Assembly (NCBI RefSeq): GCF_030453185.1
Contig: NZ_JAKDKW010000009.1
Location: 1 to 51,080 of the forward strand
DNA from: Yaniella sp.
GTDB taxonomy: Bacteria > Actinomycetota > Actinomycetes > Actinomycetales > Micrococcaceae
Direction of reading: 5' to 3'
Length of the DNA stretch: 51,080 nt
A model generated the notes under the pieces. The model saw only the letters and a program-made list of their open reading frames with translations, was not told the DNA's origin and did no database searches. The position numbers and the translations under genes were made by a program. Shown piece by piece: positions 1 through 51,080 of the stretch; position 1 is the stretch's first letter; every line of letters begins with the position of its first letter.

Positions 1-952
1 GGTGATCACCCGGCCGAGCAAAGACCCTTCGCAGGAAAACCTCTGTCTCTGGCATTGCTAGCCATCGTTTGGCCAGCCGGGCTGGGATGGGGCCGTGGCC
101 GGTGACCCAGGCTGGGGTGTCTCCGTCAGCGAAGAGTGCTTCATCGGTCATGACCACTTGGACTTCTGCCGGCACCGCAGCTGGTGCGTGCCCGTTGACG
201 CGTTGGACGAACAGGTCAGCCATAATCTGGCCGTGAGAACGCGCCTGACCGGTAGGATCGACCGGATCAGCCGTCTCACCGGAATTAACAACACTGTTGG
301 CATCCCTGGTCAGAGTCGCCAGAATACCTACGGCTTGTTGGGTGGATACCAACGCTGTCACCCACGCCATCCCGTACGCCGCGGGACGCACTGTGACCCG
401 GCGCTCTGAATAGGCGATCTCATTGCGCTCAACGGCACCGTGTTGGTCCAACCGTTCAGCATGCGCCCGAACCTTACCAGCCAACTTCCGTGGCCCAAGC
501 CCCTCAAACTGCCCGGCAATCAGCTCATCCACTGCAGTCCGGTGCTCGGGTGGAAGCCAGGAGACTTCCTTAACCACAGCCTGGACACGTTCTTCATCAA
601 GCTGACCTAACGCCAAAGCATTGAACGTTTTGGGCATATCCTGCACCAGACAGCGGGCAACTCCTACATGCTTACTACCCCGCGCCGGAGACTGACCACG
701 AGCTAATCCGATCTCCGCAGCGAGGCCGTGGCCGCGCTTGGACTGCGGGACACCGCGGGCGGCTTCTTCCTCATGGCGGTGTTGTTCTAGCTCTGCGATT
801 TCCTCGACCTCTAACGCAGCGATCCGAGCCTTTAGCCGTGCCAACGTTTGGAGCCGATCAATACATTGCGCAGAGGAGTCAGACGGCTCCAACATGTCCA
901 GCATGGCACGAGTCTGGGCCATGCTTGCTGCACCTGTCATGGAATCCGTCAT
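1..952 (-). CDS. DUF222 (13E12-repeat) family protein, 3' end outside window
   Basis: Translating the minus strand from the ATG at 952 gives 317 uninterrupted residues that run off the window edge, so the gene is partial. Residues 33-66 are charged and probably helical (RLQTLARLKARIAALEVEE). The stretch around residues 99-126 (QDMPKTFNALALGQLDEERV) and the later RKLAGKVRAHAERLD fit the DUF222 helical domain of actinobacterial 13E12-type proteins. In that family an HNH nuclease domain usually follows at the C terminus; it would lie outside the window and is not seen here. These genes are often multi-copy and their role is poorly understood. The start at 952 is favoured because a TATAAT lies six bases upstream, which suggests a leaderless message; a second ATG at 940 is possible. 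Plus-strand ORFs across this gene are shadows. Confidence 0.8.
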   Translation of the reverse strand, partial: MTDSMTGAASMAQTRAMLDMLEPSDSSAQCIDRLQTLARLKARIAALEVEEIAELEQHRHEEEAARGVPQSKRGHGLAAEIGLARGQSPARGSKHVGVARCLVQDMPKTFNALALGQLDEERVQAVVKEVSWLPPEHRTAVDELIAGQFEGLGPRKLAGKVRAHAERLDQHGAVERNEIAYSERRVTVRPAAYGMAWVTALVSTQQAVGILATLTRDANSVVNSGETADPVDPTGQARSHGQIMADLFVQRVNGHAPAAVPAEVQVVMTDEALFADGDTPAWVTGHGPIPARLAKRWLAMPETEVFLRRVFARPGDH

Positions 953-958
953 ACGTTT

Positions 959-964
959 ATTATA
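959..964 (-). promoter_or_regulatory. -10 box of the DUF222 gene (leaderless)
   Basis: A perfect TATAAT on the minus strand ends six bases before the ATG at 952. This would place the transcription start at or next to the A of the start codon. No ribosome binding site is visible and the -35 region is weak. Confidence 0.55.
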
Positions 965-1087
965 CCGGGTTAGACGCGGAAAGAGAACCCATAACGCCCA
1001 GTATTTGCTGATATTTCACATTATAATACTTGAATACTTGAGTAAAAGAATTCGGGAATTTCGCAAGCTCACCAGGCCATTTAAATG

Positions 1088-1125
1088 CGTTGCTCGCCAG
1101 AGAATATTTATTTTGGCGAGCAACG
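1088..1125. terminator. 12-bp perfect stem-loop between terC and the DUF222 gene
   Basis: Arms 1088-1099 (CGTTGCTCGCCA) and 1114-1125 are perfect reverse complements around a 14-base AT-rich loop. The hairpin lies 15 bases past the terC stop on the minus strand and is followed there by an AT-rich stretch, so it most likely terminates terC. The U-tract is weak. The rest of the gap between the two genes is AT-rich and holds nothing else I can identify. Confidence 0.6.
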
Positions 1126-1140
1126 AACAACTACGACAGC

Positions 1141-2457
1141 CTAGTCGTTGAGGTTGGATCCCTTCGACTCTTCGGAGGATTTTCCGTTAGTGTCAGGGGC
1201 CAAGACAGGCCCGTCTGTAGTGACGATTTTTTGCGAGGTTACGGCTGGAATACCTCGGTGATTCGCGTCTTCGAGCCGGGTTTCGTGTGCGATTCGAATG
1301 ATGGCAGACCATTGGTCTTTGTGCTTAATGAGTTCCTCGAGATAGCGGTGTTCGGTTGCTTCCGCTTGCTGAGTCCAATAGTCCATCTTCTCTGCAGCTT
1401 CCTTGCGTTCCTCTACGGAGGTATCCTCGGCGAGCTGTGAGTAACGGTGTGCAAACTTCTCGGCGTTTTGCAGCGCACGAAGTGCCTTACCGCGAGGACT
1501 TGCGAGCGACCAGACGATGGTGAGTATCAGGATCCCAATGATGACCAACAGGGACATGCCCGTGGACGGCTCAGCGACTGGAACGTCCTGACCGTCATAG
1601 ATGAATGGCAGGTTGTTCTGGCTCAGTGCGTGCAGCATGAGCTTGACGCCGATAAAGCCAAGAATCGCAGCCAGGCCGTAACCGAGGTAGACCAGACGGT
1701 CCAATAGGCCATCGATCAAGAAGTACAGCTGGCGTAGACCCAGCAGCGCAAAGGCGTTTGCCGTAAAGACGATATATGGCTCTTGCGTCAGTCCATAGAT
1801 GGCGGGGATGGAGTCGATTGCGAAAATGATATCGGTGGCGCCGATAGCAACCATGACCAAGAGCATCGGTGTGACCAGGCGCTTACCGTCAACTTTAGTG
1901 ATGAGTTTATCGCCATCGTATTGTTCTGAAACCGGCAAGATCTTCCGGGCGAAGCGAACCATGAAGTTGTCGGCTTCGGAGCCTGCTTCATCCGCCGAAG
2001 AAAACTCGGATTTCAGTTGCTGACCGGCAAGTATCAGTAGGAAAATACCGAAAATGTAGAATGCGTCGGTCCAGACTTCAAGAATCGCTGCGCCGGCGAG
2101 AATAAAGATCGTCCGGCTGATCAGAGCGAAGGCGATACCGAAGAGCAGCACCTTTTGTTGATACTGCCGCGGCACATTGAAGCTCGTCAAAATGATCATA
2201 AAGACGAACAGGTTATCTACCGATAATGCCTTTTCAGTAATGAAGCCCGCATAATATTCAATAGCGTGGTCGGTATCCCCGAAGGCAAAGAAAACTAAAC
2301 CAAATGCCAGGGCAATGCCGACATAAATTGCCGACCAAAGTGCTGCCTCTTTGAGCGTGGGGATATGAGCTTTTCTTACGTGGAAGAAATAGTCGAAGAG
2401 GATGAGGCCGATGATCACAGCAATTGTGATGCCCCAGGTTACACCGGTGATCTCCAT
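1141..2457 (-). CDS. TerC-family integral membrane protein (probable metal exporter)
   Basis: A 438-residue polytopic membrane protein with the TerC signature. The paired acidic motifs are LSVDNLFVFM (D81-N82) and DIIFAIDSIPA (D209, D215), which in this family are thought to line a metal-transport site. Membrane segments cover roughly residues 8-30, 40-60, 70-95, 103-125, 133-147, 197-220, 228-250, 258-278 and 300-320. After residue 320 comes an unusually long charged cytosolic tail of about 118 residues, partly coiled-coil-like (SVEERKEAAEKMDYW), ending in a Ser/Glu-rich stretch. Several TerC relatives export Mn2+ or help load metalloenzymes; tellurite resistance is the historical name only. 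The leader at 2494-2601 resembles a Mn2+ riboswitch, which supports a manganese role. GGAAGGA upstream of the ATG at 2457 is the ribosome binding site. Confidence 0.88.
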   Translation of the reverse strand: MEITGVTWGITIAVIIGLILFDYFFHVRKAHIPTLKEAALWSAIYVGIALAFGLVFFAFGDTDHAIEYYAGFITEKALSVDNLFVFMIILTSFNVPRQYQQKVLLFGIAFALISRTIFILAGAAILEVWTDAFYIFGIFLLILAGQQLKSEFSSADEAGSEADNFMVRFARKILPVSEQYDGDKLITKVDGKRLVTPMLLVMVAIGATDIIFAIDSIPAIYGLTQEPYIVFTANAFALLGLRQLYFLIDGLLDRLVYLGYGLAAILGFIGVKLMLHALSQNNLPFIYDGQDVPVAEPSTGMSLLVIIGILILTIVWSLASPRGKALRALQNAEKFAHRYSQLAEDTSVEERKEAAEKMDYWTQQAEATEHRYLEELIKHKDQWSAIIRIAHETRLEDANHRGIPAVTSQKIVTTDGPVLAPDTNGKSSEESKGSNLND

Positions 2458-2493
2458 ATGAAGGGAGTCCTTCCTAATTTTAGGTAACTTCTA

Positions 2494-2601
2494 GCCCACA
2501 AGTCTCTCCCCCGACGTTTACAACGGGGCCCGCATCCGGCCGAACAGCGATGTTCGACGTGCTGACGTCTGCGGAACTTCTGGGATACTCCCTTGTTCGG
2601 C
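2494..2601 (-). promoter_or_regulatory. candidate yybP-ykoY (Mn2+) riboswitch in the terC leader
   Basis: The minus-strand leader folds into a closed multi-helix element. A closing stem is formed by GCCGAACAAG (2601-2592) with CTTGTGGGC (2502-2494): five plus three pairs with a small internal loop. The closing stem is followed at once by GGGAGTAtccc, which resembles the conserved GGGGAGUA loop of yybP-ykoY RNAs. Inside are GACGT-cagc-ACGTC (2569-2556), CGAACA-tcgc-TGTTCG (2556-2541) and CCCCG/CGGGG (2528-2509). The CGTCAGCACG core also resembles the family. yybP-ykoY elements sense Mn2+ and commonly precede terC genes. The call rests on motif memory and context; a covariance-model search was not run. 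How the element would switch expression is not clear from the sequence. Confidence 0.6.
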
Positions 2602-2673
2602 ATTGACTATATCAGCAATGCGGCGCTGGTAAAGACTCCTCTTGAGACGTGGGGGCAAGCGCGCCAGGGTCGT

Positions 2674-4818
2674 TTATGCGTGGCCCTCGCGTTGCATATC
2701 GCGAAGCTCTTTTTTGAGCTCGTGGACTTCGTCACGCAGCCGTGCGGCGAGCTCGAAGTTGAGATCGATGGCTGCTTGGTGCATCTGATCTGACATTTGC
2801 TGAATGAGATCCGTGAGATCCTTCGCCGGCACTGCCGCCAGTTTGGCAACCTTACCGTCTTCCGAAGCCATGTTCGCTTGCTGCTGTTCTTCGGTAATGG
2901 TGGCTGTGTAACCGCGATTGCCCATGCCGTAGTCGAAGCCAGTTTTAATGCCGGCCATCCCGGACATCAAATCCTGCGTGTCTGCGTCTTCACGTGCGAG
3001 CTGATCAGTAATATCAGCAATCTTCTTCCGCAATGGTTGCGGATCAATGCCGTGCTTCTTATTGTGCGCAATTTGTATTTCACGACGACGGTTCGTCTCG
3101 TCAATGGCAAATTCCATGGAGGCTGTGACCTTATCCGCATACATGTGGACTTCGCCCGATACGTTACGAGCTGCACGACCGATGGTCTGAATGAGCGACC
3201 GGTTTGATCGGAGGAAGCCCTCTTTATCGGCATCCAGAATCGATACGAGCGAGACTTCTGGCAGGTCCAACCCTTCACGGAGGAGGTTAATACCTACTAG
3301 TACGTCAAAGACACCTTTGCGGAGTTCGGTCATGAGCTCAACGCGTCGGAGGGTGTCGACATCGGAGTGGAGGTACTGGACTTTGACACCGTGTTCCACC
3401 AAATATTCGGTGAGGTCCTCGGCCATGCGTTTAGTTAACGTGGTCACCAGGACGCGCTCGTTGCGTTCGACGCGCAGGTTGATTTCGTCCATGAGGTCGT
3501 CAATTTGTCCTTTGGTTTCTTTGACGACGATCTGCGGGTCAAGGAGACCGGTCGGACGAATAATTTGCTCCACTACCCCATCGGCTTGTGACAGTTCATA
3601 GGGGCCCGGGGTGGCGGACATATAGACGGTCTGACCGATGCGTTCCAGGAACTCGTCCCATTTCAGGGGACGGTTATCCAAAGCGGAGGGCAATCGGAAC
3701 CCGTGGTCCACGAGGGTGCGCTTTCGCGAGGCGTCGCCCTCGTACATCCCGCCAATTTGTGGAACAGTAACGTGTGATTCGTCGATCACCAGCAGAAAAT
3801 CATCCGGGAAATAGTCGATCAGTGTGTGCGGGGCGGAACCTTGAGACCGCCCGTCAATATGACGTGAGTAGTTTTCAATGCCATTGCAGTAGCCCATCTG
3901 CTGCATCATTTCTAAGTCGTACGTGGTGCGCATACGTAGGCGCTGGGCTTCCAGGAGCTTGTCCTGGGATTCAAGTTCGGCAAGCCGTACCCGCAGCTCG
4001 TCTTCGATATCTTTGATGGCGCGAGTCATACGCTCGTCACCGGCAACGTAGTGCGAGGCAGGGAAGATATACATTTCTTCCTCTTCTCGAACGATGTGAC
4101 CGGTGAGCGGGTGCAGTGTTTGGATGGAGTCAATCTCATCGCCGAAGAATTCGATGCGTACGGCTAATTCCTCGTACATCGGAATGATTTCGACAGTATC
4201 ACCGCGGACGCGGAAGGTGCCCCGGTGGAAGTCAGCGTCGTTACGGGCATATTGCATCTGCACGAATTGGCGTAGCAGGTCATCGCGGTCCATGAGATCG
4301 CCGACTTTCACGGTCACCATTTGAGCGATGTATTCCTCGGGGGTACCCAAACCGAAGATTGAGGAAACGGTGGCGACGACCAGCGTGTCGCGACGGGTCA
4401 GAAGTGCGTTAGTAGCCGAGTGGCGGAGGCGTTCGACTTCTTCGTTGATGGAGGAGTCTTTTTCGATGAACGTATCGGTCTGCGGTACGTACGCCTCAGG
4501 CTGGTAGTAGTCGTAGTACGAGACGAAGTATTCGATGGCGTTGTTGGGCAGCAGGTCTCGGAATTCGTTGGCCAACTGTGCGGCGAGGGTCTTGTTTTGC
4601 ACCAGCACGAGTGTGGGACGCTGCAAGCGTTCCACCAACCAGGCCGCCGTGGCAGATTTACCGGTACCGGTGGCACCCATCAGCACCACATCTTTTTCCC
4701 CGCCGTCAACCCGCTCGGCGAGTTCAGCAATAGCCTGGGGCTGATCCCCGGCAGGTTCGTAGGGGGCCTCTACCTTAAAGGGCGCAACAACACGGTTAAT
4801 CTCTCGGGCCATACTCAT
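2674..4818 (-). CDS. uvrB: UvrABC excision nuclease subunit B
   Basis: UvrB is the damage-verifying helicase of nucleotide excision repair. It receives lesions from UvrA and recruits UvrC. From the ATG at 4818 the protein has 714 residues, normal for the family. Walker A is GATGTGKS at residues 48-55. The beta-hairpin that clamps DNA is recognisable in [19 protein letters not shown] near residue 95. The DEAD-like motif is [10 protein letters not shown], and helicase motifs VI region QTIGRAARN is present. The C-terminal UVR motif ([20 protein letters not shown]) that binds UvrC is intact. Starts are possible at 4827, 4818 and 4812; 4818 is chosen because TAACAT lies seven bases upstream, giving a leaderless transcript. 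A LexA-box-like dyad overlaps the -35. Confidence 0.97.
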
Positions 4819-4825
4819 GACCCAC

Positions 4826-4862
4826 ATGTTACGCCTGTCGGAATGGCGTGACCACCTGTTCG
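4826..4862 (-). promoter_or_regulatory. uvrB promoter with overlapping LexA-box-like dyad
   Basis: On the minus strand TGGTCA (4854-4849) and TAACAT (4831-4826) are separated by 17 bases, and the -10 ends seven bases before the ATG at 4818. CGAACAGGTGGTCA (4862-4849) overlaps the -35. It matches the actinobacterial/Bacillus SOS box CGAAC-N4-GTTCG except for GGTC in place of GTTC and the last base. SOS control is an inference. Confidence 0.45.
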
Positions 4863-4877
4863 CCCGCTGGCTAAGGG

Positions 4878-6047
4878 TTAGCTGAAGAGCATCAGCACGT
4901 AAACCACGAAGAGTATCAGGTGCGGCAATGCGTGCATTACGGTGAGTTTTGGCGCCAAGAAATTCGTGATGGTGACCAGCATAGTAACTGCCAACAGCGC
5001 AATATTGACGGCGGATTCGGCGAGGACTACGGTCTGCCCGGTTGCCAATCCGATCAGTAACACCGCCGGAATCGTAAATGACACCGTAGAGACGAGTGCC
5101 CCGTGGCAGAGGTTAATGACGCGTTGCATTTCGCCGGCCAATCCTGCTCGCAGTGCCGTGATTGTTTCGGGGAGGAACACAATAGCGGCAATCAGGACGC
5201 CGGCCAGTTCAATGGGTAAATTCGTGCGGCCTAAGCCATCATCAAGCAGGGCGGCCATGTGCTGGGCAAGGATAATCACCGGGATGACGGTGATGACCAG
5301 CAGCAGGATACGCAGCAGTATTTCTGCGCGGTGTGCCCGGAAAATTTCACCGATCGGTTGACGCGGTGACGGGGTATCGTCATCGGCACCCCCGGAGCTA
5401 TGACCGCGCGAGGCAGCGATGCTCATTGGATCGGTTTCGGCAAAATGATGTGGCTGGTGAAACATTTGCCGGTACAAGAAATATGTATAGCTCAGCAGGG
5501 TGCCCACCGCGATGGTGATGGCCACTCCGGGCGGATAAGTCCCCTGGTGGTCCAGTTGGGCTGGGAGGACGAATGCTAGTGCCAACAGCATGATGAGCAT
5601 CCCCGAATAGCTAGCGGTTCCGGTGTGGTTGTGGCCTAGCGGTCCGTGCTTGTGTGTGGCAATGAATACGGCTGCACCGACCACCAGATTCAGGATGATC
5701 ATCGAGACGGCCATGACCGAATCACGACCGATAGTAGTGTGGTCGCCGGGGCCGAGCATCACCGCCGAAATGAGGATCACCTCAATGAGCACAATGGAGA
5801 TGGTCAACACCAGGGAGCCATAGGGGTCCCCCATGCGCCGGGCAAGTTGTTCTGCTTGCGTGACCACGCCGAAGGAACACACCGTGATGATGACCACGAC
5901 GCCGGCCAAAACGAGGGCGAGCGTGACGCTAGGAACCGGTGGAGTGAGGAGGTGTTGTGTGGCAGCCAAGACGAGAACAGCGACCCAACCGATGACGACG
6001 CGCGCCATCGCGTTCGGGGTGAAAACCTGTGAACGCGTTGTGATCAT
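4878..6047 (-). CDS. chaA: ChaA-like Ca2+/H+ (cation/proton) antiporter
   Basis: A 389-residue membrane protein of the Ca2+:cation antiporter superfamily. The two inverted halves each carry an acidic helix motif: [20 protein letters not shown] in the first and [19 protein letters not shown] in the second. These correspond to the alpha-repeats that bind Ca2+ or Na+ in ChaA-type exchangers. Roughly eleven hydrophobic segments are visible, with a polar His/Asp/Ser-rich central loop (around [19 protein letters not shown]) between the halves and a short [10 protein letters not shown] loop that might touch metal. The start at 6047 overlaps the coaE stop as ATGA, so the two genes are translationally coupled; an upstream in-frame ATG at 6071 lies inside coaE and is less likely. 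Together with the Mrp operon it suggests strong cation and pH homeostasis. Ion specificity cannot be read from sequence. Confidence 0.82.
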
Positions 6048-6649
6048 TGGTTCTCGGACAACTGCGCCCACACGGCGTCGACTTGGGCTTCGGTATCGGC
6101 CAGAGTGCCAGAGTTGTCGATCAGCCAGTCAGCCACCTCGCGGCGTTGGGCATCGGTGGCCTGCGCAGCAATGCGTGCAGTGGCGTCCTCGATACTCATG
6201 CCGCGGGCCTCAACCAGTCGCTGCAAACGGGTGTCGTGGTGGGTGTCTACGACAATGACACCATCGAATTGGTCTGACTGGCCGGTTTCGACCAGCAACG
6301 GAATGTCCTGAATAATGACGGCGTGCTCCGGATCGGCGGCCAGTGCCTTTTCGCGCAGTCGGGCGGATTCGGCTCGTACGGCCGGATGAACAATACCGTT
6401 GAGCCGCTCGCGGGCAGCGTCGTCGTTAAACACGATACTGGCCAGGGCGGCACGGTCCAACCGACCGGCTTCATCGAGGAGATGCTCCCCAAACGTTTCC
6501 ACGACTTCGGCGAGGACTTGTTGGCCTGGTTCCATGACGGCGCGTGAAATTGCGTCCGCGTCGATAATGGTTGCGCCGCGTTCGGCGAAGAACGTGGCAA
6601 CGGTGGATTTTCCGGATCCGATGCCGCCTGTCAGGGCGAGATGACGCAT
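6044..6649 (-). CDS. coaE: dephospho-CoA kinase
   Basis: CoaE catalyses the last step of coenzyme A synthesis, ATP-dependent phosphorylation of the 3'-hydroxyl of dephospho-CoA. The protein has 201 residues, typical for the short bacterial form. The P-loop GGIGSGKST lies at residues 8-16, followed by the DADAISRAVMEPGQ substrate motif and the VIQDIPLLVETGQ motif in the middle. The LID-region Arg residues and the C-terminal DWLIDNSGTLADTEAQV, typical of CoaE, are present. AGGAG sits five bases before the ATG. The gene starts 26 bases from the divergent yigZ start at 6676 and is followed by the antiporter in an ATGA overlap. Confidence 0.95.
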   Translation of the reverse strand: MRHLALTGGIGSGKSTVATFFAERGATIIDADAISRAVMEPGQQVLAEVVETFGEHLLDEAGRLDRAALASIVFNDDAARERLNGIVHPAVRAESARLREKALAADPEHAVIIQDIPLLVETGQSDQFDGVIVVDTHHDTRLQRLVEARGMSIEDATARIAAQATDAQRREVADWLIDNSGTLADTEAQVDAVWAQLSENQ

Positions 6650-6662
6650 GAGTTCTCCTGGG

Positions 6663-6668
6663 TAGACT
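6663..6668 (+). promoter_or_regulatory. -10 box of the yigZ-methyltransferase-trpF unit
   Basis: TAGACT ends seven bases before the ATG at 6676, so the message probably begins at that codon. This favours 6676 over the in-frame ATG at 6670, which would start only two bases after the hexamer. Confidence 0.45.
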
Positions 6669-6675
6669 TATGGAC

Positions 6676-7374
6676 ATGCAACATGCCGATTCTGCTCGTA
6701 ATAGACGTTATACCGTGGTGGCTCACCGCGATTTAGTGAAGGTCACCTTAGATATCCGCCGTTCTGAGTTTATCGGTATGATCCGTCGCGTGGATTCTGA
6801 AGACGAAGCTCGTGCCTGGATTGATGAGGTACGGGGCGAACATCACGCGGCAACGCACGTTGTGCCCGCGTTTGTCCTGGGCGCAGATCGGGACGTGCAG
6901 CGGTCCTCTGATGACGGCGAGCCAGCGGGCACAGCCGGTATGCCCATGATCCAGGCCCTGACCAATTACCGGGCGGTGCATGACGGCGAAGAATTCTCGG
7001 ATGTGTCGGATATTTGTGCCATTGTGGTGCGCTATTTTGGCGGGGTGAAACTTGGTGCCGGTGGTCTGGTCCGCGCATATTCAGATACTGCGGTCGCCGC
7101 ATTGGAACAAACGCCGCTGATTGTCCGGAAGCGAATGCTGGTGGTGACCGTTGAGGCGCCGCACGCCGACGTGGGACGCGTAGAGAACGAGCTCCGGTCG
7201 GCCCACTATGAGGTCTTGGGTACTGAATACGCTGGTCGCGCGGCTACCGTGACGGTGGGCTTGGATGACGCCGATAACGCACTGGCAGACTTTAACGGCC
7301 ACTTAGCCTCGATGACCGCCGGTGAGTCCCAGGGCGTGGCCATTGGTACTCAGTGGCAGGATGTGGCCCGATGA
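6676..7374 (+). CDS. yigZ: YigZ/IMPACT-family protein
   Basis: A 232-residue member of the YigZ (UPF0029/IMPACT) family. The N-terminal IMPACT domain shows the family motifs HHAATHVVPAFVLG, SSDDGEPAGTAGMPMIQAL and VVRYFGGVKLGAGGLVRAY at about residues 55-140. The C-terminal third is the ferredoxin-like domain usual for bacterial members (VTVEAPHADVGRVENELR). Eukaryotic IMPACT regulates the translational stress kinase GCN2; the bacterial role is uncertain, and a link to ribosome or RNA metabolism is only suggested. The start is taken at 6676 because of the -10 position; 6670 would add two residues. The stop overlaps the next gene's ATG as ATGA, so yigZ and the methyltransferase are co-translated. 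Confidence 0.9.
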   Translation: MQHADSARNRRYTVVAHRDLVKVTLDIRRSEFIGMIRRVDSEDEARAWIDEVRGEHHAATHVVPAFVLGADRDVQRSSDDGEPAGTAGMPMIQALTNYRAVHDGEEFSDVSDICAIVVRYFGGVKLGAGGLVRAYSDTAVAALEQTPLIVRKRMLVVTVEAPHADVGRVENELRSAHYEVLGTEYAGRAATVTVGLDDADNALADFNGHLASMTAGESQGVAIGTQWQDVAR

Positions 7375-8456
7375 CCAACGAGCTGTTTGCCCCCGATAAT
7401 GTGGATCGGATGTTGCTGCGCGTGCTCGAAGAGACCTTCGTAGCGGAGCCGTGGCGGAAAACCGCACCGATTGTGGTGATCAATGATGCCACCGGTGCAT
7501 TGAGCGACTGGGCTGTGAAACATGACCTTGATGTGCGCTTCGTGCAGGATTCAGCGGCTTTGGGTGCGGCACAAGCACCGGTCACCGGGACGGTTGCTAC
7601 CAGCCTAAGTCCCGAGGCTCTCAACGGTGCGGCCACGGTGGTATATCGGCTCGCACGCCCCCTAGAAGCGTTGGAAGAACTCGCCTGGCAGGTTGCTGCC
7701 TGGGCAGATCCGCGGGTGCTCCTATTGGCGGGACAGTTACAACGGCACCTGAATTTTTCGATGAATAATGTGCTGGCGGCTGTATTCGAAGATGTCTCGG
7801 CATCGCGGGGCTATCACAAGGCCAGAGCCTTGCGTGCCGCTTCACCGAAGCCCGTGATCGGTCACGGTCCACCGCGCATGCCCAGAAAAAACAGTGTCAC
7901 GATTGCTTCTGCCTCGCTTGAACTTCGCGCTTTCGGGCTAACATTTGGTGCAGCCAAATTGGATCCAGGAACCCGATTCTTACTCGAAACACTGTTCACG
8001 CAAGCTGTGGATTCCTTTGCGGCGGGGAGCACCGCAGTGGATTTGGGATGTGGTAACGGCACCATCGCTGCCGTATTGGCCAAGAAGACGCGGGATGTAG
8101 CAATCGTCGCGACCGATGATTCTGCTTCAGCGGTCCGATCGACCTTGGCGACTCTGGCTGCCAATAATATCGACGACGTGGACGTGCTCCATCAATCCGG
8201 GCTCGTCACGCTTGGAGATGCCTCGGTCGATACGATTGTCTTGAATCCACCGTTTCATGATGGCACTGAAATTACCGGTGATATCGCGCAGTTTCTCTTT
8301 TCCGAAGCCGCACGCGTGTTGAAACCCGGGGGCATCTTGTGGACGGTTTTTAATGCATCCCGCGGGTATCGAAAATCGTTGACGAAGCTGGTGGGGCCAA
8401 CGGAACAGATTACTCGCAATCAGCGTTTCATTATTACCCGATCACAGAAAGTATAG
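7371..8456 (+). CDS. RsmC/RlmG-like SAM-dependent rRNA methyltransferase
   Basis: A 361-residue protein with the two-domain layout of RsmC and RlmG, which methylate the exocyclic amine of guanines in rRNA. The N-terminal half (residues 1-170) is a degenerate methyltransferase-like domain without a SAM motif. The C-terminal half carries the catalytic domain: AFGLTFGAAKLDPGTRFLLE, then SAM motif I VDLGCGNGTIAAVLA, then the catalytic NPPFH motif, then EAARVLKPGGILWTVFN. NPPFH is the mark of N2-guanine methyltransferases acting on RNA. The target base cannot be told from sequence, so no symbol is given. The ATGA overlap with yigZ decides the start at 7371; the in-frame upstream codon at 7353 would lie inside yigZ. 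trpF follows after four bases. Confidence 0.87.
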   Translation: MTNELFAPDNVDRMLLRVLEETFVAEPWRKTAPIVVINDATGALSDWAVKHDLDVRFVQDSAALGAAQAPVTGTVATSLSPEALNGAATVVYRLARPLEALEELAWQVAAWADPRVLLLAGQLQRHLNFSMNNVLAAVFEDVSASRGYHKARALRAASPKPVIGHGPPRMPRKNSVTIASASLELRAFGLTFGAAKLDPGTRFLLETLFTQAVDSFAAGSTAVDLGCGNGTIAAVLAKKTRDVAIVATDDSASAVRSTLATLAANNIDDVDVLHQSGLVTLGDASVDTIVLNPPFHDGTEITGDIAQFLFSEAARVLKPGGILWTVFNASRGYRKSLTKLVGPTEQITRNQRFIITRSQKV

Positions 8457-8460
8457 GGAT

Positions 8461-9009
8461 ATGTCGGACCTCTACGTAAAAGTCTGCGGCATCACGGATG
8501 TTGAGCAGTTGGAATGGGCCATCGATCTCGGCTATGACGCCGTGGGACTGATGCGGGCGCCGAAATCTCAGCGCCTGGTCAACGTCGAGACCGCTCGTCG
8601 TCTCGCAGAACATGCTGCGGGCCGGATTGAGACATTCGCGGTGGGGCTTACACTAGATCAGGTCGAACCGGTCCGAGACGCGGTTGATACGGTCCAGTTG
8701 TATGAGTACGCCGATGTTGCATCGTTGGCATTGGCTTCTGATACTCCCCCGCACTCGACAAAGGGCCTTGACTACTGGTTCTATGATGCCTCACACGGCA
8801 CCGGTACGTTTACTGAGATACCGGATTGGGTACGTGATGTTGATGCTCGGTTTGTTTTGGCCGGTGGGTTGAATCCGGACAATGTTACCGAGGTCGTGAC
8901 TCGGTATCAGCCTGATGGTGTGGATGTGTCCTCAGGTGTGGAGTCTTCAGCCGGCGTGAAGGATTATGCGCTCATGAAAGCGTTCATTGATGCTGTCCGC
9001 GCCGTTTGA
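8461..9009 (+). CDS. trpF: phosphoribosylanthranilate isomerase
   Basis: TrpF converts phosphoribosylanthranilate to CdRP by an Amadori rearrangement, the third step of tryptophan synthesis. At 182 residues the protein is shorter than the usual 195-210. KVCGIT with the catalytic Cys (residue 9) opens a TIM barrel, PKSQRLV supplies the phosphate-side Arg, and the YDASHGTGTF region supplies the expected general-acid Asp. The end is family-like: FVLAGGLNPDNV and DVSSGVESSAGVKD. Divergent points are VQLYEY in place of the usual VQLHG and HGTG for GGTG. The gene is far from the trpECBA operon and rides behind yigZ and a methyltransferase. Many actinobacteria lack TrpF and use bifunctional PriA, so its presence is notable. 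A strong terminator follows. Confidence 0.85.
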   Translation: MSDLYVKVCGITDVEQLEWAIDLGYDAVGLMRAPKSQRLVNVETARRLAEHAAGRIETFAVGLTLDQVEPVRDAVDTVQLYEYADVASLALASDTPPHSTKGLDYWFYDASHGTGTFTEIPDWVRDVDARFVLAGGLNPDNVTEVVTRYQPDGVDVSSGVESSAGVKDYALMKAFIDAVRAV

Positions 9010-9037
9010 GAGCTGACTCGAACACACTACTTAAAGG

Positions 9038-9084
9038 CCGAAGGCCGCTACTCCCAATGAGTAGCGGCCTTCGGTTATGTTTTT
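9038..9084. terminator. strong bidirectional terminator between trpF and rpsA
   Basis: A perfect 16-bp stem (CCGAAGGCCGCTACTC at 9038-9053 with 9059-9074) closes a five-base loop. On the plus strand it is followed by a T-rich run (9075-9084). It lies between the convergent trpF and rpsA stops, so it can end both transcripts. Confidence 0.93.
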
Positions 9085-9102
9085 GCCTCGTGGGCTGACG
9101 GG

Positions 9103-10575
9103 TTAGTTACCGGTCAGTTTTTCACGCAGTGCGGCAAGTGCTTCGTCGGAAGCCAAGGTGCCGGCATCTTCAACAGGGGTTTCTTCGTCCTCGGAGGAGT
9201 ATGAAGCGGAACCACTAGGAGCTTCTGCTGGACCGGATGCTGCTGCTTCTTCTGCCTCGGACAAGTGGCGGGCAACCTGTTCCTTGTGGGCTTCCCAGCG
9301 GGCCTGAGCGTCAGCGTACTGCTGCTCCCATGCGGCGCGTGCTTCTTCGAATCCTTCGATCCATTCGTTGGTTTCAGGATCGAAGCCTTCTGGGTACTTG
9401 TAGTTGCCGTCTTCGTCGTAGTCGGCAGCCATACCGTAGAGGGCTGGGTCGAAGTCGGTGCCTTCTGGGTCGACACCTTCGTTGGCCTGCTTGAGCGACA
9501 GAGAGATACGACGACGTTCGAGATCGATGTCGATGACCTTGACGTACAAGATTTCGTTGACCGATACAACCTGCTCGGCGGTATCAATGTGGCGGTTAGC
9601 CAGCTCGGAGATGTGTACGAGGCCTTCGATACCATCTTCGACGCGAACGAATGCACCGAATGGTACAAGCTTCGTGACCTTGCCCGGTACGATCTGGCCC
9701 AGAGCGTGGGTGCGGGCGAAGACTTGCCATGGGTCTTCTTGAGTGGCCTTGAGCGACAGGGATACGCGTTCGCGATCCATATCGACGTCCAGTACCTCTA
9801 CGGTGACTTCCTGACCAACTTCGACAACCTCGGACGGGTGGTCGATGTGCTTCCAAGATAGTTCGGAAACGTGAACCAGACCGTCGACGCCGCCCAAGTC
9901 CACGAATGCACCGAAGTTGACGATCGAGGAAACGGTACCGGTACGAACTTGGCTCTTCTGCAGTGCCTGCAGGAAGTTCGAACGGGTTTCGGACTGGGTC
10001 TGCTCCAACCACGCACGACGTGAGAGCACGACGTTGTTGCGGTTCTTGTCCAGTTCAATGATCTTGGCTTCGAGCTCTTGACCGACATATGGTGCCAGAT
10101 CGCGAACACGGCGCATTTCGACCAGGGATGCGGGCAGGAAGCCGCGCAGGCCGATGTCGAGGATCAGACCACCCTTGACAACTTCGATCACGGTACCGGT
10201 GACTACACCGTCTTCTTCCTTGATCTTTTCGATGTCGCCCCAAGCGCGCTCGTACTGTGCGCGTTTCTTGGAGAGGATGAGGCGGCCTTCTTTATCTTCC
10301 TTGGTCAGAACCAGGGCTTCAACCGAATCGCCAACTTCAACGACGTCATCTGGATCGACGTCATTTTTGATGGACAGTTCGCGTGAAGGGATGACACCTT
10401 CTGTCTTGTAGCCGATGTCGAGTAGCACTTCGTCTCGATCGACTTTGACGACGGTGCCTGCAACCAGGTCGCCATCGTTGAAATATTTGATGGTCTCATC
10501 GACAGCAGCCATGAATTCTTCAGCTGAGCCGATGTCGTTTACAGCGACCTGCGGGGCGTTGCTAGTAGTGGTCAT
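9103..10575 (-). CDS. rpsA: 30S ribosomal protein S1
   Basis: S1 binds mRNA on the 30S platform and helps initiation of structured messages. The 490-residue protein has four S1 (OB-fold) domains, the usual number in actinobacteria: about residues 36-104, 122-187, 209-277 and 294-362. Repeats three and four carry the best-kept motif, FGAFVDLGGVDGLVHVSEL and FGAFVRVEDGIEGLVHISEL. After residue 365 follows an acidic, low-complexity tail (Asp/Glu/Tyr-rich, then EEAAASGPAEAPSGSAS). This tail explains the long antisense frames here. GGAG lies about ten bases before the ATG. Upstream is a 240-base gap with a promoter and a structured leader; downstream is the shared terminator at 9038. Confidence 0.97.
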   Translation of the reverse strand: MTTTSNAPQVAVNDIGSAEEFMAAVDETIKYFNDGDLVAGTVVKVDRDEVLLDIGYKTEGVIPSRELSIKNDVDPDDVVEVGDSVEALVLTKEDKEGRLILSKKRAQYERAWGDIEKIKEEDGVVTGTVIEVVKGGLILDIGLRGFLPASLVEMRRVRDLAPYVGQELEAKIIELDKNRNNVVLSRRAWLEQTQSETRSNFLQALQKSQVRTGTVSSIVNFGAFVDLGGVDGLVHVSELSWKHIDHPSEVVEVGQEVTVEVLDVDMDRERVSLSLKATQEDPWQVFARTHALGQIVPGKVTKLVPFGAFVRVEDGIEGLVHISELANRHIDTAEQVVSVNEILYVKVIDIDLERRRISLSLKQANEGVDPEGTDFDPALYGMAADYDEDGNYKYPEGFDPETNEWIEGFEEARAAWEQQYADAQARWEAHKEQVARHLSEAEEAAASGPAEAPSGSASYSSEDEETPVEDAGTLASDEALAALREKLTGN

Positions 10576-10632
10576 GTAGTAGGGACTCCGATATGGATTA
10601 ATATGGTTGATAAACTTACTTCGTTTTATAAC

Positions 10633-10649
10633 GCAGCAAACAGAGCTGC
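10633..10649 (-). promoter_or_regulatory. small hairpin in the rpsA leader
   Basis: On the minus strand GCAGC (10649-10645) pairs with GCTGC (10637-10633) around a seven-base loop, in a leader of roughly 100 bases. S1 controls its own translation in other bacteria, so a regulatory role is conceivable but not shown. The rest of the gap from 10576 to 10817 holds the promoter and the hairpin after polA. Confidence 0.3.
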
Positions 10650-10685
10650 ATCACAATCATTTTTGCGCCGAAATTGGCAGCGTTT

Positions 10686-10712
10686 AATATACTACGGTAT
10701 TCGTCCTGTCAA
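10686..10712 (-). promoter_or_regulatory. candidate rpsA promoter
   Basis: A perfect -35 TTGACA (10712-10707) is followed by TATATT after 15 bases (10691-10686) or TATTAA after 17. This is the best sigma70-like promoter in the gap and predicts a leader of about 100 bases before rpsA. Confidence 0.55.
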
Positions 10713-10781
10713 AATCAACGTAAGACGTGCTCACTTCATAGCGCTCTGATGGCGGAATCATGCGTCTTCCACGCAATTTTA

Positions 10782-10800
10782 CTGACAGTATTTTTGTCAG
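10782..10800. terminator. hairpin downstream of polA
   Basis: CTGACA (10782-10787) and TGTCAG (10795-10800) form a six-base-pair stem with a seven-base AT-rich loop, 17 bases past the polA stop on the minus strand. It is followed there by TAAAATTG. Weak but well placed. Confidence 0.45.
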
Positions 10801-10817
10801 CATGGGGTTCTGCCGGT

Positions 10818-13619
10818 CTAATGGGCTGCTTCATGCCAGGAATACCCCTTCCCAACCTGAACGTCCAGTGGAACAGTCAGCGTTGCTGCAGCCGACATTT
10901 CTTCAACCAAGATCTGTTCTGCTGCATCGATTTCAGAGTCAACGACTTCTAGGATTAGTTCGTCATGGACCTGCAGGATCATGCGGGACTTAAGACCATC
11001 GGCTTCAAGTCTGGCCTGGACACCAAGCATCGCTTTTTTGATCAAGTCCGCCGCAGAGCCCTGGATGGGCGCGTTCAGAGCGGCGCGTTCTGCCATCTCG
11101 CGAAGCTGACGGTTATCGGACTGCAGGTCCGGTAGATACCGACGGCGTCCCAACATAGTTTGGGTATAGCCGTCCTTGCGCGCCTGGCGAACCACATTCC
11201 GCAGGTAGCGTTGGACTGCCCCAAAGCGATCAAAGTACGTGGTCATTAATTCGCGGGCTTCGTCGACCGAAATTCGCAGCTGCCGCGACAGTCCAAAAGA
11301 GCTCAGACCATAAGCCAAGCCATAGGACATAGCTTTAACTTTGTCACGCATAGAGGTGGTGACGTCTTCGGGTTCCACATTAAAGACTTGGGCGCCTACG
11401 AAACGGTGTAAGTCTTCCCCAGCCCGGTAGGCCTGGATGAGGCCTTCGTCCTCGGACATATGGGCCATAATACGCATTTCGATCTGCGAGTAGTCTGCCG
11501 TCAACAGCGTGGTGGTCTCGTCTGAATACGGATTCGATCCCGCCACGAAAATGTCACGAATCTGACGGCCAGCAGGTGTCCGAACCGGAATATTCTGGAG
11601 GTTCGGGTTCAAAGAAGACAACCGCCCGGTAGCCGCTGCCGTTTGAGAAAAGCGCGTGTGAATGCGGTTGTCTTCGGCAATGGAATCCAAGAGTCCTTGG
11701 ACCGTTTGACGCAGTTTCGTCGCGTCCCGGTATGACATGAGATTGTGCAAGAACGGGTGGTCAGTTTTTTCTAGGAGGTCGGCCAGCGAATCGGCGTCGG
11801 TTGAGTACCCGGTTTTTGTTTTGCGGGTCTTGGGCATGTCCAACGTGTCAAACAGCACCGTTTGAAGTTGTTTTGGTGAAGCCAGATTGACCTCTTGACC
11901 ACCGATAGCGGCGAAAGCAGATTCTTGTGCCTTCTCAACTTCGTTGGTGAAGCCGTCCAGGAGACTGTCGAGGCGCTGACGGTCGGTGCCGATGCCAATC
12001 AGTTCAACTTTTGCCAGCACTACCGAGAGTGGGATTTCAAGGTCATGGAGTAAACCGACGGCTTCGCGTTGCTGGAGTTCCTCATCCATGGCTTCATTCA
12101 ACCGGTGAATCATCCAGGCGTTCCGGGCGTATTGCGCGAGCTGCTCGGCGTTATCGTCGGTAAAGCCTTCGAGTTCTAGCTGACCCTGATTTTCGGTGGG
12201 GGCTACAGTTTCCAACCGAGTTTTCAAATAGGTCTGGACCAGATCGGCTAACTCATAGCCACGACGATCGGGCTGCAGAATGTAGGCAGATAGTAAAACA
12301 TCGTCTGCCACCGACACCAGCGATGTGTTCACATCTGTCAAAGGTTCCAGCACAGATTGCGAAGGTGGCGTAGCCAAGGCCTTCAGGGTCGCTTTGAGGT
12401 CATAGACCACCTTGGAGTACTCGGGATCGCTCAGGAACTGCGTGACTGCGGAACCTAACTCGGCGCTAGCGTTGTCAAGGTCAATGACTGCGGTGGTGTC
12501 GGCCGTGGCTAAACCGAGCGCACGAATCTCGCCGTAGTCCCCTGGAGCAGGAATCTTCCGGCGTGTGATGGTGGCGGGCGGATTGATATGGAAGAAGACC
12601 GAGATCCGCTGATCGATGTCAGTCAAGAACGTTTGCCATGCCTCGACGTCGTTGATCACAGCTGTTTCGGGCATTTCTTCGGGTGGTTCGGGCTCTTCCG
12701 ATGAGCCCAGGTGTTGCTCGAATGTCGTGAAGACGCGATTGCGAATGTTGTCGAACTCCAAGGCGTCGAAGAGCTCAGACACCATGTTGCGGTCTGGGTT
12801 TACCAAGATTGCTTCATCAAGCGTGATGGGAAGTTCAAGGTTGGTCACCAGAGCATTGAGCTCTCGGTTACGTTTAACCTGGTCGAGGTTCTCGCGCAGG
12901 GCTTCGCCCTTTTTTCCGCCAATGTCGTCAATGTTGTCGAGGATGCCTTTGAGGCTGCCGTATTTTTTCAGCCAGCGTGCAGCGAAGCCCGGGCCAACAC
13001 CAGGAACACCGGGCAGGTTATCAGCGCTCTCCCCCACCAGGGCCGCGAGTTCCGGATATTGCAGTGGTGTGACACCGTAGCGTTCCACAATGGCATCGGC
13101 GTCAAAAGGTGGTAGCTCTGACACCCCTCGCATCGGGTACAAGACTGTGACGTTGTCTTTGATCAATTGGAATGTATCGCGGTCGCCGGAGACAATGCGG
13201 GCGTCCCAGCCAGCTTCGGCTGCAGAAGTCGACATCGTAGCCACAATATCGTCTGCTTCATACCCATCAACTTCGATGGAAGGGATCTGCAAAGCGTCCA
13301 TGACCTGTTTGATCAGGTCGATCTGGCCGTAGAACTCCTCGGGAGTTTTATCGCGTCCCGCTTTGTATTCCGGATATTGTTCCGACCGAAACGTCGGAGT
13401 TTCTAAGTCGAAGGCTACAGCCACATGAGTGGGTTTTTGCTCGCGGATCATGGCCAGCAACATGGATAAGAAACCGTAGACGGCGTTGGTGTGTTGGCCG
13501 GTAGCGGTCTGAAAGTTTTCGGCTGGCAGCGCGAAGAACGCGCGGTAGGCCATCGAGTGGCCATCGATGACCATCAGGGTGTTGGAGTTATCTGAAGCAG
13601 TAAGTTTGGAAGCAGTCAC
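10818..13619 (-). CDS. polA: DNA polymerase I
   Basis: PolA fills gaps in excision repair and removes Okazaki primers. From the GTG at 13619 it has 933 residues. The N-terminal 5' nuclease domain begins VIDGHSMAYRAFFALPAENF and contains the acidic motifs EVDGYEADDIVATM and VSGDRDTFQLI. The middle domain lacks the FDTET-type metal ligands of a 3'-5' exonuclease, so proofreading is probably absent, as is common in actinobacteria. The polymerase domain has motif A (LTADYSQIEMRIMAHM), motif B (KVKAMSYGLAYGLSSFG) and motif C (ILQVHDELILEV). The GTG start is chosen because TAGACT lies seven bases upstream (leaderless); the TTG/ATG-type codon at 13640 would lie upstream of this promoter. Divergence of 5' end from neighbours is not seen; mrpG lies about 90 bases upstream with its own operon. 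Confidence 0.96.
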   Translation of the reverse strand: MTASKLTASDNSNTLMVIDGHSMAYRAFFALPAENFQTATGQHTNAVYGFLSMLLAMIREQKPTHVAVAFDLETPTFRSEQYPEYKAGRDKTPEEFYGQIDLIKQVMDALQIPSIEVDGYEADDIVATMSTSAAEAGWDARIVSGDRDTFQLIKDNVTVLYPMRGVSELPPFDADAIVERYGVTPLQYPELAALVGESADNLPGVPGVGPGFAARWLKKYGSLKGILDNIDDIGGKKGEALRENLDQVKRNRELNALVTNLELPITLDEAILVNPDRNMVSELFDALEFDNIRNRVFTTFEQHLGSSEEPEPPEEMPETAVINDVEAWQTFLTDIDQRISVFFHINPPATITRRKIPAPGDYGEIRALGLATADTTAVIDLDNASAELGSAVTQFLSDPEYSKVVYDLKATLKALATPPSQSVLEPLTDVNTSLVSVADDVLLSAYILQPDRRGYELADLVQTYLKTRLETVAPTENQGQLELEGFTDDNAEQLAQYARNAWMIHRLNEAMDEELQQREAVGLLHDLEIPLSVVLAKVELIGIGTDRQRLDSLLDGFTNEVEKAQESAFAAIGGQEVNLASPKQLQTVLFDTLDMPKTRKTKTGYSTDADSLADLLEKTDHPFLHNLMSYRDATKLRQTVQGLLDSIAEDNRIHTRFSQTAAATGRLSSLNPNLQNIPVRTPAGRQIRDIFVAGSNPYSDETTTLLTADYSQIEMRIMAHMSEDEGLIQAYRAGEDLHRFVGAQVFNVEPEDVTTSMRDKVKAMSYGLAYGLSSFGLSRQLRISVDEARELMTTYFDRFGAVQRYLRNVVRQARKDGYTQTMLGRRRYLPDLQSDNRQLREMAERAALNAPIQGSAADLIKKAMLGVQARLEADGLKSRMILQVHDELILEVVDSEIDAAEQILVEEMSAAATLTVPLDVQVGKGYSWHEAAH

Positions 13620-13626
13620 GGTCTCT

Positions 13627-13632
13627 AGTCTA
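13627..13632 (-). promoter_or_regulatory. -10 box of polA (leaderless)
   Basis: TAGACT on the minus strand ends seven bases before the GTG at 13619, placing the transcript start at the start codon. Confidence 0.5.
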
Positions 13633-13709
13633 ACGAGCACAACGTGGCTCCGGTGCTTTTATCCACACTCCGGCGGGCCTGGTGTGCTGGGGCTTGGTCA
13701 ACCGGGGAA

Positions 13710-14135
13710 TTAGTCAGTGGATTCGTGCCCAGCATCACTTGGGATGTCGTCGGTATCATGCGCTTCGTCTTCGTCCGGGTGCACTGTTTCGTGGGTGTCG
13801 AGCTGGTCTTCGGCCAGGTGGTCGAAATGACCGGGCTGCATTTTCGACCCGGTGAGATAGGCGGAGCGAGCGATGGCCATGGTCCCGATGGATGAGGTGG
13901 CCAACTGCAGAAACAAGATAATCAGCAGTTTGACGAAGTTGGGCCAACTGGGCATCTCGAAAAATACGCCGATGACGACCAGTGAGATACCGAGTCCGGC
14001 GGCCGTCCCGACCGCGGAGATCCGCTGGTAGGTGTCGGTAAATTTATAGAGACCAACTACCGCGACGGTGAAGATGAGCACGCCGGCAATAATAAACAAG
14101 TTGCCGAAGAGTTCGGCGAATGTGGTCAAATCCAT
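13710..14135 (-). CDS. mrpG: Mrp Na+/H+ antiporter subunit G
   Basis: Small membrane subunit of the multi-subunit Mrp (Mnh/Sha) antiporter. It has 141 residues with three hydrophobic segments near residues 7-29, 44-60 and 66-86. The family motif YQRISAVGTAAGLG lies between the first two. The core ends near residue 100; beyond it is a strongly acidic, His-containing tail (DEDEAHDTDDIPSDAGHE), longer than usual for MrpG and probably cytosolic. The tail could bind cations, but this is speculation. The gene is last in the operon and overlaps mrpF by one base. About 90 bases separate it from polA. Confidence 0.9.
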   Translation of the reverse strand: MDLTTFAELFGNLFIIAGVLIFTVAVVGLYKFTDTYQRISAVGTAAGLGISLVVIGVFFEMPSWPNFVKLLIILFLQLATSSIGTMAIARSAYLTGSKMQPGHFDHLAEDQLDTHETVHPDEDEAHDTDDIPSDAGHESTD

Positions 14136-14404
14136 TAGCGACGCCCCCTGGTGAGTGCGCGAGCAAGTGAGACGGCCGACAGGAAGCCAACGATCGAGGC
14201 GATCAGGATCAGGTCAAAGAAGAATGCTCCGGCCAGCAGAACACCAATCATCGCCAACATACCGGTGAAGGAAAACATCAGCAGGTCTGCGGATACGGCG
14301 CGGTCAGCGTCGGTGCGAGCGGTGACAATACGGATGGCTACAGCGATCATGCAAGCGGCCAGTACGGCAAGCCCGATGTACATTCCAAAGTTCAGGGCGG
14401 TCAT
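14135..14404 (-). CDS. mrpF: Mrp Na+/H+ antiporter subunit F
   Basis: An 89-residue membrane subunit of the Mrp complex with three predicted helices (about residues 6-26, 39-60 and 61-80). The cytoplasmic loop contains TDADRAVSADLL, corresponding to the conserved DRxxAxD stretch of MrpF. The last residues are basic (TRGRR), in line with a cytosolic C terminus. The length matches the family. Its ATG overlaps the mrpE stop and its own stop shares a base with the mrpG start, so expression is coupled along the operon. MrpF is required for complex assembly in studied species. Confidence 0.9.
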   Translation of the reverse strand: MTALNFGMYIGLAVLAACMIAVAIRIVTARTDADRAVSADLLMFSFTGMLAMIGVLLAGAFFFDLILIASIVGFLSAVSLARALTRGRR

Positions 14405-14808
14405 GAGGCGGCCCTCCCTTGCTGATGACGTTGTGTTTGGTCGACTAACCGTGGATCGAAGCCTTCACGACGCATCGCAGCAAGAATGTGGTTTTGCATA
14501 TCGAGTGAGCCCTCTGCGACGGCTTCGGGGTCGCCGTCATACAGCGAATGCACGTAAATCCAGCGGTTGCCATCGTCGTCGATATGGGTTCCCAGGGTGA
14601 GTGTGCCGGGGGTGATGGTGATCAATGCGGAGAGCATGGTGACTTCGGCGTCGGTACGACAGTCGGTCCGCACTCGTGCGATGCCAGGCTCAGCATCCAG
14701 TCCGGGGGTGGCCAGGTCTTTGAGAACAGCCCATGAAGAGCTGATGATCTGGCCGATGAACCAGATGATCAGCCACATCCAGCGGGGCAGCCAGGTGAGA
14801 GTTTTCAT
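14401..14808 (-). CDS. mrpE: Mrp Na+/H+ antiporter subunit E
   Basis: A 135-residue protein with one long or two short N-terminal hydrophobic segments (residues 10-30) and a soluble C-terminal domain containing MLSALITITPGTLTLG and IYVHSLYDGD, the characteristic MrpE core. Most MrpE proteins have about 160 residues and two to three helices; this one is trimmed at the N terminus (MKTLTWLPRWMWLIIWFIG), but no frameshift is visible and both junctions are intact ATGA overlaps. MrpE supports full activity and stability of the complex rather than carrying ions itself, as far as is known for the family. Confidence 0.88.
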   Translation of the reverse strand: MKTLTWLPRWMWLIIWFIGQIISSSWAVLKDLATPGLDAEPGIARVRTDCRTDAEVTMLSALITITPGTLTLGTHIDDDGNRWIYVHSLYDGDPEAVAEGSLDMQNHILAAMRREGFDPRLVDQTQRHQQGRAAS

Positions 14809-16454
14809 CGGTTCAACACCGCCTGTACGTAGTCGGTGCTGTCATAGAGCCCTTCGGCAGCAATACCCGAAAGCGTCAATAAGAACTGCGCGCCCAGACC
14901 GAAGGCGACGGTGATGATGGCCAGTACAACAGACGGTGCGGCCAGTGCAAAGTTGATGCGGCGAGTCGGCACAGTGGACTCATCGGTTTCGATAATCGTC
15001 TGTGTGCCCGTAAGTGTGGAGACTTGTGCTCGAGTCGCCTCGGTGGCCAGTTCTGGCGTATAGGAGGCCTCATGAGCGTAGGGATCACGGGTCGCTGAAG
15101 TGATAACGGTGCCCGATTTGGTAGCCGGTCCCCCAGAGCCTTTTTCCCAGAACATTCCGGTCCAAATTTTCAGCATTGACAACAGCGTAATGAGCGATAC
15201 GAACAACATGATGACCACGGCGGCAATGTCACCGGTGTCGACGGCACCGACAATCAGCATGAATTTGGCTACGAAACCAGAGAACGGTGGAATGCCGGCC
15301 AGTGATAGTGCAGCGATCATAAAGGTGACGGCAATGACCGGTTCGGTTCGTGAAATGCCCCCGAGTGCGCCGATCACGCCCGTTCCGTAACGTACTTCAA
15401 CCGCACCGGTTGACATGAAGAGTGAAGCTTTCACGATCATGTGATGCAGCAAGTAGAAGATGCCGGCGGTCAGACCCAGTTCGGTGAATAGCGCTACCCC
15501 CAACAGGATGTAGCCGATTTGCGAGACCATGTGGAACGACAAAATAGTTCGGGTTGTTTTCTCGCCTACGGCGCCGAATACGCCGATGAGCATGGTGAGG
15601 CTAAACAGGACCACGCCGACCCACAGGAACCTGGTGTCGCCGCCATAAACGACCGAGTAAATCCGGTAAATCGCGTAGATGGCCACCTTGGTATGGAGTC
15701 CGGAAAACAGTGCGGTGACAGCCGGCGATGTCCCGGGATAGGCTCGTGCCAACCAACCGTGCACGGGAACAACGGAGGCTTTGATACACAGCGCGAACAT
15801 GCTGACCGCACCGGCGATGGCGACGGTCGGGTCGTGTTGAGCCTGATCCGCAAGCACAGCAATGTTGACTGATCCTGCGGTGCCGTAGAGGAAACCCACG
15901 CCGATCATATACAGCGTGGAGGTGAATAAGTTCATCGTCACATACAGCCGGACGCCGTGGACACGGCGTAGCGGTAGTTTCCTGTTAGCGCTGAGCACGT
16001 AGAGCCCGTAGCTGGGCAAGAGCATGACCTCGAGAAATACGAACAGGTTGAAGAGGTCGGCTGTCAGCAGCGCGCCATTGACGCCGGTGGATAAGATCAG
16101 CACCAGGGGTGCAAAGTATTGGGAGTTTGCCGCGCGGGAGGCTTGAGCAAACCAGATACTGACGACGGTAAGTAGCAGAGTGACCGCCAGCATCAGGGCG
16201 GTAAACATATCTGCCACAAACGGGATGGCAACCCCCGGTGGCCAAGGACCAACCTGGTGGGCAATCGTGCCTCCGTCGGTGGACCAGAAATGATAGACCA
16301 GACCGCAGGCGGCAGCCAGCATGACCAGCATGGTGGCAATATTGACGATCGCGTGAAGTCGGAGTCGATGGCCCGTGGTGATGAGTATCCCTGCGACCAG
16401 TAACGGTAGGCCGGCAAAGAGTGGCAGGAGGGTGCCGATGGTATCTGGGCTCAT
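14805..16454 (-). CDS. mrpD: Mrp Na+/H+ antiporter subunit D
   Basis: A 549-residue proton-channel subunit homologous to NuoM/NuoN of complex I. Some fourteen hydrophobic helices are visible. The family core includes FVFLEVMLLPSYGLYVLSAN with the conserved Glu, ALCIKASVVPVHGWLARAYP with the key Lys, LHTKVAIYAIYRI and SFHMVSQIGYILLGVALF. Near residues 435-495 there is a hydrophilic insert (PATKSGTVITSATRDPYAHE and more) before the last two helices, longer than in typical MrpD. The insert is rich in Thr, Ser and Glu and probably sits outside the membrane. With MrpA it forms the ion-translocating core. Both ends overlap neighbours by four bases. Confidence 0.94.
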   Translation of the reverse strand: MSPDTIGTLLPLFAGLPLLVAGILITTGHRLRLHAIVNIATMLVMLAAACGLVYHFWSTDGGTIAHQVGPWPPGVAIPFVADMFTALMLAVTLLLTVVSIWFAQASRAANSQYFAPLVLILSTGVNGALLTADLFNLFVFLEVMLLPSYGLYVLSANRKLPLRRVHGVRLYVTMNLFTSTLYMIGVGFLYGTAGSVNIAVLADQAQHDPTVAIAGAVSMFALCIKASVVPVHGWLARAYPGTSPAVTALFSGLHTKVAIYAIYRIYSVVYGGDTRFLWVGVVLFSLTMLIGVFGAVGEKTTRTILSFHMVSQIGYILLGVALFTELGLTAGIFYLLHHMIVKASLFMSTGAVEVRYGTGVIGALGGISRTEPVIAVTFMIAALSLAGIPPFSGFVAKFMLIVGAVDTGDIAAVVIMLFVSLITLLSMLKIWTGMFWEKGSGGPATKSGTVITSATRDPYAHEASYTPELATEATRAQVSTLTGTQTIIETDESTVPTRRINFALAAPSVVLAIITVAFGLGAQFLLTLSGIAAEGLYDSTDYVQAVLNR

Positions 16455-16846
16455 GCCTTCTCCTGACGCGACGTGTTACGACGGGGTTCGTGTCGGACGC
16501 CATCAGACTCTGATTCGGCGGACACATCGAGTTGTTCGACTTTTGTTGCCGTGCCATCTGTGTCATCACCGGTGACGGCAAGGACCAGCATGAATACGGT
16601 AATAGAGAAGGCGATTACGATAGCGGTCAGAATGAAAGCTTGCGGCAGTGGGTCGGCCATCGCGGACGGATCCGCAGAGGGATGAAACGCTTCAATGCGG
16701 CGGTCGGAACCACCCGCGGCAAAGAGGATCAGGTTGCCTGCGTGACCGATCAAGACGAACCCGAGGATCACGCGCAGAAATTCGCGTTTGCTAAAGAGAT
16801 AGACCGCTCCGGCGGTAAGCAGGGCAACGGTGATACTTAGCGTCAT
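16451..16846 (-). CDS. mrpC: Mrp Na+/H+ antiporter subunit C
   Basis: A 131-residue NuoK-like subunit with three hydrophobic helices (about residues 4-18, 24-45 and 68-92). The segment REFLRVILGFVLIGHAGNLI corresponds to the NuoK/MrpC core with its conserved Gly and Asn. The polar C-terminal tail beyond residue 95 (about 35 residues, charged) is cytosolic and variable. Start and stop overlap mrpA and mrpD as ATGA, typical of this operon. Confidence 0.92.
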   Translation of the reverse strand: MTLSITVALLTAGAVYLFSKREFLRVILGFVLIGHAGNLILFAAGGSDRRIEAFHPSADPSAMADPLPQAFILTAIVIAFSITVFMLVLAVTGDDTDGTATKVEQLDVSAESESDGVRHEPRRNTSRQEKA

Positions 16847-19698
16847 GAAGTGACCTCTCGTTGCCTACTGTGTTTCGAGTTTTTCTTGCGGATACCGGGG
16901 GGTCCCGTCGTTGGTTCAGGGGGTGTTTCCACGGTTTCGGCGAGCCCACGCTCTGTGCCCAGCATGTTGAATGCTCCTAAGATCAAACCGAGGACGGCGA
17001 AATAGACGCCGATGTCGAACAGCAAGGAACTGTTCAGCTCAAAACCGAAAATATCCATGTATATCGGTGTGAGGTATGAGCCGTCAACGAGCCCGTACAC
17101 ACCGACGGCAGACCCCAGGGCGACACCTGTTCCGATAAGGCCCTTATATGGCAAGCGAATTGGCGCAGCCTCATCGGCTGGCGCAGCAAGATAGAGCAGT
17201 GCGAATGCCGAGCCAGTAACTAAGGCGCCAACGAACCCACCACCGGGTTCATTGTGCCCGCGGAACAGCAGAATGAGGCTGACGACGACGAGGATGGGGA
17301 CCGCGATTTTAGATAACGAACGCAGGTACACAGAATTGTGATGTGGGTTCGTCAGCGGTGAGGTGCTGAGGACCTTGGCTTTTCGGACTGGATTGGGGGC
17401 TCGTGAAGCAAGCAGCGCGGCAACGGCTACCCCTGCGACACCAAGGACCGTCAACTCGCCCAGGGTATCCAGAGCACGGAACTCCACCAAAATTACGTTG
17501 ACTAGGTTATTGCCACCGGTGACTTCAGTGCCTTGCTCGGTCAGGTACTGCGCGGGATCGGACATGTCACGACGTCCGGTCAGTGCATAGGTGCCGGCAA
17601 ATGCAGCAATCCCTGCTAGTACCGCAGCGATGATGCCGGATCTTGAGGCTTTTTCTTTCTTACCGAACGTTTTGGGCAATCGGTTGAGCAGCAGCACCAT
17701 GACGACCACGGTGAGGATCTCGACCATGAGCTGTGTCAGTGCCACGTCCACCGACCCCAGGGCAAAGAACCAAAGGGTGACAGAGAAACCGACGGTACCG
17801 AGCACGACGATGGCTGCCACACGGGTTCTGGCGCGAATCGTGGCGATGACTCCAACGGCGACGACGGCGACGAGTAACCAGTCGGTCCAGCGGGTGAGAT
17901 TCTCTTGTTGGGCTGGCAGCTCATCGATGGCGAACCATCCGGTTAGTGCTAACCCGGCTAAGAGTGCGGCAGGCCAGACCAGGTGTCGACCGGGACTGAG
18001 CCCAGAGGTCCACGAGCTGACGACTGCACCGAATTCGATGGTGGTCTGGCGGAGTTTTTCGACTGCGCCCAGACCGGAGTAGACCAACGGACGGGGTACC
18101 AGAAACGCCTCGAGTCTGGGCAGTTGCCAGACCATGATGGCCCCGACGACGATCACGAGCAGGGAAAGCATAAAGGCGGGATTAATACCGTGCCACAGGG
18201 CAAGCTCGACCTCCTGATGTGCACCGACCGCTGCGGTGGCGGAGTCGGACACCAGGTCAGCCAGGAAGAATGGAAAGACGCCCAGAATCAATGACAATGA
18301 CGCATTGACTGCAGGATAGGCCCAGAAACTGGGAGCAGCTTCGTACACAGTTTGGCGATTGGCGGCAAGACCGCGGGGGGTGTTGATCCAGTTCCGGGGG
18401 GAACGGTAGGAGCCCATAGCGCCTAATACGAAGCGTCCAGAGTAGGCGAATGTGCCGATCGCCGTCAGGACTGCCAGACCGGTGAGGACCCACGGTAGGA
18501 CGCCCGGCAGCTCGGCACCAAGGAATGCTTGGAAGAGGTGCTCTTTCGAAACGAAGCCCAGCAAGGGCGGAATGCCCGCCATGGATGCAGAACCCAGGAT
18601 CACGATGGTCAGTGTGGCCGGCATGGCCATTTTCCGTACGGTCAGCATTCGCATGTCACGTGTGCCGGCTTCATGGTCGATGACACCGACGGCAAGGAAG
18701 AGCGCAGATTTGAAGAGTGCGTGGGCAATGGTGTGGAGGATGGCTGCAGTGAGCGCTGTGGGCGTCCCAATGCCAATGAGCGCAACGAGGTAGCCAAGCT
18801 GCGACATGGTGGAGTAGGCCAGCAGTTCCTTAAGGTCGTAGCGACGGAGGGCTGCCACGGCACCAAGCAGCGCGGTAATGAGTCCCGAAGAGACGAGTAA
18901 AACAAGCCACAGTGTATTGCCCGCTAGGACCGGTGAGAATAGCAGCAGCAGGTAGATACCTGCCTTGACCATTGCTGCGGCATGAAGATATGCGGAAACC
19001 GGTGAGATCGCGACCATGGAGTCTGGTAGCCAGGATTGGAAGGGGAATTGTGCGGATTTCGTAAACGCAGCTAGGACCAGGGTCAGGATGAGCCAGGTAA
19101 CTGTACTGGAATCATCCCAAATATCGGATCGGAGGATTTCGGTAATGACGGTTGTCCCCGTGGAAGCAATCATCACTGAAACTGCCGCTAGCAAACCCAG
19201 CCCGCCTGCAACAGTCACCAAAAGAGTCCGGACCGCGGGTTTTCTCGCATGGGATCCAGACCGCGCAATGAGGAAAAACGAGGCTAGTGTTGTAGCTTCC
19301 CACGCGACGTAAAGCACCATGAGGTCATTGGCCAGAACGAGAACGAGCATGGCCAGCGCAAAGGCTGACATCGACAGATAGAAGCTGGTGATCTTTGTGC
19401 GATCGAGGTATCTTGCGGAGTAAAACAAGACGCCTGCACCGATCACGAGGACTAACAGCCCGAAGACTAATGACAGTCCATTGAGGCGAAGGTGAAAGCC
19501 AACATTGAAGAAGTCGGGGATCCAGGGATAGTACTCAATGACTTCACCGCCGGAACCGGCAAATGCTTGAATGAGTGCCCACGCCGCGCCTGCTAGTGGG
19601 ATCCATAGGAGCCAGCCGGCGTATTTGCCCAGCCAATGGGACAGTGGTGCAGCCAGCACGGCTGCGATCAGTGTTAGCAAGATCGCCGTCAAGAGCAC
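16843..19698 (-). CDS. mrpA: Mrp Na+/H+ antiporter subunit A fused to subunit B
   Basis: A 951-residue protein: a NuoL-like MrpA N-terminal part, the MrpA-specific C-terminal region, and an MrpB domain fused at the end. MrpA signatures include LYVAWEATTLASFFLIA (conserved Glu), FTKSAQFPFQSWLPDSM with the key Lys, and STMSQLGYLVALIGIG. The MrpB part starts near residue 800 and carries FRGHNEPGGGFVGALVTGSA. No separate mrpB exists in the operon, which agrees with fusion, a common actinobacterial arrangement. The complex expels Na+ in exchange for H+ and supports growth at high pH or salt. The start is a GTG; GAGGTG is seven bases upstream and sits in a small hairpin (19706-19721). It heads the operon. 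Confidence 0.95.
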   Translation of the reverse strand: MLLTAILLTLIAAVLAAPLSHWLGKYAGWLLWIPLAGAAWALIQAFAGSGGEVIEYYPWIPDFFNVGFHLRLNGLSLVFGLLVLVIGAGVLFYSARYLDRTKITSFYLSMSAFALAMLVLVLANDLMVLYVAWEATTLASFFLIARSGSHARKPAVRTLLVTVAGGLGLLAAVSVMIASTGTTVITEILRSDIWDDSSTVTWLILTLVLAAFTKSAQFPFQSWLPDSMVAISPVSAYLHAAAMVKAGIYLLLLFSPVLAGNTLWLVLLVSSGLITALLGAVAALRRYDLKELLAYSTMSQLGYLVALIGIGTPTALTAAILHTIAHALFKSALFLAVGVIDHEAGTRDMRMLTVRKMAMPATLTIVILGSASMAGIPPLLGFVSKEHLFQAFLGAELPGVLPWVLTGLAVLTAIGTFAYSGRFVLGAMGSYRSPRNWINTPRGLAANRQTVYEAAPSFWAYPAVNASLSLILGVFPFFLADLVSDSATAAVGAHQEVELALWHGINPAFMLSLLVIVVGAIMVWQLPRLEAFLVPRPLVYSGLGAVEKLRQTTIEFGAVVSSWTSGLSPGRHLVWPAALLAGLALTGWFAIDELPAQQENLTRWTDWLLVAVVAVGVIATIRARTRVAAIVVLGTVGFSVTLWFFALGSVDVALTQLMVEILTVVVMVLLLNRLPKTFGKKEKASRSGIIAAVLAGIAAFAGTYALTGRRDMSDPAQYLTEQGTEVTGGNNLVNVILVEFRALDTLGELTVLGVAGVAVAALLASRAPNPVRKAKVLSTSPLTNPHHNSVYLRSLSKIAVPILVVVSLILLFRGHNEPGGGFVGALVTGSAFALLYLAAPADEAAPIRLPYKGLIGTGVALGSAVGVYGLVDGSYLTPIYMDIFGFELNSSLLFDIGVYFAVLGLILGAFNMLGTERGLAETVETPPEPTTGPPGIRKKNSKHSRQREVTS

Positions 19699-19705
19699 GG
19701 GCTTT

Positions 19706-19721
19706 CACCTCTTCGCAGGTG
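19706..19721 (-). promoter_or_regulatory. hairpin covering the mrpA ribosome binding site
   Basis: On the minus strand CACCT (19721-19717) pairs with AGGTG (19710-19706) around GCGAAG. The 3' arm is most of the Shine-Dalgarno GAGGTG used by the GTG start at 19698. It could limit translation of the Mrp operon until opened, but the stem has only five pairs. Confidence 0.4.
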
Positions 19722-19789
19722 CCGGCGGCAATGTTGTGAGTCGTGTACCGGCTTGAACGTCTATGTCAGGTCGAAAAGACCAAAATTAA

Positions 19790-19811
19790 GGTGCGCAACA
19801 TTTTGCGCACC
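19790..19811. repeat. perfect 9-bp inverted repeat upstream of the Mrp operon
   Basis: GGTGCGCAA (19790-19798) and TTGCGCACC (19803-19811) flank a four-base spacer. On the minus strand it is followed by TTAATTTT, so it may end the tRNA-Leu transcript. It may also be an operator, since it lies about 95 bases upstream of mrpA. A second smaller dyad, GGTC-gaaaa-GACC, is at 19769-19781. Nothing else is evident between mrpA and the tRNA. Confidence 0.55.
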
Positions 19812-19914
19812 AGTCAATATTGTCACAGCTCACTATAGCGTTTCAAATGAGTCACTGTGTCAGCAGTGCCCGACGCGAATCGAGTGCAAGAGATTTGGCT
19901 CGTTAAAGCATTTC

Positions 19915-19936
19915 GTCCCGCATAAGTATGCGGGAC
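19915..19936. terminator. 10-bp perfect hairpin just after tRNA-Leu
   Basis: GTCCCGCATA (19915-19924) and TATGCGGGAC (19927-19936) flank only two bases, and AGCATT/AATGCT extends the stem past an internal loop. It begins 17 bases from the 3' end of tRNA-Leu on the minus strand. It may be a terminator or a 3' processing signal. A clear U-tract is missing. Confidence 0.5.
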
Positions 19937-19952
19937 GTGAGCAATGCTGTTG

Positions 19953-20034
19953 TACCCGAAGTGGGACTCGAACCCACACATCTCTCGATATTGCATTTTG
20001 AGTGCAACGCGTCTACCAATTCCGCCATTCGGGC
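19953..20034 (-). tRNA. tRNA-Leu(CAA)
   Basis: A class II tRNA of 82 bases. Acceptor strands GCCCGAA and TTCGGGT pair (one G-U), with discriminator A and no encoded CCA. The anticodon stem TTGCA/TGCAA encloses CTCAAAA, giving anticodon CAA for UUG codons. A variable arm (TATCGAGAGATG) and the T loop GTTCGAGTC are present. Confidence 0.96.
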
Positions 20035-20048
20035 TGGGCACCTGACCT

Positions 20049-20076
20049 ATTTTACACAAGTTTTTAGAATAACCAA
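20049..20076 (-). promoter_or_regulatory. tRNA-Leu promoter
   Basis: On the minus strand TTGGTT (20076-20071) and TAAAAT (20054-20049) are spaced by 16 bases. The -10 lies 14 bases before the mature 5' end. Confidence 0.6.
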
Positions 20077-20148
20077 AAGGAGATCGGAAGAGTTCTGTCG
20101 TAGTCTATGAGACTGACGAACTCACTATGACAACGATTCGAGGTCACT

Positions 20149-20748
20149 ATGACGGATACCGAAGCAACACATCCTGTACGTATTGTAGTGGCTGAAGATG
20201 AGACGATTATTCGCTTAGATATCGTAGAGACACTGCGCGGCCAGGGTTACGAAGTTGTCGGCGAGGCCGACAATGGCCAGCGCGCTATCGAACTGGTGGA
20301 AGAACACACACCGGATCTGGTGCTGATGGATATTTCAATGCCGGTGATGGATGGTATCTCTGCTACTCGGCATATCTCCGAGCGGTCGTTAGCCCCGGTG
20401 GTAATTTTGACCGCATTTTCGCAGCGGGATTTGATTGATCAGGCCACTGAAGCAGGTGCGATGAGTTATATCGTCAAACCGTTTAGTGAAACTGATTTAG
20501 TACCGGCGATTGAGTTGGCCAAGGCACGCTTCGAGCAATTGGTAACACTGGAAGCCGAGATCTCAGATCTCACGACACGATTCGAGACTCGCAAACTCGT
20601 GGATCAGGCTAAGAGTCTGCTCATGCAGAAGCTTGAAATCACCGAGCCTGAGGCATTCCGTTGGGTTCAGAAGACCTCAATGGATCGGCGTCTGATGATG
20701 AAAGATGTTGCCCAAACTGTCATCGAACAGTTGGGCAACCCTTCCTAG
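20149..20748 (+). CDS. pdtaR: ANTAR-domain response regulator (PdtaR-like)
   Basis: A 199-residue two-domain regulator. The receiver domain (about residues 10-125) has the acidic pair E17-D18, phospho-acceptor D61 in LVLMDISMPVMDG, switch T88 and K110. The C-terminal ANTAR domain (about residues 139-195) binds paired hexaloop hairpins in RNA and prevents termination; the helix DQAKSLLMQKL and the family's small hydrophobic residues are visible. It matches mycobacterial PdtaR (Rv1626), which is phosphorylated by the cytosolic kinase PdtaS; the kinase is not in this window. GAGGTC precedes the ATG. The gene faces pyk with five bases between the stops, and a hairpin lies in its last codons. Confidence 0.92.
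   Translation: MTDTEATHPVRIVVAEDETIIRLDIVETLRGQGYEVVGEADNGQRAIELVEEHTPDLVLMDISMPVMDGISATRHISERSLAPVVILTAFSQRDLIDQATEAGAMSYIVKPFSETDLVPAIELAKARFEQLVTLEAEISDLTTRFETRKLVDQAKSLLMQKLEITEPEAFRWVQKTSMDRRLMMKDVAQTVIEQLGNPS
20707..20739. terminator. stem-loop within the last codons of pdtaR
   Basis: GTTGCCCAAACTGT (20707-20720) and ACAGTTGGGCAAC (20727-20739) pair over 13 bases with one bulged A. There is no space for a terminator between the convergent stops, so the coding end itself may serve. On the minus strand it lies just past the pyk stop. No U-tract follows on either strand. Confidence 0.5.
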
Positions 20749-20753
20749 GCCAC

Positions 20754-22253
20754 CTACATGGGTGACCAGCCGGATACTTTATCCCAGCGGTGTGCTGGTG
20801 GTGCGACAGCCGTATCGACCAGCGCCGGGTCGATTTCGGCTTTAGTTGACCCCATGCGGTGCACTTTGAGCATATTCGTAGAGCCAGGTACTCCTGGTGG
20901 AGAGCCTGCTACCATCACCACGAGGTCATCGATCTCTGCCAGCTCAGCTTTGACAAGTTCGTGGTCGATTTGTTCGGTCATTTTGTCCGTCGAGTCCATG
21001 AAAGGCACCAGTTTTGGTGTCACACCCCATGACAAACAGAGCACATTATTTGTGGTGAATGAGTGTGTGAACGCATAGATCGGCTGTGGTGCACGTAGCC
21101 TGGACAGGCGTCGGGCCGAGTCGCCGGACTGAGTGAAGCTCACCAAGAACGGGATTTCTAGGGATGCCGCGATATCGACGGCTGCACGCGTTACCGCTCC
21201 CCCTCGTGTACCGGGCCGGGTCCCTAATGGAGGCATCCGATGCAGGCTATGGTTTTCGATAGATGTAATGATTTTGGCCATCGTCTGCACCGTGAGGACC
21301 GGGTATTTCCCAATGGATGTTTCGCCAGAGAGCATAACTGCGTCCGCGCCGTCGAGAACAGCGTTGGCGCAGTCGGAGGTTTCTGCTCGCGTTGGGCGAG
21401 CGTTCTCAATCATGGATTCCAGAACCTGGGTGGCCACGATAACCGGTTTCGCCCACCGCCGTGCCAAATCTATGGCATTTTTTTGGACGACAGGAACTTC
21501 TTCTAGTGGGAGTTCAACACCGAGGTCTCCGCGAGCCACCATGATGGCATCGAAGGCATCGATGATTTCTTGAAGGTTTGCAACCGCTTGCGGTTTCTCA
21601 AGTTTGGCAATAACCGGAATGCGGCGGCCTTCTTCTTCCATAATGGTGTGGACTGGTTCGATGTCCTCAGCGCTGCGCACAAAAGACAGCGCGATCATGT
21701 CCACCCCAAGTTTTAGTGCAAAGCGGAGGTCCTCTTCGTCCTTTTGCGTGAGTGCAGGAATACTCACAGCGACTCCGGGCAGATTAATGCCTTTATTATT
21801 CGAAACCTCGCCGCCGATGACTACATTCGTCACGACCTCGGTTTCGGTGACTTCGGTAGCTTGCAGGGCGATCTTGCCGTCGTCGATGAGCAGCTCATCT
21901 CCAACTTCTACGTCCTGGGGCAATCCTTTGAAGGTGGTGGAGCAAATATCCTGGGTCCCTTCGATATCACGCGTGGTGATGGTGAAGGTGTCCCCGTCCT
22001 CGAGCAGGTGCGGTCCATCAGCAAACCGGCCGAGTCGAATTTTTGGACCTTGCAGGTCGGCAAAAATGGCGACCGAGTGGTCTAAATCAGAGGCAGCTTT
22101 ACGAACCGTGTTGTAGGTATTCGCATGTACCTCGTGGTCACCGTGGCTGAAGTTCATCCGGGCGACGTTAACCCCGGCTTTCAGCAGCTCACTTGTAGTT
22201 TTATATCCCTGAGTAGCAGGGCCAAATGTTGCGACGATTTTCGCGTGTCTCAT
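20754..22253 (-). CDS. pyk: pyruvate kinase
   Basis: Pyk makes pyruvate and ATP from phosphoenolpyruvate, the last step of glycolysis. The 499-residue protein begins MRHAKIVATFGPAT and has NFSHGDHEVH with the ATP-site His/Asn, IFADLQGPKIR, then the (beta/alpha)8 active-site motifs VIAKLEKPQAVANL (catalytic Lys) and DAIMVARGDLGVELPLEEVP, and VMLSGETSIGKYPV. The C-terminal allosteric domain (residues about 355-475) is complete. TAGACT ends six bases before the ATG and TTAACT is 17 bases further, so the mRNA is probably leaderless. Two overlapping dyads at 22305-22325 lie just upstream. The length is slightly greater than the 470 residues of many enzymes. Confidence 0.97.
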   Translation of the reverse strand: MRHAKIVATFGPATQGYKTTSELLKAGVNVARMNFSHGDHEVHANTYNTVRKAASDLDHSVAIFADLQGPKIRLGRFADGPHLLEDGDTFTITTRDIEGTQDICSTTFKGLPQDVEVGDELLIDDGKIALQATEVTETEVVTNVVIGGEVSNNKGINLPGVAVSIPALTQKDEEDLRFALKLGVDMIALSFVRSAEDIEPVHTIMEEEGRRIPVIAKLEKPQAVANLQEIIDAFDAIMVARGDLGVELPLEEVPVVQKNAIDLARRWAKPVIVATQVLESMIENARPTRAETSDCANAVLDGADAVMLSGETSIGKYPVLTVQTMAKIITSIENHSLHRMPPLGTRPGTRGGAVTRAAVDIAASLEIPFLVSFTQSGDSARRLSRLRAPQPIYAFTHSFTTNNVLCLSWGVTPKLVPFMDSTDKMTEQIDHELVKAELAEIDDLVVMVAGSPPGVPGSTNMLKVHRMGSTKAEIDPALVDTAVAPPAHRWDKVSGWSPM

Positions 22254-22259
22254 GGTCCA

Positions 22260-22288
22260 AGTCTATGGCCGATGATGACGAAAGTTAA
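22260..22288 (-). promoter_or_regulatory. pyk promoter (leaderless)
   Basis: On the minus strand TTAACT (22288-22283) and TAGACT (22265-22260) are separated by 17 bases; six bases later comes the ATG at 22253. Confidence 0.6.
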
Positions 22289-22304
22289 TGATTGGGCATT
22301 GACG

Positions 22305-22325
22305 AGTCACATGACTTAGGTCATG
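22305..22325. repeat. two overlapping dyads between lgt and pyk
   Basis: AGTCA-ca-TGACT (22305-22316) overlaps CATGAC-ttag-GTCATG (22310-22325), which includes the lgt stop codon. Centred about 60 bases before the pyk start, it could be a regulator site for pyk or a weak lgt terminator. Confidence 0.4.
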
Positions 22326-23313
22326 TTGTGGGGTTTGACGTGTCCCCGTTATCGCTTGTGGCGACCTCATTGTTCAAAGTGGTGCTGCTATCGACTGGTG
22401 AATCTGCAGCGTCTTCTTCGCTCACGTAATCGCCCCGGTATATTTTGTCTGCTTCAGCCTGTTCCGCAGGGGTTTTGGGCCGGGTGACGATGGAGTACAC
22501 CAGCAGAGTCACAGCGATGAGGAACATCAACACGGATGTCCAGGTGTTGGTGCGAGCTTCTATTCCGAGGACCGTCCACTCTTGCGCTTTGTCGAGGCGA
22601 ATCGACTCGATTGGGATGCGACCCAGTGTGTACCAGACAATATATGACCACAGCATCATGCCGTTCCGCAGTTTGAAACGCCGGTCAATCAGCAAAAGGA
22701 TAGCTACACCTAGGAGGTTCCAGATCGATTCGTAGAGAAACGTCGGGTGAAACAACGTGTCGGCCGGGACATCCGCTGGGAAATTGTAGTGGTCCGGTTC
22801 GACTTCGAGCCCCCATGGCAGGGTGGATGGCTCGCCGAAGAGTTCCTGGTTGAAGTAGTTACCCCACCGTCCCACGGCTTGGGCCAAAAGGATCCCAGGT
22901 GCGATCGTATCTGCCATGGCCGGCATCCGCAGACCGTAGCGGCGACAGGCGAACCACACACCAAGGGCACCGCCGCCGATAGCGCCCCAGATCGCGATGC
23001 CACCTTCCCAGATGGCAAAGATTTTGGACAGATCGCCGGTGCCATCGTAGTTGGGACCAAAGTACTGGTCGGGGACGGTGATCACGTGATACAGCCGGGC
23101 CCCGATAATGCCAAAGACGACTGCCCAGAGACCGACGTCGTACATCTGTTCGGATTTCCCACCGCGGGCTGCCCAACGCTTCCCGCCAAGCCAAAAAGCG
23201 AGGGTACCGCCGAGGATGATGCACAACGCATAGAGGTGGATCTTGACTGGGCCGATTTCGAAACCATCCAGCGGTGGTGGCGGTATCGATGCGATCAAGG
23301 TTGCGAACTGCAT
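22321..23313 (-). CDS. lgt: prolipoprotein diacylglyceryl transferase
   Basis: Lgt transfers diacylglyceryl from phosphatidylglycerol to the lipobox Cys of prelipoproteins in the cytoplasmic membrane. It has 330 residues and seven or so membrane helices. Family motifs: GGIAIWGAIGGGALGVW, GRWGNYFNQELFGEP with the essential Arg-Gly-Asn stretch, and FHPTFLYESIWNL. The last 60 residues form a polar, acidic C-terminal extension (EEDAADSPVDSSTTLNNEV) often seen in actinobacterial Lgt. It is the last gene of the trp operon, 27 bases after trpA, as in related genera. The lipoprotein at 45062 is a probable substrate. Confidence 0.96.
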   Translation of the reverse strand: MQFATLIASIPPPPLDGFEIGPVKIHLYALCIILGGTLAFWLGGKRWAARGGKSEQMYDVGLWAVVFGIIGARLYHVITVPDQYFGPNYDGTGDLSKIFAIWEGGIAIWGAIGGGALGVWFACRRYGLRMPAMADTIAPGILLAQAVGRWGNYFNQELFGEPSTLPWGLEVEPDHYNFPADVPADTLFHPTFLYESIWNLLGVAILLLIDRRFKLRNGMMLWSYIVWYTLGRIPIESIRLDKAQEWTVLGIEARTNTWTSVLMFLIAVTLLVYSIVTRPKTPAEQAEADKIYRGDYVSEEDAADSPVDSSTTLNNEVATSDNGDTSNPTT

Positions 23314-23340
23314 TGGGTGGGCCTGTCCTCGTGTCGTGCG

Positions 23341-24141
23341 CTAGTTCTTGGATGCTCCGGTGACAAGGTTCCGGGTGATTTCACCGACTGCTTGTGGGCC
23401 ATTATCACGCAGTGCTGATACCAGAGCGGTACCAACGATAGCACCGTCGGCATAGCTGCCAATTTCAACGACGTGATGTGGTTCTGAGATCCCAAGACCA
23501 ACGCATACGCGAGGGGCTCCAGCGTCGTGTGCGCGGCGAACAACGCGCTCAGCGGCATTCGATACCTCGCCGCGAGCTCCGGTGATTCCCATGACCGAGA
23601 CCGCGTAGACGAAGCCTCGGCTGGAATCCACGGTGAGCTTCACGCGTTCATCAGGTGATGACGGTGCGGTCAGGAAAATCCGATCAAGCTCGTATTTGTC
23701 GGATGCTTCAAACCATTCGCCGGCTTCTTCTGGTACAAGGTCCGGAGTGACGAGGCCGGCGCCACCGGCTTCGGCGAAACGCCGGGAGAATTCGTCGACG
23801 CCCATGCGATCGACCAGATTCCAGTAGGTCATAATAACGACGGCGGCATCGGTTCGCGATGTGACCTCTTTGACGATGTGAAAGACATCGGCGACCCGGA
23901 AACCGTTCTGCAGTGCTTCAGCAGTTGCTTTTTGGATGACCTCGCCATCCATCACCGGGTCCGAATACGGCAGGCCGATTTCGATAATGTCAGCACCATT
24001 ATTGCCAAGTTGAACCGCGGCCTCGATGGAATCATCGATCGTTGGATAGCCTGCTGGCAGGTAACCGATAAACGCGGTACGACCTTCGGCGCGTGCCTGT
24101 TCAATCTTCTCGGCGGTCAGTGAGCGAATAGATTCTGTCAT
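23341..24141 (-). CDS. trpA: tryptophan synthase alpha subunit
   Basis: TrpA cleaves indole-3-glycerol phosphate to indole and glyceraldehyde-3-phosphate and passes indole to TrpB. It has 266 residues in a TIM barrel. The catalytic Glu is in DIIEIGLPYSDPVMDGEVIQ, and the Asp near residue 60 is in the same motif. PDLVPEEAGEW and RIFLTAPSSPDERV, then FVYAVSVMGITGARGE and VCVGLGISEPHHV (phosphate-binding loops), are all present. TLTAPSSP-type loop and the C terminus are complete. The gene lies four bases after trpB. Confidence 0.97.
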   Translation of the reverse strand: MTESIRSLTAEKIEQARAEGRTAFIGYLPAGYPTIDDSIEAAVQLGNNGADIIEIGLPYSDPVMDGEVIQKATAEALQNGFRVADVFHIVKEVTSRTDAAVVIMTYWNLVDRMGVDEFSRRFAEAGGAGLVTPDLVPEEAGEWFEASDKYELDRIFLTAPSSPDERVKLTVDSSRGFVYAVSVMGITGARGEVSNAAERVVRRAHDAGAPRVCVGLGISEPHHVVEIGSYADGAIVGTALVSALRDNGPQAVGEITRNLVTGASKN

Positions 24142-24145
24142 CTCG

Positions 24146-25447
24146 TTATTCTCCGGCTTCCGCGTGATCCTCTGGGACCATCCCGAACCACGTGGCAGCG
24201 GTACTGACGTCCTTATCGCCGCGACCTGACAGGTTCACGATGATCACTTTTTGTTCGTCTTGTGGTGTGGTTTCGTCAACAACGCCGTCGGCAACCCACT
24301 TGGCAGCCAACCGGAGTGCACCGGCTAATGCATGTGAAGATTCGATGGCTGGCATGATGCCTTCCGACCGGGTCAGCAGTTTGAACGCGTCCATAGCTTC
24401 GGAATCGCTGACCGGCTGGTAGATTGCTCGGCCGGTATCGTGCAAAAATGCGTGCTGTGGGCCAACACCTGGGTAGTCGAGACCTGCCGATATCGAATGT
24501 GAGTCGATAGTCTGGCCGTCTTCGTCCTGCATGAGGTAGGTACGTGCACCGTGGAGCACTCCGACGCGTCCCAGCGCAATCGGTGCTGCGTGTTTTCCGG
24601 TCTCAACGCCAGCGCCGCCGGCTTCCATACCGTAGAGTTGGACGTTTTTATCGTCGAGGAAGCCGTGGAATAGCCCGATGGCATTCGATCCCCCGCCAAC
24701 GCAAGCGATGACAGCATCTGGTAATTTACCAGTCTGTTCCAGGGATTGTTCGCGTGCTTCGTCACCGATGACCTGGTGGAAGTAACGCACCATTTCAGGA
24801 AATGGTGCTGGTCCAGTCACGGTGCCCAACAAATAGTGCGTGGTGTCGACGGAGGCAACCCAGTCTCGAAGGGCTTCGTTAATTGCGTCTTTAAGGGTTC
24901 GCGCACCAATTGTGACGGCTTTGACTTCGGCACCCAGCATTTCCATGCGTGCTACGTTGAGGGCTTGTCGCTTGGTGTCTGCTTCGCCCATGTACACGGT
25001 GCATTCCAAGCCGAACAGTGCTGCCGCAGTCGCGGTAGCAACACCGTGTTGGCCTGCACCGGTCTCGGCGATAAGGCGAGTTTTGCCCATCCGCTTGGCC
25101 AGGAGGGCTTGTCCGATCACGTTGTTGATCTTGTGTGAACCGGTATGGTTCAGATCCTCGCGCTTCAGGAAAATGCGCACGCCCGGATGATCCTGGGCGA
25201 AGCGTGGCGCTTCGGTCAACAGGGAGGGCCGGTTGATGTAGTTGGTGTTGAGGTCATTGAGCTCTGCAATAAACTCAGGGTCTTTGATAGCTTTTCGGAA
25301 GGTTTCTTCGACTTCTTGAAGCGCAGCCATCAACGACTCAGGCATCCATTGACCGCCGTAACGGCCAAAGTATGGTCCTTCCAACTGCTGGAAGTCCCCG
25401 TCGTGTTCGTATGAACCGGGTGCTGGTCTTTCCATTGGGATGCTCAT
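24146..25447 (-). CDS. trpB: tryptophan synthase beta subunit
   Basis: TrpB is the PLP enzyme that condenses indole with serine. It has 433 residues from the ATG at 25447. The PLP Lys is in [20 protein letters not shown], with the substrate motif [16 protein letters not shown] just after, and the phosphate-binding [13 protein letters not shown]. The C-terminal loop [11 protein letters not shown] is intact. It opens with [20 protein letters not shown], typical of TrpB1. The start at 25447 is decided by GGAAAG a few bases upstream; the frame extends to 25483 without a good ribosome site. Operon position between trpC and trpA. Confidence 0.97.
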
Positions 25448-25509
25448 ATGGTTCTTTCCAAATACGACACCGCCCCGGCACATTTGTCCGGGGCAGCACA
25501 GTGTGTTGT

Positions 25510-26331
25510 TTATGATCTGCTGGCTTGACGGAAATCCGTGATCGCTTGGGTTGGTTCGCCGTGACGGACCAGTGCTTCTCCAACAAGGACGGCGTCTGCA
25601 CCTTGTGCCGCGTACATTGCGACGTCACCGGCTTCTTTCACACCGGATTCGGCAATCCGTACGACACTATCTGGCAACTGATCGGCCAGGGTACCGTAAT
25701 GCGAAGTATCAACTTCCAGTGTTTTCAGGTTGCGCACGTTGACGCCAACGATGGATGCTTCGACTGCGGCGGCTCGCTCGATTTCTTCAACGGTATGCGT
25801 TTCGACCAGAGCGTTCATACCAAGTTCATGGGTCAATGCAAGATAATCACGGAGCTGTGCATCATCGAGCGCAGCGACAATCAAGAGCACCAAGTCTGCG
25901 TCGTGGGCACGAGCTTCATAGATTTGATACTCGTCGACGGTGAAGTCCTTGCGCAGCAGTGGAATATCAACGCGTGCTCGCACGGCGTCAAAGTCCGCTA
26001 AGGAGCCGTTAAATCGTCGCTGTTCCGTCAACACGGAAATAGCGGACGCTCCCCCGGCGGCGTACTGTGCAGCAAGATCGGCTGGCGAACCGATGTTCGC
26101 AAGCGGCCCGGCCGAGGGTGAAGCACGTTTGACCTCTGCGATGATGCCAACGCCAGCGGGGTTTTCTCGACCACCGACGAGTGCGGCATGTGCGTCCCGG
26201 GCGGGTGAAACATCGGCAGCTAGCTGTTGCATGCGTGACAGCGGTGTTTTGGCTTTGCGGGCTTCCATATCTTCGACGACACCGGCAATAATGTCGTCGA
26301 GGACCGTTCCTGTAAGGGGGTTTGGTGTCAT
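25510..26331 (-). CDS. trpC: indole-3-glycerol phosphate synthase
   Basis: TrpC closes the indole ring from CdRP. It has 273 residues, monofunctional. Key motifs: [13 protein letters not shown] (catalytic Lys, N-terminal), [37 protein letters not shown] with the second catalytic Lys, [18 protein letters not shown] and [15 protein letters not shown] with the conserved Asn. [30 protein letters not shown] closes the barrel. The start ATG overlaps the preceding small gene as ATGA. Confidence 0.97.
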
Positions 26332-26603
26332 GAGCCCTTGTAGTCTCCGTTAGCACCCTTGCCAGTCAGACGCATAAAGAAGCCAACTGGCAAGCCAAGT
26401 ACGGCAATTCCAATACCGATCCACATGATGACCCAGCCCGATGCAAGTGCGCTAATGCCAGCAATGACAAGTCCGACGAGCACCAGCATGACGAGGGCCC
26501 ATGCGGCAGGTGAGTTGCCGTGGCTTGGAGATTCATCGTGAGTTGGGTCGTTTAGTATGCGACCGTACTCATCGACTTTCAATTCTTCAGTCATATTCGC
26601 CAT
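26328..26603 (-). CDS. HGxxPAAW-family small membrane protein
   Basis: A 91-residue protein with two membrane helices (about residues 30-50 and 55-78). It carries the marker sequence HGNSPAAWALVMLVLVGL of an actinobacterial family named after its HGxxPAAW motif, regularly found inside trp operons. No function is established. The N terminus is soluble and acidic (MANMTEELKVDEYGRILND). The ATGA overlap with trpC suggests coupled expression, perhaps for stoichiometry rather than catalysis. A 124-base gap lies upstream, the longest inside the operon. Confidence 0.88.
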   Translation of the reverse strand: MANMTEELKVDEYGRILNDPTHDESPSHGNSPAAWALVMLVLVGLVIAGISALASGWVIMWIGIGIAVLGLPVGFFMRLTGKGANGDYKGS

Positions 26604-26727
26604 TAGGGTGTTGCCTTTCTTTCCGCCAGATGGTTTTCCGGCAGCCTCAAGTTGCTAGCGATGATATGTGTCCCATTGTGCCAGTTTTTCTTGGTGGCAA
26701 CTGTAGAACACGAACTACTACGAGATT

Positions 26728-27342
26728 TTAGGTGGGATCTTCGCCTCGGGACAATTCGTCCCAGGTGTCGATTTCATCGAGCTGGCCATCGTGGTCAACC
26801 GGTGTTGGCTCGCTTATGTCATATTTCTTGGTTTTGCCTAGTGACCAACGGGATCCATACGTGAGGGCAATGATGCCTCCCGCAAGGACAATAACAGCGC
26901 CCAGTACTGTCAACCAGGGCAGAAGTGATACCTCGATATCACCGGCAACATCAGTCGTCGCGGTGGTCCCGGTGCTTTCAGAAATTTTCTGTGCGGCGGC
27001 ATTGAGTGGACTGAAAATAATATTGATGGTCGTAGTCCCAATAGCTAACGCTCCCAGGATGGCAACACCGCCAATAATCCAACGCCCAACATTCCGTGCA
27101 ATGGACAGTGCGGCACCGGCGGCAATAGTTACCAATGACATTGCGGTGATCACGGGTGATGCTTCTTGCCCGGATAGCTCCACATTGGTGATGTGTGTTG
27201 CTTCAAATCCTGTAGCCGTCACCCAGGTTTGTGTTGAACCGATCAATGCCAGTGTGCCTCCAAGTAACAACACCAGCACGGTCATGCTGCGGTTGAGACC
27301 TTTGGAAGGCTGAGGTGTGTCAGTGGGTTGCGGAGTGGTCAT
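26728..27342 (-). CDS. trp-operon-associated membrane protein
   Basis: A 204-residue membrane protein with four helices (about residues 20-42, 62-82, 85-108 and 138-160) and hydrophilic ends. The C-terminal domain (residues 165-204) is soluble and acidic. Its place directly after trpE, its size and topology match the 'Trp biosynthesis-associated membrane protein' family of actinobacteria (TIGR09xxx-type name, function unknown). The start codon abuts the trpE stop with no gap. A role in tryptophan or anthranilate transport has not been shown. Confidence 0.82.
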   Translation of the reverse strand: MTTPQPTDTPQPSKGLNRSMTVLVLLLGGTLALIGSTQTWVTATGFEATHITNVELSGQEASPVITAMSLVTIAAGAALSIARNVGRWIIGGVAILGALAIGTTTINIIFSPLNAAAQKISESTGTTATTDVAGDIEVSLLPWLTVLGAVIVLAGGIIALTYGSRWSLGKTKKYDISEPTPVDHDGQLDEIDTWDELSRGEDPT

Positions 27343-28914
27343 CTAGTTCTGTTTTCCAGCCTTGATGTCTTGGAGTTGTTGTGCTGCCAGCACTGCGCGA
27401 ATTGCAGCGGTAGCTTTGGTCAGCGTTTCATGGGCTTCAGTGGCTGGGACGGACTCAGCGACGATACCCGCGCCTGCCTGCAAATAGGCTACCTGGTCTT
27501 TGAGAACGGCGGTTCGAATAGTGATGGCCATATCCATGTTGCCGGCCAGATCGAAGTAGCCGACTGTGCCTCCGAAAGGTCCTCGAGCGTGTGGCTCCCA
27601 TTCGTCTAAGAGTTCGAGTGCCCGATGTTTCGGCGAACCCGACAACGTTCCGGCCGGGAAGTTTGCACGCAACACATCCAGTGCTGTGGTGTTCGCACCA
27701 ATGTCGCCCTCCACCGTGGAGACCAGGTGCAAGATATGTGAGAACTGTTGGACGACCATAAAGTCTGAAACTTCTACGGTACCGGGTGCACAGACTGCAG
27801 AAAGTTCAGTTTTTGCGAGGTCTACTAGCTGGATGTGTTCATCTCGCTCTTTCGGGTCGGCAAGCAGTTCGTCGCCAATAGAACGGATAGTACGTGACGG
27901 GTCCTTGGGCTTGGAACCACCGATGGGGTGGGTTAGAACGCGCTTATCTTTGACCGACACCAGGGTTTCAGGTGAGGCACCGACCAGATGGTAGGTACCT
28001 TCACGATCGGGATATTCAAACGTATACAGGAACATGTACGGACTGGGATTGATGGCCCGCAGTACGCGGTAGGTGTCGAATGCGGTTGCAGTGGTCGGCG
28101 TGGTGAAGCGTCGGGAGATGACCAGCTGCGAAACTTCTCCTTCTCGAATCGACTGCTGGGTTTTCCGCACCGCGTTGAGGAAATCTTTTTCATGCCAGGA
28201 GTGATCTATTTGCGAGGAGAAATCTTGGTCCAACCATCCGGCGGGAGCAAAGGAAACGGGATCGGCTACGGGTTCGGCAAGGCGTTGAACCATGCTTTCC
28301 AACCGTTCCACGGCGCGATCATAAGCGCCGTCAACACCCGTAGATTCACCGTCAAAGTTGATGGCGTTGGCGACCAGGGTGACTGTGCCATCCCAGGAGT
28401 CGTGAATGGCTAAGTCGGTAACCAGGTTCATGGCCATTGATGGAAGGTTGAGATCGTCCTGGGGTCCTTCGCCAAGTTCGACCCAGGCACGGACGGTGTC
28501 CCAGCCTAAGAAACCCACGAAACCAGAAACCAAGTGTGGCAGCGCATCTGAGATATCAGCCCGTCCATCGGTGGCCAAAAATTCCAACGACTCTTCGAGG
28601 ACTTCCAACGGCTTGCCCGTGGAAGGAACGCCAGCCGGCACACGGCCCTGCCAGACTGCCTGACCATCCTGTTCGGTCAAAGTGGCAGCGCTTCCTGCGC
28701 CGATAAAAGAATACCGCGACCACTTGCCATCTTGTCCGGCTGATTCAAGCAGGAAGGTGCCGGGAGCGTCGTTCGCTAGTCGTCGGTAGATTCCAACCGG
28801 TGTCAGACCGTCGGGCAGTAAAGTGGTGGTTACCGGGATGATCTTGTGGTCAGCTTTGGCAAGTTCCTGGAAAGCTTCGCGGGTGGGAAACACTGGGCCA
28901 ATATCACGCATCAT
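27343..28914 (-). CDS. trpE: anthranilate synthase component I, divergent motifs
   Basis: TrpE converts chorismate to anthranilate with ammonia from TrpG. It has 523 residues. The N-terminal [18 protein letters not shown] carries the family LLES feedback-site motif. The catalytic domain keeps the Mg2+ Glu in [12 protein letters not shown], the His in [34 protein letters not shown], the Arg in [10 protein letters not shown] and the Lys in [11 protein letters not shown]. But the usually strict PIxGTRPRG is PIGGSKPKD here (near residue 332), and the usual xRND is AKTE (near residue 366). The catalytic residues are kept, so activity is likely. No trpG or trpD follows. It overlaps hisI by eleven bases, and no ribosome site stronger than GAAAGAA is seen. 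Confidence 0.95.
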
Positions 28915-29317
28915 ATTCTTTCATATGGTTAAAAGTCGATTCGGTGCCGGTTACGTTCAGAGACCGACCGGTAAAGCATGTGGGAGTACCTGTGTGGCAG
29001 GCCGGACCGTGTTGGTTGACGTGTACCAGTACGGTGTCATTATCGCAGTCTAGGGCGACTGACACTACGTGTTGCGTGTGGCCGGAGGTATCGCCTTTAC
29101 GCCAGTACTCTGCGCGGGAACGGGACCAGTACCAAGCCCTCCCGGTAGTCAGCGTCTTATGCAGCGCTTGATCGTTCATCCAACCCAGCATAAGCACTTC
29201 ATGGCTTTGAGCGTCTTGGACGATCGCGGGAATTAATCCGTCGGAATTTCGTTTCAGTTGCGCGGCGATCTTCGGGTCAAGATCGGATTCGGGCAGAGAA
29301 ACTTCAGAATTGTTCAT
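28904..29317 (-). CDS. hisI: phosphoribosyl-AMP cyclohydrolase
   Basis: HisI opens the purine ring of PR-AMP, the third step in histidine synthesis. It has 137 residues. The core [31 protein letters not shown] and the metal motifs [12 protein letters not shown] and [12 protein letters not shown] give the Asp and Cys ligands of the Zn2+/Mg2+ sites. It is the first gene of the trp operon, the arrangement seen in other actinobacteria. The start is set at the ATG at 29317; TACACT ends nine bases before it. The frame continues upstream to 29356 without any signal. The gene ends inside trpE. Confidence 0.95.
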
Positions 29318-29370
29318 GATGGATCTAGTGTAGGACGGCTTGTCTGCTGTTGCCACTGATCAACACGTGA

Positions 29371-29376
29371 TAATTT
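29371..29376 (+). promoter_or_regulatory. -10 box of the TIGR03085-type gene (leaderless)
   Basis: TAATTT ends seven bases before the GTG at 29384. The region between this gene and the divergent hisI start is only 66 bases, so the promoters are back to back. A CACATATGTG palindrome spans 29378-29387. Confidence 0.45.
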
Positions 29377-29383
29377 CACATAT

Positions 29384-30061
29384 GTGACAAACATTTCTGC
29401 GGGGACCCATTCTCAAGACGGCGACGACTTTGTTGCCGCGTCTCGTGCTGCCTTTGTGGCAGCATTGTATGCGGCCGGTCCAAATGAGCCTACGCTTGTA
29501 GAGCAATGGCAGACGCAGCACCTTGCAGCTTCGGTGTATCTTCGCGAAAACCCGCACCAAGTCACAGCCCGTGCGTCGGGTACCTCAGCCGCTGCAATGA
29601 ATACCGCGGTCGATCAACTGGCAGAAGAGTCATCGTCACGCAAAGCGTTCTATAACCTTGTTCGCAAAATCGGTGATGGCGCTGAGTCGGCCCCAGTGGG
29701 GCAACGCCCCTCGTTGTTCAAACGTGTTCGGAATTCGATGCTGCAACGTCGTCAAGAGACAGATAGCTTGCTGCTGGAATTCTTCGTTCACACGGAGGAC
29801 ATTCGCCGCGCCCAGAGTCGCTGGGCCCCGCGAAAACTGTCGGATACCTATGCCACTGCGCTCTTCGAACAATTACGTGAACAGGCCAGCAAATATTACG
29901 GCAGTGCAAAAACCGGCTATGTACTGGTACGCACCAATGGCGAACGAATTATTGCCAAACGCGGTACGACCTTAACCTACGTAACAGGTCCGGCCGGAGA
30001 GCTCGTCCTGCATGCTCTCGGCCGTCCTGATCACGCGCTGGTATTAATCGATCGCCCGTAA
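29384..30061 (+). CDS. TIGR03085-like (DinB/mycothiol-transferase-like) protein
   Basis: A 225-residue protein of the actinobacterial TIGR03085 type, related to the DinB/maleylpyruvate isomerase N-terminal fold. The N-terminal helical part contains ALYAAGPNEPTLVEQWQTQH and AASVYLRENP, and the core EFFVHTEDIRRAQSRWAPRK has the His and Asp typical of the family's metal site. The last 50 residues form a separate compact domain (YVLVRTNGERIIAKRGTTL). Relatives act with mycothiol or bind metal, but the reaction of this family is unknown. It lies between hisI and hisF but reads the opposite way; GTG is the start, supported by the -10 at seven bases. Only 13 bases separate its stop from that of hisF. 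Confidence 0.8.
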   Translation: MTNISAGTHSQDGDDFVAASRAAFVAALYAAGPNEPTLVEQWQTQHLAASVYLRENPHQVTARASGTSAAAMNTAVDQLAEESSSRKAFYNLVRKIGDGAESAPVGQRPSLFKRVRNSMLQRRQETDSLLLEFFVHTEDIRRAQSRWAPRKLSDTYATALFEQLREQASKYYGSAKTGYVLVRTNGERIIAKRGTTLTYVTGPAGELVLHALGRPDHALVLIDRP

Positions 30062-30074
30062 GGCAATGTAGTCT

Positions 30075-30842
30075 TTACCGGCGTACCGTAAATCCGGCCG
30101 CTTCGATGGCATCCTTGACTTGGCTGATCATATCGTCCGGACCGTAGTGGAAGAGTGACGCGGCCAAGACAGCCTGCGCTCCGGCCTCAATAGCCGGTGG
30201 GAAGTGTGCTGGTTCTCCGGCACCGCCAGAGGCAATGAGTGGCACCGATACGGCAGCCCGCACAGCTTTGATCATGTCTAAGTCAAAACCATCGCGGGTT
30301 CCGTCAGCGTCGATGGAGTTGATCAGAATTTCGCCAACGCCGCGCTCCTCGACCTCTTTGACCCAAGCAATGGCATCCATGCCGGTGCCTTCTTTGCCGC
30401 CTTTGATCATGACTTCATAACCTGATGGCATAGCCGTATTCGCTTGCGCATCAAGGGATAGCACGAGCACCTGGGCTCCCCATGTGCTGGAAATCTCGTT
30501 GAGGAGATCGGGGTTGGAGACCGCAGCCGAGCTAATCGAAACTTTATCGGCACCGTTCCGGAGCAGCTGATCTACGTGTTCGACACTGCGAATCCCACCG
30601 CCAACGGTGAGTGGGATGAAGACTTCTTTGGCAGTGCTGTTGACGAGTTCGTAAGTCGTGTCACGCTGTTCGGTAGTCGCAGTGACGTCCAGGAAAGTGA
30701 TCTCATCGGCACCGGCGCTATTGTAACGGTGGGCGAGTTCAGCAGGATCTCCGGCGTCTCGAAGATTTTCGAAGTTCACTCCTTTGACGACTCGGCCGTT
30801 ATTGACATCCAGGCATGGGATGACGCGAATTACAGTGCTCAT
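30075..30842 (-). CDS. hisF: imidazole glycerol phosphate synthase cyclase subunit
   Basis: HisF makes imidazole glycerol phosphate and AICAR from PRFAR with ammonia from HisH. It has 255 residues in a TIM barrel. The catalytic Asp in [14 protein letters not shown] (residue 12) and the second Asp in VLSLDAQ are present, with phosphate loops [25 protein letters not shown] and the late [10 protein letters not shown] plus [21 protein letters not shown] precedes the ATG. hisG lies 23 bases upstream, so they are co-transcribed; HisH and HisA are not in the window. Confidence 0.97.
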
Positions 30843-30865
30843 GATCTTCCTCGCGGTTGTGGGAT

Positions 30866-31717
30866 TTAAAGTCGGATAGCGTGAATCGCTGAGGCCAAAA
30901 TAGCTTTGGCGCCCATTTCATAGAGTTCATCCATGATGCGGTTCATGTCCTTTTTCTTTGCCATGGAGCGGACCGCGACCCAATTTTCATCGGCCAGTGA
31001 TGCGATCGTAGGTGATTCCAGTCCCGGGGTGACCTTCAATGCGGCGTCCATGTGTTCTTTGGGAACGTCGTAATCCACCATGACGTATTCCCTGGCGACC
31101 AGCACACCGCGGAGGCGTTGGATCAGCTTGTCCAGGGCTGCTGGATGTTGTCCTGTTTGGCCGATCAGAATGGCTTCAGAATGCAGGATCGGTTCGCCAA
31201 GAATTTCCATGCCGGCGGCCTTCAGCGTCGAACCAGTTTCGACAACATCCGCTATGGCATCGGCCACACCGAGCGAGACGGAGGATTCGACTGCACCATC
31301 TAGGTGAACAATACGCTCCGGTTGGATGTCAGAGGATTTCATGAAGTCGGAGAGCAGGCCGTCGTAAGAGGTTGCGATCCGCTTGCCAGCAAGTTCTGCA
31401 ACAGAGGTGAAGGTACCGGCTGGAGCCGCAAACCGGAAGGTGGAACGGGCAAAGCCCAGTCCCATAACTTCCTCGGCAGCATTTCCGACTTGTGCGTCAA
31501 GGAAAAGGTCTCGGCCGGTGAGTCCGGCATCGAGTGTTCCCTTGGCAACATAGATCGCGATATCGCGTGGTCGCAGGTAGAAAAACTCGACACTGTTCTC
31601 AGGGTCTACGAGCACCAGCTCTTTGGAATCACGACGTTGCCGGTAGCCAGCTTCACTCAGCGTTTCACGAGCTGCATCGGACAAGGAGCCCTTGTTGGGC
31701 ACAGCAATGCGCAACAT
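30866..31717 (-). CDS. hisG: ATP phosphoribosyltransferase, long form
   Basis: HisG condenses ATP with PRPP, the committed step of histidine synthesis. At 283 residues it is the long form with a C-terminal ACT-like regulatory domain (about residues 210-283, [20 protein letters not shown]) that allows histidine feedback inhibition without HisZ. The catalytic part has [43 protein letters not shown], and the PRPP loop [22 protein letters not shown] is 13 bases before the ATG, a long spacing. hisE is 20 bases upstream. Confidence 0.97.
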
Positions 31718-31737
31718 TTTGCGTTTGATTCTCCTAG

Positions 31738-32001
31738 TTAGAGGTATTTGTAGACATCTTCCAGCGAGATACCCTTGGCAAGCATCATGACTTGGAGGTG
31801 ATAGAGCAGCTGGGAGATCTCCTCGGCTGCTTCATCCTTGGTTTCGTAGCGTGCGGCCATCCACACTTCTGCGGCTTCTTCGACAACTTTCTTGCCGATG
31901 GCATGCACTCCGGCATCCAGTTGTTGTACGGTCCCGGAGCCTTCTGGGCGGGTGTGCGCTTTTTCAGCTAATTCAGCAAAGAGTTCTTCGAAGGTTTTCA
32001 C
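31738..32001 (-). CDS. hisE: phosphoribosyl-ATP pyrophosphatase
   Basis: HisE hydrolyses PR-ATP to PR-AMP. The 87-residue protein matches the usual length. The all-helical MazG-like fold shows [16 protein letters not shown] and [18 protein letters not shown], with the Mg2+-binding Glu cluster. The GTG at 32001 is chosen because TACGCT ends six bases before it; the frame extends to 32040 without a start signal. HisE and HisI are separate here. Confidence 0.94.
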
Positions 32002-32007
32002 AGTACC

Positions 32008-32013
32008 AGCGTA
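32008..32013 (-). promoter_or_regulatory. -10 box of hisE-hisG-hisF (leaderless)
   Basis: TACGCT on the minus strand ends six bases before the GTG at 32001. The his unit can thus be transcribed apart from pnuC upstream. Confidence 0.45.
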
Positions 32014-32068
32014 GTTGTTCAAAACTCGGTTCGTGTACAACGATGCACTTCATGACACGATCTTTTAT

Positions 32069-32791
32069 TTAGCGATGTGAATCAGTGGTTGGGTCTTGCA
32101 GCGTGGGGTCCAGCATGAGCGTTTCAACGGCGGGTTTTTCCTTTGCCCGGGCGCGTGCCCACACAAAGAATCCGATGAGCGTGAAGATGCCATAAAACAC
32201 GTACATAAAAGCAGAAGCGTAATAACCCGCCGAGAACAAGAGCGGTACGCCCACGATATCGACGACCACCCAGATGAGCCAGAACTCTACCCACCCCTTG
32301 GCCATGCCGTAGGTCGCCAACAGTGAGCCGACAAACGTCCAGGCATCTGCCCAGACCGGTTCGAAGGAACCGAGTATTCGGAACAGTGGGGTCAGGGCCA
32401 ACGTGCCACCGAGCAATATGACGATTAAACCGGTGCGCACCGGCCAGGACGTCCACGTCGGAACGATCGCTGTTGCTTCACCGCTCGAGGACCGCTCCAT
32501 CTGAGATTTTCGCCACTGCACCCAACCGTAAACGGACACGACGATGAACATAATCTGTCGGCCAGCCTGTCCCAATAGGCTTGGCACATCGGCCCCGCCG
32601 AAGAGACTGCCCAAAAAGACGGTGAGTAGGGTGACGTTTCCGATAATGCCGATGGGCCATGCCCAGACCTTGCGCTGCATGCCACCCAGAGCTGAAGCCA
32701 GGCCGAAGATATTGCCGAAAACTTCCCGCATCAGCAGCCCGCCGCCCGCAATTGGTATGGTCCAATTGAACAGGTCAATGAGCCACTGCAT
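32069..32791 (-). CDS. pnuC: PnuC-family nicotinamide riboside transporter
   Basis: A 240-residue membrane protein with about seven helices. The PnuC hallmarks are EVFGNIFGLASALGGMQRKV, WAWPIGIIGNVTLLTVFLG, FIVVSVYGWVQWRKS and FWLIWVVVDIVGVPLLF, which form the riboside-binding site. PnuC proteins import nicotinamide riboside for NAD+ by facilitated diffusion. AAGGGGA precedes the ATG. The gene follows rpe by 16 bases, and no NAD-linked gene is adjacent. Related ribosides or thiamine have been proposed for some family members, so the substrate is inferred. Confidence 0.9.
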   Translation of the reverse strand: MQWLIDLFNWTIPIAGGGLLMREVFGNIFGLASALGGMQRKVWAWPIGIIGNVTLLTVFLGSLFGGADVPSLLGQAGRQIMFIVVSVYGWVQWRKSQMERSSSGEATAIVPTWTSWPVRTGLIVILLGGTLALTPLFRILGSFEPVWADAWTFVGSLLATYGMAKGWVEFWLIWVVVDIVGVPLLFSAGYYASAFMYVFYGIFTLIGFFVWARARAKEKPAVETLMLDPTLQDPTTDSHR

Positions 32792-32807
32792 GGTGATGAG
32801 TCCCCTT

Positions 32808-33464
32808 TTAGCGTTGTGCGTTGCGTGCTAGAGCTCGCAGATCGTCGATGGCTTTGCTCGGATCATCGGCGGAATAGACGGCCGAACCCGCGACAAAAAC
32901 ATCCGCTCCGGCTTCTGCGGCTCGTTCAATAGTATCCGGCGCCACTCCCCCGTCAACCTGCAGCGCGATAGGCACTCCGGAATCTTCAATGGCTTGGCGT
33001 GCCCGTCGGATTTTCGGTAGCACAACGTCCAGGAACGATTGCCCTCCGAAACCTGGTTCGACCGTCATCAACAACAGCATGTCCAGCTCGGTCAACATAT
33101 CCATGTATGGCTCAATTGGCGTGGCCGGCTTCAGCGCCATGGAGGCTTTGGAACCACGCGCCCGTAATTCACGGGCGAGTCGAATCGGAGCACCAGACGC
33201 TTCAACGTGAAAGGTGACAGATTCAGCACCCAGGTCTGCATAGTCGGGCGCCCACCGGTCGGCATCTTCGATCATCAGGTGGATGTCTAATGGTTTGTGC
33301 GTGGCTGCACGGATCGCTTTGACTACTGGCAGACCCATGGTCAAGTTCGGCACAAAGTGATTGTCCATGACGTCCACGTGAATGGCATCTGAATTTTCGA
33401 TTCGGCCAATTTCGTCGGCGAGGTGAGCGAAGTCTGCGGACAGGATGGAGGGATGAATTTGCAT
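32808..33464 (-). CDS. rpe: ribulose-phosphate 3-epimerase
   Basis: Rpe interconverts ribulose 5-phosphate and xylulose 5-phosphate in the pentose phosphate pathway. It has 218 residues in a TIM barrel. [17 protein letters not shown] starts the protein, [17 protein letters not shown] gives the metal-binding His and catalytic Asp, then [19 protein letters not shown] and [13 protein letters not shown] with the second Asp. AAGGAA lies about ten bases before the ATG. It lies downstream of rsmB in the def-fmt-rsmB-rpe order common in actinobacteria. Confidence 0.97.
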
Positions 33465-33502
33465 CAGAATCAGGTTCCTTCGATACGTTGACGGCGTAAC
33501 GG

Positions 33503-35017
33503 TTAGTGGGTCAGCAGGGCGAAAAACATGGCGTCGGTTTTGTGTAGGTCGGGCCAGAGCTGCGTCATATTTGAGTCCGCTTCACCCGAGATGATCGTGT
33601 CACGCGCTAGGGCCGACTCGCCCTCGTTTTCCAGTGCGGCCTGTTGCATCGCTGATGCAGAATCAAGTAACTGAACGGTGGCGTGGCGCTTGATTACGTC
33701 GGTGACCTGTAAGGCTGTTTCCGCAATATGTGGCGAACAGGTCACATAGGCAAGCAAACCACCTGGCTTCAACATCTTCACCGCAGCATCTAAGAGTTGG
33801 GCCTGCAGTTTTGTCAGTGTGGCAAGGTCTTGCGGCGTGCGACGCCAGCGCGACTCTGGACGACGACGCAGGGCACCGAGACCGGTACACGGGGCATCCA
33901 GCAGGATGCGGTCGAATCGTTGTGTATTGTCAGGATCATTGCCCATGTGCACACCATCTGCAACCGATGTCGTCCAAACATTCTCATCCACAACACGAAG
34001 TGCTTGTTCTACAAGTTTGGTGCGGTGATCGGAGACATCGTTGGCTCGGATCGTGGCACCGCGAGTGGCTGCAAGCGAGGCCAAAATAGCGGCTTTACCG
34101 CCGGGACCGGCGGACATGTCGAGCCATGTTTCATCGGGCTGCACACTGCGAGCCCCTACCAGCGCTCTGGCGGTCAGCTGGGAACCGATATCTTGGACAC
34201 GGATAGTGCCCTCGGCTACGCCGGGGATTCGGCCGGCATCGCCACCGGCAAACACGGCGGCGCCTGGTGCCAGCGTCGATGCCGTAGCACCATACTCCAG
34301 GACGGGTTCAAGCTCACCTATACCGGGGAGCGCGATGAGGTTGAGCTCGGGTGCAATATTATTTGCTGCTAGCACCTGCGGAAAGTCTTCTGGATTGCGT
34401 CCGTGATAGGCCAAAGATTGTTTGATCGCGCGCAGGATCCAGGTTGGGTGTGCATACCGGACCGACAAATCGTTGTCGGTGTCTCCCGGTGCCAGCGCAT
34501 CGAGCCATTCGTCCAAGCTCTGCTGACTGACCTTGCGCAATACCGCATTGACCAGCCCCGATGGCCCAGCTCCGATTTGTGACCGCACGAGGGCAACGGT
34601 GGTGTCTAGGGCGGCATGAGCAGGTACTCGCATGTTGAGCAGTTGATGGGTACCAAGACGCAGGGCGTCCAAGACCGGCTTATCCAGTTTGCCGATGGGA
34701 CGATCAACGCACTCTGCCAGGATCGCATCGTAGGTGCCTGTGTTCCGGAGCGTCCCGTAGGTCAATTCCGTGGTGAAGGCCGCGTCCTGGCGGTCAAGTT
34801 TATTTCTCCGGATACGGGCGGGGAGCACGAGGTTGGCATAAGCATCCTCGTTGGTCACCGCTTGCAGAATTTGGAACGCTGTGAGCCGTGCAGGATCAGC
34901 GCTTCTCGCACGCTGTGCCGGCGCTTTTTCTGAATACTGCCGTTTTTGTCCTTGCTGTCCACGATTGCGTTGGCGGCCTTTGGTGTCGCGCCGATTTTGT
35001 GAAGTGTCGTCTGCCAA
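33503..35017 (-). CDS. rsmB: 16S rRNA (cytosine-967-C5) methyltransferase
   Basis: RsmB methylates C967 of 16S rRNA. It has 504 residues, with a NusB-like N-terminal domain (about residues 42-180, [20 protein letters not shown]) and a C-terminal SAM methyltransferase domain. Motif I is [15 protein letters not shown], followed by [20 protein letters not shown] with the PC catalytic/release Cys pair partner and [13 protein letters not shown] with the TC nucleophile. The N terminus (residues 1-40) is basic and disordered. The start is a TTG with GAAGGAT upstream, five bases after the fmt stop. Confidence 0.95.
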
Positions 35018-35022
35018 AATTC

Positions 35023-36012
35023 TTATCCTTCGTCCACATCAAACTCGGTGGGATGCGTTGCAGAGGTGTGGAGTCCAATGGATGGATCAACTCCGTGTGC
35101 CCAGTCGCTTGCCACCAGCATTTTTTTACCTGAGGGTTGCACTCTGGTGAGCTCGATAGCCCCATCTTGGCACACCAGCAGCACACGGTGCGGTTCGATG
35201 ATGAACTCCCCCGGCGCTTTTCCTTGATCTGGTGGGTCACTGACCGGTGCTGCGCCACCAATTTTGAATCGTTGGGCTTTAGTACCGTCGCCATCCAGGG
35301 TCGCCCAGGCACCCGGTGCAGGCGAAGCGCCATTAATTAGCCCCAGAACTGCATCGGCAGGCTGGTACGCATCGATTTGGACATCGCGGCTGGTGATTTT
35401 GGGCGCCCAGCTTGCTTCCCCTTGTTGTGGGGTGGCTTCAGCGGACCCGGCAGCGATATCAAACAGTGTCTCCGACAGTAGCCTCCCGCCAGAGACCGCG
35501 AGATCGGCGAGCACCTCTCCAGAGGTTTCTTCTGGTGCCAGAGCCCGCGACAGTGTGGCGAATACCGGGCCGGTATCAAGTCCGGCTTCCAACTGGAAGA
35601 CGGCGGCCCCGGTGGCAGGTTCTTGATTGATGATTGCCCACTGCACCGGCGCGGCGCCACGATAAGCCGGTAGCAGTGAAAAGTGTAGATTGACCCACCC
35701 TTTGGGCAGCATATCCAGCATCGTTTGGGGCAAGAGACCTCCGTAGGCCACTACCGCGCCGAGGTCAGCTTGCAGTTCTTGGATTTCGGCGATTGCTGCT
35801 TGACCACTTTCGCCGGCAAAACTGTCGGCTTTGATGACCGGCAGTTCTAATTCTGTGGCACGTTCGGCAACAGGTGATGGTGTCAAAACACGTTTACGTC
35901 CGATTTTGGCATCAGTTCGTGTGAGCACACCTACAACGTGGTGTCCTGCGTTGATCAAAGCATTCAGTGATGCAACGGCGGGCTCTGGTGTTCCGGCAAA
36001 AAGAATTCTCAT
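35023..36012 (-). CDS. fmt: methionyl-tRNA formyltransferase
   Basis: Fmt formylates initiator Met-tRNA with 10-formyl-THF. It has 329 residues. MRILFAGTPEPAVASLNAL opens the Rossmann fold, and the catalytic Asn-His-Asp set is recognisable around NLHFSLLPAYRGAAPVQWAI and GLDTGPVF. The C-terminal tRNA-binding domain (about residues 215-325) begins near WAPKITSRDVQIDAY. The ATG overlaps the def stop as ATGA. Fmt and Def act in sequence at translation start and end, so the linkage is functional. Confidence 0.97.
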   Translation of the reverse strand: MRILFAGTPEPAVASLNALINAGHHVVGVLTRTDAKIGRKRVLTPSPVAERATELELPVIKADSFAGESGQAAIAEIQELQADLGAVVAYGGLLPQTMLDMLPKGWVNLHFSLLPAYRGAAPVQWAIINQEPATGAAVFQLEAGLDTGPVFATLSRALAPEETSGEVLADLAVSGGRLLSETLFDIAAGSAEATPQQGEASWAPKITSRDVQIDAYQPADAVLGLINGASPAPGAWATLDGDGTKAQRFKIGGAAPVSDPPDQGKAPGEFIIEPHRVLLVCQDGAIELTRVQPSGKKMLVASDWAHGVDPSIGLHTSATHPTEFDVDEG

Positions 36013-36608
36013 ACTTCTCCTGACGAAGCGACGGTCCCAAATGCAGAACCTGCTCCAAATGTCGAGCTCGTCTCTGCGGCACGTTCAGCGTTGATACGCT
36101 TTGTGGTTTCGGCAAAGTCGGCAGAGGCCATCGCTCGACGTGCTTGTCGGAACTGTTCGTCCGCCAAGCGATCTACAAATAAGTAGCCATCTAAGTGGTC
36201 AACCTCGTGCTGGAGCATACGAGCAAAGAGTCCCTCTCCTTCGTATTCGACTTCGTCACCATTGACGTCAACCCCCGTAACTTTGGCATGTAGAGCGCGA
36301 GACGGGGTGAAATATAGCTCAGGCACTGATAGACAACCTTCTCTGGTGTCTTGGACGGCATCACCCCAGGTTTCGATGGCGGGGTTGATGACGTGACCAC
36401 GGCGTTCGTCGAGATTAAACACAAATATTGCTTGCCCGATGCCCACCTGGGGGCCAGCCAAACCGACACCGGACACGGCGTCCATAGTTTCGTGCATCGA
36501 ATCGATGAGCCGCTGGAGTCCAATCAAACCAAAGCGGGCTTTTGCAACCTGGGACGTCTTACTGCGCAGGACTGGGTCCGGCAACGTACGAATAGTTAAA
36601 ACACTCAC
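36009..36608 (-). CDS. def: peptide deformylase
   Basis: Def removes the formyl group from nascent proteins. It has 199 residues. Motif I is GVGLAGPQVGIGQ (the family usually has AAPQ), motif II EGCLSVPEL gives the Cys metal ligand, and motif III QHEVDHLDGYLF gives both His ligands and the catalytic Glu. The 30-residue C-terminal extension after the third motif (AETTKRINAERAAETSSTFG) is typical of some actinobacterial forms. The start is a GTG; TAGTCT lies six bases before it. Confidence 0.96.
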   Translation of the reverse strand: MSVLTIRTLPDPVLRSKTSQVAKARFGLIGLQRLIDSMHETMDAVSGVGLAGPQVGIGQAIFVFNLDERRGHVINPAIETWGDAVQDTREGCLSVPELYFTPSRALHAKVTGVDVNGDEVEYEGEGLFARMLQHEVDHLDGYLFVDRLADEQFRQARRAMASADFAETTKRINAERAAETSSTFGAGSAFGTVASSGEV

Positions 36609-36614
36609 GGAGTA

Positions 36615-36620
36615 AGACTA
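36615..36620 (-). promoter_or_regulatory. -10 box of def (leaderless)
   Basis: TAGTCT on the minus strand ends six bases before the GTG at 36608. It is the likely promoter of the def-fmt-rsmB-rpe-pnuC unit. Confidence 0.5.
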
Positions 36621-36668
36621 CCCAAATATATGTCGGTTCACCGGCGGTGTGTGACGCGCGGGGAAGGA

Positions 36669-37538
36669 TTATTGCGGCAGGCCAACCGGCGGCCCAATTG
36701 GCTGTAACGGCGTAGCAGCTGTATCGACAGCCTGCTGATATTCCCAGACTTGGCGCAGAGCCCAGAACTTTTGCCAGTGCTGCGGCAACGACTGCGGATT
36801 GGCCTGATACGCAACGACTTCGGTCTCACCTACCGCGACCCCGAGCAACATGACATCTTGTCCATAAGCCCACTCTTCCCACGTACCCGCTTCGGCATCC
36901 ACAAGCGACTCCTCTGCCTTGTATCCGGCGGCCAATTGCATGACGACGTTGGGACTGAGACTTTTCACACGGCCTGAGCGATCAGTTCCGCGGGTTTTGT
37001 AATCGATAAGACAAACCCGACCACCGATTTCAGCCACTAGATCGAGCGTGCCGGCATAGCCGACTGTGTGATTCCACACAGTAATTTCTGCAGCGAGAGG
37101 TTTGACTTGAAAATTTTCCCACCACTCGTCAAAGCGATCCGCAAATCCAGACTCGTTATGTTCTGCCAGAACTTCCCGAGTGTCAGCCAGACTGTGCGGC
37201 TTTCCTAACGCTCGCAGTGCAACCTGTTCTGCATAGTTGTGCACGCGGTCTCCCCGGGCTGCCGCGTCATCACGATATCGTACCGCTGCATCATTGGACT
37301 GACGCGCAAGTGTTTTGAGTTTGGCAGGTGACCCAACCGATTCAGTCAACCGCGTGTCAGTTATCAACTGGGTTGTTGCCATGTGGCTTGCCCACCCACT
37401 GAGATCCATGTGCTGCTGGCCGATCACGGTGGTGATTGACGGAACTTCGGGCAGACCAGACAGGGATCTGGAGTACATTCTGCCGGCGTTGGTTTGGTGT
37501 GCAAGCTGTGGTTGTGTCATGCCTCCATTATCGGCCAT
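36669..37538 (-). CDS. PD-(D/E)XK nuclease-fold protein (Cas4/RecB-like)
   Basis: A 289-residue protein of unknown role with the PD-(D/E)XK nuclease core at about residues 150-190: an acidic residue in LAAEITVWN, Asp in YAGTLDLVAEIG, and the D-x-K pair in CLIDYKT. Upstream helices (VHNYAEQVALRALGKP) resemble those of RecB/Cas4/AddB-type domains and phage exonucleases. The C terminus has no Cys cluster, so a Cas4-type Fe-S site is absent. No helicase, cas or phage gene is nearby. Plausible roles are DNA end processing or defence, but nothing decides this. TAGCCT ends nine bases before the ATG at 37538; an in-frame ATG follows at 37520. Confidence 0.75.
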   Translation of the reverse strand: MADNGGMTQPQLAHQTNAGRMYSRSLSGLPEVPSITTVIGQQHMDLSGWASHMATTQLITDTRLTESVGSPAKLKTLARQSNDAAVRYRDDAAARGDRVHNYAEQVALRALGKPHSLADTREVLAEHNESGFADRFDEWWENFQVKPLAAEITVWNHTVGYAGTLDLVAEIGGRVCLIDYKTRGTDRSGRVKSLSPNVVMQLAAGYKAEESLVDAEAGTWEEWAYGQDVMLLGVAVGETEVVAYQANPQSLPQHWQKFWALRQVWEYQQAVDTAATPLQPIGPPVGLPQ

Positions 37539-37593
37539 GACACGGACAGGCTAAGCGTTTCTGTCATGAATAAAACACACCGGAGAGTCTGAT

Positions 37594-37623
37594 TTGCGCT
37601 TTTGAATTTTGATTGGGTATAGT
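37594..37623 (+). promoter_or_regulatory. promoter of the tRNA-Gly/Cys/Val/Gly cluster
   Basis: TTGCGC (37594-37599) and TATAGT (37618-37623) are separated by 18 bases. The predicted start lies about 48 bases before the first tRNA. The AT-rich gap from 37539 shows nothing else. Confidence 0.5.
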
Positions 37624-37677
37624 TTCAATCTGTTGGACGCACAGTAAACAACAAATACGTTAGTTCACAAGCGTTCT

Positions 37678-37751
37678 GCGGATGTAGCTCAGCTGGCTAG
37701 AGCACCACCTTGCCAAGGTGGGGGTCGCGGGTTCGAATCCCGTCATCCGCT
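37678..37751 (+). tRNA. tRNA-Gly(GCC), copy 1
   Basis: Acceptor GCGGATG pairs with CATCCGC and the discriminator is T. The anticodon loop is TTGCCAA in the CCACC/GGTGG stem, giving GCC. The T loop is TTCGAAT. The gene is 74 bases and identical to the copy at 38011. CCA is not encoded. Confidence 0.97.
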
Positions 37752-37765
37752 CGCAACACCCTCAG

Positions 37766-37836
37766 GGTGGGGTGGCCGAGTGGTGAGGCAGCGGCCTGCA
37801 AAGCCGCGTACGCGGGTTCGATTCCCGTCCCCACCT
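37766..37836 (+). tRNA. tRNA-Cys(GCA)
   Basis: Acceptor GGTGGGG pairs with CCCCACC, discriminator T. The anticodon stem CGGCC-tgcaaa-type loop gives GCA. The gene is 71 bases. Confidence 0.96.
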
Positions 37837-37914
37837 CGATCGGATTTCCGAGGTAGCAGCAAAGCTGGTACCGTAGGAATCTGCAAGTCTTGAGTTTCAG
37901 ATAATGGAACACAA

Positions 37915-37988
37915 GCGCGATTGGCGCAGTTGGTTAGCGCGCTTCCCCGACACGGAAGAGGTCACTGGTTCGAGTCCAGTATCGCGCA
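37915..37988 (+). tRNA. tRNA-Val(GAC)
   Basis: Acceptor GCGCGAT pairs with ATCGCGC, discriminator A. The anticodon stem CTTCC/GGAAG encloses CCGACAC, anticodon GAC. The T loop is TTCGAGT. Length 74 bases. Confidence 0.96.
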
Positions 37989-38010
37989 CAGAATTACGAA
38001 GGTAATTCAC

Positions 38011-38084
38011 GCGGATGTAGCTCAGCTGGCTAGAGCACCACCTTGCCAAGGTGGGGGTCGCGGGTTCGAATCCCGTCATCCGCT
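38011..38084 (+). tRNA. tRNA-Gly(GCC), copy 2
   Basis: Base-for-base identical to the tRNA at 37678. It closes the cluster and is followed by a terminator 11 bases later. Confidence 0.97.
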
Positions 38085-38095
38085 CTGTTGTTGCT

Positions 38096-38128
38096 AAGAG
38101 GCGTCGGTGATTTTCACCGGCGCCTCTT
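38096..38128 (+). terminator. terminator of the tRNA cluster
   Basis: A 15-bp stem (38096-38110 with 38114-38128, one G-U pair) with a TTT loop. It is followed by CTGCGTTT on the plus strand and has a weak U-tract. Confidence 0.75.
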
Positions 38129-38211
38129 CTGCGTTTATGAACACGTACCCGCCCAGCCTGCACACGCGGTCGCTTTCCAGCCCGGCGGGCAGATCAGGGG
38201 GCACTGAGTAT

Positions 38212-38240
38212 CTCAGGGCACGAGCTTGCCCTGAGGTTTT
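38212..38240 (+). terminator. second stem-loop before the zapE stop
   Basis: CTCAGGGCA (38212-38220) and TGCCCTGAG (38227-38235) pair over nine bases, followed by GTTTT on the plus strand. It lies at the end of zapE on the opposite strand and may end both transcripts. Between it and 38129 the sequence is GC-rich and holds nothing I recognise. Confidence 0.6.
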
Positions 38241-39357
38241 AGAGGGCTTTCTCCCCCAGTTGTCCTTCGCGGGCCAGGGCAGTCATACGTGAGACCGTGC
38301 GGAAGTACTTCTTCATATATCCACCGGCCATCATATCCTCGGTGAACAACTGTTCAAATGGCACACCAGAAGCGATGACCGGAACATCTTTGTCGTAGAG
38401 TCGGTCGGCCAACACAACAAACCGTAAAGCCATGGCTTGCTCCGTAATGGTCGTGACATTACTCAGCACCAACACATCAACATCGCGCACTAATTCACGG
38501 TACCGCGAGGGATGCACCCGTGACAGATTTTTAGTTAATGCCCCCCATTCATCAACGGCATAGACCTGTTCCTCGGGGAAGTTTGCTTTCGCAGTTTCCA
38601 GTTCGGCACCTACGTTAGCCGGCTCGGGTGCCGCCTCGAGACCACGATGACGGTAGTCTTCGCCATCGATCCGAATCGTTTCAAACTGATCTGCCAGTAC
38701 TTGGATCTCACGTTTGAAATCTTGGGCTGCGAAACGCCCCTCCCCCAGGGAACCGGGCAATGTATTTGAGGTAGCAGCCAGCTTCACACCTGCATCAGAG
38801 AGCTCTCGCATCAAACGGGACATCAAAACGGTGTCGCCCGGGTCATCCAACTCAAACTCGTCGATGCACACCAATGAGTATTCCTTGAGGACTTCCATGG
38901 TGGTCGTAAAGCTCAGCGCCCCTACGAGATTGGTATACTCCACGAACGTTCCGAAAGCTTTCTTCCCTGGAGCCGCATGCCACAGGGAAGCCAGCAGGTG
39001 TGTTTTTCCGACGCCGAAGCCACCATCTAAATACACGCCGTTCGGCAGTTTGGAATCGCTCTTCTTTGCTTTACGAGAAAACAGCGAAAAGAGACCGCCA
39101 TGAGATTTGCGAGTCCCGATTGTTGCTGCAAACTCACGAAGTTTATCAACAGCTCCAGCCTGTGATGGGTGTGCTGGATCTGGGATATACGTGTCAAAGG
39201 AGACCTCGCCAAAACGATATGACGGATGGAACCCTGCCAGGAGTTCTTCCGGAGAAACCTTTGGGTTTCGTTCCGATAGAGCTACAATCTCGGTCACGTT
39301 GTATCCAATCTCTTTTGACGCTTCGCGCAGTGCACACTCACCCGGTGGGGTGGTCAA
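38239..39357 (-). CDS. zapE: ZapE/AFG1-family ATPase
   Basis: A 372-residue AAA-like ATPase of the ZapE (AFG1/LACE1) family. Walker A is DGGFGVGKTH (residues 111-120), Walker B is SLVCIDEFELDD (about 161-172) and the sensor stretch LAATSNTLPGSLGEGRF follows. An insert of about 25 basic residues (SHGGLFSLFSRKAKKS, residues 85-100) precedes the P-loop. E. coli ZapE binds FtsZ and destabilises the division ring under stress; the role in actinobacteria is not well studied. The TTG start at 39357 is chosen because TAGTAT lies seven bases upstream; an alternative GTG would be further downstream. Confidence 0.9.
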   Translation of the reverse strand: MTTPPGECALREASKEIGYNVTEIVALSERNPKVSPEELLAGFHPSYRFGEVSFDTYIPDPAHPSQAGAVDKLREFAATIGTRKSHGGLFSLFSRKAKKSDSKLPNGVYLDGGFGVGKTHLLASLWHAAPGKKAFGTFVEYTNLVGALSFTTTMEVLKEYSLVCIDEFELDDPGDTVLMSRLMRELSDAGVKLAATSNTLPGSLGEGRFAAQDFKREIQVLADQFETIRIDGEDYRHRGLEAAPEPANVGAELETAKANFPEEQVYAVDEWGALTKNLSRVHPSRYRELVRDVDVLVLSNVTTITEQAMALRFVVLADRLYDKDVPVIASGVPFEQLFTEDMMAGGYMKKYFRTVSRMTALAREGQLGEKAL

Positions 39358-39364
39358 CCCTTAC

Positions 39365-39370
39365 ATACTA
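39365..39370 (-). promoter_or_regulatory. -10 box of zapE (leaderless)
   Basis: TAGTAT on the minus strand ends seven bases before the TTG at 39357, matching the pattern seen at other genes here. Confidence 0.45.
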
Positions 39371-39527
39371 GAGCGCATGCATATAGCCAGAGCACTGTTA
39401 CTTTGTCAATGGCACAAACAAGTAGTTGTGTGACGTCACTCGTAGCAAATAACACACGTCCTTGTATGCTTAATAGTCAAACGTGCCACATTTTGACGGC
39501 CAATCACGATTGAAAGGGAATCCCCTT

Positions 39528-40421
39528 ATGAGTACACAAGTGCCCGTGGAAACCTCAGACTACGCTCACCCAGAAAAACTCGTCTCAACCGAGTGGGTCC
39601 AAGAGCATAAAAGCAATCCGAATGTTGTTGTCCTTGAGTCCAATGAAGATACCCTGCTGTATTCGACCGGACATATCCCAGGTGCTGTAAAAATCGACTG
39701 GCATACTGAACTCAACGATCCGGTATCCCGCGATTTTATTGATCCAGAAGGCTTTGCCAAGATGGCGGCGTCCAAAGGGATTAGTCGCGACACCACAGTC
39801 ATCTTCTACGGGGACAAGTCGAACTGGTGGGCAGCATATGCTCTCTGGGTTTTCACATTGTATGGCCATCAAGACGTTCGCTTGATGAATGGTGGTCGTG
39901 ATAAATGGATCGCTGAAGGTCGTGAAATTACCCGCGAGATTCCAACGGTTACCGAAGCCGACTACCCCGTCGTGCAACGTGATGATCAAACAGAGCGTGC
40001 CAATAAGGCTCAAGTCCTCGAGAACATTGGCCAACTGCCACTAATTGATGTTCGTTCAGCTGCAGAATACACCGGTGAAACAACACATATGGCAGGCTAC
40101 CCACAAGAAGGCACCCTGCGCGGTGGACACATCCCCACCGCTGAATCGGTGCCCTGGGCTACAGCTGCCAACGAAGATGGCACCTTCAAATCTCGTGAAG
40201 AACTGACCAAGCTCTACACCGAGGACGCTGGTTTGGGTACATCTGATCAGGTCATTGCCTACTGCCGTATTGGTGAGCGTTCCGCGCACACTTGGTTCGT
40301 CCTGAAGCATCTCCTCGGATACGAATCGGTACGAAACTACGATGGTTCGTGGACCGAATGGGGCAACAGCGTAGGTGTACCAATTGTCGTCGGGGCTGAG
40401 CCCGGCCAAGCACCAAAATAA
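39528..40421 (+). CDS. sseA: thiosulfate/3-mercaptopyruvate sulfurtransferase
   Basis: A 297-residue tandem-rhodanese sulfurtransferase. The N-terminal inactive rhodanese domain ends near residue 140, and the C-terminal domain has the active-site Cys in [11 protein letters not shown] (near residue 247). The conserved sequence [10 protein letters not shown] lies in the first domain and [12 protein letters not shown] in the second. The CRIGERS loop fits thiosulfate-type actinobacterial enzymes (CRxGxR) better than the CGSGVTA of 3-mercaptopyruvate enzymes. AAAGGGAA precedes the ATG at 39528; an upstream in-frame start at 39483 lacks support. The perfect hairpin at 40440 follows. Its neighbour is sufE, a common pair in actinobacteria. 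Confidence 0.93.
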
Positions 40422-40439
40422 AAATTTTTCGCACGGTTC

Positions 40440-40471
40440 AAGCCGGTGTCGGGTGTACCCGACACCGGCTT
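40440..40471. terminator. 15-bp hairpin after the sulfurtransferase
   Basis: AAGCCGGTGTCGGGT (40440-40454) and its exact reverse complement (40457-40471) flank two bases. No strong U-tract follows (GGTGTATTA). It separates the gene from the sufE promoter. Confidence 0.75.
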
Positions 40472-40494
40472 GGTGTATTAACGGTCGAGCGCGT

Positions 40495-40500
40495 TAGAAT
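40495..40500 (+). promoter_or_regulatory. -10 box of sufE
   Basis: TAGAAT lies 32 bases before the TTG start, just after the hairpin at 40440-40471, so sufE-ybaK has its own promoter. A -35 is not clear. Confidence 0.4.
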
Positions 40501-40532
40501 AGACCTCGGATCAAAACTTAGAAAGGATCCCA

Positions 40533-40976
40533 TTGGCTGTCCAAACACCACAGGTTCTGCTAGAAATCATGAATGATTTCCAAGAGATGCATGAGCCAGA
40601 ACGTCTCGAACTGCTGTTAGAGTTTTCTGATAACCTGCCGGAACCGCCAGAGCGCTACGCCGGTCATGAAGTGGAAATGGAACAGGTTGTAGAATGTCAG
40701 ACGCCGCTGTTTCTCGCTTTGGAGTACACCGATGAGCAAGATCCCGAAGTGACCATCATTGTTTCTGCACCACCGGAAGCACCAACCACACGAGGTTTTG
40801 CTGGCGTCCTCCTTGAGGGACTTTCCGGACACCGTGCGTCCACCATCCTTTCGGTCCCGGATGACATCCCGAACCAATTGGGGCTGACGAACGCTTTAAC
40901 CCCGCTTCGTTTGCGAGGCATGGCAGCTTTGTTGGGACGAATCAAACGCAATATCACCGAACACCTGAACGCATGA
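40533..40976 (+). CDS. sufE: SufE-family protein
   Basis: SufE accepts persulfide sulfur from a cysteine desulfurase for Fe-S cluster assembly. The 147-residue protein has the catalytic Cys in QVVECQTPLF at about residue 52. The helix-rich core begins IMNDFQEMHEPERLELLLEF, and the C-terminal LRLRGMAALLGRIKRNI is typical. The start is TTG with GAAAGGAT in the correct place; an in-frame ATG lies 33 bases downstream. No sufS or other suf gene is in the window. The pairing with the sulfurtransferase suggests a link in sulfur delivery. Confidence 0.9.
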   Translation: MAVQTPQVLLEIMNDFQEMHEPERLELLLEFSDNLPEPPERYAGHEVEMEQVVECQTPLFLALEYTDEQDPEVTIIVSAPPEAPTTRGFAGVLLEGLSGHRASTILSVPDDIPNQLGLTNALTPLRLRGMAALLGRIKRNITEHLNA

Positions 40977-41461
40977 CAACGCCATCGGCCGCAACACCCG
41001 CTCTGCGTACAGTCCTTGAGGCAGACCTCTGGCATCGAGTCTATGAATATGAGCATGACGACGACGGAGTGCGCGGCTTCGGTGCCGAAGCCGCGGATAA
41101 ATTGGGTGTTGATCCCAAACGCATTCTCAAGACCTTGGTGGTAAGAACCTCTGATGGCCAATTGGCAAACGCTGTTCTGGCCGTTGCTGACATGTTGAAC
41201 CTCAAACGTGTCGCCAAAGCGTTGAAGGTCAAAAGCGTGAAAATGGCTGAGCCAGCCCAGGTGCAACAGAAGACCGGTTATGTACTGGGCGGTGTCTCAC
41301 CGTTGGGCCAAAAAACACCGCTGCCCATGGTGGTAGACAGTGCAGTATCGCAATTCGACACGGTCATCGTTTCAGGTGGGCAACGCGGCATGTCACTAGA
41401 GCTGAAGACGAAAGATTTTCTCGACCTGGCAAACGCTTCAGTCGTGACGATTCGCCGCTAA
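40973..41461 (+). CDS. ybaK: YbaK-family Cys-tRNA(Pro) deacylase
   Basis: A 162-residue trans-editing deacylase of the YbaK/EbsC type, which hydrolyses Cys wrongly attached to tRNA-Pro. The core DPKRILKTLVVRTSDGQLANAVL has the conserved Lys, and GYVLGGVSPLGQKTPLPMVVD is the GGxSPxG loop of the substrate pocket. The first residues (MTTPSAATPALRTVLEAD) are family-like. The ATG overlaps the sufE stop as ATGA. It ends two bases from the convergent GPP34 stop, without a terminator between them. Confidence 0.92.
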   Translation: MTTPSAATPALRTVLEADLWHRVYEYEHDDDGVRGFGAEAADKLGVDPKRILKTLVVRTSDGQLANAVLAVADMLNLKRVAKALKVKSVKMAEPAQVQQKTGYVLGGVSPLGQKTPLPMVVDSAVSQFDTVIVSGGQRGMSLELKTKDFLDLANASVVTIRR

Positions 41462-41463
41462 TT

Positions 41464-42168
41464 TTAGCCGCCGAGCCCCGTTGCCTGGCCACGGGTTGCG
41501 GTCAGTGACTCAGCGATCGCGTTTTCAACGGCCTGCAAAGCTTCGGCCATATTGGGTTCTAACTCTTCTGCAGCACGCTGGAATTCTCCAAGACGGTCCT
41601 TGACTGTCTTATGGCGGATGCCCGGAAACACTCTGCTGAGTATATTCGTCGAATGCAGTAGATGAAGCAGCGGCCAGCTCGTTGCATCCAGTGAGGTATC
41701 GCGACCCATCAATGTGCCTCTGATACGCACGTAAATGTCCATGCTGTCATAAGCATCATCAAGGATATATCGTGTCCGAGGCCAGATTCCCAGCAACCGC
41801 TTTTCCTTAACCACCAGCTGACGGTTTCGCTCTAGGATTTTAGTAATCGCATCCATCAGCGGCGGTCGGGACAGTCTGTTGACCCACTGCTCTGCATCCT
41901 GTGGCTCCGGAGAATCACGAATAATCTGCAACACGGAGTCCAATGGCGCTTCTAATTTCACGCTCTTCGATTCATCAACCGTCACAAGGTCCTGTGTGAC
42001 GTGAATACTGCCCCGTCGAGCCAAATCAGTGAGCACTGCGCCAGCTAGTCCAACTCGGATGGTGTGCTGTTGGGTAAGCAATCTTCCGGCATGATCTATA
42101 CACGTCAGTAGATAATATTCGGCAAGGTTGAGGGCTCGCATATTTGCTTCTTCGGGAGTCAGCGTCAT
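41464..42168 (-). CDS. GPP34-domain protein (GOLPH3/Vps74-like)
   Basis: A 234-residue GPP34-family protein. The N-terminal part LNLAEYYLLTCIDHAGRLL and the GLAGAVLTDLARRGSIHV helix pair match the all-helical GPP34 domain, and RDSPEPQDAEQWVNRLSR follows. In eukaryotes this fold (GOLPH3, Vps74) binds phosphatidylinositol 4-phosphate at the Golgi; bacterial copies are common in actinobacteria and their lipid ligand is unknown. It is mostly helical with no membrane segment. The start at 42168 is taken because GACAAT ends six bases before it. Further upstream in frame, an ORF to 42306 is a shadow of the HIT gene. It is 67 bases downstream of the HIT gene. Confidence 0.83.
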   Translation of the reverse strand: MTLTPEEANMRALNLAEYYLLTCIDHAGRLLTQQHTIRVGLAGAVLTDLARRGSIHVTQDLVTVDESKSVKLEAPLDSVLQIIRDSPEPQDAEQWVNRLSRPPLMDAITKILERNRQLVVKEKRLLGIWPRTRYILDDAYDSMDIYVRIRGTLMGRDTSLDATSWPLLHLLHSTNILSRVFPGIRHKTVKDRLGEFQRAAEELEPNMAEALQAVENAIAESLTATRGQATGLGG

Positions 42169-42174
42169 GGGTCT

Positions 42175-42180
42175 ATTGTC
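42175..42180 (-). promoter_or_regulatory. -10 box of the GPP34 gene (leaderless)
   Basis: GACAAT on the minus strand ends six bases before the ATG at 42168. No ribosome binding site is present. Confidence 0.4.
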
Positions 42181-42235
42181 ATGGCATTTGCCACGGTTGT
42201 GGGGAACTCTTGGAGAAACCGCAGGTGTGTCTGAG

Positions 42236-42847
42236 CTAACGTTGCTCCGCTTCACCAGTTTGGTGGGCCAGAAATCTCGCTGTTGCAGATTGCCATGCCT
42301 CTGCAATTAATGTGCGCATTGACCCGATTGTGCCGGTGACATTCTTGGTTTGGGCAATGATCGGCAGGAAATTACCGTCGCCGCCCCAGCGCGGCACAAT
42401 ATGCTGATGCAAATGCGCCGCGATGCCCGCTCCCCCAACTTTGCCTTGATTCATACCAAGGTTAAATCCGGCCGCGTGGGAGACCTCACGGAGCACTTCC
42501 ATACCTATTTGGGACAGTTGGGCGAACTCTGCGGTTTCTTCAACGGTCAGATCGGTGTAATCAGGGACATGTCGATACGGGCACACTAAGAGATGTCCTG
42601 GATTATAAGGGTAAAGATTCATGACGACGTAGCAGGTCTTGCCCCTGGCTACGATCAGCGATGTTTCGTCATCCCGCTGGGGTGCAGCACAGAACGGGCA
42701 GGACGCCTCATCGGTGACCTGACTTTGTCCTTTGGACACGTAGGCCATGCGATGTGGCGTCCATAACCGTTCAAAGGCATCTGGCGCACCCGCTAATGCA
42801 AAATCGTCGGTGACGGCTGCATCGTCATCTGCACTGCGGTTTGCCAT
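42236..42847 (-). CDS. HIT-family protein, Ap4A phosphorylase-like
   Basis: A 203-residue HIT protein. The HIT motif HLHQHIVPRW is near residue 143 and the family's NPGHLLVCPYRHVPDYTDLT is upstream. Two Cys in SCPFCAAP (near residue 49) may bind a metal. It resembles mycobacterial Rv2613c, a diadenosine tetraphosphate phosphorylase, and as in mycobacteria it sits directly beside thrS. Ap4A arises as a by-product of aminoacyl-tRNA synthetases, so the pair is sensible. The gene starts six bases after the thrS stop. The acidic N terminus (about 20 residues) is variable. Confidence 0.9.
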   Translation of the reverse strand: MANRSADDDAAVTDDFALAGAPDAFERLWTPHRMAYVSKGQSQVTDEASCPFCAAPQRDDETSLIVARGKTCYVVMNLYPYNPGHLLVCPYRHVPDYTDLTVEETAEFAQLSQIGMEVLREVSHAAGFNLGMNQGKVGGAGIAAHLHQHIVPRWGGDGNFLPIIAQTKNVTGTIGSMRTLIAEAWQSATARFLAHQTGEAEQR

Positions 42848-42853
42848 GATGGT

Positions 42854-44866
42854 TTACACCTGCTGACGTTCTTCTACTGCGGTTACAATCCGGTCGATGG
42901 CTTCATCAACCGGGATCCCGTTATCTTGAGATCCGTCGCGGTATCGGAAGGACACGGCATTGGCTTCGGCGTCCTCGCCTCCGGCAATGAGCACGAACGG
43001 CACCTTTTGTTTGGATGCGGTACGTATCTTCTTCGGGAACCGGTCGGTTGAGTTATCAACGTGGGCCCGGATGCCGCGCGCTTTCAGTTTGTCAACGACG
43101 TCGTACATGTAGTCATTGAACGCATCGGCTACCGGTACGGCAATGACTTGCTCTGGTGCTAACCAGGCTGGGAAGGCTCCGGCATAGTGTTCGGTGAGCA
43201 CAGCCATGAATCGTTCAATGGAACCGAATAGTGCACGGTGGATCATGACCGGACGCTGTCGGCTACCGTCTGCGGCCTGGTATTGCAGGTCGAAGCGTTC
43301 TGGCAGGTTAAAGTCCAACTGGATCGTGGACATCTGCCAGGTACGGCCCAGTGCATCGCGTGCTTGAACCGAAATCTTCGGACCGTAGAATGCGGCACCA
43401 CCAGCATCATCAACGAGTTCAAGTCCTGAAGCGGCGCCGACCTCTGCCAAGACCTGGGTGGCGTTCTCCCAGACCTCGTCACTCCCTACATATTTTTCTG
43501 GGTCCTTGGTCGATAGCTCCAAGTAGAAGTCGTCTAGACCATAGTCTTTGAGGAGATCCAGCACGAAGTTGAGCGTAGTGGTCAGCTCATCTTTCATCTG
43601 ATCTTCGGTGCAGTAAATGTGCGCGTCATCCTGGGTCATGCCGCGAACACGGGTCAGTCCGTGGACCACACCGGATTTCTCATACCGGTAAACCGACCCA
43701 AATTCGAACATCCGTAGAGGCAGTTCGCGATAGGAACGCCCACGTGATGCAAAAATCAGATTGTGCATCGGACAGTTCATGGGTTTCAGATAGTAATCGA
43801 CACCTGCTCGAGTAACCTCACCGGTTTCTTCGTCACGAACCTCATCAACGTGCATCGGTGGGAACATGGTGTCGGCGTACCACTCGAGGTGACCTGAGGT
43901 TTCGTATAGGTTTTGTTTGGTGATATGCGGGGTGTAGACGAATTCGTAGCCAGCTTCTTCGTGGCGCTGACGCGAGTAGTCTTCCATTTCCTTGCGCAGG
44001 ATTCCGCCTTTGGGGTGGAATACTGGTAGACCGGAACCCAGTTCATCAGGGAACGAGAACAAATCGAGTTCTGCACCAAGTTTGCGGTGATCGCGTCGTT
44101 CAGCTTCTGCAATACGTTCTTGGTAGGCAACGAGGTCTTCCTTCGATGCCCAGGCGGTGCCGTAAATACGTTGCAACTGTGGGTTGGATTCAGAACCCAA
44201 CCAGTAGGCGCCGGCAGCACGTGTCAGAGCAAAGCCATTAGCAATAAGCTTGGTGGACGGAATATGCGGACCGCGGCAGAGGTCTTTCCAGACGACTTCG
44301 CCTTTGCGATCCAAGTTGTCATAGATGGTGATTTCGCCAGCGCCAATTTCGACAGCAGCACCATCAGCGTCAGCTTCGTCGTCGTGTTGACGATCCATCA
44401 GTTGCAATTTATAGGGCTCATCAGCCAACTCTTCACGGGCCTGGCGTTCTTCAACAGCACGTCGGTCGAAGGTCTGGTTAGCCTTGACGATGCGCATCAT
44501 GCGCTTTTGGATCTGCTTGAGATCATCCGGGGTGAATGGTTCATCCACGTCAAAGTCGTAGTAGAAGCCGTCTTGAACGTAGGGGCCAATACCGAGTTTC
44601 GCTTCCGGATACATTTCCTGAACGGCCTGGGCCAGAACGTGAGCTGTGGAGTGTCGCAGAACTTCTAGCCCTGCTTGATCCGTGATGTCTACGCGCTCAA
44701 CGGTTGCGCCTTCGGGGATGACACGAAAGAGATCTTGTAGATTGCCATCTACCGTCATCACTACCGTAGTTTTTTCGTCACCGAACAGGTCGTTTCCTGT
44801 TGTGCCTTCGGCAACCTGAGTTACCTCTTGGTCTACGGTAATGGTCATTTCTTTAGGTTCGGCCAC
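42854..44866 (-). CDS. thrS: threonyl-tRNA synthetase
   Basis: ThrRS attaches threonine to tRNA-Thr and edits Ser-tRNA-Thr. The class II enzyme has 670 residues from the GTG at 44866. The TGS domain occupies about residues 1-70, the editing domain has the [20 protein letters not shown] motif, and the catalytic core shows [22 protein letters not shown] (Zn ligands), the class II motif 2 [15 protein letters not shown], and motif 3 [20 protein letters not shown]. The C-terminal anticodon domain is complete. The start is decided by AAGGAGG nine bases upstream of the GTG; an upstream extension to 45013 lacks support. TACAAT lies in the upstream gap. Confidence 0.97.
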
Positions 44867-45061
44867 GTGCCATTTCCTCCTTGGGTTAAGCTCTGTACTC
44901 GATGGCATACTGGACCACCGATAAGCCATCCGCCATTGTATCTGCTTGGCCCACGGTTTGCAGATTCGTTGTTCTGTCCGCGCAGCCACCGAACAGCAGT
45001 CCGGCTGCGACATCGGTTGGGAGAAACTTTTGTGCCAAGGCGGGATCGCATCAGTTGAGGG
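44867..45061 (-). other. thrS upstream region
   Basis: This 195-base gap between the lipoprotein gene and thrS contains a TACAAT about 75 bases before the GTG on the minus strand, a plausible -10. I see no T-box and no further gene. Confidence 0.3.
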
Positions 45062-45775
45062 CTACTCTTCGTCGTCCAGCTGAATGTCAATTATAATTCG
45101 CACTGGGTCTTCAAGAAGAGTGACGGCATATGGGCGCTGCTCGTCGAGTCCAATAATGTAGTTGCTGGTGGCTTCCCAGGGCGCAAAACTGACCACGGTT
45201 CCAGTTGCTTCTGTTTCCAAGTCTGTGATCTGGGTACCGTGCTCGAGCATTTCTGCGTCGTCGGTATTTCGCAGATCATCTTCGTCGAGGGTTTCGGGTG
45301 CCGCAGTACCCGAAACAATTACTTCTAGATACGCAGAGTCACCGGTGTCGATGGGTTGACCGCTCCCCGGTTCTCCAGGGTCATCCGTGTATTGAGCCAT
45401 GTAACTGGGGGTTCCACTGCCACTGTGCTGGATGACAATTCGTTCAAAACCATCTTGCACAGCTGAGCGAACTTCAGTTGGATAAATGCCATAGGTTTCT
45501 CCAAATGCCGGCCAGTCTTCAGATTCATAAAGGTCGGTCGAAAACTCGCCGACCGGTTCTGTCGAGACTTCTCCGGTGGCATCTTCGTCGGGTTCGGCGT
45601 CACCTTCAGTTTCGCTTTCGGGGCCGACGGTGACTTCTTCTCCTGCTTGAGGAGGCGGGGGGCGTTCTTCGTCAGCAGCGTCGTCACCTTGGCCGCAACC
45701 GGCGATGAACAGTCCTGCTATGAGGATGGTGGCCAGGGAAAGTCTGATGTTGAAAGTTTGAGATGAGGTACTCAT
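45062..45775 (-). CDS. AMIN-like-domain lipoprotein
   Basis: A 237-residue secreted lipoprotein. The lipobox LFIAGC (Cys 27) follows a hydrophobic stretch (residues 10-26), so it is a likely Lgt/LspA substrate. After it comes a Pro/Glu-rich, strongly acidic linker (residues 28-75). The C-terminal domain (about residues 85-235) has the AMIN-like pattern seen in actinobacterial lipoproteins, such as GFERIVIQHSGSGTPSYMAQ and YAVTLLEDPVRIIIDIQL. The role is unknown; cell-wall targeting would be consistent. The start at 45775 is the only good Met. It has no ribosome site better than GGATAG. Confidence 0.78.
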   Translation of the reverse strand: MSTSSQTFNIRLSLATILIAGLFIAGCGQGDDAADEERPPPPQAGEEVTVGPESETEGDAEPDEDATGEVSTEPVGEFSTDLYESEDWPAFGETYGIYPTEVRSAVQDGFERIVIQHSGSGTPSYMAQYTDDPGEPGSGQPIDTGDSAYLEVIVSGTAAPETLDEDDLRNTDDAEMLEHGTQITDLETEATGTVVSFAPWEATSNYIIGLDEQRPYAVTLLEDPVRIIIDIQLDDEE

Positions 45776-45825
45776 AAGCTATCCGTATTCAGTGGATGTT
45801 TTATGCAGTGCGTTAAGTTGTGTGT

Positions 45826-48800
45826 TTAACGGTACCGCACAGGCGTTCGAACATCTTGGGACTGTGCTCGTTGCGACTGAACACGCTGGCGTAGCTGGCT
45901 TTGATGCACCACGGTCGGGGCAGGCATCTGGGGTGCACCGGCAAACCACTGAGCCCAATGGGTGCGCTGTGTGTCCCAGTAGTCAGGGTCCGGTAGCGAG
46001 GCGGGGTCGTGCATATCCCACGCTCGGATTGCTTGCAGGGTAATGCCACGTGTTCCGGTGCGGCGGGTGGTCCCTTCGATCAACATCAGACGTGTAGAAA
46101 ACAACATGTCTCCGGTGGCATGTTGGGCCTGTGCAAAAAATGAGGCGTCGACGACGCCGGTTCCGTCGTCGACTGAAATGAAAACAACGCGATCCCCCGA
46201 GCGCATGGGTGGTGTTTGGGTGGCTACTCGGACTCCAGCGACCAGGACTCGAGTGTGATTGCGTAGCTTGAGTAATTGGTCGGCGGTCGTTGCTCCCAGA
46301 GCGTCTAAATATGGTTGATGCGATTGCATCAGATGTCCCGTTGTATCGATCGCGGTTAAATCGAGTTCGGTCCGGATTTTTTGTTCATCAGTTGGTTGTG
46401 GGAAGAGAGCTGGCAGCATAGCAAGTTCGGTGTCACCAAGAGTAAACGCTTGTTGGCCTTCAACCTGTGGCCGCCCCGTGCGCAAGGTACGTCCGGTTCG
46501 ATCCCGTTTGGTGGCTGAATGCAAAAACTCGAGGTGGTGGACCAGATCTGTACGACTGGCACCGGTGGCGGGCAGCATGCTGTCGATAGCCCCCAATTGG
46601 GCAAGGTGTTCGAAACTTTTTTTACTCAAGCGTGCACGGTCTCGAAGGTCAGCGAGACTGTCGAACGGTTGGCTGCGTTCGAGGCGTCGCATTTCATTTT
46701 GAGTCAGACCCAGTACGGTGTTGAAGGACAGTCTGATCCCCCACCGGCCCTCGGGCGCCTCCTGTGTTTCCGGTACCCATTCGAGGTGCATTTCGGTGGT
46801 GGATTTATTGACGTCTACGGGCAGGATTTCAATGCCCATGCGGCGGGCTTCAGCGACCATGAGGCGTTGGGGGTACATGCCGGGGTCGTGTTCTAGAACG
46901 GCTGCCATAAAGGCTGCAGGGTGGTGGGTTTTGAGCCAGGCTGATTCAAAGGTGGGAATAGCAAAGGCCGCACCGTGTGCTTTACAAAAGCCGAAGGAAC
47001 CAAAAGACGCCACGGTGTGCCAAACTTCATCAATGACGTCGATATCCCATCCGTTTTCCATCGCTTTGGCACGGAAATATGTTTCAACTTCTGCCTGCTG
47101 GTCTGTCCCGAGACGTCTACGAAATTCATCGGCTGCTGCCAATCCGCACCCGGTCATTTCATCAAAGGTACGAAGGAGTTGTTCGTGAAAGACGGTGACA
47201 CCGTGGGTTTCTTCCAGGATGGGTTTGAGCTGCGGGTGTGGGTAATGCGCTGGGGCTAGTTGTTGACGAAAGTCCAAAAATGGCCGGACCATATCGGACT
47301 TCATTGGTCCTGGACGAAACAGCGAAATATCAATGATGAGATCATTAATGGATTCGGGTTCGAGCTTGCCGATGAGTTCACGCTGACCTGGGGATTCAAT
47401 TTGAAAACAACCCAGCGTGTGAGTCGTTTTGATCATTGCATAAGTTTGGGCATCATCGTGCGGAACGTGTTCAAGATTAATGGTTTCGCCGGTGGTTCGG
47501 GCAACCTCATCGATGGCATAGGCGATGGTGGATTGCATACGTACACCTAAAACGTCGAGTTTGAGCATGCCCATTGGGTCCATATCGTGTTTATCGAACT
47601 GGCTCATGGCCAGGCCCATACCGGAAGCTTCCACGGGGGTACGGTCCAGCAAGGTTTGGTCCCCGAGGATGACACCGCAGGGGTGCATAGAGATGTGGCG
47701 GGGTAACCGGTCAAGTCGTTCCGTGAGGTCCACGAGTAAATCGAGCTGCTGATTTCCTGATTTCCTACTGTTTTGTACTTGTTCAGCGAAGGTTTGTAGC
47801 TCTGGCATATGCTCCATGGCTTGCCGAAAATCAGCGGCTGAAAAACGCCAGAGTTTTTTCGCTAGATGATCGACCCGATCACGTTCTAGTCCCAGGGCGC
47901 GGCCGGCGTCTCTGACAGCACCGCGAATTCGATACCCATTCTGCATACTCATCAACGTGGTGCGTTCGGCACCGAAACGTTCAAAGATCGCATGATAGAT
48001 CTCGTGGCGGCGAGCAGATTCTACGTCAATATCGATATCCGGGAGGGTCGAACGGTCTTGGGATAAGAAGCGTTCAAAAATCAGTTCGTGTTCGATGGGA
48101 TCAACGTGGGAGATCCGTAGTGCATAGTTGACCAATGACGAAGCTCCCGAGCCCCTGGCCGAGACGCGAACATTGCGTTCTTCGATCATTTCAACAACTT
48201 CTGCAACCGTCAGAAAGTAACTTGAAAACCCGAGGTTTTGAATGACGCCCAGTTCATGATCAAGTCGATCCAGGACCTGGTCATATGTATCTCCAGCAAG
48301 GTCCAGGTGCGCGAAACGCTGAGCCAGACCACTTCTGGCTCGCTGCGATAAGACCGTATTGGGATCCCCATCGATGCCGATGATATCGAATTCTGGGACA
48401 CGGGGCTGGCCCCACCCCAAATCGTGTTCGGGGTTCAAAGCGCAGGCTTCGGCTAACCGTTGGGTGTTGTCCAGCAGTTCGTGAGCAACAGCGGTGCCTG
48501 CTCCGGCGTCACGAACGATCTCATGGGCGAGTTCATGCATAGCCACACCGGATTTTAGCCAACCCTGGCCATTAGGCTGCAGGTCGGTAAGTGTATCCAA
48601 ACTGCTCAATGCACGAGCTGCATCGACTACATCGGCGGTTGCTGCTCCATCCGGAGTCGCATACCGGACCGCATTGGTGAGTATTGCGGGCAGTTTTAGA
48701 TCGGTGCTGGCCCGCAGCATGCGTACCGCTTGGGAGGTTGACAGTCGTGCTGTGGGCAAAGCCATATGCGAAACGATCTCAACCTGGGCGCTGCCATTGG

Positions 48801-49344
48801 GTAGAGCTTTCTTCCAGAGCTTCAGGCGTGAACGCCCCTGCGGGTATTTGCGCTGCGCCATAAAAACGCCCACATCGGTTTCAGGACCCACCAGGACGAA
48901 GAGATCTGGACCACCTTGTGCTGCTGCAGCCAACTGTGAGACGTACACAAATGGGGTGTCAGTGTGGTCAAGCTGGCGGTGGGCCAAAGAGATGAGTCGT
49001 ACCAACGCCTGGTAACCGGCACCGAGTTTTTTGGCTGCACCATAACCTGCTGTGGCAGCACTGGCTGCAAGTATGGTGACTCGGCCAGCAGGCAGTGGTT
49101 TACCGTCCAGGGTGGTTGACGGGTCCCAGGCTACCGCGAGATTTACACCGACAACCGGGGCAATGTTATGTGCCATGCAGGCTTTGAGATGTTTGGCCAT
49201 CCCGTAGAGCCCATCCCGATCCGTGTAGCCCAGAATTTGGGCGCCCTCGGCTGCCGCAACCGCTGTCAGCTCTTCTGGCCAAGAAACACCGTAGTGAGCT
49301 GAATAAGCGGTTGTGACATTCAGATGGGCAAAAGTGGGTGCCAT
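45826..49344 (-). CDS. dnaE2: error-prone DNA polymerase DnaE2
   Basis: A DnaE-type polymerase of 1172 residues, shorter than many DnaE1 enzymes. The catalytic Asp set is LPDIDIDVESARRHEIY near residue 431, with FLSQDRSTLPD before it and the QFDKHDMDPMGMLKLDVLG motif after. The PHP domain is degenerate: the N terminus reads LNVTTAYSAHYG instead of LHxHSxYS, and TDRDGLYG in place of TDHDGLYG, so metal-binding His are lost and no proofreading by PHP is expected. DnaE2/ImuC performs translesion synthesis and damage-induced mutagenesis with ImuB. A C-terminal OB fold (VLVAGVRVATQTPPMR) is present. It begins two bases after its DUF6504-like partner; no imuA or imuB is adjacent. Confidence 0.93.
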   Translation of the reverse strand: MAPTFAHLNVTTAYSAHYGVSWPEELTAVAAAEGAQILGYTDRDGLYGMAKHLKACMAHNIAPVVGVNLAVAWDPSTTLDGKPLPAGRVTILAASAATAGYGAAKKLGAGYQALVRLISLAHRQLDHTDTPFVYVSQLAAAAQGGPDLFVLVGPETDVGVFMAQRKYPQGRSRLKLWKKALPNGSAQVEIVSHMALPTARLSTSQAVRMLRASTDLKLPAILTNAVRYATPDGAATADVVDAARALSSLDTLTDLQPNGQGWLKSGVAMHELAHEIVRDAGAGTAVAHELLDNTQRLAEACALNPEHDLGWGQPRVPEFDIIGIDGDPNTVLSQRARSGLAQRFAHLDLAGDTYDQVLDRLDHELGVIQNLGFSSYFLTVAEVVEMIEERNVRVSARGSGASSLVNYALRISHVDPIEHELIFERFLSQDRSTLPDIDIDVESARRHEIYHAIFERFGAERTTLMSMQNGYRIRGAVRDAGRALGLERDRVDHLAKKLWRFSAADFRQAMEHMPELQTFAEQVQNSRKSGNQQLDLLVDLTERLDRLPRHISMHPCGVILGDQTLLDRTPVEASGMGLAMSQFDKHDMDPMGMLKLDVLGVRMQSTIAYAIDEVARTTGETINLEHVPHDDAQTYAMIKTTHTLGCFQIESPGQRELIGKLEPESINDLIIDISLFRPGPMKSDMVRPFLDFRQQLAPAHYPHPQLKPILEETHGVTVFHEQLLRTFDEMTGCGLAAADEFRRRLGTDQQAEVETYFRAKAMENGWDIDVIDEVWHTVASFGSFGFCKAHGAAFAIPTFESAWLKTHHPAAFMAAVLEHDPGMYPQRLMVAEARRMGIEILPVDVNKSTTEMHLEWVPETQEAPEGRWGIRLSFNTVLGLTQNEMRRLERSQPFDSLADLRDRARLSKKSFEHLAQLGAIDSMLPATGASRTDLVHHLEFLHSATKRDRTGRTLRTGRPQVEGQQAFTLGDTELAMLPALFPQPTDEQKIRTELDLTAIDTTGHLMQSHQPYLDALGATTADQLLKLRNHTRVLVAGVRVATQTPPMRSGDRVVFISVDDGTGVVDASFFAQAQHATGDMLFSTRLMLIEGTTRRTGTRGITLQAIRAWDMHDPASLPDPDYWDTQRTHWAQWFAGAPQMPAPTVVHQSQLRQRVQSQRAQSQDVRTPVRYR

Positions 49345-49346
49345 GG

Positions 49347-49670
49347 TTAGGCGGTTTCCTCCAACCGCAGTGCATCATGAATCTGTACCAGCCGCCAGCG
49401 GCCGGATTCAACGTGGTGGGAAATATCCAAGGTCAGTACCGGGGCGTTCTTGGCTCGAGCCAGTCCCACTTGAACACGCCACACTTGATAGTCCACCAGG
49501 CCGGGGCCGTGACCAATTTCTGCCCGATGTTCTTCGGCCCACCAGCGCCGACGAACATACCAGCGCTGGGGTTCGGCCTTGACCGTGTAGGAGCGTCCAC
49601 CGTACAGCAAGTGCAACGGTATGCCTGCCGTGGTGCAGGTGACGTGAATAGATTGTGTCAGTGTACCCAT
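49347..49670 (-). CDS. DUF6504-like small protein of the DnaE2 unit
   Basis: A 107-residue basic protein of unknown function. The stretch LHLLYGGRSYTVKAEPQRWY and RRRWWAEEHRAEIG resembles the DUF6504 pattern of a beta-rich core with conserved Trp pairs, which I associate with the mutasome operon in actinobacteria. The ending LDISHHVESGRWRLVQIHDAL fits too. The start at 49670 is decided by GAAGGAG six bases upstream; the frame runs on to 49844 without any signal and would cross the divergent peptidase gene. Its stop is two bases before dnaE2. Expression is probably driven from the dyad-bearing promoter at 49688-49727. Confidence 0.72.
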   Translation of the reverse strand: MGTLTQSIHVTCTTAGIPLHLLYGGRSYTVKAEPQRWYVRRRWWAEEHRAEIGHGPGLVDYQVWRVQVGLARAKNAPVLTLDISHHVESGRWRLVQIHDALRLEETA

Positions 49671-49687
49671 CGAAAACTCCTTCTCAT

Positions 49688-49725
49688 CGCTGAAAGAACC
49701 CCCTGTTCTTTTCGTGTTCTCAGCG
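49688..49725 (-). promoter_or_regulatory. large dyad at the DUF6504-dnaE2 promoter, SOS-box-like
   Basis: CGCTGA (49688-49693) and TCAGCG (49720-49725) enclose AAAGAAC-ccccT-GTTCTTT (49693-49711) plus a further GTTC (49716-49719). On the minus strand a -10-like TACGCT lies at 49727-49722, so the dyad overlaps the likely start site. GAAC...GTTC resembles a LexA box, but the spacing is five rather than four bases. Confidence 0.4.
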
Positions 49726-49780
49726 TAGAAAGCGCCACGGACACGATAAGCACAGGCTGTTGTTGGGCACTTGCAGCGAC

Positions 49781-49786
49781 CATAAT
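49781..49786 (+). promoter_or_regulatory. -10 box of the S9 peptidase gene (leaderless)
   Basis: CATAAT ends six bases before the ATG at 49793, the same distance as for the DUF222 gene. The mRNA probably lacks a leader. Confidence 0.5.
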
Positions 49787-49792
49787 GGGGCC

Positions 49793-51080
49793 ATGACCAA
49801 CTCTGCTTTTGAAACCACACTTTCCCAGTTGCTCGACGCCCCACGAATTACTTCGGTTACGGTAGCTCGGGATCGTGTTCTCACCACCGTGCAACAACTG
49901 AAGCAAGATGCTTCCGGCTATGTCAATCAACTCTGGGATGCCACCGACCCTCCCGTGCAGCTGACACGCAGTGATGACTCAGTATCGGCTGTTGAACACT
50001 GCGCAGATGGACGGATCTTTTTCCTCTCCTCGCGTCCTGCAGCAGCTGCTGATCCTGACGCACCTGCTACAGCTGGTGCCAAGTTATGGGTCATGCCAAT
50101 AACCGGTGAGCCAACTGTGGTTGTTCAACGCACCTGGGGCTTCGACGGGCTCAAAGTGGCTGGACAAACGCTGGTGGTCGCCATGCCCTGGCACAGCGCC
50201 GCCACTACCGACAAGGAGCACGAAGAGCTTGCCAAAACTCGCAAGGACGCCAAGGTCTCCGGCGTCGTCTATACCCAGTTCCCCACCCGGTATTGGAATC
50301 AAGATCTGCCACACAGCCGGACCGTGCTAGGGGTCGCCCCGCTCCCAGCATCCGGAGAGGCTCCCGACTTCACCAGGGTGGAACTCCCCGAAGGTCGGTT
50401 AGAACACTGGGACGTTAGCGCGGACGGTACTCGCGCACTGGTGACCATGTCCCAGCACCGCGGAAACACTCCGGATACCGTCCAAACATCGGTGGTCTAT
50501 CGGTTAGATTTAGGCACCGGCCAGAGCACAGAGCTGCTGGTTTCGACCCCGCAGCACGAATACAGTGCCGGCGAGATCAGCCCGGACGGCACCCGTGCGA
50601 TCATGAATGTGGCAACCCCGTGGCGTGAGGGCACCAACTTGTCTATGGCCCCCGCGGTGATGGATATGCAGTCTGGTCAACTCCAAGACCTCTGGCCGCA
50701 GCTGGATCGCTGGGTGACGCCAGCATGGCTGACCAATACACAGCTGGTAGCAGCCACCGACGACGAAGGTGCCGGCGCTATGTATGTTGGTGGGGTTGAT
50801 GCTCTTGCCCCCACGCGTGTGACCAGCCAGGTCGACACCTGGCGTACCGGTGCCTGCCTTGATGAGGCCCGATTTTATGGGCCGGTGGTTACCGATCCGC
50901 AAGCAAATACGGATACGCGTGCCTTCGTCTACGCGGTCACCTCCGGCATCGCTGCTAGCCCACAACTGTTAAAATTTGACCTCAACCCGACAGCACCCGA
51001 GATCGTAGATCCCGTTGTAGTTGATACTGCTGCCCCAGTCCTGGTCTCCCCCGGCCGTCTAGCGACCATCAGTGTGACGG
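49793..51080 (+). CDS. S9-type (prolyl oligopeptidase family) peptidase, N-terminal part
   Basis: The reading frame from the ATG at 49793 stays open to the window edge, about 429 residues, so the catalytic C terminus lies outside. The visible part is a beta-propeller typical of dipeptidyl-/acylaminoacyl-peptidases: repeats such as DSVSAVEHCADGRIFFLSSR, LWVMPITGEPTVVV and EHWDVSADGTRALVTMSQHR, with EISPDGTRAIMNVATPWREG. These repeated DG-containing turns with the R-I-F or R-A-L pattern define the propeller blades that gate the active site. No signal peptide is seen. The hydrolase domain (Ser-Asp-His) cannot be checked here. It is divergent from the dnaE2 unit, with 122 bases between the starts. 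Confidence 0.82.
   Translation, partial: MTNSAFETTLSQLLDAPRITSVTVARDRVLTTVQQLKQDASGYVNQLWDATDPPVQLTRSDDSVSAVEHCADGRIFFLSSRPAAAADPDAPATAGAKLWVMPITGEPTVVVQRTWGFDGLKVAGQTLVVAMPWHSAATTDKEHEELAKTRKDAKVSGVVYTQFPTRYWNQDLPHSRTVLGVAPLPASGEAPDFTRVELPEGRLEHWDVSADGTRALVTMSQHRGNTPDTVQTSVVYRLDLGTGQSTELLVSTPQHEYSAGEISPDGTRAIMNVATPWREGTNLSMAPAVMDMQSGQLQDLWPQLDRWVTPAWLTNTQLVAATDDEGAGAMYVGGVDALAPTRVTSQVDTWRTGACLDEARFYGPVVTDPQANTDTRAFVYAVTSGIAASPQLLKFDLNPTAPEIVDPVVVDTAAPVLVSPGRLATISVT

Follow-up and report, generated by a model that had tools for sequence, protein, structure and literature searches.

A predicted alx-like yybP-ykoY manganese riboswitch without P2 in the terC leader of Yaniella sp.

The leader of terC in Yaniella sp. 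very probably carries an Mn2+-sensing yybP-ykoY riboswitch, in the form seen in the Escherichia coli alx leader, that turns the gene on at the level of translation. The predicted aptamer, located by the refined covariance model R2 and by homology, is alx-like, lacks P2 and occupies positions 2494-2601 on the minus strand of the window, the 51,080-nt stretch of contig NZ_JAKDKW010000009.1 analysed here. Its assignment to the yybP-ykoY (Mn2+) class is, from sequence, almost certain, given its homology to the alx and mntP leaders of E. coli, its L1 and L3 loops and its partner genes, and the element adds another example of this already known Mn2+ riboswitch class. The element would tie the TerC proteins of these bacteria to manganese.

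The terC locus and its promoter

The gene below the element (1141-2457, minus strand) encodes a protein of 438 AA residues, identified as TerC from its reading frame and a PF03741 match (E 3.7e-47), as the earlier note had named it. The NCBI subfamily profile TIGR03718, 'R_switched_Alx', gave 348 bits against a cut-off of 246.4, and E. coli Alx aligned with the protein across 323 columns. It is the sole TerC detected in the source genome, which is 97% complete. Among named records, those closest to this TerC comprise three from Yaniella, one from Enteractinococcus and one from another member of the Micrococcaceae. On the same strand, uvrB (2674-4827) lies 5' of terC, and the gap between the two genes holds a sigma70-type promoter and the structured RNA element of about 108 nt. 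The promoter (2606-2633, minus strand) consists of TTTACC (2633-2628), a 16-nt spacer and TATAGT (2611-2606) preceded by TG; one site of this kind was found, compared with 0.2 expected in shuffled sequences. Nine bases separate its -10 box from the ACAAG strand of P1. The predicted transcript start, near 2600, lies at the foot of P1, and the outermost GCC pairs of the element may therefore be transcribed only in part. A TANNNT hexamer ending 3-12 nt 5' of P1 was present in 69 of 90 actinobacterial elements, compared with 16 of 969 positions further upstream, suggesting that the element as a rule begins the transcript.

Two genes upstream of terC, the window contains a gene of the Na/Ca-exchanger family (PF01699; 4878-6071, minus strand), whose product is ChaA-like yet scores under the NCBI cut-offs, and the R2 scan detected no riboswitch element before it. 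The tRNA genes of the window comprise a cluster of four at 37678-38084 (plus strand), two of them with identical scores, and a single gene at 19953-20034 (minus strand).

Architecture, conservation and class of the element

All parts of the element are given here on the minus strand. The outermost possible closing pairs, GCC (2601-2599) with GGC (2496-2494), fit the coordinates 2494-2601 and would extend P1, which is formed by ACAAG (2592-2596) and CUUGU (2498-2502). L1 is made up of GGGAGUA (2586-2592), the first G of which pairs within P1, and GAGA (2506-2503) on the 3' side, so that the window element contains the L1 GGGGAGUA with a 3' side ending in GAGAC and closed by P1. The sequence, closing GCC/GGC pairs, P1 and GGGAGUA that had been described in the earlier note are thus confirmed at this place. 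P1.2 pairs UCC (2583-2585) with GGA (2509-2507) and is followed by a junction strand of 8 nt (2575-2582) at the position of the P2 hairpin, which is absent. P3.1 is formed by CCGCAGAC (2567-2574) and GGAUGCGG (2537-2530), with G-A mismatches at two of the eight positions in the window, and leads through L3, GUCAGCAC (2559-2566), into P3.2, formed by GUCGAACA (2551-2558) and UGUUCGGC (2546-2539). P4 pairs CCCG (2524-2527) with CGGG (2513-2510).

Folding energy was discarded as proof of a structured RNA, as the MFE of -41.5 is ordinary (z -1.10, with 23 of 200 shuffles folding equally well), and the case for a structure beyond chance rests on comparative evidence. Two covariance models were used: R1, built from 11 exclusively actinobacterial sequences without proteobacteria, and R2, refined from 66 actinobacterial matches, with alx and mntP outside the training set. 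R1 had matches in 69 genomes out of 248 sampled from the order and in 32 out of 296 sampled from the class, and R2 in 70 out of 296 sampled from the phylum; these draws, and that of the 59 relatives considered below, differ and overlap. The leader was matched in 9/9 same-genus genomes, its own included. Within the window, R2 gave the element as its sole match at E 10 or better across the 51 kb, with a score of 93.1 bits (E 1.5e-24) that has to be read with the element itself being part of the model.

In the alignment of 66 CM-aligned sequences from 65 sources, which is structure-fitted and whose shuffles ignore relatedness, changes on both sides were observed in 27 of 28 pairs (515 cells) with 91.5% of cells paired, a combination reached in 0/500 shuffles, and slid registers collapsed. 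Such changes were found in 4/5 pairs of P1 (98.2% paired), 3/3 of P1.2 (99.5%), 8/8 of P3.1 (89.8%), 8/8 of P3.2 (89.6%) and 4/4 of P4 (83.5%). With 11 sequences aligned by MAFFT and no fitting to the structure, P1 and P1.2 are invariant and both-side changes were still seen in 8/28 pairs (0/500 shuffles as high), with no excess of further pair types over the shuffles of this alignment (293/500). RNAalifold recovered P1, P1.2 and P3.2 unaided from 25 unfitted MAFFT rows, P3.1 and P4 not being recovered from these rows. A new set of 26 fetched rows, in which L077 repeats L056, plus E. coli alx showed both-side changes in 23/28 pairs; alignment A4 excludes L098, which has no exact GGGAGUA. The loci studied are the best-scoring matches fetched and not a random draw. 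The five helices P1, P1.2, P3.1, P3.2 and P4 are thus supported, in agreement with the five helices, closing stem included, put forward in the earlier note, and compensatory changes among relatives, which that note had set as the test of the stems, proved abundant. A GC-rich fold arising by chance, with a loop that only resembles that of the class, would account for the ordinary folding energy and for the silence of Rfam described below, and is nonetheless a negligible prospect in view of the covariation in 27/28 pairs, the homology to alx detected by R2 and the constant position of the element before exporters.

With filters off, the R2 scores were 51.7 bits (E 1.6e-13) for the alx leader of E. 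coli and 26.1 bits (E 3.5e-6) for its mntP leader, the top two matches within the two loci, and those of R1 were 21.4 bits (E 1.7e-4) and 13.0 bits (E 0.036), respectively. With default filters R2 matched alx again, and mntP was not listed at E 0.01. Both leaders are reported Mn-sensing yybP-ykoY riboswitches (PMC9603457), and these matches, together with the loops and partner genes, uphold the class membership suggested in the earlier note. That note had also called for a search with the Rfam model RF00080, which had the opposite outcome: Rfam 15 assigned the window element to no RNA family, even at E 10, and RF00080 gave no match up to E 10, leaving its gathering score of 45 bits unreached. 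However, RF00080 in Rfam 15 gave no match to E. coli alx either and scored mntP at 41.6 bits, under the cut-off of 45, so that its miss here reflects a limit of the model and is no refutation. Among 14 control genomes RF00080 matched in four, above the cut-off in two; among the 59 relatives it passed the cut-off in none, with one match below it, and a search of 20 relatives up to E 1 returned one partial match (L015, 22.9 bits). Since R1 and R2 match frequently in actinobacterial genomes where RF00080 passes in 0/59, a lack of RF00080 match carries little information in Actinomycetota. Actinobacterial leaders of this class are already in print, as a yybP-ykoY element was reported for Corynebacterium pseudotuberculosis at 49.16 bits (PMC3890534), two such motifs were listed in a small-RNA survey of C. 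glutamicum (PMC4046766) and a 2013 study described yybP-ykoY as one of the widely distributed motifs (PMC3766115).

The loops that carry the metal site are conserved. Among 92 distinct aligned elements, comprising 91 actinobacterial ones and E. coli alx, GGGAGUA is present in 91, alx included, and CGUCA-NNN-CG occurs in L3 of 86, again with alx among them. In the crystallised aptamers, L1 is described as extruding a conserved A10, with Mn2+ bound via N7 of an invariable L3 adenosine, which is A41 in the context UCA41AUUC in Lactococcus lactis (PMC6754395). L3 of the window reads UCA-GCAC at 2565-2559, and by the matching drawn here A2563 would correspond to L. lactis A41, the putative N7 ligand of Mn2+. 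Nearly all TerC-linked elements have the L3 CGUCA-NNN-CG. Of the four linked to UPF0016 (L068, L070, L015 and L099), three carry the mntP-type L3 GUCRACAYACU and the remaining one a near variant of it; the type of L3 may track the partner gene.

The crystallised aptamers are four-way junctions (PMC6754395). P2 and the four-way junction are absent from the window element, whose 8-nt strand leaves no room for a hairpin, and they were treated as non-defining because alx likewise has no room for P2. As judged from the model-fitted alignments A3 and A4, the junction strand measures 5-11 nt in 65 of 66 A3 rows (19 nt in the remaining one) and 5-8 nt in 27/27 A4 rows, E. coli alx included. By its sequence, the window element is accordingly of the alx form, with a predicted three-way junction, which raises the question of how the docked Mn2+ site forms without P2.

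The genes that follow the element in relatives are mostly transporters. Among 91 distinct actinobacterial elements, 73 precede TerC, four UPF0016, seven P-type ATPases and two Na/Ca exchangers, giving a cation/Mn2+ transport partner in 86 of the 91, and three of the other five lie at contig ends. In the first 66 elements, for which partners were counted by tblastn, there were 60 TerC, three UPF0016 and three with neither (one at a contig end), and the 25 further distinct elements added 13 TerC, one UPF0016, seven P-type cation ATPases, two Na/Ca exchangers and two contig ends. The main types of Mn efflux system are reported to include UPF0016 and P-type ATPases, with TerC proteins joining in Mn detoxification, although the role of TerC in Mn homeostasis is termed controversial in the same source (PMC13274385), which also reports that in Vibrio parahaemolyticus Mn induces a terC gene below such an element and that this TerC effluxes Mn.

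These partners bear on whether the leader kept the yybP-ykoY fold and came to respond to a different cue, for instance pH or a divalent metal other than Mn2+. The alx leader is reported to respond also to alkaline pH (PMC9603457), and some of the relatives' elements stand before Na/Ca exchangers or P-type cation ATPases, as would suit such a change of signal. However, almost no variation is seen in L1 and in the CGUCA of L3, where the Mn2+ site lies, and the UPF0016 and TerC partners are reported in Mn efflux (PMC13274385), which makes another signal very improbable.

Several loci are worth recording for their own sake. In L086 and L089 the element stands before a Na/Ca exchanger, and these exchangers may, for that reason, move manganese. 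In L024 the element occurs twice, at 1501-1604 and 2664-2766 (minus strand), some 1.16 kb apart and each time directly 5' of a terC copy. In L067 (1501-1601, plus strand; R1 41.5 bits) the element precedes a reading frame of 293 AA residues with no Pfam match, possibly a manganese-related gene of a new kind or a wrong frame. L072 (1501-1611, plus strand) has a weaker R1 match of 38.5 bits with neither TerC nor UPF0016 downstream, and a tRNA match just upstream of the element (1363-1441).

Expression platform and proposed mechanism

The conserved structured RNA ends 36-40 nt before the AUG. The spacer from the end of the model to the start codon has a median of 36 nt (range 24-90) over 63 elements, the start codons of the relatives being chosen by rule as those nearest to a 35-nt spacer and some perhaps wrong (193 nt in L088), and it measures 40 nt in the window. 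The Shine-Dalgarno sequence AGGAAGGA (2468-2475, minus strand), recognised by sequence, is identical in 9/9 same-genus leaders, and ACUCCCUU (2461-2468, minus strand), located between it and the AUG, shows complementarity to AAGGGAGU (2594-2587) of P1/L1. No terminator-like site was found on the coding strand in 2380-2720; the two sites detected there are both on the opposite strand, in line with the earlier observation that no clear terminator precedes the start.

Among relatives, complementarity between the P1 3' strand and the Shine-Dalgarno region exceeds that obtained with exchanged partners. The first test, covering the 60 loci before TerC among the 66 A3 elements (27 clusters), gave a cluster mean of -12.7 kcal/mol, compared with -9.7 kcal/mol (sd 0.49) for exchanged partners (0/2000), and a further 12 distinct loci from actinobacteria, a set from which the duplicate L077 (= L056) and alx were excluded, gave -16.3 vs -14.8 (sd 0.61; 48/5000). 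When P1 and P1.2 were enforced, the start region was predicted to become more accessible, the gain exceeding 0.05 in 49 of the 60 loci and amounting to 0.15 in the window. By cluster, the mean gain was 0.161 as against 0.101 with exchanged spacers, two of 139 draws being as high, although exchanged spacers by themselves yield most of the gain. Translational control that is ON with Mn2+ is therefore likely, on the strength of the short spacer without a terminator and the anti-Shine-Dalgarno complementarity in relatives, which bear out the guess at translation in the earlier note.

The same Mn2+ aptamer could instead act on transcription, with termination either by Rho or at a terminator within terC, and control by both Rho and the riboswitch is reported for E. 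coli mntP (PMC11647493). However, the coding strand around the leader is devoid of intrinsic-terminator-like sites, the spacer is short, and the complementarity to the Shine-Dalgarno exceeds that of exchanged partners in relatives, so that a transcriptional switch appears unlikely and control at translation is preferred.

In the window, pairing of the P1 3' strand with the Shine-Dalgarno is weak (-4.2 kcal/mol), as it is in the genus, so that the platform seen in relatives cannot simply be carried over to Yaniella. The duplex of ACUCCCUU (2468-2461) with AAGGGAGU (2594-2587) is predicted at -12.9 kcal/mol, a value reached only by terC's own start region among 217 start regions, these being crude longest-ORF starts of at least 200 aa taken from the window and from 20 stretches of its 156-contig genome. 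When folded without constraints, the window leader has this pairing in its MFE structure, with the P1 3' strand lying on the junction strand, and pairing of the same type appears in the MFE of five of nine same-genus leaders and is absent in four. The exchange test of the P1-5'/L1 strand against the spacer was not significant (473/2000), being a weak test because L1 hardly varies. With tertiary contacts left aside, the predicted ensemble energy of the alternative fold (-60.9) lies about 8 kcal/mol below that of the aptamer (-52.8). These models leave AAGGGAGU/ACUCCCUU as the Mn-free pairing in Yaniella at even chances. The inverted repeat GAAGG-ACUC-CCUUC at the Shine-Dalgarno could form a competing local hairpin that conceals the Shine-Dalgarno whichever state the switch is in, which makes the direction of the switch less sure.

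In the proposed mechanism, Mn2+ at high concentration would bind between L1 and L3 and lock P1, leaving the region from the Shine-Dalgarno to the AUG free so that TerC, a probable Mn2+ exporter, would be made; an excess of manganese would probably thus yield more exporter. Stabilisation by Mn2+ of P1.1 as the switch helix is reported for the class (PMC6754395). At low Mn2+, P1 would open, and in many relatives its freed 3' strand would cover the Shine-Dalgarno. In Yaniella, the bases masked at low Mn2+ may instead be ACUCCCUU, immediately 5' of the AUG, through pairing with AAGGGAGU of P1/L1, while the P1 3' strand pairs with the junction strand CCCAGAAGU. On balance, we lean towards one joint reading, in which an alx-like Mn2+ aptamer without P2 and with a three-way junction is widespread in Actinomycetota and wired to translation, the Shine-Dalgarno region competing with the P1 5' strand for the P1 3' strand; Yaniella would have rewired this platform so that P1/L1 masks the bases before the AUG, and the whole branch would be invisible to the current Rfam model.

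Comparison with known systems

The leader of C. glutamicum cg2157 (terC) scored 49.13 bits with an older Rfam RF00080, and its 5' UTR was seen by RNA-seq (PMC3890552); it shares with the window element the RF00080-class leader before terC, a likeness drawn from the published description. C. glutamicum is one of the 14 control genomes and falls outside the four with an Rfam 15 RF00080 match, under stricter filters. E. coli mntP and the crystallised aptamers of L. lactis and Xanthomonas oryzae (RF00080) share with the window element both L1 and the L3 sensing adenosine, and in mntP the helices P1, P1.2, P3 and P4 follow in identical order. Unlike the window element, the L. lactis and X. oryzae aptamers are four-way junctions (PMC6754395), and mntP has a 10-nt junction insertion, its P2, and the L3 GUCAACAUACU. 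The alx leader of E. coli differs from the window element in a long P4 insertion and in the length of the spacer before the start codon, 81 nt as against 40 nt. It shares with it L1 GGGAGUA, L3 CGUCA-NN-ACG, the GAGAC 3' side and the 8-nt junction strand without P2, it is matched by R2 at 51.7 bits, and the Alx protein is 36% identical to the TerC encoded below the Yaniella element.
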